Of a stretch of DNA of 40,619 nt, positions 1-40,619 are shown one piece after another. Within the stretch, counting starts at the first letter, position 1. Each line of letters opens with the position of its first letter. This stretch comes from an uncultured Opitutia bacterium (GTDB lineage: Bacteria > Verrucomicrobiota > Verrucomicrobiia > Opitutales > Opitutaceae), in assembly GCA_903855985.1 (NCBI GenBank), contig CAIOAO010000008.1, positions 1 to 40,619 of the forward strand, in the 5' to 3' direction. The notes beneath the pieces are model-generated. The model worked only from the letters and a program-made list of their open reading frames with translations, was not told the origin of the DNA and did no database searches. The translations under genes were made by a program, and so were the position numbers.

Positions 1-997
1 GAGCCTTGTCCTGCATCGTCTCGCGCGAGATGTTGAGCGGGAGGTCCTCGCTGTCCACGACGCCCTTGAGGAAGCGCAGCCACTCGGGGAGGAGGAGCTT
101 GGGCTTGGCGTCGATCAGGACCTTGCGGCAGTAGAGCGCGACGCTGGCCTCGGTGCGGGCGAAGCCGAGCTTCTCGGTGTTGTCCGTCGGGACGAAGAGC
201 AGGGCGTTGATCGCCAGCGGCGCGTCGGCGGAGAAATGCAGGCGCAGGCGCGGCTCGTCGAAGGCGTGGGCCTGGAACTTGTAGAACTCGGTGTATTCCT
301 CGTCCTTGATCTCGTTCTTCGAGCGGAGCCAGAGGGCCTGCACGGTGTTGACGCGCTTGCCGTTGAGGTTGATCGGGAACGACACGAACGCGCTGTAGCG
401 TTCGAGGATTTCCTTGATTCGCGAGTCGTCGGAGAACTCGGCGCAGTCATCCTTGAGCTCGATGACGATCTTGGTGCCACGGCGCTGGTCCGCGGCCTCC
501 TCGATTTCGTAGCTGCCGGCGCCGTCACTGGTCCAGACGTGGCCGGGTTCGGCTGCGCGCCAGGAGTGCGAATAAACCTTCACGGACTTCGCGACCATGA
601 AGGCCGAGTAGAAGCCGACGCCGAACTGGCCGATGAGATTGGTGTTTTTCTGGTCGCCCTCGCCGAGGGCCTTGAGGAAGGCCTTGGAGCCGGAGTGGGC
701 GATGGTGCCGAGATTTTCGACCAGCTCGGCGCGCGTCATGCCCAGGCCGAAGTCCTGGATCGTGATGGTCTTGGCCTTGTCGTCGGTGGTGACGTTGATC
801 TCGAGCTCGGCCTTGTCGTCGAAGATCTCCTTCTCGGTGATCTGCGTGTGGCGGAGTTTCTCGAGGGCGTCGGAGGCGTTGGAGACCAGCTCGCGGACGA
901 AGATCTCCTTCTCGGTGTAGAGCGAGTGGATGACGATATCGAGGAGCTGCTTGATCTCGGCCTGGAACTCGAATTTCTGCGGAGTGGAGGTGGACAT
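1..997 (-). CDS. htpG: Molecular chaperone HtpG (Hsp90), 3' part cut by window edge
   Basis: Cytosolic Hsp90 chaperone that binds and refolds client proteins in an ATP-driven clamp cycle. The first ~332 residues are present: the whole N-terminal GHKL ATPase domain and part of the middle domain. The ATP-site motifs are visible: the Glu/Asn helix (ELVSNASDALEKLR), the DFGLGMT loop, the lid glycine motif GQFGVGFYSAFM, and GTK in RRGTKIVIEL. The ATG at 997 gives the normal start MSTSTPQKFEFQAEIKQLL. The C-terminal dimerisation domain lies beyond base 1. The gene is downstream of the liv operon on the same strand but separated from it by a terminator-like hairpin, so it probably has its own promoter. 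The family assignment is secure. Confidence 0.96.
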   Translation of the reverse strand, partial: MSTSTPQKFEFQAEIKQLLDIVIHSLYTEKEIFVRELVSNASDALEKLRHTQITEKEIFDDKAELEINVTTDDKAKTITIQDFGLGMTRAELVENLGTIAHSGSKAFLKALGEGDQKNTNLIGQFGVGFYSAFMVAKSVKVYSHSWRAAEPGHVWTSDGAGSYEIEEAADQRRGTKIVIELKDDCAEFSDDSRIKEILERYSAFVSFPINLNGKRVNTVQALWLRSKNEIKDEEYTEFYKFQAHAFDEPRLRLHFSADAPLAINALLFVPTDNTEKLGFARTEASVALYCRKVLIDAKPKLLLPEWLRFLKGVVDSEDLPLNISRETMQDKA

Positions 998-1006
998 GGA
1001 TGGATC

Positions 1007-1041
1007 GTGGTAAGGTGTAAGGGGTACGTTGTAAGGGTCAG
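1007..1041. repeat. GTAAGG-type iterated word repeat upstream of htpG
   Basis: About 35 bases in which the word GTAAGG or a close variant (GGTAAGG, TGTAAGGGG, TTGTAAGGG) recurs every 7 to 14 bases. It lies just upstream of the htpG start, in the 5' untranslated or promoter region. Similar word-like repeats occur in other gaps of this window. No function is evident. Confidence 0.5.
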
Positions 1042-1052
1042 AAAAGCAAAGA

Positions 1053-1071
1053 GCCCGCTATTTTAGCGGGC
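1053..1071 (-). terminator. Rho-independent terminator of the liv operon
   Basis: A 7-bp GC-rich stem (GCCCGCT / AGCGGGC) with an ATTTT loop lies 33 bases beyond the livF stop. Reading on the minus strand, it is followed by the T-rich run CTTTGCTTTTCTG. Position and structure fit an intrinsic terminator that separates the liv operon from htpG. Confidence 0.7.
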
Positions 1072-1103
1072 CCGGGAAAATTGCAAGAGAGAGGGCGAAA
1101 ATC

Positions 1104-1811
1104 TCAACCCCCGAGGTACGTCGCCTTGAGCTGGGGGTCGGTGCGGAGCTGCTTGCTCTCGCCCTGCATCACGATGCGGCCGGTCTCGAGGACGTAGGCC
1201 GAGCTGCTGACCTCGAGGGCGAGGTTGGCATTCTGCTCGACGAGCAGGATGGTGATGCCGTGGTTCCGGTTAATCTCCACGATCTTCTCAAAGATGGTGC
1301 TGATGAGGCGGGGTGCGATGCCGAGCGAGGGCTCGTCCAGCATCAGGAACTTCGGGCTGCCCATCAGCGCGCGGCCGATCGCCAGCATCTGCTGTTCGCC
1401 GCCGGAGAGCGTGCCGGCCATCTGCTTGATGCGCTCGTTGAGCCGGGGGAACACGCTGAACACGTACTCGCGGTTCTTCGCGAGCAGCTCCTTGTCGTGC
1501 AGCAGGTAGGCGCCCATCGCAAGGTTCTCATCCACGGTGAGGTTGGAGAAGATCATCCGGCCCTCGGGCACGTGGGAGAGTCCGCGGGCGACGATCTTGT
1601 GCGCGGGGAGCTTGGTGATGTCCTCCCCGAGAAACTCGATCTTCCCCGTCTTGGCGCGGAGTAGGCCGGAGATGGTGCGGAGGGTGGTGGTCTTGCCGGC
1701 GCCGTTGCCGCCGATGAGCGTGACGATGGAGCCCTGGGGGATGGAAAACGAGATGCCGCCCAGCGCGGAAATGGCGCCATAGCTGACGGAGAGGTCGGTG
1801 ACGGTGAGCAT
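1104..1811 (-). CDS. livF: Branched-chain amino-acid ABC transporter ATPase LivF
   Basis: One of the two cytoplasmic ATPases of a LivKHMGF-type (HAAT) importer for branched-chain or related amino acids. The 235-residue protein has Walker A GGNGAGKTT near residue 34, the ABC signature LSGGEQQML near residue 135, and Walker B FLMLDEPSLG followed by the switch His region. Length and the ending (LKATYLGG) are typical of LivF. It is the last gene of the operon, separated from livG by about 120 bases that hold an inverted TCAGC-type repeat, and followed by a terminator. The true substrate range (Leu/Ile/Val versus other amides) cannot be read from the sequence. Confidence 0.94.
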   Translation of the reverse strand: MLTVTDLSVSYGAISALGGISFSIPQGSIVTLIGGNGAGKTTTLRTISGLLRAKTGKIEFLGEDITKLPAHKIVARGLSHVPEGRMIFSNLTVDENLAMGAYLLHDKELLAKNREYVFSVFPRLNERIKQMAGTLSGGEQQMLAIGRALMGSPKFLMLDEPSLGIAPRLISTIFEKIVEINRNHGITILLVEQNANLALEVSSSAYVLETGRIVMQGESKQLRTDPQLKATYLGG

Positions 1812-1818
1812 CGGAGAA

Positions 1819-1925
1819 GCGGTCAGCGATCAGCTTTCAGCGTTCAGCTTGGTTAAGCGTGAAGGCACAAGCATCGGAGTCTTTGGTTGGAGAGCTGACG
1901 GCTGACCGCTGAAGGCTGAGAGCTT
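1819..1925. repeat. Inverted TCAGC/GCTGA word array between livG and livF
   Basis: Two arms of iterated 7-9-base words. The left arm (about 1819-1849) repeats TCAGC with variable spacers, and the right arm (about 1891-1925) repeats GCTGA, the reverse complement. About 40 bases of ordinary sequence separate them. The arms could pair as an imperfect long hairpin in the livG-livF mRNA. A second member of the family lies at 21296-21341 next to xylA. Confidence 0.65.
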
Positions 1926-1930
1926 CATGG

Positions 1931-2721
<791 letters not shown>

Positions 2722-2722
<1 letters not shown>

Positions 2723-3666
2723 CAGGCTTTGATCTTGCCGAGCTTGAAGTTGAACAGACCTTGCGGCCGGGCGAGCATGAGCACGATCAGCAGGAAGGAG
2801 TAGAGCACCATGCGGTACTCGGCGATGGGCCGGAGCACCTCGGGCAGCAGCGTGAGCAGGATGGCGGCGAGGATGACGCCGAGGGTGTTGCCCATGCCGC
2901 CGAGGATGACCATGACCACGATCTCGATGGACTTGGTGAAGTCGAAGCCGGTGGGCGTGATCGTCAGCTTGAAGTGTCCGTAGAGCCCGCCCGCGATGCC
3001 GGCGAAGAACGCGCCGATGACAAACGCGACGATCTTGTAGCGCGTGGTGTTGAGGCCGACGGCCTCGGAGGCGATCTCGTCATCGCGCGTGGCGAGAAAA
3101 CCGCGGCCGTAAGTGGACTTCACGATGCAGGTGACGACGAAGATGGTGACCGCGACGAAGGCCAGCACCCAGAAGATCGTGGTATAGGGCGGGATGCCGT
3201 TGAGGCCCAGGGCGCCGCCGAGGGACTCGACGTTCTGGAACGTGACGCGGATGATTTCACCAAAGCCGAGGGTGACCAGGGCGAGATAGTCGCCCTTGAG
3301 CCGCAGCGACGGCACGCCGACGAGCAGGCCCGCGAACGCGGCGCTGAGGCCGCCGGCGATCAGCGCCATCAGGAACAGCCCGCCCTCCTGCAGGGCGGTG
3401 CCGCCGTCCTCGCCGAACCAGCGCGGGGCGCAGTACATCGTCACCGCCGCGGACAGGTACGCGCCGACCGACATGAAGCCCGCGTGGCCGAGGGAAAACT
3501 GGCCGGTGTAGCCGTTCACCAGGTTGAGGGAGACGGCGAGGATGATGTTGATGCCGATGCCGGTGAGGACATCGAGGTAGTAGGGATTGAACGAATCCGA
3601 GTAATGCTGGACGCCGAAGGCCACGAGCAGGGCGCCCAACAGGAAGAGATGCGGTTTCGGGGGCAT
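2722..3666 (-). CDS. livM: Branched-chain amino-acid ABC permease LivM
   Basis: Inner-membrane permease of the HAAT importer, 314 residues and strongly hydrophobic with about 9-10 membrane segments. Family landmarks are LNLVNGYTGQFSLGHAGFMSVGAY near residue 50, a LRLKGDYLALVTLGFGEIIR coupling region, and GGMGNTLG near residue 255. It starts at the ATG at 3666, nine bases after the livH stop, and ends in a one-base overlap with livG. It should pair with LivH as the transmembrane heterodimer. Confidence 0.95.
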
Positions 3667-3675
3667 CGCGCGGGC

Positions 3676-4566
3676 TCAGACCTTTTCCACCGTGAACTTG
3701 CCGAGCAGGCCGGCGGGGCGGAAGAGGAGGATGATGATGAGGATGGCGAACGCGATGGCGTCCTTGTACGTCGAAAACTGGCTGCCGCTGACGAAGGTCT
3801 CGACCGTGCCGAGGATGAGCCCGCCGAGGGCGGCGCCGGGGATGTTGCCGATGCCGCCGAGGATGGCGGCGACGAAGGCCTTCAGGCCGGGCATGACGCC
3901 CATCAGGGGGTCGATCGACGGGTAGTTGAGCGCGTAGAGGATGCCGCCGGCGGCGGCGAGGGCGGAGCCGAGGCCGAAGGTGAACGAGATCACGACGTCG
4001 TTGTTCACGCCCATGAGGATGGCGGCCTTCGGGTTGAGCGAGACGGCGCGCATGGCGGTGCCGATCTTGGTGCGGTAGACGATCAGCTGGAGCACGACCA
4101 TCAGCACGACCGAGACGACGATGACGATGACCTGGTTGCTGGAGATGATGACGTTGCCCAGGGAGAAGTTCCGGACGGGGAAGATCGCGGGGAAGTTGCG
4201 CGGGGCGGCGCCGAAGAAGACCTGCCCGGTGTACTCCAGCAGGAGGGAGACGCCGATGGCGGTGATCAGGACGTTGAGGGTGGGGGCGCTGCGGAGCGGG
4301 CGGTAGGCGAGGCGCTCAATCGTCATGCCGAGGAGGGCGCACCCGATCATGGCGGCCCCGAGCACGGCCAGGCCGCCCCAGAGGGTGCCCTCGGGCACCA
4401 GTTTGCCCATGTAGTAGCCGATGAAGGCGCCGACCATAAACACGTCGGAGTGCGCGAAGTTGATGAAACGCAACACGCCGTACACCATGGTGTAACCGAG
4501 CGCGATGAGGGCGTAGATCGCCCCGAGGGAGAGACCGTTCAGGAGCTGTTGGAGGAATTCGGACAC
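3676..4566 (-). CDS. livH: Branched-chain amino-acid ABC permease LivH
   Basis: Second membrane subunit of the importer, 296 residues with about 8 membrane segments. The N-terminus (FLQQLLNGLSLGAIYALIAL, then GYTMVYGVLRFINFAHSD) is diagnostic for LivH, as is the GGIGNIPGAALGGLILG coupling loop near residue 225. The ATG at 4566 is preceded by a purine-rich word repeat at 4571-4605 that contains several possible ribosome-binding purine tracts. About 300 bases separate it from livK2, a gap filled by a gene remnant. Confidence 0.95.
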   Translation of the reverse strand: MSEFLQQLLNGLSLGAIYALIALGYTMVYGVLRFINFAHSDVFMVGAFIGYYMGKLVPEGTLWGGLAVLGAAMIGCALLGMTIERLAYRPLRSAPTLNVLITAIGVSLLLEYTGQVFFGAAPRNFPAIFPVRNFSLGNVIISSNQVIVIVVSVVLMVVLQLIVYRTKIGTAMRAVSLNPKAAILMGVNNDVVISFTFGLGSALAAAGGILYALNYPSIDPLMGVMPGLKAFVAAILGGIGNIPGAALGGLILGTVETFVSGSQFSTYKDAIAFAILIIILLFRPAGLLGKFTVEKV

Positions 4567-4570
4567 TGCA

Positions 4571-4605
4571 GAGAGTTAAAAGGTGAGAGTTGAAAGATGA
4601 AAGAT
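4571..4605. repeat. GAGAGTTAAAAG / AGTTGAAAG word repeat upstream of livH
   Basis: A purine-rich stretch of about 35 bases made of variants of one word: GAGAGTTAAAAG, then GTGAGAGTTGAAAG, then ATGAAAGATT. It is AT-rich against a GC-rich background and sits five bases upstream of livH, where it may influence ribosome loading. No inverted partner arm is seen. Confidence 0.5.
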
Positions 4606-4863
4606 TCAATCCCTCAGCGAGTCATGCAGACCGCTGAGCATGCGGACCACTTCCATGGCCGCTCGGTAAATCTGCTGGTGTGCGGCCTCGGGGAGCAAGC
4701 CTTGGTTACGGGCAATTACCGGCTGGGAGGACAATTCAAACGCGGACCCCGGGGCCAGTCCGATCAAACGGCAAAAATCCACCCGGGAAGACCGGGAGCT
4801 TCCTGCGGCCCGGTTGGGCGAAATCGAGCCGGCGGAACGGCGCATCTGACTCGCGAAGCGTAA
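4606..4863 (-). pseudogene. Truncated four-helix-bundle (23S IVS-type) protein
   Basis: An 85-codon open frame runs from the base after the livK2 stop to a TGA at 4608-4606. Its product matches the C-terminal two-thirds of the four-helix-bundle / 23S rRNA intervening-sequence protein family (TIGR02436 type): LRFASQMRRSAGSI aligns with the family Q-x-RRAAvSIpsN, then AAGSSRSSRVDF with aEGsgR, then GSAFELSSQPVIARNQGLL with the GSl.ELetQl.iA helix, and VVRMLSGLHDSL with the final helix. The first helix (about 35-40 residues) is missing and no good start or ribosome site is seen. The frame is otherwise open, so decay is recent or a short product persists. Assignment rests on motif recall and not on an alignment. 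Confidence 0.65.
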
Positions 4864-6012
4864 TCACGGCGTCACCGCGCTGACAAACTGCACGCGGCCG
4901 TTCTTGACCGTGACGATGATGGCGGGCTTGGAGGTGTTGCGTTCGGCGTCGATCGTGGTGTGGCCGGTGACGCCGGGAAACTCCTTCGTGGTCGCGAGCG
5001 CGTTGCGCACGGCGGGGCCCGCGGTCGTGCCGGCGCGGGTGATGGCGTCGGCGAGGAGCAGCATCGCGTCGTACCCGAGCGCGGCGACGGCGTCGGGGGT
5101 TTCGCCAGAGTAGCGGGCGCGGAATTTCGCGATGAAGGCCCGGACCTCCGGCGCGGGCGACTCGGCCGAATAGTGGGTGGAATAGTAGGAGCCCTCGACG
5201 GCCTTGCCGCCGAGCTCGAGGAGCTGGGGTGCTTCCCAGCCGTCGCCGCCGAAGATGGGGAGGGTGATCCCCAGGTCCCGCGCCTGCGAGCAGATCAGCG
5301 CGGCCTCGGTGTAATAGCCGGTGGCGGCGATGGCGTCGGGCGCGAGGGCCTTGAGGGCGGTGAGCTGGGCGCGGAAGTCCTTGTCGCCCTCGCTGTATTT
5401 CTGCTCGGCGATGACTTCGCCGCCGGCGGCGGTGAAGTGTTCGCGGAACACGCGGGACAGGCCGACACTGTAGGGGGCGGACATGGAGGTGAGCAGGGCC
5501 ACCCGCTGCACGTGCAGGTGGTCGCGGGCGAATTTCGCGAGCACGGCGCCCTGGAACGAATCGATGAAGCACGCCCGGAAAATGTAGCTGCCCATCGCAG
5601 TGACCCGGGGGTTGGTCGAGGAAATCGCGATCATCGGCACATGCGCCTGCTGGCAGATGGGCGCGGCCTCGAGGGCGTTGGTCGAGGCGTTGCCGCCGAC
5701 GATGGCGACGACGCCGTCGCGGGCGATGAGCTTTTTCACCGCGGTGGCGGACTCACCGGACTTGGACTGGATGTCCTCGACGAGGAACTCCACCGGCCGG
5801 CCGAGGAGGCCGCCGCGGGCGTTGAGTTCCTCGACGGCGAGGACCACGCCCCGGCGCGAGGCCTGGCCGAACGAGGCCTCCTTGCCGGTGAGCGAGGCGA
5901 ACTGCCCGACCTTGATGGGCTCCGGCGCGGCGGCCAGGGCCGCGGCGAACGGCAGAAAAAACAACGCGCAGCGGGTGAGGCTGCGCGTGAGGCCGGAGGG
6001 GGCCGGTCGCAT
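4864..6012 (-). CDS. Branched-chain amino-acid-type substrate-binding protein (second copy)
   Basis: Periplasmic type I binding protein (Peripla_BP_6 / LivK fold), 382 residues. A signal peptide (MRPAPSGLTRSLTRCALFFL, then PFAAALAAAPEP) is followed by IKVGQFASLTGKEASFGQAS, the standard first strand and ligand loop. The gene is a close paralogue of the gene upstream (shared FASLTGKEA, TNPRVTxMGSYIFR, QKYSEGDKDF, FGGDGWEAPQL and GETPDAxAALGYD) and ends with the same F-V-x-x-x-TP. Its ATG shares one base with the stop of the upstream copy. It probably captures the ligand for LivHMGF; the two copies may differ in ligand. Confidence 0.92.
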   Translation of the reverse strand: MRPAPSGLTRSLTRCALFFLPFAAALAAAPEPIKVGQFASLTGKEASFGQASRRGVVLAVEELNARGGLLGRPVEFLVEDIQSKSGESATAVKKLIARDGVVAIVGGNASTNALEAAPICQQAHVPMIAISSTNPRVTAMGSYIFRACFIDSFQGAVLAKFARDHLHVQRVALLTSMSAPYSVGLSRVFREHFTAAGGEVIAEQKYSEGDKDFRAQLTALKALAPDAIAATGYYTEAALICSQARDLGITLPIFGGDGWEAPQLLELGGKAVEGSYYSTHYSAESPAPEVRAFIAKFRARYSGETPDAVAALGYDAMLLLADAITRAGTTAGPAVRNALATTKEFPGVTGHTTIDAERNTSKPAIIVTVKNGRVQFVSAVTP

Positions 6013-7142
6013 CAGGGGGTGATGGACTCGACGAACTTGAAGGCGCCATCCTTCACGGTGATGACCACGGCGGCCTTGGTGGCGTTGCGGTGGGAATCGA
6101 TCGTGGTCTTGCCGGTGACGCCATCGTAACCCTTGGTGGCGGCGATGGCGGTGCGGAGCTTGGGACCCTCGGTGGTGCCGGCGCGCTTGATGGCGTCGGC
6201 GAGGACCATGGCGGAATCATAGCCGAGGGCGGCCATGGCGTCGGGCGTCTCGCCGGCGAAGCGGGCGCGGAACTTCTTCACGAAATTCTGCACGGCGGGG
6301 GAGGAGTTCTCGGGCGAGTAATGGGTGGAGTAGTAGGTGCCCTTCATGGCCTTGCCGCCGATCTCGATGAGCTGCGGGGCCTCCCAGCCGTCGCCGCCGA
6401 AGATGGGGAAGGTGAGCTCGAGCTCGCGGGCCTGCTTGGAGATGAGGGCGGCCTCGGTGTAATAGCCGGGGACGAAGATGCCGTCGACGCCGGCGGCCTT
6501 GATGGCGGTGAGCTGGGCCTTGAAGTCCTTGTCGCCCTCGGAGTACTTCTGCTCGATCGTGATCTCGCCGCCGATGGCCGCGAAGGTCTCCTTGAAGTAC
6601 TTGGCGAGGCCGACGCTGTACGGCGAGGACACGGAGGTGAGGAGGGCGACCTTCTTCAGGTGGAGGCTCTTCTGGGCGAACTTCGCCATCGCGGTGCCCT
6701 GGAAGGGGTCGATGAAGCAGACGCGGAAAATGTAGCTGCCCATCTCGGTCACGCGCGGGTTGGTGGACGAGGGCGAGATCATCGGGATCTTGTAGTTCTG
6801 GGCGATGGGCGCGGCCTCGAGGGACCGGCCGGAGGCGACCTCACCGAGGAGGGCGACGACCTGGTCGCGGGAGATGAGTTTTTTGACGATGGTGGCGGAT
6901 TCGCCCTGCTTGGACTGGTTGTCCTCGGTGATGAGCTCGAACTGCCGGCCTAGGGCGCCACCGGTGGCGTTGAGTTCCTCGATGGCGAGGAGGGTGCCCT
7001 TGTGGGAGGACTGGCCGAAGGCGGCCTCCTTGCCGGTGAGCGAGGCGAACTCGCCGACCTTGATGGGATTCTGGGCGAGGGCGGCGCCGGTGGCGGCCGC
7101 GAGCAGGGCCGGGAGCAGCAGGAGACGGAGGGCTTTGATCAT
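6012..7142 (-). CDS. livK: Branched-chain amino-acid-type substrate-binding protein (first copy)
   Basis: First gene of the liv operon: a periplasmic amino-acid binding protein of 376 residues. The signal peptide is MIKALRLLLLPALLAAATG, then AALA, followed by IKVGEFASLTGKEAAFGQSS. Family landmarks include SSTNPRVTEMGSYIFRVC, YYTEAALISKQA and FGGDGWEAPQL. The tandem paralogue downstream starts within this gene's stop codon (TGATG), so the two are translated together. The first position and proximity to the 175-base divergent gap before the LptG-like gene suggest that the operon promoter lies at 7143-7317, although I cannot point to a convincing -35/-10 pair. Confidence 0.92.
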   Translation of the reverse strand: MIKALRLLLLPALLAAATGAALAQNPIKVGEFASLTGKEAAFGQSSHKGTLLAIEELNATGGALGRQFELITEDNQSKQGESATIVKKLISRDQVVALLGEVASGRSLEAAPIAQNYKIPMISPSSTNPRVTEMGSYIFRVCFIDPFQGTAMAKFAQKSLHLKKVALLTSVSSPYSVGLAKYFKETFAAIGGEITIEQKYSEGDKDFKAQLTAIKAAGVDGIFVPGYYTEAALISKQARELELTFPIFGGDGWEAPQLIEIGGKAMKGTYYSTHYSPENSSPAVQNFVKKFRARFAGETPDAMAALGYDSAMVLADAIKRAGTTEGPKLRTAIAATKGYDGVTGKTTIDSHRNATKAAVVITVKDGAFKFVESITP

Positions 7143-7317
7143 AGAGGGACGGAGGGTTTAGGGAGGCGGAAGGGAAAGGGACCCAGAGGGAGTTTTCAAC
7201 CAATCTATTGACCGCGGGTAGCAGCCGGCGTGCCGGGGTAAGCTCCATTCGCCGGGCAATAAACCCGGCCCGCATTGGGTTTTGCTTTCATCCGGTCGGG
7301 GGGTTTGATGGGCGGGG

Positions 7318-8430
7318 TTGAACACCTACGACCGACATCTGCTGCGCGAATGGCTGTCGATCCTCGGCCTGGTGCTGGGCGCGACCATCGGCCTGATGCT
7401 GGTGCAGGTGCTGTATGATGACTTCCGCACCCTGCGCGACCTCGGCGCGCGCGGGCTGGATATGTGGATGTATTTTTTCGTGACGATGCCGAGTTTCCTG
7501 GCGGTGGTGCTGCCGCTGGCGCTGCTCCTCTCCCTGCTGTTCGTCCTGGGCAAACTGCACCGGGCCAATGAATTCACCGCGTTGCGCGCCGCCGGCGTCG
7601 GCCTGATGCGCATCACGGCGCCGGTCTGGGTCGTGGGCGCAATCGCGTGCGGGCTGGTGTGGTGGCTGAATTCCACGGTGGTGCCCTGGTCCGTCGTGAC
7701 CTCGCGCGAGCTGAAGGACAGCCTGGAATTCCGCAAGCAGGCGCACTCCCTCGCAGCGGACCGCATCGGGGCGGTGGACAGCGTGGCGTTCAACAACCCC
7801 CGCGCGCGGCGCATGTGGTTTTTCAACCGGTACAGCCAGGTGCTGCACCGCGGCTTCGGGGTGACGGTGTCGGAGCTGGACGGGCAGCGCCGCGAGCTGT
7901 CGCGGCTCGTGGCGACCGAGGCCGCGCCCAATCCGCGTGGCGAGGGCTGGATTTTCAAGTTCGGGCGCGCACTGACCTTCGATCCCGTGACGGGTGAGCT
8001 GATGGGGACCGAGCCTTTTACCGAGCGACTCGTGGCGGGGTACCATGAGGACCCGAAGCTGATGCTCCTGATTGACCGGCCGGTGCGCGATCTCTCGTTC
8101 CCGGAGCTGCGGCAGATGATCGACTACTTCAAGGTGGAGAACAGCCAGAAGCTCACGCCTTACGCGGTGCGTTATTACAGCCTGATCACGGACACCCTCC
8201 TGCCGCTGATCGTCATCGCGATCGCGATCCCGTTTGCCGTCACCGGCGTGCGGGTGAATCCCGCGGTGGGGGTGTCGAAGTCATTCGGCCTGTATTTCCT
8301 GTATTATTTTTTCACGAACATCGCCTCCTCGCTGGCGACGAAGCAGGTCATTGATCCCGTGCTGGCGGCCTGGCTGCCCAACCTGGGGATGATCGGGCTG
8401 GCGGTATGGCTGTTTGCCAAGCTGCGGTGA
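7318..8430 (+). CDS. LptF/LptG family lipopolysaccharide export permease
   Basis: Inner-membrane permease of the YjgP/YjgQ (LptF/LptG) family, 370 residues, expected to work with LptB and LptC in moving LPS to the outer membrane. The start NTYDRHLLREWLSILGLVLG matches the family's 'drYllref' opening. TM segments are near residues 15-35, 55-80 and 100-118; a periplasmic jellyroll follows, with three more TM segments after residue 290 (LLPLIVIAIAIPFAVTGVRV). The start is TTG at 7318, the only initiator that gives the family N-terminus, and is preceded by a G-rich tract that can serve as ribosome site. The partner genes are not in the window, so LptF versus LptG is undecided. Confidence 0.85.
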   Translation: MNTYDRHLLREWLSILGLVLGATIGLMLVQVLYDDFRTLRDLGARGLDMWMYFFVTMPSFLAVVLPLALLLSLLFVLGKLHRANEFTALRAAGVGLMRITAPVWVVGAIACGLVWWLNSTVVPWSVVTSRELKDSLEFRKQAHSLAADRIGAVDSVAFNNPRARRMWFFNRYSQVLHRGFGVTVSELDGQRRELSRLVATEAAPNPRGEGWIFKFGRALTFDPVTGELMGTEPFTERLVAGYHEDPKLMLLIDRPVRDLSFPELRQMIDYFKVENSQKLTPYAVRYYSLITDTLLPLIVIAIAIPFAVTGVRVNPAVGVSKSFGLYFLYYFFTNIASSLATKQVIDPVLAAWLPNLGMIGLAVWLFAKLR

Positions 8431-8480
8431 GGTTTTGCAGGTCGGGGTCGTCAAACGCGGCTGAGTCCCGGCAGGCATTT

Positions 8481-8558
8481 CCGCGGCTATCACGGACAGA
8501 CGCGGATCAATTCAGGTCATCCGCGTTTATCCGCGCAATCCGCGGGAAGGTATTCCCG
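8481..8558. repeat. Inverted CGCGGAT word array between convergent genes
   Basis: The left arm (8481-8512) reads CCGCGG, then CACGGACAG and ACGCGGAT. The right arm (about 8515-8546) reads ATCCGCGTTTATCCGCGCAA and ends TCCGCGG. The arms are imperfect reverse complements of each other and are built from the word CGCGGAT and its relatives. The array sits between the convergent stops of the LptG-like gene and dgkA. A close relative lies at 18847-18905, also between convergent genes. It could act as a bidirectional transcription barrier; that is inference. Confidence 0.65.
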
Positions 8559-8593
8559 GAGTAAGACGGAGTTCGGCGACGGGCCCGTCCCCA

Positions 8594-9046
8594 TCACCCC
8601 AGGATCCGGCGCCACACGGCGTTGCTCGGCCAGAGCATGATCGACCACACCACTATGCAGTTGATGTAGCTGAGGAAGACGGCGGCGCTGGCCATGTCCT
8701 TGATGCGCTTGGCCAGCGGATGCTGCTCGGGGCGCAGGTAATCAATGACCCACTCAATCGAGGAGTTGAGCAGCTCGACGATGAGGATCAGGATGAGCGA
8801 GAAGATCATCAGCGCGGTCGAGACGGCATTGACCGGCAGGATGATGGCGAGCGGCACGAGCAGCAGGGCGAAGATGAGGTCCTCGCGGAACGAGGGCTCG
8901 TGCTGCACGGCGGCGAAAAACCCCTCGATGGAATAGCGCACCGAGGCGACGAAGTTCCGGAAGCTGCGCTTCTTCGGCTCGAAGGGTTCGGCGGGCGGGG
9001 GCACGGGTCGGACGCTAGGCGGCGGCCCGGCGCGGCGGAAGCGCAT
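8594..9046 (-). CDS. dgkA: Diacylglycerol kinase (DgkA family)
   Basis: Small integral membrane kinase that phosphorylates diacylglycerol (or undecaprenol, as in Gram-positive relatives). The protein has 150 residues from the ATG at 9046. The family signatures are present: FREDLIFALLLVPLA (first TM with the Arg/Glu pair), VELLNSSIEWVIDYL (catalytic Glu and Asn) and AKRIKDMASAAVFLSY. The N-terminal ~35 residues are Pro/Arg rich and not part of the fold; a start further upstream is possible but gives non-protein-like sequence. It lies 16 bases downstream of the small frameshifted gene, in an apparent operon. Substrate choice cannot be inferred. Confidence 0.88.
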   Translation of the reverse strand: MRFRRAGPPPSVRPVPPPAEPFEPKKRSFRNFVASVRYSIEGFFAAVQHEPSFREDLIFALLLVPLAIILPVNAVSTALMIFSLILILIVELLNSSIEWVIDYLRPEQHPLAKRIKDMASAAVFLSYINCIVVWSIMLWPSNAVWRRILG

Positions 9047-9062
9047 TTTTCCCGCGGGGCGC

Positions 9063-9291
9063 TCAGGCGGCGACCGGGGGTGGTCCGCGGCGGGCGGGGC
9101 GTTTCCGGCCGATGAAGCCGCAGGCGAATGCGATGACCTCCTCCCGGTGGCCGACACTCGTGGGGCGTGCGATGAAAACCGGTGGCGAGGGCCTGCAGTG
9201 ACGCATACACCTCATCGCTCACCTCGAGGGTTTTACGGGCACCAGTTGCACCGGTTTCCCCGGTTTCATAAAGACGTTTGCGACGAATCAC
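9063..9291 (-). pseudogene. Small unknown gene broken by a one-base homopolymer frameshift
   Basis: From a GTG at 9291 preceded by GCGGGACG, the frame reads MIRRKRLYETGETGATGARK, then TLEVSDEVYASLQALATGF, and after that loses coding character. Removing one base from the four-A run at 9175-9178 (TTTT on the coding strand) continues it as FIARPTSVGHREEVIAFACG and FIGRKRPARRG, ending at TGA 9065-9063, 16 bases before dgkA. Both parts have strongly GC-rich third positions. The restored product would be 75 residues. The LEVSDEVYASLQALA segment resembles the start of small antitoxin-like DNA-binding proteins, but no family can be assigned. It is either a real lesion or a sequencing error. Confidence 0.5.
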
Positions 9292-9336
9292 CGTCCCGCT
9301 GCGCCGGACCGCCCGGATTTGGCGCCGGACCGGCCC

Positions 9337-10134
9337 TTACTTCGCGGGCGGGGGCGGGGCGCCGGTCGCGGGCGCCACGGGGCGCAGCGTGAGGATCCTG
9401 GACTGCGTCTGGCCGCCGGCGCGCAGCGTGATCGAGACGGGCAGCGAGTAGGAGTCCACCCCGAGCAGGGACTGCATGGGTTCGACCTCGATGGCCTGGC
9501 CCGGGGCGAGGGTGACGGTATCGGGCCGGACGGCAAAGTTGCCGAGGTCGGAGTTCACCTCGCGGATCTCGACGACCACCGTGGCGGCGGTGGGGTTTTC
9601 CAACTGCATCCGCAGCAGTGCGGGGGGCATCTGGGCCTCGCGGGCCCGGCGGGCGGCGGGCGATTCGCCCTCATCCTCGTCGGCGATGTGGTTCATGCCC
9701 TGGTTGCCCTGGTAGGTGCCGCTGTGCTCGGCGTGAATCTTACTTTCCGACGTCGCGTTGCTGCTCATCCCGGGTGCACTGCCGCCCATGCCACCCCCCA
9801 TGTTACCGCCCATGCCACCGCCCGAGGTACTGTCCAAAACGCCGGTGCCGGAGCCAAACTTGGTTTCGCCCATGGCCGTGGTGTTCATACCCTTCATCTT
9901 GCCGGACTGGCCGTCGTGGCCGCCGAAGTAAGCCGCGCCGGCGACATTGCTGCCGAGGGTGATGCGGCAGATGATCTGCCCGTCGAAGTAGGTCTGGTCG
10001 GCCGCCATGGGGGGCACGGAGTGGCGGATCTCGTGCATCAGCTCCTTGCGGTCGGGGCCTTCACAGGCGGCGAGGAGCAGGAGCGGGGCGAGGGCCAGCA
10101 GGGACGCGGTCAGGGAGAGGCGGGGGTTTTTCAT
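9337..10134 (-). CDS. Putative lipoprotein with Gly/Met-rich linker
   Basis: Unrecognised 265-residue exported protein. The signal peptide MKNPRLSLTASLLALAPLLL ends in a lipobox (LLAAC), so it is likely a lipid-anchored envelope protein. Residues ~25-75 form an N-terminal globular part (YFDGQIICRITLGSN). Residues ~100-125 are a Gly/Met/Ser-rich linker (GGGMGGNMGGGMGG). The C-terminal ~90 residues look like an immunoglobulin-like beta domain (LRMQLENPTAATVVVEIREV, then FAVRPDTVTLAPGQAIEVEP). A short Pro/Ala tail follows. The flanking genes encode the 2OG oxygenase and the small dgkA-linked gene on the same strand. No catalytic motif is seen. Confidence 0.8.
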   Translation of the reverse strand: MKNPRLSLTASLLALAPLLLLAACEGPDRKELMHEIRHSVPPMAADQTYFDGQIICRITLGSNVAGAAYFGGHDGQSGKMKGMNTTAMGETKFGSGTGVLDSTSGGGMGGNMGGGMGGSAPGMSSNATSESKIHAEHSGTYQGNQGMNHIADEDEGESPAARRAREAQMPPALLRMQLENPTAATVVVEIREVNSDLGNFAVRPDTVTLAPGQAIEVEPMQSLLGVDSYSLPVSITLRAGGQTQSRILTLRPVAPATGAPPPPAK

Positions 10135-10188
10135 GCGAGGGTCAGACGGGTGGCGGACGGGAAAAGTTTCATCAAAGTCAGGCGGGGC

Positions 10189-10806
10189 TCAACTCCAGTT
10201 GAAATTAAAGCTGATGCTGATGCGCTCGCCCGCCGCGCGGTTGGCGGGGACCTCGTGGCGCAGCCAGCTTTCGAACAGGACGACCTGGCCCGCCTCGGCG
10301 GGGAATGTCACGTGCGCCCGGTGGGCGGGCCGGGCGGAGGCGAGCCGGGGTGGGGCGGCCATGAACTTGCTCAGGCGCGGGTCCTCAAACTTCAGGCCGG
10401 GGCAGCCGGGCGGCGTAGCCACGTAATAGGTGCCGCTGATGAAGGAGAGCGGGTGCAGGTGCAGCGAGTGCGCCGCGGTGGGCGGCATGATGTTCACCCA
10501 GCAGTCGGACATCCGCACCGTGCGGCCGCGCAGGTCGAGCTCGAGGGTGCGGGCAAAGGCCCGGGCATGGCGCAGCAGCTTTTGTTCGAGGCCGGCGAAC
10601 GTGCTGGAGAAGCGGTGGAGCTCGTTCATCGAGGCGTAGCTGGTGAAGCCGCCCGGGTAGTTTTTCGCCGACCAGCGCCGGCCGGCGGCATCGAAGGCGC
10701 GCAGGCGCCGGCATTCCTCGGCGAGCTCCGCGTTGAAGCGGGCGAGGCCGGTGCGGGCCAGGGGCTCGCGGTAAATGTAGGTGGGGAACCAGGCGCGGAC
10801 GGACAC
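10189..10806 (-). CDS. Putative 2OG-Fe(II) oxygenase (TIGR02466-like)
   Basis: Probable cytoplasmic 2-oxoglutarate/Fe(II)-dependent hydroxylase of the small TIGR02466 type, with unknown substrate. From the GTG at 10806 the product is 205 residues and begins VSVRAWFPTYIYREPL, the family's usual 'FpT.iy' start. The double-stranded beta-helix markers are HSLHLHPLSFISGTYYV near residue 112 (putative metal ligands), FEDPR, GQVVLFESWLRHEVPAN (distal His), and RISISFNFNW (the 2OG-binding Arg). The first metal motif reads H-x-H where many 2OG enzymes have H-x-D. A TTG 36 bases upstream would add a basic, unconserved stretch, so GTG is preferred. Confidence 0.75.
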   Translation of the reverse strand: MSVRAWFPTYIYREPLARTGLARFNAELAEECRRLRAFDAAGRRWSAKNYPGGFTSYASMNELHRFSSTFAGLEQKLLRHARAFARTLELDLRGRTVRMSDCWVNIMPPTAAHSLHLHPLSFISGTYYVATPPGCPGLKFEDPRLSKFMAAPPRLASARPAHRAHVTFPAEAGQVVLFESWLRHEVPANRAAGERISISFNFNWS

Positions 10807-10904
10807 GGGGGGATGATGGGCCGCGGGCCTTCCGCGCGGCAACGGTGAAAGTTCGCGCGGTTTTGCTTCGCGCCCGCCGGGCCGCCCGGCTACGGGTGTC
10901 GGTG

Positions 10905-12389
10905 ATGTGGAAAAAATGGCTCATGGTCGGGCTGCTGGTCGTGGCGAATGGCGGGGCGGCGGAGCCGCGGACGCTGCTGGTCGAGGTGGACGGCGTGCCG
11001 GCCAGGGAGCAGCGCAAGGGCGGCCGGTTTGATTACAGCGACTACGACCGCGTCGGGCTGCTCAGCCTCGTGCGCGACCGCGCGATGCTGCTGGCGACCC
11101 GGGCGGAGTTCGCGGCGCTGCAGCACGCCGGCTTTCACCCGGTGCTGGTGCTGGAAAGTTCGGACCCGCTGGCGCTGTACAAACGCGGACTCTACGGGCC
11201 GACGCTGACCCTGCCGGCGATTTACCACACCTATGACCAGATTGTCGCCCGCGCGGATGAGCTGGTGAAAGCGCATCCGGCGCGGATCGCCCGGGTGCAG
11301 ATTGGCGAGACGACGCAGTATCACCGGCCGATTTACGCGTACCGCGTGTCCCGCGATGCGCGCCAGGTGCAGGACCGGCCCGGCGTGCTGTTCGACGCCT
11401 GCCATCACTCCGATGAGATCATGGGGGCGGAGATTGTGTTCACGCTGCTGCAGAAACTGGTGCTCGATTACGGCCGGGATCCCGCGGTGACCGCATGGGT
11501 GGACCGCCATGAGATTTACCTCGTGCCGGTCGTGAACGTGGACGGCCACGACATCGTCACCTCCGGGCGCGACCCCCGCTGGCGCAAGAATGCCCGCGAC
11601 GTGAACGGCGACGGCGTGGCGGGGGTTTTCCCCGAAGGCGTGGACGTGAACCGCGGCTACGATTTCAACTGGGCGCTGGGCGGCAGCGACCAGCCGGACA
11701 GCGACCGTTACCGCGGGGAGCACCCGTTCTCGGAGGCGGAGAACCGCGCGATGCGCCGCCTGCTCGAGCTGAAGACCTTCGTGCTTTCGATTTCGTATCA
11801 CAGCCAGGGCGAGGTGATTTATTATCCCTGGTCCTGGAACGGCCAGGTGGCACCGGATGATGCACTGCTGCGGGAAATCGCGGGCGAGGTCGCGGGCCGG
11901 ATCACCACGATGGATGGGCACGGCACGTATGCGATTTCGCCAGGCGGAGCCTCAAGCCAGAGCTACGTCTGGCTGTATGGCCGGAAGGGGGATTTTGATT
12001 TCATCATCGAGACCGGCAAGGGCACGCACCTGTTTGCGCCGGAGGACGTCCCGGGGATCATCGCGGCGAACCTGGCCGGCGCGGCCGCGCTCCTCAACCG
12101 GGCGCGCGGACCGGGCCTGGCGGTGCACGTGACGGATGCGGTCACCGGGCGCCCGCTGGCGGCGGAAGTCTGGTTGCCGCGGATTGAGAACAATTCGGTG
12201 GACCGGCGCGGGACGGAGGGGACGTTCGGGCATTACTGGCGGCTGCTGCGCCCGGGACACTACGAGCTGATCATTTCCTGCCCGGGCTACCAGACGGCCG
12301 TGCGGCATGACGTGACGGTGGCTGCGGGCGACTGGACCCCGCTCGAGGTGCCATTGCAGCCGGAGCGACCGGACGCATTGGGCAAGTGA
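10905..12389 (+). CDS. Secreted M14 zinc carboxypeptidase
   Basis: Exported metallocarboxypeptidase, 494 residues from the ATG at 10905. The signal peptide is MWKKWLMVGLLVVANGGAA. An N-terminal prodomain-like segment spans residues ~20-100. The peptidase domain carries the zinc motif H-x-x-E in CHHSDE (residues ~168-171), the third zinc His in SISYHSQGE (~299), the substrate-binding RKNAR and DVNRGYDFNW stretches, and the catalytic Glu in FDFIIETGKG (~369). A C-terminal ~85-residue carboxypeptidase regulatory-like beta domain follows (HVTDAVTGRPLAAEVWLP). It would remove C-terminal residues from peptides, which fits the peptide transporter nearby. Confidence 0.9.
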   Translation: MWKKWLMVGLLVVANGGAAEPRTLLVEVDGVPAREQRKGGRFDYSDYDRVGLLSLVRDRAMLLATRAEFAALQHAGFHPVLVLESSDPLALYKRGLYGPTLTLPAIYHTYDQIVARADELVKAHPARIARVQIGETTQYHRPIYAYRVSRDARQVQDRPGVLFDACHHSDEIMGAEIVFTLLQKLVLDYGRDPAVTAWVDRHEIYLVPVVNVDGHDIVTSGRDPRWRKNARDVNGDGVAGVFPEGVDVNRGYDFNWALGGSDQPDSDRYRGEHPFSEAENRAMRRLLELKTFVLSISYHSQGEVIYYPWSWNGQVAPDDALLREIAGEVAGRITTMDGHGTYAISPGGASSQSYVWLYGRKGDFDFIIETGKGTHLFAPEDVPGIIAANLAGAAALLNRARGPGLAVHVTDAVTGRPLAAEVWLPRIENNSVDRRGTEGTFGHYWRLLRPGHYELIISCPGYQTAVRHDVTVAAGDWTPLEVPLQPERPDALGK

Positions 12390-12390
12390 C

Positions 12391-12708
12391 TTATTTCCCC
12401 AGCAGCTTGAGCCCCACGACGCCGGTGAGGATGAGCGCCACGCAGACGAGCCGGAGGGCCGAGGCGCTTTCGTGGAAGAGGATGATGCCGAGGACGGCGG
12501 TGCCGGCGGCGCCGATGCCGGTCCAGACGGCGTAGGCGGTGCCGATCGGCAGGGTGCGCGCGGCAAGGGCCAGGAGAAACATGCTCCCGGCCATCGCGCT
12601 GCCGACGCCAATGGACGGCCATAGCCGCGTGAATCCCGCGGTGTATTTCAGGCCGGTGGCCCAGACGATCTCGAGCGCCGCGGCGACGAAGAGGTAGGTC
12701 CAGGCCAT
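12391..12708 (-). CDS. gdx: SMR-family exporter, Gdx/SugE type (guanidinium)
   Basis: Four-TM small multidrug resistance protein of 105 residues that works as a dual-topology dimer. It follows the Gdx (formerly SugE) pattern and not the EmrE one: the essential Glu at position 13 ([12 protein letters not shown]), then [20 protein letters not shown] and a C-terminal [10 protein letters not shown]. Characterised Gdx proteins export guanidinium in exchange for protons. Only 14 bases separate it from the stop of the POT transporter gene upstream, so it is likely co-transcribed and there is no space for a guanidine riboswitch leader. Its stop is one base from the convergent carboxypeptidase stop. 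Confidence 0.88.
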
Positions 12709-12722
12709 GGCGGACGGGCGGA

Positions 12723-14249
<1,527 letters not shown>

Positions 14250-14330
14250 GGGCGGGGAGCTTGGTTGGCGTCCCTCCCGGGGCAAAGCCCAAATGCCAGT
14301 TCGACCGGCCGGCCCCGGACGTCCCGGAGG

Positions 14331-14355
14331 AAGTGTCACCTATTGGGTTACACTT
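14331..14355. promoter_or_regulatory. Palindromic operator candidate upstream of the POT transporter
   Basis: AAGTGTCACC and GGTTACACTT are reverse complements at 9 of 10 positions and are separated by TATTG. The element lies about 82 bases upstream of the peptide transporter start and 35 bases beyond the heparinase stop. Size and symmetry fit a binding site for a dimeric repressor or activator. The regulator is unknown. Confidence 0.45.
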
Positions 14356-14389
14356 CAACTCCCGGGGAGGCGGGGAGGACAACGCTACT

Positions 14390-16249
14390 TCAGGCCGGCC
14401 GGATGACGGTGCGCAGCGTGGCGGACTTGACCTCGCCCGCGCAGCGGAGCGCGAGACGGGTGGGGTGCGGCGGCTGGTTGATCATGTCGGTACCGATTTC
14501 CAGCGTACCGTCCTCGAGGGTTACCTCCACGGCGAGCGTGGCGGGGCCGTCGGTGAGAGTCAGCTTGGAACCGGTGCGGGCGACCTGGCCGGTCGTGATG
14601 AGGGCCGACTCATAGGCGGCGGGGGTGGAGAACTCCACGCGGTCGATGACCGTGACCGAGCCGGCGCCGCGGCGGTCGTAGATGAACTCGCGTTCCAGTT
14701 TCCGGAGTGACGGCACGTTGTAGGCGGTGCGCAGGTCGAGCACCATGCGGTCGGTGTCGGCGGTGAATTCCTTGCTGATCACGCGGGCGCGCCACTCGGG
14801 ACCGGCTTCCTGGAGCTGGCCGGCGACGCGCGGCACAGGGTGGCCGTAGGAGTTGAGCAGCTGGCTGTCGTAGCGCTTCTCGCTGAACGTGCGGAAACTG
14901 TAGACCTCCGCACCTGGGTCGAGGATCAGTGTGCGGCCGTCGAGGACCACGGTGAACGAGCCGAGGTCGTTGTGATTGTGGTTCACGCCGTTGTGGCCGC
15001 CGAGGAGCGTGGCGGAGAGCTGGCGCGAGGTGGCGGGGCCGGGGCGGCAGACGAGCAGGGCGGAGTTTTCGAACCAGGTGCGGAGCTCCGGGGCCAGGGC
15101 CGGGCGCAAAGGTTGGCGCGGGTGGTGCGTCCGGAACATCCAAAGCAGCGGCTCGTCGGCGAACTGCAGATTCATTCCGCCAAACGGATCGGTGCCCGGC
15201 GGCGCCGCGATGGTGGCGTGCTCGGACGTGCCCTGGCGGTTGTCGAGCCAGAGACGTGCCCACGTGAGCGGCTGGGGGTTGAGGACGCAGTCGGCGAAGC
15301 TTGGGAACACCCCGGCCTGCAGCTCGACGCGCTCCGGGAAGCGCGCGACCCGGCGCATTTTGGGCTCGTCGAGGAGATCGATCGCGTTGCCCGTGCCATA
15401 GCGCAGCAACTCGGAGAGCGAGATGTAATGCATGAAGCCGTAGCTCCAGTAGCCCACGCCCTCGGTGCACACGCCATCGTCGGCGAAGCCATCGCGGAAA
15501 TTCTTCACGAGCGACTCGGCCAGGGCCAGCCACCACGCGCGGTCCGCCGCGGAGGGCAGCAGCGCCGCCGCGGTGTGGGCGCAGCAGGAGAGGCACACGG
15601 CGTTCCAGTTGTGCTTCACCGCGATCCACCAATAGATGTCGCGGCCGGACTCGATGCGCTGGCGCAGGGGCGCGAGCACGCGGCGGTCCACCTCGCTCCG
15701 GATCAGGGCGCGCAGGTCGGCGGGCAGTCGCGGGCCGAGGATGAAGTCGATCAGCGCGAGGTTCTCGGCGAAGTGCACGACGCCGAGGTCGGGCTCCACG
15801 GTCTTGAGGTCGTAGTTGAGCTTCTTGAGATCGTTGCCGGGATGGATCCACGTGCGGATCGTCGCGAGCTGGCGCGTGTCGGAGCCGATCACACCGAGGA
15901 ACTCACCCTGGTCGTAGATTGCCTCGGCGAGGAGGAACGCCACCTGGCGCTTCCGCAGGAGGGGCAGCACGATGTTGATGTGCGTGACGTCCTCGCGCGC
16001 GAGGCAGTCGAGGTACGCGGCGTCGGTGTAGTCGGGGAACGGCGCGGCGGCGTATTCACGTGCGGTGGCGAGGATTTGCCGGCCGAAGGGATCGTCGGCC
16101 CAGCGGGCCCAGGCGGCGCGATCCGTGACCACGGGCGCGAGGGCGAAGGGTTCCTTGGGCAGCAGGGCCTGGAGGGCGCGGCACCGGTCGGAGGAGGGGA
16201 CGTAGGTTTCGCCTGCGGGCAGGTCGAAATTGAAATCGTAGGCACCCAT
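14390..16249 (-). CDS. Heparinase II/III-like polysaccharide lyase
   Basis: Predicted polysaccharide lyase of the heparinase II/III superfamily (alginate, heparin or related uronate polymers), 619 residues from the ATG at 16249. The N-terminal ~350 residues form the alpha/alpha toroid (YWWIAVKHNWNAVCLSCCAH). The C-terminal beta-sandwich carries the hallmark GVNHNHNDLGSFTVVLDGRT with its His/Asn cluster, LDPGAEVYSFRTFSEKRYDS and a long beta-rich tail. No signal peptide is seen from this start; an upstream frame extension does not supply one either. The divergent solute-binding protein operon suggests a role in importing and cleaving oligosaccharide. The substrate is not predictable. Confidence 0.85.
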   Translation of the reverse strand: MGAYDFNFDLPAGETYVPSSDRCRALQALLPKEPFALAPVVTDRAAWARWADDPFGRQILATAREYAAAPFPDYTDAAYLDCLAREDVTHINIVLPLLRKRQVAFLLAEAIYDQGEFLGVIGSDTRQLATIRTWIHPGNDLKKLNYDLKTVEPDLGVVHFAENLALIDFILGPRLPADLRALIRSEVDRRVLAPLRQRIESGRDIYWWIAVKHNWNAVCLSCCAHTAAALLPSAADRAWWLALAESLVKNFRDGFADDGVCTEGVGYWSYGFMHYISLSELLRYGTGNAIDLLDEPKMRRVARFPERVELQAGVFPSFADCVLNPQPLTWARLWLDNRQGTSEHATIAAPPGTDPFGGMNLQFADEPLLWMFRTHHPRQPLRPALAPELRTWFENSALLVCRPGPATSRQLSATLLGGHNGVNHNHNDLGSFTVVLDGRTLILDPGAEVYSFRTFSEKRYDSQLLNSYGHPVPRVAGQLQEAGPEWRARVISKEFTADTDRMVLDLRTAYNVPSLRKLEREFIYDRRGAGSVTVIDRVEFSTPAAYESALITTGQVARTGSKLTLTDGPATLAVEVTLEDGTLEIGTDMINQPPHPTRLALRCAGEVKSATLRTVIRPA

Positions 16250-16333
16250 GGCGCGGCGAATATCGTGGCGCGCTCCGTGCTTGGCAAGCAGCCGCACCCG
16301 CGATGACACTGCTGCCGCCGCCGGATGACTTTG

Positions 16334-16362
16334 ACCACGGATTCCACTGAATGACACGAATG
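16334..16362. repeat. ACCACGGATT-type word repeat in a divergent gap
   Basis: A short run of related words (ACCACGGAT, TCCACTGAAT, GACACGAAT), each about 9-10 bases, lies in the promoter region between the divergent heparinase and exported-protein genes. It is a degraded single copy of an ACACGGAT-like iterated repeat. Nothing in it resembles an IS end. Confidence 0.4.
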
Positions 16363-16434
16363 CAGAACTCTTGGGTGGATAAACCCAGGCCAGGGCAGCC
16401 CGCGGGAGCACGGTTTTCCAGAACCGCGGCCTGG

Positions 16435-17223
16435 ATGAAGGGGATCATTGCCCTGGGGTTTGCCGTGGGGGTCCACGCCGCGCCTGTGGCGGATGAAGGC
16501 TGGCAGGAGCTGGCGGGCTATCTGTTCCGCGACGCGCATGACGCGTTCACCCGCGAACCCGCCGGCGCGGACCGGCGGCGCGCGCTCGGGGCCGCGGCGA
16601 GCCTGCTCAACGAGCCACCGGTCAGCCCGGGCAAGGTGGCGGACGTCGAGGCGCAGTTGCGCCAGCTGCTGGCGGACAATGCCGCGGATGAACCCGCGAT
16701 TTACGCGCGTTACCTGCTGGCGCGCATCGCACACCTGCACCGCCCGGCGGAGACCGCGGAGATCGAGGCGGCGTACCGTGCCGTGATCACGGCGGCGCCG
16801 GCGCACCCGCTCGCGCAGCTGGCCGCGGGCAAACTAGCGCTGGTGTTGCTCTACCAGCGGCCCGATCTCCCCGTGCCCGCGCGGATCGCCGCCGCGGCGG
16901 AGCTGGCGCCGGTGGCCGGGTCGGCGCAACTGCCCGAGACCGCGTGCATTTACTACCGCGTCCTCGCCGAGGCGGCGCTGTATTATGACATGCTCGACGA
17001 GCGGGCGCTCGGCTGGCTGCAACGCGCGGATGCCGTCGGTCCGCAGGATGTGATGACGGCGACGAGCCTGCGCATCCAGCTGGCGGAGGTGGCGCGCGCG
17101 CTCGGCCACCGCGAGGCGGCGCTGGGCTATTACCGCAGTTACCTCGCCACGGCGGCGCCCACAGACAGCCGCTATCACACCGTGGCGGAGCGCATGGCGG
17201 ACCTGGCGAAGGAGGCCAAATGA
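16435..17223 (+). CDS. Exported helical-repeat protein of unknown function
   Basis: Unrecognised 262-residue protein. From the ATG at 16435 it has a short signal peptide (MKGIIALGFAVGVHA) and then an almost entirely alpha-helical, Ala-rich body with paired helices reminiscent of TPR or Sel1-like repeats (EPAIYARYLLARIAHLHR; HPLAQLAAGKLALVLLYQR; LGHREAALGYYRSYLATAA). The stop overlaps the start of the solute-binding protein gene (ATGA), so the two are translationally coupled and probably act together in the periplasm. A start 84 bases upstream is possible but would bury the signal peptide. Confidence 0.75.
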   Translation: MKGIIALGFAVGVHAAPVADEGWQELAGYLFRDAHDAFTREPAGADRRRALGAAASLLNEPPVSPGKVADVEAQLRQLLADNAADEPAIYARYLLARIAHLHRPAETAEIEAAYRAVITAAPAHPLAQLAAGKLALVLLYQRPDLPVPARIAAAAELAPVAGSAQLPETACIYYRVLAEAALYYDMLDERALGWLQRADAVGPQDVMTATSLRIQLAEVARALGHREAALGYYRSYLATAAPTDSRYHTVAERMADLAKEAK

Positions 17224-18827
17224 AACGCCCGCCGCTGACGACCGTGGTGGTGCTGCTCCTGCTCATCGGGACCTATCTTTACTCCGCCGGCCGCCTCGTG
17301 CTGCGCCGTGGACCCGCAGTGGTGGATCCCAGCATCGAGGTCATCCGCTACGCGCACTGGCAGATCGAGCCGGGCGTGCGCGAGGCGTTCAACGAGATCG
17401 CGGCCGACTACATGGCGCTGCACCCGAAGGTGCGGGTGGAGCAGATGGACATCCCCGGCCGCGCCTGGAAACAGTGGCTGCGCACCGGGCTCATCGGCGG
17501 CACGGCGCCCGACCTCGTCGAGCTGGCCTCGTATGAGAATCCCGACGACATGCTCGCGCGCTATTTCACGCCGATCACGTCGTACCTGGAGCAGCCCAAT
17601 CCCTACAACGCCGACGAGCCCGACCTGCGCGGCCTGTCGTGGCGGCAGAGTTACACCGCCGAGCTCGTGCCGGTGGAGGGCGTGCATTACTTCAGCACCA
17701 ACCTGCTCGAGTACTACGGGGCGCCGAGCGCGATGGTGACGGTGCGGATGTTCTACAACCGCCGGCTGATCCAGGAGGCCATCGGCGAGGACCGCCCGCC
17801 CCGGACCTATGACGAATTCGTCGCGCTCTGCGCCGCGCTGCAACGCCATGCGGACGTCACGCACGAGTTCGTCGCGCCGCTGGCCGGCTCGTGGTTCAAC
17901 GTCACGCAGATCACCGACGGCCTGTTCAGCGCGGCCTCGCAGCGGGTCGCACTGACCCTCGACATCTCGCACGACCTCGAGATGTCCAAGGTGGAGGGGC
18001 TGGTCAATTACGCCCGCGGACGGTGGTCGCTGACGACCCCGGCGATCCGCACGGGCCTGCAGACGGTGGAGGCGTTCGGCCGCTACCTGCCGCCGGGCTG
18101 GTCGCAGCTCAACCGCGAGGACGCGATGATGCAGTTCCTGCAGGGGCGGGCGGCGATGCTGGCGACGGGCACGTGGGATGCGGGCGGCATCCTGAGCCAG
18201 GCGGATTTCCCGGTGGGGGCGTTCAAGATGCCGGCGTTCCGGCGCGACGATCCCAAGTATGGCCGCTGGACGCTCGGGCCGATGTCGGAGGCCAACACCT
18301 TTGCCGGGGTGCCGTTCGGGCTGACGCGCACCTCGCGCCACCCGGAGCGGGCGATTGATTTCCTGCGCTTCCTCACCAGCCGGAAATCGAACGCGAAATT
18401 CTCCCGCATCTCCACGTGGCTGCCCGTGATCAAGGGCGTGCCGGTGCCGAAGGTGTCCGAATCATTCCGCCCGGTGGAGGAGGGTTATGTCGGCGGCGTG
18501 AACATCCGGTTCTTCAGCGGTGAAGCCAACCAGGTGGTGCTGCAGTACCTGTATCTGCTGAGCGGAAACGCAGCGAGTGCTGACGCGTTTATTGCGCAGA
18601 CCCGCGGGCCGTTTGACCGGGCGTTCCGGGGCGAACTCGACCGGCTGGCGCGCGTGAGCCGCGAAACCCTCCGGCAGAAGGACTCGGTGCTCGCGGGACT
18701 TTACCAGCTGGAAGTGGGGACCGGACTGGGGCGCGCGAAGTTTGACCGGCTGGCGGCGAATCAGCTCACCGTGGAGGCCGAGCGGCTGCGGTCGCTGCGG
18801 ACGCTGGCGGATTATCCGGGGAAGTAG
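17220..18827 (+). CDS. Extracellular solute-binding protein, carbohydrate type (SBP_bac_1)
   Basis: Periplasmic binding protein of 535 residues, longer than the ~420 usual for sugar ABC binding proteins. An N-terminal membrane segment (TTVVVLLLLIGTYLYSAG) without a lipobox suggests an anchored or slowly cleaved form. Family 1 features are FNEIAADYMALHPKVRVEQ, LRTGLIGGTAPDLVEL and MQFLQGRAAMLATGTW. The extra length is mostly at the C-terminus: about 100 helical residues after the canonical fold. No permease or ATPase gene is adjacent, so the membrane partner is elsewhere. It is coupled to the helical-repeat protein upstream and divergent from the heparinase. Confidence 0.82.
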   Translation: MKRPPLTTVVVLLLLIGTYLYSAGRLVLRRGPAVVDPSIEVIRYAHWQIEPGVREAFNEIAADYMALHPKVRVEQMDIPGRAWKQWLRTGLIGGTAPDLVELASYENPDDMLARYFTPITSYLEQPNPYNADEPDLRGLSWRQSYTAELVPVEGVHYFSTNLLEYYGAPSAMVTVRMFYNRRLIQEAIGEDRPPRTYDEFVALCAALQRHADVTHEFVAPLAGSWFNVTQITDGLFSAASQRVALTLDISHDLEMSKVEGLVNYARGRWSLTTPAIRTGLQTVEAFGRYLPPGWSQLNREDAMMQFLQGRAAMLATGTWDAGGILSQADFPVGAFKMPAFRRDDPKYGRWTLGPMSEANTFAGVPFGLTRTSRHPERAIDFLRFLTSRKSNAKFSRISTWLPVIKGVPVPKVSESFRPVEEGYVGGVNIRFFSGEANQVVLQYLYLLSGNAASADAFIAQTRGPFDRAFRGELDRLARVSRETLRQKDSVLAGLYQLEVGTGLGRAKFDRLAANQLTVEAERLRSLRTLADYPGK

Positions 18828-18846
18828 GGTTGGACCGAGAATACCT

Positions 18847-18905
18847 TTCCGCGGATTGCGCGGATTGACGCGGATAACCTGGGGAAATCCGCGAGATCCG
18901 CGGGG
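18847..18905. repeat. Inverted CGCGGAT word array (second copy)
   Basis: The left arm (18849-18879) reads CCGCGGATTGCGCGGATTGA then CGCGGAT. After a few bases a shorter right arm (about 18883-18903) reads ATCCGCGAGATCCGCGG. The arms are reverse complements in the outer CCGCGGAT and inner CGCGGAT words, so a stable hairpin can form. The array follows the solute-binding protein stop and faces the convergent lipoprotein gene. It belongs to the same family as 8481-8558. Confidence 0.65.
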
Positions 18906-18929
18906 AAGCTTACCGGAGTTTGGCCCCGA

Positions 18930-19343
18930 TCACTTCCGCTTGATCAGCGGATCGAGGATCAGCCGGACGACCTCCGGGGGTGACTTGGTGAGGGCGGAGG
19001 CCTGGTGATAATACCCGGTGGCGAGCGGCTTGCCGGTGAAGTTCTCGCGCATCTCCAGGCGGAGCTCGATGAGGTAGTTGTTGAAATCCCACGCCCAGCG
19101 ATCCTCGTAGGTGATGATGGCCTGGATGCCGTCCGGCAGCATGGTGAGTGGCCCGCAGGAAGCCTCGTAGCCGCGGGCCTTCAGGTCCGCGACGATGGTC
19201 TGGTCGATGCGGTGGTTGTCCGTCAACCGGTGCTCGACGTAGATGCGCGAGATGGCGCTGAGGTCCGACTCCTTGTGCGTGTCGAGGGACGAACAGCCGG
19301 TGAGCAGGACGCCGAGGGCGAGCAGCGGAAGGACGAGTTTCAT
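18930..19343 (-). CDS. Putative small lipoprotein, unknown function
   Basis: Unrecognised 137-residue envelope lipoprotein. The ATG at 19343 follows a GGGGG tract and gives the signal peptide MKLVLPLLALGVLLTGC with a good lipobox. The mature part has an alternating alpha/beta pattern (ISRIYVEHRLTDNHRIDQ, then VADLKARGYEA) and ends in a basic tail (PLIKRK). It is loosely reminiscent of DUF4136-type lipoproteins, but I would not assign that family. The convergent neighbour is the solute-binding protein; the divergent neighbour is another small lipoprotein about 150 bases away. Confidence 0.78.
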   Translation of the reverse strand: MKLVLPLLALGVLLTGCSSLDTHKESDLSAISRIYVEHRLTDNHRIDQTIVADLKARGYEASCGPLTMLPDGIQAIITYEDRWAWDFNNYLIELRLEMRENFTGKPLATGYYHQASALTKSPPEVVRLILDPLIKRK

Positions 19344-19491
19344 CACCCCCAAGACGTGTCCCGAACCGGAAAGTTATCAACTCGTTCGTGCAACCCGCCC
19401 TGCGGCCCGGCGCGACCGGCGAACAGTCATTGCGCCGGACCGGCCGGGAGTAATTGCTGGCGGGGCAGTTCATCCCCAACCCCTCAGTACC

Positions 19492-20019
19492 ATGCAAAAG
19501 TATCTTCTTTCCACGGGTGCAGCGGTCCTGCTGGCCCTGTTTGTGACGGGTTGTGAAACCGACGGCGGCGTGTCCGCCCGCGCGCAGGAAAAGTCCGCAA
19601 CCTATGCCGCACTGAAGCCGTGGCAGAAGAAGTACATCACCAAGGGTACGATCGCCCAGGGTTTCACCCCGGACATGGTTTACATCGCCATGGGCCATCC
19701 GGACAAGGTCGAGACCCAGGAGTTGCGCGAGGGCAAGGCCGAGCTGTGGACCTACAGCCGGTTCTATCCCAATCTGGATGCGGTCCACGGATTACGGCGG
19801 GCCAACTTTACCACGGAATCGGCGTATCAGCCCCAGCGGGCCACCATGCAGTCGAACGGAGTTCCGGTCGGCATGTCGAGGAGCCCGGAAAGCATCTCCA
19901 AAACCGGCGGTCCCCAGGGCGGCTCGATGGAGCCGGCGGATCTGACCTCCTACACGATCGCGGTGTTGTTTGCAGACGGGAAAGTCGTCCGGATTGGTGC
20001 GGATAAAAACCCCAACTGA
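19492..20019 (+). CDS. Putative lipoprotein, BamE/SmpA-like fold possible
   Basis: 175-residue predicted lipoprotein. The ATG at 19492 gives MQKYLLSTGAAVLLALFVTG with a lipobox (FVTGC); an open frame extends upstream but has no protein character. The segment IAQGFTPDMVYIAMGHPDKV followed by KAELWTYSRFYPNL resembles the 'G.t...V...lG.P......g..e.w.Y' pattern of BamE/OmlA-like small outer-membrane lipoproteins. The C-terminus ends in a beta strand (IAVLFADGKVVRIG), also usual for that fold. The BamE role itself is not established. The aminotransferase gene follows after about 90 bases. Confidence 0.75.
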   Translation: MQKYLLSTGAAVLLALFVTGCETDGGVSARAQEKSATYAALKPWQKKYITKGTIAQGFTPDMVYIAMGHPDKVETQELREGKAELWTYSRFYPNLDAVHGLRRANFTTESAYQPQRATMQSNGVPVGMSRSPESISKTGGPQGGSMEPADLTSYTIAVLFADGKVVRIGADKNPN

Positions 20020-20111
20020 CCGGGCGAATGGCCGGCCGGTGCGGTCGCACGCGGACTTGGAATCCATCCTGCAGTGGGCAGGCTGCCGTGGCACACTGCC
20101 GCACCCTATCC

Positions 20112-21245
20112 ATGCACTCCCCGACCTCGCTCAATCGCCGCCAGTGGCTCAAGGCCACGGGCGCGGCTCTCGCCGGCCTGACGCTGGCTCCCCGGATTGC
20201 CTTGCGCGCCGAGCCGGCGCCGAATGCCACGCCCGTGCCGGTGCCGCCCGGCCCGGTGCAGCTGTGCTGGAACGAAAATCCCTTCGGTCCGTCACCGCGC
20301 GCCATCGAGGCGATGCAACGCGAAGTGCCGCGCGTGCATCGTTATCCGTTCAACTTGACGCCCGAGCTGGTCAAGCGCCTCGCGGCCAAGGAGGGCGTCT
20401 CGACGGATCACATTGTGGCCGGCGTCGGCTCCGGTGAGATCCTGGAGACCTACGGCGTGTATCTCGGCCGCCAGCGCGGCGAGGTCATCACGGCGTCACC
20501 CGGCTACATGCAGATGACGGATGCGATGCAGCGCATGGGCTCGCGGGTCGTGTCGGTGCCGTTGAACGACCGGCTGGAATACGATCTGGAGGCGATGGCG
20601 GCGAAGATCACGCCGGAGACCAAGGCGGTGTATATCTGCAACCCGAACAACCCCTCCGGCACGATCGTTGAGCCGGCGAGGCTGCGGGCATTTGCCATCG
20701 CGGCCGCGAAAAAGGTGCCGGTGTTCATCGACGAGGCTTACCTGCAGTGCTCGGACCATTTTGCGGCGAACACGATGGTCGGACTGGTGCGCGAGGGGCA
20801 CAACGTCACCGTGGCGCGGACGTTCTCCAAGCTCTACGGCCTCGCCGGCCAGCGGATGGGCTACGGCATCATGCCACCGGAAATGGCCAAGGGCCTGCGC
20901 GAGTTCATGAACGGCAGCGTCAACCTGCTCGGTGTCGTGGGTGCCCTGGCCAGCCTGGAAGACCCGACGTACGTCGAGGCGACCCGGCGCAAGATCAAAG
21001 CCGGGCGCGACGCGCTGATCGCCGTGCTCCAGGAACACGGCCGGAAGTACGCGGAGCCGCAGGGCAACTTCGTGTTTTTCCACACCGGGATCCCGATCAC
21101 CGAGTTTTCCCAGCGGATGAGGGCGGAAAACGTGATCGTCGCCCGTCCCTTCGCGCCGCTGACCGAGTGGTGCCGCATCTCGATCGGTTCGCCGGAGGAG
21201 ATGGCGGTGTGTCATGCGGCGCTCAGAAAGGTTCTGAGCGCCTAG
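20112..21245 (+). CDS. Tat-exported HisC-like class I/II aminotransferase
   Basis: Fold-type I PLP aminotransferase of 377 residues, closest in pattern to histidinol-phosphate aminotransferase. Visible PLP-site residues are the Asn in CNPNNPSGT (~180), the Asp and Tyr in FIDEAY (~207, 210), the Schiff-base Lys in RTFSKLYGLAG (~240) and the Arg in GQRMGYG. The N-terminus from the ATG at 20112 is a twin-arginine signal (NRRQWLKATGAALAGLTLAP), so the folded, cofactor-loaded enzyme is predicted to be exported. No histidine biosynthesis genes are nearby. A periplasmic role in amino-acid or peptide modification is possible; the substrate is unknown. Confidence 0.86.
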   Translation: MHSPTSLNRRQWLKATGAALAGLTLAPRIALRAEPAPNATPVPVPPGPVQLCWNENPFGPSPRAIEAMQREVPRVHRYPFNLTPELVKRLAAKEGVSTDHIVAGVGSGEILETYGVYLGRQRGEVITASPGYMQMTDAMQRMGSRVVSVPLNDRLEYDLEAMAAKITPETKAVYICNPNNPSGTIVEPARLRAFAIAAAKKVPVFIDEAYLQCSDHFAANTMVGLVREGHNVTVARTFSKLYGLAGQRMGYGIMPPEMAKGLREFMNGSVNLLGVVGALASLEDPTYVEATRRKIKAGRDALIAVLQEHGRKYAEPQGNFVFFHTGIPITEFSQRMRAENVIVARPFAPLTEWCRISIGSPEEMAVCHAALRKVLSA

Positions 21246-21295
21246 GCGATGGGTGCGCGGGCTGGGCGCCTGTCAGCACGCGCCGACGCTGGTGG

Positions 21296-21341
21296 GTCAG
21301 TCGTCAGAAGCTGACGGCTGAAAGCTGACTGCTGATCGCTC
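21296..21341. repeat. Inverted TCAGC/GCTGA word array (second copy)
   Basis: A short left arm (GGTCAGTCGTCAG) is directly followed by a longer right arm of iterated GCTGA words (GCTGACGGCTGAAAGCTGAC, then TGCTGATCGCT). The central part, GTCAGaaGCTGAC, is a near-perfect palindrome. It lies between the convergent aminotransferase and xylose isomerase genes and belongs to the same family as 1819-1925. Confidence 0.65.
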
Positions 21342-21344
21342 GCT

Positions 21345-21363
21345 GCGGCGGCTGCACCGCCGC
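21345..21363 (-). terminator. GC hairpin at the 3' end of xylA
   Basis: A perfect 7-bp stem (GCGGCGG / CCGCCGC) with a CTGCA loop starts one base beyond the xylA stop codon. No U-run follows, so intrinsic termination is uncertain; mRNA 3'-end protection is another possibility. Confidence 0.4.
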
Positions 21364-21364
21364 C

Positions 21365-22693
21365 TCAGCCGTGCAGATACGAATTCAGCAGGTTCTCGAG
21401 GTACTCCTGTTTGCCGGAGCGGGGCTTGGGCTCGCCGAGTTTGCCGAGGACGAGCTTGTTGAGGTCGCGGAAACCGACGCGGCGTTTCTCGATGTCGCGG
21501 CCGAAGCCGGCGTCGTAGCTGGCGTAGCGGTCCTGGAGGAACTTCGTGAACTTGCCCTCGGCGAGGATCCGGCGGGCGAGCTTGAAGGCGAGGGCGTAGG
21601 CATCCATGCCGCCGATGTGCGCGTGGACGAGGTCCTCGGGATCAATGCTGGGGCGGCGGAGCTTGGCGTCGAAGTTGAAGCCGCCCTGGCCGAGGCCGCC
21701 GGCGCGCAGGATGGAGACCATCGCGAGCGTAAGCTCCTTTACGTTGGTGTTGAACTGGTCGGTGTCCCAGCCGAGCAGCTCGTCGCCGGCGTTGGCGTCG
21801 ATCGAGCCGAGCAGGCCCTGGGCCGCGGCGACCTCGATCTCATGCTGGAACGTGTGGCCGGCGAGCGTGGCGTGGTTGGTCTCGATGTTGAACTTGAAAT
21901 GCTTCTCCAGGCCGTGGGTGCGGAGAAAGGCGATGCCGCTGGCGACGTCGAAGTCGTACTGGTGCTTGGTCGGCTCCTTCGGCTTGGGCTCGATGAGGAA
22001 CTGGCCCTTGAAGCCGATGCTCTTCGCGTAGTCCACGGCCAGATGCAGGAACGTGGCGAGGTGGTCCTGCTCGCGCTTGAGGTTGGTGTTGAGGAGGGTC
22101 TCGTAACCCTCGCGGCCGCCCCAGAAAACGTAGTTCTCGCCGCCGAGGGCCTTGGTGACGTCGAGGGCCTTCTTCACCTGCGCCGCGGCGTAGGCGAAGA
22201 CGTGGGCGTCGGGATTCGTGGACGCACCGCACATGTAGCGCGGGTTGGAAAACAGGTTGGCTGTGCCCCACAGCAGTTTCACGCCGGTGGCCTTCTGCAG
22301 GTCCTTCGCGTGGGCGACGACGCGGTCGAGGTTGCGGTTCGACTCGGCGAGGGACTTGCCCTCGGGGGCGATGTCGCGGTCGTGGAAGCAGTAGAATGGC
22401 GCGCGGATTTTCTGGAAAAACTCAAAGGCGGCGTCGAGGCGGGTCTTCGCGATCGAGATCGCGTCGGTGCCCTTTTCCCACGGGCGGACGATGGTGCCGG
22501 GACCGAAGGGGTCGGAGCCCACGCCGCGGAACGAGTGCCAGTACGCGATGGAGAAGCGCAGGTGCGCGGATTGCGTCTTCCCGTCGATGACCTCGTCGGG
22601 GTTGTAGTGGTGGAACGCGAGCGGGTTGGTGGATTTCGGGCCTTCGTAGGCGATGGCCTTGATCTTGGGAAAGTGGGCGCGGGCTTTTTTCAT
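21365..22693 (-). CDS. xylA: Xylose isomerase
   Basis: Cytoplasmic isomerase that converts D-xylose to D-xylulose with two divalent metals. The 442-residue length and N-terminal extension ([20 protein letters not shown]) fit class II enzymes. Active-site landmarks: the catalytic His region [30 protein letters not shown], the metal-binding Glu and His in [18 protein letters not shown], and [12 protein letters not shown]. No xylulokinase, transporter or XylR gene is within the window, so it appears to be a stand-alone gene. A hairpin and a word repeat follow its stop. Confidence 0.97.
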
Positions 22694-22750
22694 GGGGGAT
22701 GGCGAAGCTAGACAGCGCCCCGCGCCGGAACCAGCGGAAAAACCGCCGGG

Positions 22751-23971
22751 TCAGGCCGCCGGCGCCGGGGCGGACTTTTCCTCCTTCTTCAGGAAGAACC
22801 GCCGCCATGAGAGGGCGAAGCCGGTGTACACGAGGAAGCAGGCGCCGAACGACGCGAGGGCGGCGAGGAGTTTGCCCACCGGCCCCAAGGCCTCGCCAGT
22901 GTGCAGAAACCGGATCCACGTGCGCACGCGGCGGCCGAGGCTGCCATCGGCGTAGCCATCGCGCTTGAGCAGTTCGGCCGAAAAAGGGTCGAGCGTGAGG
23001 GTGGTCCGGGCGAAGAGCGGCCAGGAGCCCGATTCCATGACCATCATGACCGCCGGTGGTGTGACCGGATGTTTCTCACCGGTCGGCCCCGCGGCAGGAC
23101 GGGTCTCACCCGCGGGACGCGAATCGCCGCCTTGGCCGCGCGGGCCGCTGAGGAGAAGCGTGATCACTTCCGCTCGGGGTGAAAATTGCGTGGCTGCGGC
23201 CAGCAGGGCATCGGGGCCAAGCGGGCCCTCGGTGGCCGGGACTTTGGCCGACGCGAGGGCGGGAGCTTGTTGCCCGGGCACGGGACTGCCGGTGGCGCGG
23301 TAGACCAGATCGTTGGCCCAACGATAGGACATCACCACACCGGTGGCGGTGAGGACGATCAGGATGGGCGCGGACCAAAAACCGATGACGTTGTGCCAGT
23401 TCCAGTCGCGGGCGCGGCCGGTGGCGTCGCGCAGAAACCAGAGCGAGCGCTTGAGGCCCTTCGTCCGCCACTTGCGCGGCCACCAGAGCACGAGGCCGCT
23501 GAGGACGAGAAAGAGGCAGGCGGCATTGCAGGCGCCGGTAACGGCCTTGCCCCATGCGCGTTGGTCGCCGCTGCGCCCGAGGAAGCGATGCCAGCCCTCC
23601 ATCGCCCGGAAAAACGCGCGCCACTTTTTTGCCCCCGGCTCGCGGATGGCGCCGGAATACGGATCAACGTAAACGGTCGCCTCCCGGCCGAAGGCCACCT
23701 GCACGACCTGAGTAGGATCGGAAGACACGGTGACCGCGGTGGGCCGGGTGGCGGGCTCCGCCAGCCGTGCGTGCTTGATCAAGTCGCTGACCGGCAGGCG
23801 AGGGGCGTTGGGCGGGGGAGGCGTGACGCGCAGGGTGTCGCGCTCCGCGCGCGCGATGATTTCATGCTCGAAGGCCAGCGCGGTGCCGGTGAAGGCCATG
23901 ACGGCGACGACGAGGCCGGCGGTCAGGCCGGCGGCGAGATGCAGCCAGAAGATGGATTTGCGAACAGTCAT
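22751..23971 (-). CDS. PepSY-associated TM helix protein
   Basis: Inner-membrane protein of the PepSY_TM family, 406 residues from the ATG at 23971 (MTVRKSIFWLHLAAGLTAGL). Family features: the first TM with conserved His, GTALAFEHEI, the WHRFLG...RAWGKAVTGACN region, the second TM followed by LWWPRKW, the third TM with NWHNVIGFWSAPILIVLTAT, and a final TM (ACFLVYTGFALSWRRF). Relatives are commonly linked to TonB receptors and siderophore-iron reduction, but no receptor is adjacent here. Between the PepSY and last TM parts is a Gly/Pro-rich low-complexity linker (~30 residues). The function is inferred only from family context. Confidence 0.84.
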   Translation of the reverse strand: MTVRKSIFWLHLAAGLTAGLVVAVMAFTGTALAFEHEIIARAERDTLRVTPPPPNAPRLPVSDLIKHARLAEPATRPTAVTVSSDPTQVVQVAFGREATVYVDPYSGAIREPGAKKWRAFFRAMEGWHRFLGRSGDQRAWGKAVTGACNAACLFLVLSGLVLWWPRKWRTKGLKRSLWFLRDATGRARDWNWHNVIGFWSAPILIVLTATGVVMSYRWANDLVYRATGSPVPGQQAPALASAKVPATEGPLGPDALLAAATQFSPRAEVITLLLSGPRGQGGDSRPAGETRPAAGPTGEKHPVTPPAVMMVMESGSWPLFARTTLTLDPFSAELLKRDGYADGSLGRRVRTWIRFLHTGEALGPVGKLLAALASFGACFLVYTGFALSWRRFFLKKEEKSAPAPAA

Positions 23972-24150
23972 GGGCGGCCGGTGGGTGCGACGAATGCGGC
24001 AGAAAATCCCGGTGCCGTCCAGCGAACCGTGGGCTGACCTGCATGGGTTACCGCAGATTGCGCCGCCAGACGCGTCCAAGCGATGAGGCGAGAAAGTCCC
24101 TGGCCGATACCGGATGTCACTACGGCTCATTAACCTCAGAAATGCTTCCG

Positions 24151-24179
24151 TTGACCTGAGTTATCGCATTAGTTTTAAC
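24151..24179 (+). promoter_or_regulatory. Candidate sigma-70-type promoter of aroB
   Basis: TTGACC at 24151-24156 and TTTAAC at 24174-24179 are separated by 17 bases, within an AT-rich patch that stands out from the GC-rich surroundings. The predicted transcription start would fall at or just before the aroB ATG at 24186, implying a very short or absent leader. Confidence 0.35.
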
Positions 24180-24185
24180 GTTCGC

Positions 24186-25283
24186 ATGACAGAATCGCTA
24201 ACGGTGAACTTGGGTGAGCGGAGCTATTCGATCTCAATTGGATCGGATTTGCGGGGTGTCATCCAGGCGCAGGTCGCCGATCTGGTGAAAGCCGGCCGGA
24301 AAATCGCTGTACTGACGGACCGCACGATCGCCGCGCGGCAGGCCGAGGCTCTGTTGGCGATGTTTGGCGCCGCCCCCATGCTGGTGGTCGCAGCCGGTGA
24401 GGAAACGAAGTCGGTCGCGGAATTGGGCCGGGTGTTGGAATTTTTGGCCGCCCAGGGACTGGATCGCACCGGTGTACTGGTGACCGTGGGCGGAGGTGTC
24501 ATCGGCGATCTGGGCGGGTTTGCCGCCGCGAGCTATTTGCGGGGCATCGAATTCATCCAGGTGCCAACCACCTTGCTGGCCATGGTGGACAGCTCCGTCG
24601 GCGGCAAGACGGGCATCAATCTCACCGCGGGCAAAAACCTCGCGGGCGCCTTTCACCAGCCGCGCGGCGTGTTCATCGATACCCAGTTCCTGGCGACGCT
24701 GGCGCCGCGGGAATTCGCCGCGGGCGCGGCGGAGATTATCAAGTACGGCCTGCTGGGTGACGCGGCCCTGCTGGCGCAACTGGAGCGTGCGCCCCTCACG
24801 GCGACGAGTGCCAATCTGCCGGCGGTCATCCGCCGCTGCTGTGAGTTGAAGGCGCGCATCGTCGAGGCGGATGAGCGCGAACTGGCCGCCGACGGCGGCC
24901 GGGCGCTGTTGAATCTCGGCCACACGTTCGGCCATGCCATCGAACAGGTCGCGGGCTACGGCACCTACCTGCACGGCGAGGCCGTGGCGATCGGCCTGGG
25001 CGCGGCGGCGCGGCTTGCCCAGAAGCTCGGATCCCTCTCCGCCGCGGACGTCGCGCGGGTCGACGCGGTGGTTGCAGCCCACGCGCTGCCCATCCGCCTG
25101 CGTGCACCGCTGGCGCTTCCGGCCCTCCTGGCCGTCATGGCGCGGGACAAAAAGGTCCGCGCCGGGTTGCCGCGCTTTGTGGTGCTTCAAAAACTGGGCG
25201 TGGCCGTCACTCGGTCGGAAGGCATCACGCCAGCCCAGGTCGAGGCGTGTTTCCGCGAAGTCGGCGCGGTGGATTCGCTGTGA
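24186..25283 (+). CDS. aroB: 3-dehydroquinate synthase
   Basis: Second enzyme of the shikimate pathway: converts DAHP to 3-dehydroquinate using NAD and a divalent metal, in the cytoplasm. The 365-residue length from the ATG at 24186 (MTESLTVNLGERSYSI) is normal. NAD- and metal-binding motifs: VTVGGGVIGDLGGFAAASYL, IQVPTTLLAMVDSSVGGKTG, and the metal ligands in AAEIIKYGLLGD, LLNLGHTFGHAIEQV and YLHGEAVAIG. A longer frame upstream adds 24 unconserved residues that overlap the candidate promoter, so the ATG at 24186 is preferred. It heads the plus-strand run to infC. Confidence 0.95.
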   Translation: MTESLTVNLGERSYSISIGSDLRGVIQAQVADLVKAGRKIAVLTDRTIAARQAEALLAMFGAAPMLVVAAGEETKSVAELGRVLEFLAAQGLDRTGVLVTVGGGVIGDLGGFAAASYLRGIEFIQVPTTLLAMVDSSVGGKTGINLTAGKNLAGAFHQPRGVFIDTQFLATLAPREFAAGAAEIIKYGLLGDAALLAQLERAPLTATSANLPAVIRRCCELKARIVEADERELAADGGRALLNLGHTFGHAIEQVAGYGTYLHGEAVAIGLGAAARLAQKLGSLSAADVARVDAVVAAHALPIRLRAPLALPALLAVMARDKKVRAGLPRFVVLQKLGVAVTRSEGITPAQVEACFREVGAVDSL

Positions 25284-25315
25284 CTTTTGGGTCTTTCCCG
25301 GGTTAAATCCCCGCC

Positions 25316-25945
25316 ATGTCCGCCATCGACGAAGGCATTGTCCGGGAATATTTCGAGCAGAACGGCTTCCTTGTCCGTCAGGCGCGCAAATACCAGGTGT
25401 CCGCGCGCCGGAAGACCGGCGACGAGGAAATCGACCTCGTGGTCTACAACCCGGCCTGGCGGCGCGGTTCGCGGCGGCCCGATTTTTTCCTGTTCTCCAG
25501 CGAGCTCGCCCTGGTCCACAAGGCCATCGTGGCGGTGAAGGGCTGGCACACGGGCGTGTTCACGCCGGCCACGCTCAAGAGCAGCCCGGAGATCTTCCGC
25601 TTCCTCGAGGAAAACGTGCTGAAGGAAGTCACGCGCTTCTTCCCGGCGGACACCGACGATGACGGCGGCGCGCTCACCAAGATCCTGGTGCTGCCCAGCC
25701 TGCCGACGGCCGAGCCGTTCCGCTCGCAGAGTGTCGAGCTGCTCAAGGCGCACGGCATTGATGCCATCATCTCGTTCCGCGCCATGCTACTCGACATCCT
25801 CGACAAGATCGAAATCAACCAGAACTACAGCAAGAGCGACACGCTGCAGGTCATGCGCATCCTGAAAAACTACGACCTCCTGAAGGACGCGCAGCTCGAC
25901 ATGTTTCCCGACCGCGCCGCCGCGCCCCGTCGCCCCAAGGCCTGA
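25316..25945 (+). CDS. Conserved-looking unknown protein, restriction-endonuclease-like N-terminus
   Basis: Unrecognised 209-residue cytoplasmic protein. Residues ~8-75 (IVREYFEQNGFLVRQARKYQ, EEIDLVVYNP, KAIVAVKGWHTGVF) follow the helix-strand-strand order of PD-(D/E)XK nuclease folds, with a candidate Asp in EIDLVV and Lys in VAVKGW. The usual acidic residue two positions before that Lys is replaced by Ala, so activity is doubtful. The C-terminal half (SFRAMLLDILDKIEINQNYS, then LQVMRILKNYDLLKDAQ) is helical. It sits 32 bases after aroB and 5 bases before lpxA, apparently in the same operon. Nothing ties it to a known restriction system. Confidence 0.82.
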   Translation: MSAIDEGIVREYFEQNGFLVRQARKYQVSARRKTGDEEIDLVVYNPAWRRGSRRPDFFLFSSELALVHKAIVAVKGWHTGVFTPATLKSSPEIFRFLEENVLKEVTRFFPADTDDDGGALTKILVLPSLPTAEPFRSQSVELLKAHGIDAIISFRAMLLDILDKIEINQNYSKSDTLQVMRILKNYDLLKDAQLDMFPDRAAAPRRPKA

Positions 25946-25950
25946 CCCCG

Positions 25951-26712
25951 ATGTCCACCGTCATTCATCCCACCGCCCTCGTCGAACCCGGCGCCCAGCT
26001 TGGGGCGGACTGCGAAATCATGGCCGGCGCGATTGTCACGCGCCACTGCGTCCTGGGTGACCGCGTCGTCGTGCATCCCTACGCCGTGATCGGCGGGGAT
26101 CCGCAATATGTGAAGTTCGACCGCTCGCTCGCCTCGGGCGTGCGCATCGGCGCCGGCACGGTTCTGCGCGAGCACGTGACGGTGAACCGTTCCATCCATG
26201 CCGGGGATTTCACCACCCTGGGGGAAAACTGTTTCCTGATGGCCGCGAGCCATGTGGCGCACGACTGTGCCGTGGGCAACCTGGTCGTGTTCGCGAATGC
26301 CGCGCTGCTGGCCGGCCACGTCAGCGTCGGCGACCACACGTTTCTCGGCGGCGGGGCGGCGGTGCACCAGTACTGCCGCATCGGCGAGGGTGTCATGGTG
26401 GCCGGTCACGCCGCGATCACGCGCGATGTGCCGCATTTCACGCTGGTGGCCGAGCGCGACGACGTGATCGGTTTCAACGTCGTGGGCCTGAAACGCCGCG
26501 GGGTGAGCCGCGCCGCGATCGCGGAGCTGAAGCAGGTCTTTCACGAGGTATATTTCACGACGGGCAACATCCGCACGGTGGCGGCCGCGGTGCTGGCGGG
26601 CGGAAAATACACGACGCCCGAGGCCGGGCGGTTCCTGCGGTTCTTCGCGGACGGCAAGCGCAGCTTTGCGCGGGCGCGCCGCGCCGCGGTGGAAGAGTCC
26701 GATGGCAGCTAA
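25951..26712 (+). CDS. lpxA: UDP-N-acetylglucosamine O-acyltransferase (LpxA)
   Basis: First step of lipid A biosynthesis: transfer of a 3-hydroxyacyl chain from ACP to UDP-GlcNAc. The 253-residue protein is a left-handed beta-helix of hexapeptide repeats (VIHPTALVEPGAQLGADCEI) with the catalytic His in ASHVAHDCAVGN (~104) and LxA signatures PYAVIGGDPQYVKF and RIGEGVMVAGHAAITRDVP. The C-terminal helical domain begins at NVVGLKRRGVSRAAI. lpxB, lpxD and fabZ are not adjacent. The pdxA start overlaps its 3' end by 11 bases, suggesting coupling. It confirms a Gram-negative envelope. Confidence 0.94.
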   Translation: MSTVIHPTALVEPGAQLGADCEIMAGAIVTRHCVLGDRVVVHPYAVIGGDPQYVKFDRSLASGVRIGAGTVLREHVTVNRSIHAGDFTTLGENCFLMAASHVAHDCAVGNLVVFANAALLAGHVSVGDHTFLGGGAAVHQYCRIGEGVMVAGHAAITRDVPHFTLVAERDDVIGFNVVGLKRRGVSRAAIAELKQVFHEVYFTTGNIRTVAAAVLAGGKYTTPEAGRFLRFFADGKRSFARARRAAVEESDGS

Positions 26713-27625
26713 GCTCGCCATCACCTGCGGCGACCCGGCGGGAGTTGGGCCGGAAATTATCGCCACCTGGCTCGCGGCGCACGCCGCCGAGGCGCAGGAC
26801 GTGGCCGTGATCGGACCGGCGCGCTGGCTCGCTTCGCTCGCTACGCCCGCGGAAAAAATCGCCGTGGGGCTGGAGGAGTTTGCCGCCACGCCGGGCTCGC
26901 CCACGGGCGACGGGGCGCTGGTGGCGTGGGCGGCGATGGAGCGTGCGGCCCAGGGGGCGAAGGCCGGGGAATTCGCGGGCGTCGTGACCGGGCCGGTCAG
27001 CAAGGAGTGGCTCGCGCGGATCGGGTATCCGTTTCCCGGGCAGACGGAATTTTTCGCGGACCGCTGGGGCGGCGAGCCGGTGATGTGCTTTTGCGGCGGC
27101 CGCCTGCGGGTGGCGCTGGCGACGTGGCATGTGCCGTTGCACCAGGTTTCGCGGCTGCTGGGCCCGCATCTGCTCCGCCGGACGGTGGCGGCGGCGAGTG
27201 AACTCGCGCAGGCGGACGGCGTGGCCCGGCCGCGCATCGGCGTGTGCGGCCTCAACCCGCACGCCGGGGAGGCCGGCCTGCTGGGTTCCGAGGAGGCCGA
27301 ACTCATCAATCCCGCACTCGATCACCTGCGGCCGGAGTATCCCGGGCTCTCGCGCTGCGAGCCGGGCGACACGCTGTTCGCGCGTGCGCTCCGCGGTGAG
27401 TTCGACGTGGTGGTGGCCCTCTACCACGACCAGGGGCTCGCGCCACTGAAGGCGGTGGATTTTGACGAAGCGGTGAACGTCACACTGGGCCTGCCGCTAG
27501 TCCGGACCAGCCCGGACCATGGGACGGCCTTTGGGATCGCGGGCCGGGGCAAGGCGAGCGCGACGAGCTTCACCAACGCCGTGAATGTCGCCCGGCGCTT
27601 GATAAAGTTCCGGGCTGCGCGATAG
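26702..27625 (+). CDS. pdxA: 4-hydroxythreonine-4-phosphate dehydrogenase
   Basis: Enzyme of the DXP-dependent pyridoxal 5'-phosphate pathway that oxidises 4-phosphohydroxy-L-threonine with NAD(P). It has 307 residues from the ATG at 26702. Family motifs: ITCGDPAGVGPEI at the start, VVTGPVSKEWLA, the metal-ligand His in ATWHVPLHQVS, CGLNPHAGEAGLLGSEE, and VALYHDQGLAPLKAVDFDEA followed by RTSPDHGTAFGIAG. pdxJ is not in the window. The start overlaps lpxA by 11 bases; the next gene starts 12 bases after its stop. Confidence 0.95.
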   Translation: MAAKLAITCGDPAGVGPEIIATWLAAHAAEAQDVAVIGPARWLASLATPAEKIAVGLEEFAATPGSPTGDGALVAWAAMERAAQGAKAGEFAGVVTGPVSKEWLARIGYPFPGQTEFFADRWGGEPVMCFCGGRLRVALATWHVPLHQVSRLLGPHLLRRTVAAASELAQADGVARPRIGVCGLNPHAGEAGLLGSEEAELINPALDHLRPEYPGLSRCEPGDTLFARALRGEFDVVVALYHDQGLAPLKAVDFDEAVNVTLGLPLVRTSPDHGTAFGIAGRGKASATSFTNAVNVARRLIKFRAAR

Positions 27626-27637
27626 TTCGAACCAGCC

Positions 27638-28018
27638 ATGCCTGAAACCGCCACAGTCACCGCCCTGCCCGAGGGTGTCCGCGAGGGAAACGAGCAACTC
27701 GTGCAACTCACCGCCGCGGCCGGTGCGAAGGCGTCGGCCCTGCGGGTGCGGGAAGGGCAGGGGGACTTCCTGCGCGTCGCGATCTCGGGCGGCGGCTGCA
27801 ACGGCCTGAGCTACAAGCTGAAGTTCGTGCCGGCGCCGAAGCGCGGCGACATCCTGGTCCGCACCGCGGGCATGCCGGTGGTGGTGGACAGCAAGAGCGC
27901 GCTTTACCTCAAAGGCACCCAGCTTGACTACTCCAGCGCGCTGGTGGCGGGCGGCTTCAAGTTCTCCAACCCCAACGCCAAGGCGAGCTGCTCCTGCGGG
28001 GAGAGCTTCAGCGTTTGA
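27638..28018 (+). CDS. A-type iron-sulfur carrier (ErpA/IscA/SufA family)
   Basis: Cytoplasmic HesB-like Fe-S cluster carrier of 126 residues. The three conserved cysteines are present: SGGGCNGLSY (~54) and the C-terminal CSCGESF (118 and 120). The N-terminus VQLTAAAGAKASALRVREGQ and VVDSKSALYLKGTQLDY are typical. The suf genes at the other end of the window could supply clusters that this protein delivers. Which of ErpA, IscA or SufA it is cannot be decided from sequence alone. Confidence 0.92.
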   Translation: MPETATVTALPEGVREGNEQLVQLTAAAGAKASALRVREGQGDFLRVAISGGGCNGLSYKLKFVPAPKRGDILVRTAGMPVVVDSKSALYLKGTQLDYSSALVAGGFKFSNPNAKASCSCGESFSV

Positions 28019-28080
28019 GCCCAAACCGGGCGCCGACGGGAACTTGGGAGCTAAATTGGTGTTGTCATCCTGTCACTTCC

Positions 28081-28096
28081 GGGCGAAAAACCGCCC
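28081..28096 (+). other. Small hairpin in the infC leader
   Basis: GGGCG and CGCCC form a 5-bp stem around AAAAAC, about 30 bases upstream of the infC start. It is too small for an L20-type leader and has no U-run. It may only be local structure in the untranslated leader. Confidence 0.25.
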
Positions 28097-28124
28097 CTCC
28101 TAGCACCCAGACCAAACCTTATTG

Positions 28125-28805
28125 ATGGCCACTTCGTTTCCCTCCGCCGGCGGCAGCAGCCGCCCCGGCTCTTATCAGCGTCGCAATGTCGACCCGTTTG
28201 CGGCCATCCGGCGCAACCACCGCATCAAGGTTCCCCAGGTCCGCGTGATCTCCCCCGAGGGCAAGCAGCTCGGCGTGATTGACACCGCCAAGGCCGTCAA
28301 CCTGGCGCTCGAGGTCGGGCTCGACCTCGTCGAGGTGGCGCCCAACGCCACGCCGCCTGTCTGCCGCATCATGGATTTCGGCAAGTACGTGTACGAGGAG
28401 TCGAAGAAGACCTCCCACTCGAAATCCACCGCGAGCAAGATCAAGGAGATCGAGTTCAGCGCGCGCATCGAGCAGAACGACTTTTTCACCAAGCTCCGCC
28501 ACGCCGAAGAGTTCCTCGACCACGGCAACAAGGTGAAGCTCCGCCTGAAGTTCCGCGGCCGTGAAATGGCCCACACCGAGATCGGCTTTGACGTGATGAA
28601 GCGCGCCGTGAGCGAGCTCGCCGGCATGGGGCATCCCGATGCCGACCCGAAGCTGATCGGCCGCAACATCCACGTGATGCTCACGCCGCTCCCGGTGAAC
28701 AAGCGCAAGCTGAAGTGGCACGTGAAGGACGACCAGCAGGCCGAGCATGACGACGAGCCCGAGGCGCCGGAAGCGCCGGGTGAAGCCGACTCGACCGGGG
28801 CCTGA
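28125..28805 (+). CDS. infC: Translation initiation factor IF-3
   Basis: IF-3 binds the 30S subunit, prevents premature 50S joining and proofreads the start codon. The N-domain begins near residue 33 (RIKVPQVRVISPEGKQLGVI), the lysine-rich linker is EESKKTSHSKSTASKIKEIE, and the C-domain contains FSARIEQNDFFTKLRHAEEF and VKLRLKFRGREM. At 226 residues it is longer than the ~180-residue E. coli protein because of a Ser/Gly-rich N-terminal extension and an acidic C-terminal tail (EHDDEPEAPEAPGEADSTGA). I start it at the ATG at 28125; a TTG directly before is also possible. It is not followed by rpmI and rplT, the common arrangement. Confidence 0.95.
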   Translation: MATSFPSAGGSSRPGSYQRRNVDPFAAIRRNHRIKVPQVRVISPEGKQLGVIDTAKAVNLALEVGLDLVEVAPNATPPVCRIMDFGKYVYEESKKTSHSKSTASKIKEIEFSARIEQNDFFTKLRHAEEFLDHGNKVKLRLKFRGREMAHTEIGFDVMKRAVSELAGMGHPDADPKLIGRNIHVMLTPLPVNKRKLKWHVKDDQQAEHDDEPEAPEAPGEADSTGA

Positions 28806-28815
28806 CCCACGCCCC

Positions 28816-29970
28816 ATGTTCCCGGCGGGCTTACGCCTCGCGCTGGTCGCGACCTTCGCTCCGGCCGCGTTGCTCGCCGTGGATTCCGCGCCGCGCGTGG
28901 CGCCGACCCGCCCCGGCCTCGCCGCGGCTGCGGCCAACCAGGGACCCGCGGCGGTGGGCAAGCCGTCATCGCTGCCCGTCACCCGCCTGATCGGCCTGGA
29001 GTATTTCGCCCTGCGCGACGTGACGGCCCTCCTCGGCTTCAAGTCCACCTGGGTCGAATCCACCCGCCGGCTCACGCTGCTGGATGCAACGAACCGGATC
29101 GAACTGACCGGCGGCAGCCGCGAGATCGCGGTCAACGGCCTGCGTGTATTTCTCGGCAACCCGATCATCCAGCGCGGGGGCCTGCTCTTTATCAGCAAGA
29201 CGGACCTGGAGCGCTGCCTCACGCCCCTGCTGCGCCCGGCGCTGCTGGGCCCGCTGCTCGGCCGGCCCCGGATCATCGTCCTCGACCCGGGTCACGGCGG
29301 CCAGGACAACGGCATGGAAAACAAGCCGCTGAAGCTGAAGGAAAAGGCGCTGACCCTCGACGTGGCGCAGCGCTTGAAAAAGCTGCTCGAGGCCCGCGGC
29401 TACCAGGTGGTGCTGACGCGCACGGACGACCGGCAGCTCGGGCCGGACAAGCAGACGGATTTTCTCGCCCGCGCCGACATCACGAACCGCGCAAAGGCGG
29501 ACCTCCTGGTCAGCATACATTTCAACTCGCTCTACCCGGACACGAAGACGAGCGGCACGGAAGTGTATACGTTCACCCGGGCCGGCCAGCGCTCGGACCG
29601 TTCGTGGGGCGCGGTCGAAAAGGACGACGCCGAAACCACACCGTCGGAGATCAACCGCTTTGACCCCTGGAGCGCGCTGCTGGCGCACTGCATGCACCGC
29701 GAGGTGATCGGCACGCTCAAGACCTTCGACCGCGGGCAAAAGACCATGCACTCGATCGTGCTCCGCGGGTTGAAATGCCCGGCCGTGCTGGTGGAGTCGG
29801 TCTTCCTCTCGAACGACTCCGAGGCCCGCCGCGCCGCCACGCCGGCCTATCTCCAGCAAATCGCGGAGGGCCTCGCCAGTGGCATCGGCGCCTACGCGGA
29901 CCTGCTGGAAAAGATTTCCCCGAAACCCGCGGCGCGTCCCGCCGTCTCACCCTCTAATTCCAAATCATGA
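28816..29970 (+). CDS. N-acetylmuramoyl-L-alanine amidase (Amidase_3)
   Basis: Exported zinc amidase that cuts the bond between MurNAc and L-Ala in peptidoglycan, 384 residues. The signal peptide starts at the ATG at 28816 (MFPAGLRLALVATFAPAALL). Residues ~55-140 form a copper-amine-oxidase-like N-terminal domain (YFALRDVTALLGFKSTWV), which may bind the cell wall. The catalytic domain has zinc ligands in LDPGHGGQDNG (His ~160), the Glu in LKEKALTLDVA (~176) and SIHFNS (His ~235), and the catalytic Glu in VLVESVFLSN. It starts 10 bases after infC and overlaps the next gene by ATGA. Confidence 0.92.
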   Translation: MFPAGLRLALVATFAPAALLAVDSAPRVAPTRPGLAAAAANQGPAAVGKPSSLPVTRLIGLEYFALRDVTALLGFKSTWVESTRRLTLLDATNRIELTGGSREIAVNGLRVFLGNPIIQRGGLLFISKTDLERCLTPLLRPALLGPLLGRPRIIVLDPGHGGQDNGMENKPLKLKEKALTLDVAQRLKKLLEARGYQVVLTRTDDRQLGPDKQTDFLARADITNRAKADLLVSIHFNSLYPDTKTSGTEVYTFTRAGQRSDRSWGAVEKDDAETTPSEINRFDPWSALLAHCMHREVIGTLKTFDRGQKTMHSIVLRGLKCPAVLVESVFLSNDSEARRAATPAYLQQIAEGLASGIGAYADLLEKISPKPAARPAVSPSNSKS

Positions 29971-31031
29971 AACCGCTCATTCGCTCCGTTCTCGCGCCTC
30001 TCGCCCTGATGCTCCTGCCCGCCGCCGCGCTGCAGGCCTGGGACTACGAGGGCCACCGCATGGTCAACCAGCTCGCGCTGGCCTCGCTGCCCGCGGACTT
30101 CCCGGCCTTCGTGCACCAGCCGGACGCCGCGGAACGCATTGCGTTCCTGGCCGGTGAGCCGGATCGCTGGCGCAACTCCGCCGTCCTGCCGCTGAAGCAT
30201 GTCAACGGCATGGATCACTACCTGGACTACGAGGATCTGGCCGACGCCGGGCTCGATGGCGGCAAGGTGGCCTCGCTGCGCTATGAGTTTGCCAAGCAAT
30301 ACGCCGCCGGTCGCGCCGCGCACCCGGATAATTTTGCCCCGATCGACCCGGAGAAGAACACCGACCATTCCCGCGAATGGCCCGGCTTCGCGCCGTGGGC
30401 GATCGCCGAGTATTACGGCAAGCTGCAGTCCGAGTTTTCCTACCTCAAGGCCTTCCAGGAACTCGGCACGCCCGAGGAAGTCGCCAATGCGCAGGCCAAC
30501 ATCATCTACACCATGGGCGTGATGGGCCACTACGTCGGCGACTGCGCGCAACCCCTGCACTCCACGAAGCACCACAACGGCTGGGTGGGCGCCAACCCGC
30601 ACGGCTATACCACCTGGTCCGGCATTCACGGGTGGATTGACGGCGGGCTCATCGCCAAGGCGGGGATCCGGACCGCCACCCTCGCGCCCCGGATCACACC
30701 CGCGCAGGCGATTGTGCTCCTGCCCCAGGATGACGACCGCGACCCGATGTTTGCCGCGATGATGACCTACCTGCAGGGCACGCTGAAACTCGTCGAGCCG
30801 CTCTACCAGCTCGAGAAGGCCGGCAAGCTCGGCGACACCTTCGCGAAAGAGCACGGCAAGGGCAAAGACCCGGAGCCGGTGAGCGCCGAGGGCCAGACCT
30901 ACCTGCAGGACCAGTTGATCCGCGGCGGGGAAACCCTTGGCTCCGTCTGGCTGACGGCGTGGCGCAACGCGCCGCCCGACAAGTTCCTGCGCGCGCAGCT
31001 GCTCAAACGCCAGGCTGCGGCGGGAAAATAA
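29967..31031 (+). CDS. Secreted S1/P1-family nuclease
   Basis: Exported trinuclear-zinc nuclease/phosphatase of the S1/P1 family, 354 residues. The signal peptide (MKPLIRSVLAPLALMLLPAA) is predicted to be cut just before W25, leaving Trp as the N-terminal zinc ligand as in P1 nuclease. All nine expected zinc ligands can be placed: W25, H30 (WDYEGH), D66 (DRWR), H84 (MDHYLD), H188 and D192 (GHYVGD), H198 (QPLH), H221 and D225 (HGWID). It is translationally coupled to the amidase. It should degrade single-stranded nucleic acid in the periplasm or outside, supplying phosphate or nucleosides. Confidence 0.88.
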   Translation: MKPLIRSVLAPLALMLLPAAALQAWDYEGHRMVNQLALASLPADFPAFVHQPDAAERIAFLAGEPDRWRNSAVLPLKHVNGMDHYLDYEDLADAGLDGGKVASLRYEFAKQYAAGRAAHPDNFAPIDPEKNTDHSREWPGFAPWAIAEYYGKLQSEFSYLKAFQELGTPEEVANAQANIIYTMGVMGHYVGDCAQPLHSTKHHNGWVGANPHGYTTWSGIHGWIDGGLIAKAGIRTATLAPRITPAQAIVLLPQDDDRDPMFAAMMTYLQGTLKLVEPLYQLEKAGKLGDTFAKEHGKGKDPEPVSAEGQTYLQDQLIRGGETLGSVWLTAWRNAPPDKFLRAQLLKRQAAAGK

Positions 31032-31044
31032 TTTGCGCGCGGCG

Positions 31045-31068
31045 GGCGGCGGTGGAGACACCGCCGCC
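31045..31068 (+). terminator. Stable GNRA-loop hairpin between convergent genes
   Basis: A perfect 10-bp stem (GGCGGCGGTG / CACCGCCGCC) capped by GAGA lies 13 bases after the S1/P1 nuclease stop and facing the EamA gene. Only two U follow on the plus strand, while on the minus strand a T-rich segment (AAATTATTTTC) lies slightly further downstream. It may stop transcription from either side. Confidence 0.5.
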
Positions 31069-31103
31069 TTCGCGGAGCGGAAGAGCGGCGGCCACCCGGG
31101 ACC

Positions 31104-31529
31104 TTACTTCCACGCCAGCACGATGGCGCCGGCGACGATCAGCAGGCCGCCGAGGCCGCTGCGCAGGGTGAGCGGCTCGTGCAGAAACAGCGCGGCGAAG
31201 GCCAGGACGAAGATCACGCTGAGCTTGTCGATCGGCGCGACCTGCGACGCCTGCCCGAGCTGCAACGCCCGGAAATAGCACAGCCAGGAAAAGCCGGTCG
31301 CGATCCCGGACAGCGCGAGGAACACCCACGTGCGGGAACCGAGCGCGGCCAGGGCGCCGGGCCGCGCGGTTACCAGCGCAATCGCCCAGGCGAACACGAG
31401 GATCACCGTGGTGCGGATGGCGGTGGCGAGATTGGAGTCCACGCCGGTGACGCCGACCTTCGCCAGCACGGCGGTGGCGCCGGCGAAGAGCGCGGACAGC
31501 AGGGACCAGAAAAGCCAGGAATTGCTCAC
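31104..31529 (-). CDS. Half-size EamA-family transporter
   Basis: Inner-membrane protein of 141 residues with five TM segments: a single EamA unit, where most drug/metabolite transporters have two. Typical signatures are LSALFAGATAVLAKVGV at the start, FLALSGIATGFSWLCYFRAL, and APIDKLSVIFVLAFAALFLH before EPLTLRSGLGGLLIVAGA. It probably works as a homodimer. Its start overlaps the crcB stop by four bases (ATGA-type), so it is in the same transcript as the fluoride exporter, behind the riboswitch. A link to fluoride resistance is inferred only from this arrangement. Confidence 0.86.
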   Translation of the reverse strand: MSNSWLFWSLLSALFAGATAVLAKVGVTGVDSNLATAIRTTVILVFAWAIALVTARPGALAALGSRTWVFLALSGIATGFSWLCYFRALQLGQASQVAPIDKLSVIFVLAFAALFLHEPLTLRSGLGGLLIVAGAIVLAWK

Positions 31530-31921
31530 GGGGAGGGCGCCGGGAAAATCACGGCCCCGGCCCGGGAGCCTAACCAGACGCCGAGGACGCAGAGCACCAC
31601 GGAGCCGACCACATACGCGGTGGCGCGCGACCAGTCGCCGAGGCGGAGCAGGTTGAGGGTCTGCAGGCTGAAGGCGGAGAACGTGGTGTAGCCGCCGCAG
31701 AGGCCGATCATGAGGAAGGCCCGGGTCTCGGTCGGGCTGATCTGACGTCCGCCGGCGGGCAGGGTGGCGAACAGGCCGATGAGGATGCAGCCGGTGATGT
31801 TCACGAGGAACGTGCCCCAGGGGAAGGGGCCGTCGAGGCGGACGGCGACCGTCTCGGTCAACCAGTGGCGGAGGATGCTGCCGAGGGCGCCCCCGAGGGC
31901 GATGAGGAGGTAGATGAACAT
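31526..31921 (-). CDS. crcB: Fluoride exporter CrcB/Fluc
   Basis: Small dual-topology fluoride channel that exports F-, 131 residues from the ATG at 31921. The four TM segments carry family motifs: LIALGGALGSILRHWL, GTFLVNITGCILIGL (Asn lining the pore), and GLCGGYTTFSAFSLQTLNLL with the central Na+-site/Phe-box region. An in-frame ATG at 31957 would lie inside the predicted fluoride riboswitch, so the 31921 start is preferred; it yields the usual MFIYLLIALGG beginning. It is regulated by the aptamer directly upstream, if that call holds. Confidence 0.94.
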   Translation of the reverse strand: MFIYLLIALGGALGSILRHWLTETVAVRLDGPFPWGTFLVNITGCILIGLFATLPAGGRQISPTETRAFLMIGLCGGYTTFSAFSLQTLNLLRLGDWSRATAYVVGSVVLCVLGVWLGSRAGAVIFPAPSP

Positions 31922-31945
31922 GACAAGAACCGGTGGTTGGGTTTT

Positions 31946-32010
31946 GGCAGGAGTCATCAGTCCCGCGGGACGGGACGGTTTACCCGGAAGGGAAGGCGGA
32001 ATCCATCGCC
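31946..32010 (-). promoter_or_regulatory. Fluoride riboswitch (crcB motif) candidate
   Basis: Read on the minus strand, the leader has the order of the crcB aptamer: hairpin GGCG-AUGGAUUC-CGCC (32010-31995), linker with AAACC, a 6-bp stem GUCCCG / CGGGAC with a UCCCG loop, then UGAUGACUCCU. The AUGG loop, AAACC and UGAUG are the conserved parts of known fluoride riboswitches. The long-range pseudoknot between the hairpin loop and ACUCC is weaker than expected (GGAUU against ACUCC, one mismatch). It ends about 25 bases before the crcB ATG. A U-run terminator is not seen, so control of ribosome access is more likely. Confidence 0.72.
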
Positions 32011-32098
32011 GCGCCGAGGAAAGGAGCTCGCGGCCGGTTTGGCAAGCGGCGCGAATCCGGCCTCGAAATTGCGCGCCAGCCGGACACAGTCACCGGGC

Positions 32099-33742
32099 TT
32101 GAGCGTTTTGAGGAAAATCTTTCCGCCCCTGTGGCTGGCCCTCGTGCTGGCGGCCCCCGGGCTGGGCGCCGGATCGCTGGCGTCCCGCGTCATCCTCCTG
32201 GCCAACCGCGACGATCCCGACTCGATGCGGATCGCGGAGCACTACGCCGCGCGCCGGGGCGTGCCATGGGAAAACATCCTCGCCCTCCCCATGGCGCAGA
32301 CCGAGACCATCAGCTGGCCGGAGTTCGTGGCGACGATCTGGCAGCCGGTGCAGGACGAACTCGTGCGCCGCGCCTGGATCGACGCGATCCCGATGACGCT
32401 GACAGACCCGGTGGGCCGGAAAAAATACGCCATCGGCGGACACCGCATTTCCTATCTCGTGATTTGCCGCGGCGTGCCGTTGCGCATTGCGAATGCGCCC
32501 GAGCTGTCCGCGCCGCGGCCGCCGCCGTTTGACCGGGCCGAACTGCGCACCAATGAGGGCGCGGTCGATTCCGAGCTGAGCCTGCTGACGCAGACGAATT
32601 ACCCGGTCAACGGCTTCGTGCCGAATCCGCTGTTTCAAAAAGACGCCCCGACCGGGTGGGAGCGGGCCGCGGTCGTGAAAGTGGCGCGGCTTGACGGGCC
32701 GACCGCCGCGGACGCCCTGGCGCTGGTGGATCGCGCCATCTTCGCCGAGCGCACCGGCCTGCTCGGGCGCGCCTATGTGGATGTGGCGAACAAGCACCCG
32801 GACGGCGACCGCTGGCTGGAGTCGGTGGCGGCGCAGCTCACGGCGCTGGGCTTCGACCTCGAGGTGGACCGTTTGCCCGCAACTTTTCCCGTCACGGCAC
32901 GCTTCGATGCGCCGGTGCTTTACTTCGGCTGGTACGCCGGTGACCTGACCGGGCCGTTCACGCTGCCGGGGTTTCAATTTCCGCCCGGCGCCATCGCGGT
33001 CCATATCCACAGTTTCTCCGCCGCCACGCTGCGGTCCGCCACCGCCGGCTGGTGCGGGCCGCTGGTGGCGCGCGGGGTGACGGCGACGGTCGGGAATGTC
33101 TATGAACCCTACCTCGATTTTCTGCACCGGCCGGATCTGCTCCTGCAGGCGCTGGCGCGGGGCGAGACGTTCGGGGATGCGGCGTATTTTGCCGAACCGG
33201 TGCTGAGCTGGCAGGCGATCGCGATTGGCGATCCGCTGTACCGGCCCTTCGCGCGGTCCTGGGCGGACCAATGGCAGGGGCGGGCCGGGTTGCCCGTCCG
33301 CCTCGGGGGTTATGCCACGCTACGGGAAGTTCACCTGCGGGAAGCCAGGCACCAGCCGGCGGAGGGGCTCGCCATCGCGCGCGCGGCCCTGGCGGCGCAG
33401 CCCACGCTCGCGCTGGGCTTCTCCCTGGCGCGTGAACGGGAGCAGGCGGGCGACCCGGGTGGCGCCGCGCGGGCGCTGCAGTTTGCGGGCCGGTTGGCCG
33501 GGTTTCCCCCTGACGATTGGGCGCTGGCGCTCGAAGCGGCCAGATTGTTGCAGCGCGTCCATGCGCCGGCCCAGGCAAAGAATATCTACGCCCATCTCCT
33601 GCCGGATCCGGCGCTGCCGGACGAATTGCGGGAGCCCGCTCTGCGCGAAGGCAGTGCGGCGGCGCTCGCCGCGGGTGACCAGGAACTGGCCCTGGAATGG
33701 GCCCGCGAGCTCGGGCGCCTCTTACCCGGGGAAAGAAAATAG
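32099..33742 (+). CDS. TIGR03790-family exported protein
   Basis: Member of the TIGR03790 family of unknown function, found in Verrucomicrobiota, Planctomycetota and some others. From TTG at 32099 the product is 547 residues with a signal peptide (LRKIFPPLWLALVLAAPGLG). Family segments: RVILLANRDDPDSMRIAEHY, RGVPWENILALPM, YLVICRGVPLRI, LYFGWYAGDLTGPF, PGAIAVHIHSFSAATLR and NVYEPYLDFLHRPDLLLQAL, then IGDPLYRPF. The C-terminal ~150 residues are Ala-rich helical repeats of TPR type. The TTG start is the least certain point: no ATG or GTG gives a signal peptide with a clean start. It is divergent from crcB. Confidence 0.83.
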   Translation: MSVLRKIFPPLWLALVLAAPGLGAGSLASRVILLANRDDPDSMRIAEHYAARRGVPWENILALPMAQTETISWPEFVATIWQPVQDELVRRAWIDAIPMTLTDPVGRKKYAIGGHRISYLVICRGVPLRIANAPELSAPRPPPFDRAELRTNEGAVDSELSLLTQTNYPVNGFVPNPLFQKDAPTGWERAAVVKVARLDGPTAADALALVDRAIFAERTGLLGRAYVDVANKHPDGDRWLESVAAQLTALGFDLEVDRLPATFPVTARFDAPVLYFGWYAGDLTGPFTLPGFQFPPGAIAVHIHSFSAATLRSATAGWCGPLVARGVTATVGNVYEPYLDFLHRPDLLLQALARGETFGDAAYFAEPVLSWQAIAIGDPLYRPFARSWADQWQGRAGLPVRLGGYATLREVHLREARHQPAEGLAIARAALAAQPTLALGFSLAREREQAGDPGGAARALQFAGRLAGFPPDDWALALEAARLLQRVHAPAQAKNIYAHLLPDPALPDELREPALREGSAAALAAGDQELALEWARELGRLLPGERK

Positions 33743-33764
33743 CGCGGCCGGTGAGGGCCGCGCT
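33741..33764 (-). terminator. Rho-independent terminator of clpP (possibly bidirectional)
   Basis: A perfect 9-bp stem (AGCGCGGCC / GGCCGCGCT) with a 6-base loop overlaps the TIGR03790 stop codon. For transcripts coming from clpP, the stem is followed by ATTTTCTTTCC, a good U-rich tail. On the plus strand the downstream sequence is purine-rich, so termination is stronger from the minus side. Confidence 0.75.
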
Positions 33765-33792
33765 AAGGGGGGAAGGGAACGGAGAAACCGAC

Positions 33793-34449
33793 TCAGACCT
33801 TGTCCACGATGCGGTCAGCCAGGCCGTAGGCGATGGCTTCCTCGGCATTGAGGTAGAAGTCGCGGTCGGTGTCGCGGTTGATGCGCTCGAGCGGCTGGCC
33901 CGAGGCGGTGGCGAGGATCTGGTTCAACTCGGCGCGGATCTTTTCCATTTCCTTCGCCTGGATGTTGATGTCCGTGGCCGGGCCGACCATGCGGCCGGAG
34001 ATGAGGGGCTGGTGGATGAGCACGCGCGAGTGCGGGTAGAGCAGCCGGCGGCCCTTCGGCGCACCCGACAGCAGGATGGAACCCATCGAGGCGGCCATGC
34101 CCGTGACGACCACGGTGATGGGCGAGGTGATGAGCTTCATCGTGTCATACACCGCCATGCCGGCGGTGATGGAGCCACCGGGCGAGTTGATGTAGAAGGT
34201 GATCTCCTTGCCGGGGGCGACGCCCTCAAGATACAGCAGCTTCTCGGTGATGTCCTTGGCCGTCTCGTCGGTCACGGCGCCCCAGAGGAAGATTTTCCGC
34301 TGCGCGAGAAACTTCTTCTGGATCAGCATCGCCACCGGGCCGGCGGCTTCCTTTTTGGCCGCCTTGGTTTCCAGTTCGTCGTCATCCTCGTCCTCATCGG
34401 CACGGGGGAGCGGGGCGGACAGGGCGGGTTGAAGATTGTCGAAATGCAT
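33793..34449 (-). CDS. clpP: ATP-dependent Clp protease proteolytic subunit
   Basis: Cytoplasmic serine protease that forms a tetradecameric barrel served by ClpX or ClpA/C. It has 218 residues. The catalytic triad is visible: Ser121 in GMAASMGSIL, His146 in HSRVLIHQP, and Asp in RDTDRDF (~193). It has an N-terminal extension of ~35 residues that is strongly acidic then basic (RADEDEDDDELETKAAKKEA), unusual for ClpP and possibly a propeptide. No clpX, tig or lon follows; a terminator does. It is divergent from adenine deaminase across ~107 bases. Confidence 0.95.
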   Translation of the reverse strand: MHFDNLQPALSAPLPRADEDEDDDELETKAAKKEAAGPVAMLIQKKFLAQRKIFLWGAVTDETAKDITEKLLYLEGVAPGKEITFYINSPGGSITAGMAVYDTMKLITSPITVVVTGMAASMGSILLSGAPKGRRLLYPHSRVLIHQPLISGRMVGPATDINIQAKEMEKIRAELNQILATASGQPLERINRDTDRDFYLNAEEAIAYGLADRIVDKV

Positions 34450-34514
34450 AGGTCACGAAGGTTGGCGGGCTTCGTGCGGTTGGCAAGTGGGTTTGCCCGT
34501 TTCCCCGTGTCCCC

Positions 34515-34529
34515 GGGGTTGCCAACCCC
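34515..34529 (+). other. Small inverted repeat in the clpP-ade gap
   Basis: GGGGTT and AACCCC pair around GCC, ~30 bases upstream of ade. It could be a short leader hairpin or part of an operator. A matching PurR-like box is not recognisable. Confidence 0.25.
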
Positions 34530-34556
34530 TTGGTCCACCGCCATTGCTAGGCGCAT

Positions 34557-36191
34557 ATGAGCGTCCAACGCATCTCCGGCCGCATCGTCGATGTGCACCA
34601 GCGGACCGAGTTTCCCGGCACGATCGAGGTGGCCGGCGGAGTCATCCGCCGGATCACGCGCGATGCCCGGGTCCTGAGCCGGCGGTTGCTGCTGCCCGGG
34701 CTGGTGGACGCGCACATCCACATCGAGAGCTCGATGCTGCCGCCGGCGGAGTTTGCGCGCCACGCCGTGGTGCATGGCACGGTGGCGACGGTGTCGGATC
34801 CGCACGAGATCGCGAACGTGCTCGGGGTGGCCGGCGTGGACTACATGATCGCGGACGGGCGGCGCTCGCCATTCAAGTTCTTCTTCGGCGCGTCACCATG
34901 CGTGCCGGCGACGACCTTTGAGACGGCCGGGGCGAAGCTGGGCGTGCGCGCCGTGGCGAAACTGCTGGCGCGGCCCGAGGTCAGGTTCCTGGCCGAGGTG
35001 ATGAATTTTCCCGGGGTCCTGGCCGGCGACCCGGCGCTGCGCGCGATGATCGCGGCGGCGAAAAAGCGCGGCAAACCCGTGGACGGCCATGCCCCCGGCC
35101 TGCGCGGCCAGCTGGCGGCGAGGTACGCGGCGGCCGGCATCACGACGGACCACGAGTGCTTCACGCTGGGCGAGGCGAAGGACAAGCTGGCGGCGGGGAT
35201 GGAGATTCTCATCCGCGAGGGCTCGGCGGCGCGGAATTTCGCGGCCCTGTCGCCGCTGCTGAAGACCGACGCGGCGCACTGCATGTTTTGCTGCGACGAC
35301 CTGCATCCCGATCTGCTGATGGTGCGGCATCTCGACGAGCACGTGCGCCGGGCGCTCGCGCTGGGGGCGAACCGGTTTGACGTGATCGCCTGCGCGACGG
35401 TCAACCCGGTGCGACACTACGGCCTCGCCGTCGGCCTGCTGCGCGCCGGCGATCCGGCGGATTTCATCGAGGTGGAGAGCTGGAGGAATTTCCGGGTACG
35501 CCGGACATGGCTCGACGGCCGGCTCGTGGCCGCGGGCGGCCGCAGCCTGCTGACCCGCCAGCCGGCCCGCATCGTCAACCAGTTCCGCGCCTTGCCGCGG
35601 CAGGCGGCGGATTTTGCCGTTCCGGCGGGTAAGGGCGCACTCAACGTCATCCAGGCGCTCAACGGCCAGTTGATCACCCGCCGGTTGCGGCGGCGGGTGC
35701 GGGTGGTGGCCGGCCAGGTCGTGGCCGATCCCGCGCGCGACCTCCTCAAGATCGCCGTGATCAACCGCTATGCGCGGTCCGCGCCGGTGGCGGTGGGCTT
35801 TATCCGGGGCTTCGGGCTGCGGACGGGCGCGCTGGCGTCGTCGGTGGCGCACGACTCGCACAACATCGTGGCGGTCGGGGCGGACGACGCGTCGCTGGCG
35901 GCCGCGGTAAACCTCGTGATCGCGCACCGGGGCGGGATCAGCGTGGCGGGCGGGGGGCGGAAGGCGGTGCTGCCGCTGCCGATCGCGGGCCTGATGTCCG
36001 ATGCCGACGGCCGGACGGTGGCGCGGCGCTACACGGCGCTCGATGCGCGGGCGAAGCAGCTGGGTTCGCGGCTGGATGCGCCCTTCATGACGCTTTCCTT
36101 CATGGCGCTGCTGGTCATCCCGGATTTGAAGCTCAGTGACCGCGGGCTGTTCTCCGGGGCGCAGTGGGCGTTTGTGCCGCGGCAGGGCTGA
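34557..36191 (+). CDS. ade: Adenine deaminase
   Basis: Amidohydrolase-superfamily enzyme that converts adenine to hypoxanthine in purine salvage. It has 544 residues, the usual size for Ade. The N-terminal beta strip is followed by LLPGLVDAHIHIESSMLPPA (two metal His), SDPHEIANVLG, VDGHAPGLRG, and ECFTLGEAKDKL. The C-terminal adenine-deaminase-specific domain has SSVAHDSHNIVAVGADD and GGISVAGGGRKAVLPLPIAG. It stands alone on the plus strand behind a small hairpin in its leader. Substrate specificity within the Ade family is well supported. Confidence 0.93.
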   Translation: MSVQRISGRIVDVHQRTEFPGTIEVAGGVIRRITRDARVLSRRLLLPGLVDAHIHIESSMLPPAEFARHAVVHGTVATVSDPHEIANVLGVAGVDYMIADGRRSPFKFFFGASPCVPATTFETAGAKLGVRAVAKLLARPEVRFLAEVMNFPGVLAGDPALRAMIAAAKKRGKPVDGHAPGLRGQLAARYAAAGITTDHECFTLGEAKDKLAAGMEILIREGSAARNFAALSPLLKTDAAHCMFCCDDLHPDLLMVRHLDEHVRRALALGANRFDVIACATVNPVRHYGLAVGLLRAGDPADFIEVESWRNFRVRRTWLDGRLVAAGGRSLLTRQPARIVNQFRALPRQAADFAVPAGKGALNVIQALNGQLITRRLRRRVRVVAGQVVADPARDLLKIAVINRYARSAPVAVGFIRGFGLRTGALASSVAHDSHNIVAVGADDASLAAAVNLVIAHRGGISVAGGGRKAVLPLPIAGLMSDADGRTVARRYTALDARAKQLGSRLDAPFMTLSFMALLVIPDLKLSDRGLFSGAQWAFVPRQG

Positions 36192-36255
36192 TTGGCCCTA
36201 GGGCGGAACGGGGTTTTCGGTTTACGCCGGTGTTTTCCTGCGCCATTTCCGAGCG

Positions 36256-37857
36256 ATGCCCCCGCCGGAAAAACTGCTGAAGATGCGTGACCAGTTCATC
36301 GACCGCTGGCGGGGCCGGTGGCTGGAACTGGTGGCCCGGCTGGTGAACATCGCCGGTGTGGTGATCGCGCTGGGCTGGTTCCTCCCGCTGTTCTTCACCC
36401 ACATCAAGATCATCACCCAGCCGGGACCGCAGGAATACAACGAGCCGGCGATCTGGCATGTGACCTGGCTGCTGGATCACGGCCGGAATCCCTACACGGC
36501 GAATGAGCTGCCCGGGGCCGCGTATTGCTTCGATCCCCTCTACAATTACCTGATGCTGGCGCTCGAGCCGCTGATCGGGATCGACTACAGCGCGCACCGC
36601 CTCGTCAACCTGGTGCTGCTGATGCTGTCGCTGGCGGTGCTGGTCCGCCTCATGCTCAAGGCGGGCTCGGGGCTGGGCATCGCGCTGCTGACCGCGGTGT
36701 TTTTCCACTGGATGTGCCTCGACAACATCATGATCACGGCCCGGCCGGACCTGCTGGGCTGGTTCTTCTTTCTGCTCGGCATTTTCGTCCCGTGGGAACG
36801 CGACTACTCCCGGGGGTCCGTGATCTTCGGCCTGGTCTGCGCCTTCATCGCCTTCCACACCAAGTTCTACTTTGCGCTGGCGGGCTGCGCGACGCTGCTG
36901 GGCAGCTTCATCGTGCGCGACAAGTGGGCGTCCTGCGTGCTGGGGGCGAAGTTTTTTGCGCTCCTCGGGCTGTCGTTCGTCGCCTGCTGCATCATCTTCC
37001 CGTACTATTATATCGAGACCGTGGTCGTGCAGCGCGGCGGGGCGGCGCTGAACTCAAACGACGAGATCTCGATCATGCACACGCTGATGCTGTTTGGCCG
37101 GGCGTGGCCGTTCATGCTGCTCATGCTCTACGGCCTGGTCGCCTGGATCTGGCGGCGGCATGTCGTCCGGCGCACGGGGCAGTCGCCGAACCGGCCGGAG
37201 GACCGGCGGTTCGTGGCGCTGGGCCTGGTCTTCATGATCTTCCTGGGGATCGTCTACTTCTTCATGGGGCGCAACGCGGGCGCCTATTTCACCTACCACC
37301 TGCACCTGCTGTTCCCGCTGATGTTTGTGCTCGCTGCCTATGCGATCAACCGCCCGTGGGTGCGGATTGGCTTCGGTGTGCTGCTGGCGGTGTTTGTCAT
37401 GAACTGGCTGAAAATCCCGCCCGTGCCCGATTCGGACGCGCCCTACCGGCGGATCGAGCAATTGATCTTCTCCGCGCGGGGCGACGTGCTGGGCATCGCA
37501 TCCACCACCGACATCTTTGAGCGCGCGGGCCGGCGGGTGCTGCACAACGGCAACACGATGTTCATCGGCTTTGCCTTTGCGGACAACGGCGCCGTCCGCG
37601 ACCCCAAGATCGCGGTGCTGGGGCAGAACTATGACGCGACGATCGCCGAAGTGACCCGCAAGGTGAAGGCGCGCGAGTACGCCCTGGTGCTGACCGAGTT
37701 TGACGCCCCGTATTTCTGCTCCGAGGAGATCCTGAAGCAGAATTACGACAAGGAGGAGCAGATCGATTATTACACCTACTTCGGGCACAGCCCGGTGCGC
37801 ATCTGGCGCCCGAAGCCCCGCGAAGGCGACGTGCCCGCAGCGGGCAGCCCGCCCTGA
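36256..37857 (+). CDS. Polytopic membrane glycosyltransferase-like (GT-C fold) protein
   Basis: Integral membrane protein of 533 residues with about 11 hydrophobic segments and a soluble C-terminal ~130 residues. The periplasmic first loop (GPQEYNEPAIWHVTWLLDHG then RNPYTANELPG) carries acidic residues in the position used by GT-C glycosyltransferases, and the following LYNYLMLALEPLIGIDYSAHRL and MITARPDLLGWFFFLLGIF are typical of PMT/ArnT-like proteins (GT39, GT83 or DUF2029 relatives). It would transfer a sugar from a polyprenyl phosphate donor on the periplasmic face. No partner genes indicate the acceptor, so the family call is tentative. Confidence 0.7.
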   Translation: MPPPEKLLKMRDQFIDRWRGRWLELVARLVNIAGVVIALGWFLPLFFTHIKIITQPGPQEYNEPAIWHVTWLLDHGRNPYTANELPGAAYCFDPLYNYLMLALEPLIGIDYSAHRLVNLVLLMLSLAVLVRLMLKAGSGLGIALLTAVFFHWMCLDNIMITARPDLLGWFFFLLGIFVPWERDYSRGSVIFGLVCAFIAFHTKFYFALAGCATLLGSFIVRDKWASCVLGAKFFALLGLSFVACCIIFPYYYIETVVVQRGGAALNSNDEISIMHTLMLFGRAWPFMLLMLYGLVAWIWRRHVVRRTGQSPNRPEDRRFVALGLVFMIFLGIVYFFMGRNAGAYFTYHLHLLFPLMFVLAAYAINRPWVRIGFGVLLAVFVMNWLKIPPVPDSDAPYRRIEQLIFSARGDVLGIASTTDIFERAGRRVLHNGNTMFIGFAFADNGAVRDPKIAVLGQNYDATIAEVTRKVKAREYALVLTEFDAPYFCSEEILKQNYDKEEQIDYYTYFGHSPVRIWRPKPREGDVPAAGSPP

Positions 37858-37873
37858 GCCGGCCCGGCCCGCC

Positions 37874-38419
37874 TCAGATCAGGCCGAGCTTCATCTTCCC
37901 TTCTTCTGAAATCATCGACTGGTTCCAGGCTGGCTCCCAGGTGATGCGGACGTCGGCGTCGGATACGCCGGGGATGAGCAAAATCTTGTCCTTGGCGTCC
38001 GCGGCGATGGCGGGGCCCATGCCGCAGCCGGGCGCGGTGAGCGTCATGGCGATGTCCACCTTGTGGGCGCCGTCGTCGCGCTGCGAGATGTCCATCGAGT
38101 AAACGAGGCCGAGGTCGACGATGTTCACGGGAATCTCGGGATCGTAGACCTTGCGGAGCTGGTCCCAGACGGCAGCGGGATCGGGGGCACCGTTGGCGAG
38201 GGTGGTCGCGGTCACGGTGGTGGCGGCCACGGTCTCACCGAGGGCGTCGCCATCCTTGGCGTCGATGCGGAAGAGGCCGAAGTCCGTCGTGACGGTAAAG
38301 TTGCCGCCGAGGGTCTGGGAGATGTTGATGCGCGTGCCGGCCGTCAGCGGGGTCTTGTCCCCGGAAGGAATCTGCGTCGCGGTGACATCGCGGGAGAGGA
38401 TGCGGTCGTTATGGGGCAT
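37874..38419 (-). CDS. sufT: Fe-S assembly protein SufT (MIP18/DUF59 family)
   Basis: Accessory protein for Fe-S cluster maturation of 181 residues. The C-terminal ~100 residues are the MIP18/DUF59 domain (VWDQLRKVYDPEIPVNIVDL then GLVYSMDI) with the conserved Cys in TLTAPGCGMGP and the ending VRITWEPAWNQSMISEEGKM. The N-terminal ~80-residue SufT-type extension (LTAGTRINISQTLGGNFTVT) is present. It starts 19 bases after sufD ends and is the last gene of the suf run, as in many suf operons. Confidence 0.88.
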   Translation of the reverse strand: MPHNDRILSRDVTATQIPSGDKTPLTAGTRINISQTLGGNFTVTTDFGLFRIDAKDGDALGETVAATTVTATTLANGAPDPAAVWDQLRKVYDPEIPVNIVDLGLVYSMDISQRDDGAHKVDIAMTLTAPGCGMGPAIAADAKDKILLIPGVSDADVRITWEPAWNQSMISEEGKMKLGLI

Positions 38420-38438
38420 GGCGGGGAGCGGCCGGGGC

Positions 38439-39788
38439 TCAGGCCGGCCGGGGAGAGCCGGCGGCCACCGGCGGATTGAATTTGATTTTGATCAGGCCGA
38501 TGAGGGCGTCGTGCAGCGGCGCGTGGTCGAGCTTGCTGAGGACCTCCTCGAAGAAGCCAAATGTGAGCAGCTCGTCGGCGTCGGCCTTGGGGATGCCGCG
38601 GGCCTGAAGGTAGAACTCCTGCTCGGCGTCAATGCGGCTGGAGGTGGCGCCGTGGGTGCAGCGGACGTCGTTGGCCTGGATCTCGAGGCCGGGGAGGGAG
38701 TTGGCCTCGGCGTCGTCGCTGAGCATGAGGTTGCGGTTGCTCTGGTAGGCGTCGGTCTTCTGCGCGTCGGGATCCACGACGATCAGGCCGGAGAAGATGG
38801 TCTTGGCCGAGCCGAGCAGCGCGTTTTTGTAGAGCAGGTTCGAGCTGGTGTGCGGCGCCTGGTGGATCTGCAGGGTGCGCTGGTCGAACTCCTGGGTGCC
38901 GTGGGCGACGGTGAGCGCGAGCATCTCGCTGTGGGCGCCGGGCGCCTGGAGCTGGCTGTGGCTCTCGTGCCGCGACTGGCGGCCGCCGAGGTGGAGGTTG
39001 AGCGCGAGCACGCGGGCGTCGCGGCGGGCGACGGTGGAGTTGGACTGGAAGGACAGGGTCTCGCGCGACCAGTTCTGGGCGGCGACGTAGGTCAGCGCCG
39101 CCCCGTGGCTGGCGTAGAGGTCGTTGCGACCGCAGGCGAAGTGGGCGCCGTCGTCGGCGGAGCGGAAGAAATCCACGACGGTGGCCTTGGCACCCGGCTC
39201 GGCGATGACGAGCGTGTGCGGGAAAACCGCGGCGCCGGGGCCGGCGGCGTAGTGAAACACCGCGAGCGGCTCCGCGAGCTCCACGCCCTGGGGCAGGTAG
39301 ACAAACGCGCCGTCCGCCAGCAGGGCGGTGTGGAGGGCGGAGAACTTCTCGGAGCCCTGTTTCGGTGGCTGGGCCAGCAGGTGCGCCTTCACCAGTTCGC
39401 CGTGCTTGAGCAGGGCGTGCTGGAGGGTCTCGAAGATCACGCCCTGTTTTGCCAGTTCGGCCGAGATGGGTACCTGCGCGACCAGGCGGTTGTTGGCGAA
39501 GACGAGCTGGCCGGCCTTGGCGATGCCGATGGGCGCGTGACCGAGGCCGGCGGGTGTGATGGCGGGCGGCAGGGTGTAGCCGTCGAGCTTCAGGCCGGTG
39601 AGGGTGGCGAAGCGCCAGGATTCATCTGTGCGCTTGGGCAGCGGCAGGGCCAGGAAGCGGGCCCAGGCCTCGCGCTTCCGGTCCAGCCACCAGGCGGGCA
39701 GGTGGGAGACGGACGCGAGGTGCGCGGCGAACAGCTCAGGCGTGAAGCTGCCGGTGGCGGGGAGGGATTCGGTGGCGGTGCCGGACAT
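38439..39788 (-). CDS. sufD: Fe-S cluster assembly scaffold component SufD
   Basis: SufD pairs with SufB and SufC as the SufBC2D scaffold. The product is 449 residues from the ATG at 39788 (MSGTATESLPATGSFTPELF). The C-terminal beta-helix is recognised by SNSTVARRDARVLALNLHLG, QLQAPGAHSEMLALTVAHGT, QIHQAPHTSSNLLYKNALLG and DDAEANSLPGLEIQANDVRC, then THGATSSRIDAEQEFYLQARG, with the conserved His and Cys. The start used avoids a TTG 12 bases upstream inside the repeat at 39792-39867. sufC is not between sufB and sufD and must lie elsewhere. Confidence 0.93.
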   Translation of the reverse strand: MSGTATESLPATGSFTPELFAAHLASVSHLPAWWLDRKREAWARFLALPLPKRTDESWRFATLTGLKLDGYTLPPAITPAGLGHAPIGIAKAGQLVFANNRLVAQVPISAELAKQGVIFETLQHALLKHGELVKAHLLAQPPKQGSEKFSALHTALLADGAFVYLPQGVELAEPLAVFHYAAGPGAAVFPHTLVIAEPGAKATVVDFFRSADDGAHFACGRNDLYASHGAALTYVAAQNWSRETLSFQSNSTVARRDARVLALNLHLGGRQSRHESHSQLQAPGAHSEMLALTVAHGTQEFDQRTLQIHQAPHTSSNLLYKNALLGSAKTIFSGLIVVDPDAQKTDAYQSNRNLMLSDDAEANSLPGLEIQANDVRCTHGATSSRIDAEQEFYLQARGIPKADADELLTFGFFEEVLSKLDHAPLHDALIGLIKIKFNPPVAAGSPRPA

Positions 39789-39791
39789 GGA

Positions 39792-39867
39792 AATTTTCAA
39801 TTTTCGAATTTCGAATGGGCGCGGAAGGTCGGGATAATCGAGATTCGGAAATCGAAATTCGAAAATC
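39792..39867. repeat. Inverted TTCGAAAT word array between sufB and sufD
   Basis: The left arm (about 39792-39816, ATTTTCAATTTTCGAATTTC then GAAT) and the right arm (about 39833-39867, ATAATCGAGATTCGGAAATC then GAAATTCGAAAAT) are imperfect reverse complements built from TTCGAAAT-like words. This is an AT-rich island in GC-rich DNA within an apparent operon, and it could fold into a long hairpin between the sufB and sufD cistrons. Confidence 0.65.
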
Positions 39868-39875
39868 CGTCGGCG

Positions 39876-40619
39876 TCAGCCGACGCTGCCCTCCATCTCG
39901 AGGTCGATGAGGCGCTTGAGCTCGACGGAGTATTCCATCGGGAACTGGCGGGCGAGGTCGTTGATGAAGCCGTTGACGGAGAGGCTCATCGCCTGGCCCT
40001 CGGTCAGGCCGCGCTGCTGCATGTAGAAAATCTGCTCCTCGCTGACCTTGGAGACGCTGGCCTCGTGCTGGACGGAGTTGCGCTCCCCGCGGACGGTGAT
40101 GGCCGGGTAGGTGTCGGTGCGGCTGTTCGAGTTGATGAGCAGCGCGTCGCACTCGGTGTTGTTCTTGCAGCCCTTGAGGTGCTTCGGGATGTGGACGACG
40201 CCGCGGTAGGTGCTGCGGCCCTGGCCGACGGAGATGGATTTCGCGACGATGTTGGAGGTGGTCTCGTCGGCGGCGTGGATCATCTTGGCGCCGGTGTCCT
40301 GGTGCTGGCCGTCGTTGGCGAGGGCGATGGAGATGACCTCGCCGCGGGCCTTGCGGCCCTTCAGGACGACGCCGGGATACTTCATGGTGAGGCGGCTGCC
40401 GATGTTGCAGTCGATCCACTTGATCTCGGCCTCCTCGTGGGCGACGCCGCGCTTGGTGACGAGGTTGAAGACGTTGTTGGCCCAGTTCTGAACGGTGATG
40501 TACTGGATCTTCGCGCCCTTGAGTGCGACGAGCTCGACCACGGCGCTATGCAGCGTCGAGGTGCTGAACTTCGGGGCGGTGCAGCCCTCCATGTAGGTCA
40601 CCTCGGCGCCCTCGTCGGC
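39876..40619 (-). CDS. sufB: Fe-S cluster assembly protein SufB, 5' part cut by window edge
   Basis: Central scaffold protein of the SUF system. About 248 C-terminal residues are present. Diagnostic stretches: [98 protein letters not shown] and the conserved Glu/His in [20 protein letters not shown]. The frame stays open to base 40619, so the start lies beyond the window. It is followed by sufD after ~87 bases that carry the inverted repeat. Confidence 0.95.

Follow-up and report, generated by a model that had tools for sequence, protein, structure and literature searches.

A predicted fluoride riboswitch with a lineage-conserved pseudoknot mismatch upstream of crcB in an uncultured Opitutaceae bacterium

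The window, i.e. the entire stretch of 40,619 nucleotides analysed here from an uncultured Opitutaceae bacterium, encodes on its minus strand the fluoride efflux transporter CrcB and a downstream EamA-family transporter (Table 1). A match to the complete Rfam fluoride riboswitch model RF01734 (model positions 1–64, E = 2.5e-9) was identified by cmscan in the leader of crcB; nothing else in the 40.6 kb window exceeds a gathering cut-off, and no second fluoride riboswitch match reaches E ≤ 0.001 across the 2.94 Mb of the assembly. The initial annotation had proposed a fluoride riboswitch preceding crcB from a series of short motifs on the minus strand, all of which are present in the claimed order, and the covariance search that it named as a check supports the proposal, as does the CRCB-family gene downstream. 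A divergent gene of the TIGR03790 family is located on the plus strand. As its profile match begins only at residue 108, the mechanically assigned start at 31865, which would render it antisense to both riboswitch and crcB, is probably incorrect. Same-strand EamA matches 3′ of the aptamer were also observed in 11 of 30 Opitutaceae loci (L001–L030), located behind crcB or (matches cut by the locus end) behind a gene named by eye as EriC/CLC-like, and one further locus (L019) contains an EamA match upstream on the opposite strand.

Table 1. Features of the crcB locus and of its predicted fluoride aptamer (window coordinates; aptamer nucleotides numbered as in Bacillus cereus).
Feature	Position	Strand	Basis or remark
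crcB, fluoride efflux transporter, 131 aa	31526–31921	−	Pfam CRCB, 2.3e-30; NCBIfam PRK14206.1, 158.7 bits (cut-off 140)
EamA-family transporter, 141 aa	31104–31529	−	Pfam EamA, 1.6e-21; start overlaps crcB stop (GTGA)
TIGR03790-family gene, divergent	31865–33742	+	361.5 bits; profile match from residue 108 (about 32186)
RF01734 fluoride aptamer, full model	31941–32019	−	cmscan, 44.7 bits (gathering cut-off 34)
P1 hairpin GGCG/CGCC with 8-nt loop AUGGAUUC	31995–32010	−	Sequence; P1 columns paired in 80/80 rows of alignment A1
P1 parts: GGCG; loop AUGGAUUC; CGCC	32010–32007; 32006–31999; 31998–31995	−	
P1 loop: A10; U11; pseudoknot strand 12–17	32006; 32005; 32004–31999	−	
Joiner hairpin CCC(UUCC)GGG	31983–31992	−	Absent from Rfam model structure line
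AAACC	31981–31977	−	Sequence
P3 stem GUCCCG/CGGGAC	31976–31971/31965–31960	−	Sequence; covariance model alignment
UGAUGACUCCU, U38–U48 (U38, A40, U41, G42 and U48 inside)	31949–31959	−	A10-U38 and A40-U48 contacts; fluoride-site strand
Pseudoknot 3′ strand G42–C47 (GACUCC)	31950–31955	−	C44 (31953) opposite U15 (32001), mismatch
Pseudoknot pairs G12-C47, G13-C46, A14-U45, U15×C44, U16-A43, C17-G42			
Proposed ligand-free hairpin GAUGA/UCAUC (codons 2–3)	31913–31958 (31958–31954/31917–31913)	−	Start codon inside

The order of P1 and P3 agrees with RF01734, as does the location in a leader belonging to a fluoride-resistance gene, and five of the six pseudoknot positions are able to pair, the sixth being U-C. 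In the B. cereus numbering, the pseudoknot joins nucleotides 12–17 with 42–47 (PMC10687018, PMC11077080), and the A10-U38 and A40-U48 contacts have been described (PMC8752731, PMC10687018). The window aptamer retains all letters of the fluoride site and of the linchpin pair (A10, U38, A40, U41, G42 and U48). Known members bind fluoride with a KD of approximately 50 µM (PMC8814607), and the change U41A rendered the B. cereus riboswitch unresponsive to fluoride (PMC11077080). One Opitutaceae aptamer (L017, locus positions 1501–1576 of the minus strand) carries UGAAG at the conserved UGAUG, a natural U41A, with crcB still downstream.

The initial annotation had placed the crcB start at 31921 rather than at 31957, which is borne out by the conservation of this start among relatives and is of practical value for annotation. 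The AUG at 31957 corresponds to aptamer nucleotides A40-U41-G42, and the crcB start is located 27 nucleotides past U48. In each of the 34 (of 49) Opitutaceae loci with a downstream crcB match, the alignment begins at residue 1, 3 or 4 of the 131-aa form. Nucleotides 40–42 of the aptamer (AUG) are in frame with crcB in 11 of these 34 loci, about the one third given by chance, and stop-free in ten, and the codon at this site is AAG in L017; a coding frame across the segment is thus not conserved in relatives. The readable genes downstream of Opitutaceae aptamers are mostly crcB (the 34/49 loci above) or EriC/CLC-like, and the best crcB match among named stretches belongs to a Lacunisphaera MAG (L050).

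The pseudoknot of the window aptamer spans six positions (12–17/42–47, GGAUUC/GACUCC) and consists of five Watson-Crick pairs and a single U15-C44 mismatch. Its nearest-neighbour energy is −2.1 kcal/mol compared with −6.7 kcal/mol for the consensus helix, in keeping with the interrupted and weakened pseudoknot described in the initial annotation. The interruption is, however, no peculiarity of this aptamer. Aptamers were identified in 45 of 150 searched genomes of the Opitutaceae, the family of the window, at 49 places, of which 47 (window included) were readable; L017, with A at position 41, and L049, without a proper P1 loop, were left out. Position 15:44 is non-Watson-Crick in 43 of these 47 aptamers (UC 33, UU 6, AC 3, CU 1) and paired in four (GC 3, AU 1), and the other five pseudoknot positions are paired in 47, 47, 46, 47 and 47 of the 47. 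Since nearly all close relatives examined share the mismatch, it is no local defect and represents a natural variant that merits testing. All six pseudoknot positions are paired in three Opitutaceae aptamers; in two of these (L011 and L031), the gene that follows was named by eye as metallophosphoesterase-like and is no fluoride exporter.

Seven other groups were searched: the classes to which an Agrobacterium and an Acinetobacter genome belong, the phylum of the window outside the Opitutaceae, and the phyla represented by one genome each of Acidobacteriaceae, Bacillus, Dyadobacter and Propionibacterium. Here, 15:44 is paired in 145 of 152 aptamers, or in 144 of 147 without five sub-cut-off matches of doubtful parse. 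As these loci, at most 30 per search, are weighted towards the best-scoring matches and related sequences are not independent, no probability is given for the contrast between lineages. Loci from twenty genomes chosen by sequence pattern were excluded from the 152. In all, nine of 237 parsed loci were left out, and from later counts also the five sub-cut-off matches just mentioned (L244, L246, L318, L320 and L321); L208, L209 and other sub-cut-off matches were kept. A scan of GTDB genomes with a pattern forbidding G15 yielded at least 120 stretches, and a strict check of P1 and P3 accepted 51 of the 120 listed and failed 69, the genuine-looking L113 and L120 among them. Among the matches listed, the 51 accepted stretches carry UC (22), UU (14), AC (7), CU (6) or AU (2) at 15:44; many of them come from Rhizobiales and Acetobacteraceae, and some from Verrucomicrobiaceae. 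Although the pattern allowed C-C, none was found in these 51 stretches among the matches listed, and throughout all sets C-C is confined to two sub-cut-off gammaproteobacterial matches (L244 and L246). U-U and U-C can hydrogen-bond within a helix, whereas C-C cannot do so without a proton, and the absence of C-C thus fits a stacked non-Watson-Crick pair; it is weak evidence, as C15 is confined to few lineages. An alignment (A1) was built from 80 of 83 available sequences (L080, L124 and L168 left out); as 33 of its 80 rows were picked by the pattern forbidding G15, it does not gauge the frequency of the mismatch. Positions 16:43 and 17:42 are paired in all 80 rows of A1, and position 17 is C in 77 rows and U in three. 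C17-G42 does not require the mismatch, since it is also common in fully paired aptamers, and 45 aptamers combine it with a paired 15:44. A separate accumulation of aptamers was observed in Acidobacteriaceae bacterium TAA 166 (ATWD01000001.1; loci L063, L153, L170, L181, L184, L186 and L188–L199), whose genome contains 20 fluoride aptamer matches, 16 of them above the cut-off; 18 of the 20 are located within 1.697–1.827 Mb of one contig, and among those read, seven carry A-C at 15:44.

The window aptamer also contains an additional hairpin in the joiner between P1 and P3. Under the stricter of the hairpin rules, which is used for all counts quoted here (looser rules were also tried), it is present in 47/47 Opitutaceae aptamers, whose joiners gave 21% when shuffled, and in 23/147 aptamers of the seven other groups; over all sets, shuffled joiners gave 0–21% depending on the set. 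Aptamers with a pyrimidine-pyrimidine 15:44 carry the hairpin in 40/40 cases in the Opitutaceae, in 40/42 in the pattern set (among the matches listed), in 4/6 in the twenty pattern-chosen genomes and in 2/3 in the seven other groups. For aptamers with a paired 15:44, the corresponding counts are 4/4 in the Opitutaceae and 21/144 in the seven other groups, including 11/21 in other Verrucomicrobiota. The association of mismatch and hairpin is strong, with exceptions in both directions, and a strict rule, by which the pyrimidine mismatch would occur only with the extra hairpin, was tested and is not absolute. In A1, each of the four hairpin pairs shows changes in both strands, and 90% of cells are paired; 28 of the 80 rows, including the window, lack the outermost pair. 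The full named structure exceeds every slid version of itself both in cells paired and in covariation score. In four Opitutaceae aptamers (L002, L007, L010 and L014), the same joiner appears by eye to hold another hairpin-like insertion. Taken together, the comparison shows that the 15:44 mismatch is a conserved lineage trait, mostly pyrimidine-pyrimidine between intact pairs and usually accompanied by C17-G42 and the extra hairpin.

Simple consensus scans of 31880–32200 found neither a terminator-like nor a sigma-70-like site. In 46/47 Opitutaceae loci, at least three of nucleotides 42–47 are predicted to pair with downstream sequence that extends no further than the fourth codon of the presumed gene (mean z −2.6; z < −2 in 27/47), and in several of these loci an AGG just 5′ of the AUG is held in the competing hairpin; some relatives (L008, L016 and L039) give z > 0 and lend the hairpin no support. 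Among mismatch aptamers, mean pairing is lowest at nucleotides 44–45 and higher at 39–43 and 46–48. The ligand-free hairpin proposed for the window has an energy of −8.3 kcal/mol (z −1.77), with 11 of 200 shuffles as good; a different shuffle on a somewhat longer segment gave z −2.15. When the segment is cut before the AUG, the hairpin disappears (z +0.15); an earlier test cut in this way found no overlap with nucleotides 45–47 in the window and was positive in 39/48 Opitutaceae loci, and it was the addition of 12 nucleotides of coding sequence that changed the result for the window. The UCAUC strand may merely follow from the CrcB protein sequence, and L012, being identical to the window at the competing hairpin, adds little. 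No Shine-Dalgarno sequence is evident in the window, unlike in many relatives. In Gluconobacter oxydans 621H, no transcription start site was found for the fluoride leader, whose RNA-seq coverage resembles that of its ORF and differs from that of the terminating riboswitches there (PMC5756330); another G. oxydans strain carries the U-U form (L177). We consider a translational mode of control to be well supported by these predictions for the Opitutaceae and moderately so for the window locus, the latter because the window hairpin reaches only z −1.77 and vanishes when cut before the AUG. Co-adaptation between the strengths of pseudoknot and competitor was also considered (rho −0.41 over 194 aptamers); it is weak or inconsistent within groups (rho 0.01 in the Opitutaceae, n = 47), and was dropped because the overall correlation is driven by differences between groups.

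We therefore favour, with a probability of roughly 0.7, a fluoride riboswitch acting as a translational ON switch, in which fluoride stabilises the pseudoknot and crcB, probably along with the overlapping EamA gene, is turned on when fluoride rises. The EamA gene probably shares a transcript with crcB and is a possible member of the fluoride regulon. U15-C44 (U-U or C-U elsewhere) would stack in the helix as a non-Watson-Crick pair, so that the pseudoknot would still form, but more weakly, and would be locked by fluoride and the A40-U48 linchpin. Without fluoride, nucleotides 39–47 would leave the aptamer, pair at the crcB start and hide it from ribosomes. A weaker pseudoknot might be better suited to control of translation, where the switch is read at or close to equilibrium, than to a race against an intrinsic terminator. 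A single mismatch does not necessarily ruin the switch, since single-molecule work identified A40-U48, and not the pseudoknot pairs, as the main lock in B. cereus (PMC8752731). Hertz et al. found that switching of terminator constructs, under the conditions of their assay, requires a wobble at pseudoknot position 1 (17:42) (PMC11077080). It counts against the proposed ON switch that the change of U17 to C, giving C17-G42, nearly abolished switching in the terminator context of B. cereus (PMC11077080). A strong C17-G42 pair combined with a break two pairs inward could be an alternative means by which the helix remains able to open. We further hypothesize, tentatively and with some doubt, that these aptamers form a structural subtype tuned for translational control, in which the conserved U-Y 15:44 is functionally coupled to the joiner hairpin and the latter braces the weakened pseudoknot in the ligand-bound state; if so, fluoride sensing would depend on a tertiary contact absent from solved aptamers.

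A decayed aptamer, in which the mismatch is a damaging mutation that leaves crcB constitutively off or on, would agree with the low predicted stability of the pseudoknot relative to the consensus, and the pseudoknot change U45A/C46U moved the B. cereus RNA from its docked state (PMC8752731). However, the recurrence of the feature in 43/47 Opitutaceae aptamers with flanking pairs kept, its presence in Rhizobiales and Acetobacteraceae, and the intact fluoride-site nucleotides and linchpin pair make decay extremely improbable. That the change at 15:44 alters ligand or affinity, and thus defines a variant class, might be suspected from the consistent change, in whole lineages, of a helix position near the fluoride-binding strand; the retention of A10, U38, A40, U41, G42 and U48 in the window aptamer and the prevalence of crcB or EriC/CLC-like genes downstream render this very unlikely.

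The initial annotation had ascribed the interruption to one missing G (GGAUU with ACUCC); it compared five bases per strand and therefore missed C17-G42. The corresponding bulge register, in which C44 is flipped out and U15-A43 and U16-G42 pair, is possible for every sequence with U15, the window included, and would retain at the pseudoknot end the U-G wobble found important in B. cereus (PMC11077080). With a nearest-neighbour energy of +0.2 kcal/mol it is nevertheless less favourable than the mismatch register by about 2.3 kcal/mol, and it is impossible for relatives with C15 (L048) or A15 (L008, L025, L037 and L043), in which U16-A43 and C17-G42 remain. It would also free C17 to vary, yet C17 prevails in A1, and we regard the bulge as unlikely. 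Unlikely, too, is transcriptional control, either Rho-dependent or via an unrecognised terminator: predicted terminators overlap the motif in many cases elsewhere (PMC2864571), and 3′ of the aptamer the window leader is rich in C and has little structure ahead of the AUG, but the simple scan of 31880–32200 returned no terminator-like site and the predicted pairing of the aptamer 3′ strand near the start codon in 46/47 Opitutaceae loci argues for translation.

The riboswitch class is known, and the Rfam full alignment probably contains sequences of this kind. No description of the 15:44 variant or of the joiner hairpin was found in the available portions of PMC11077080, PMC13273304, PMC2864571, PMC8752731, PMC10687018, PMC7266159 and PMC8814607, nor among the titles and abstract openings listed by literature searches, although Baker 2012 or Ren 2012 may already draw an optional joiner hairpin; within these sources, the lineage-conserved 15:44 variant was thus not found described. 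According to mutational work, the pseudoknot base pairs decide how well the riboswitch switches (PMC11077080). A mismatch kept throughout a lineage, with intact flanks and an added hairpin, offers a ready-made experiment on stability versus responsiveness in RNA switches, and cautions that a single sequence gives no ground for calling such helices degenerate.

The window aptamer shares with RF01734 (crcB motif) P1, P3, the pseudoknot strands, the conserved loop AUGG, the UGAUG...CCU strand and the gene context, and differs from it in the non-Watson-Crick 15:44 and in the joiner hairpin, for which the Rfam structure line has no counterpart. With the strands that we take to be those of the Thermotoga petrophila pseudoknot, all six positions are paired and the nearest-neighbour energy is −10.4 kcal/mol, far more stable than in the window. 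The T. petrophila aptamer, known from a crystal structure, has the overall plan and a strong pair at pseudoknot position 1 in common with the window aptamer (PMC11077080). Whereas the B. cereus crcB riboswitch combines an intrinsic terminator with six pairs, of which that at position 1 is the U17-G42 wobble, and the window aptamer a U-C mismatch with C17-G42 and no terminator found by simple scan, both share the 12–17/42–47 pseudoknot and the A10-U38 and A40-U48 contacts (PMC11077080, PMC8752731, PMC10687018).
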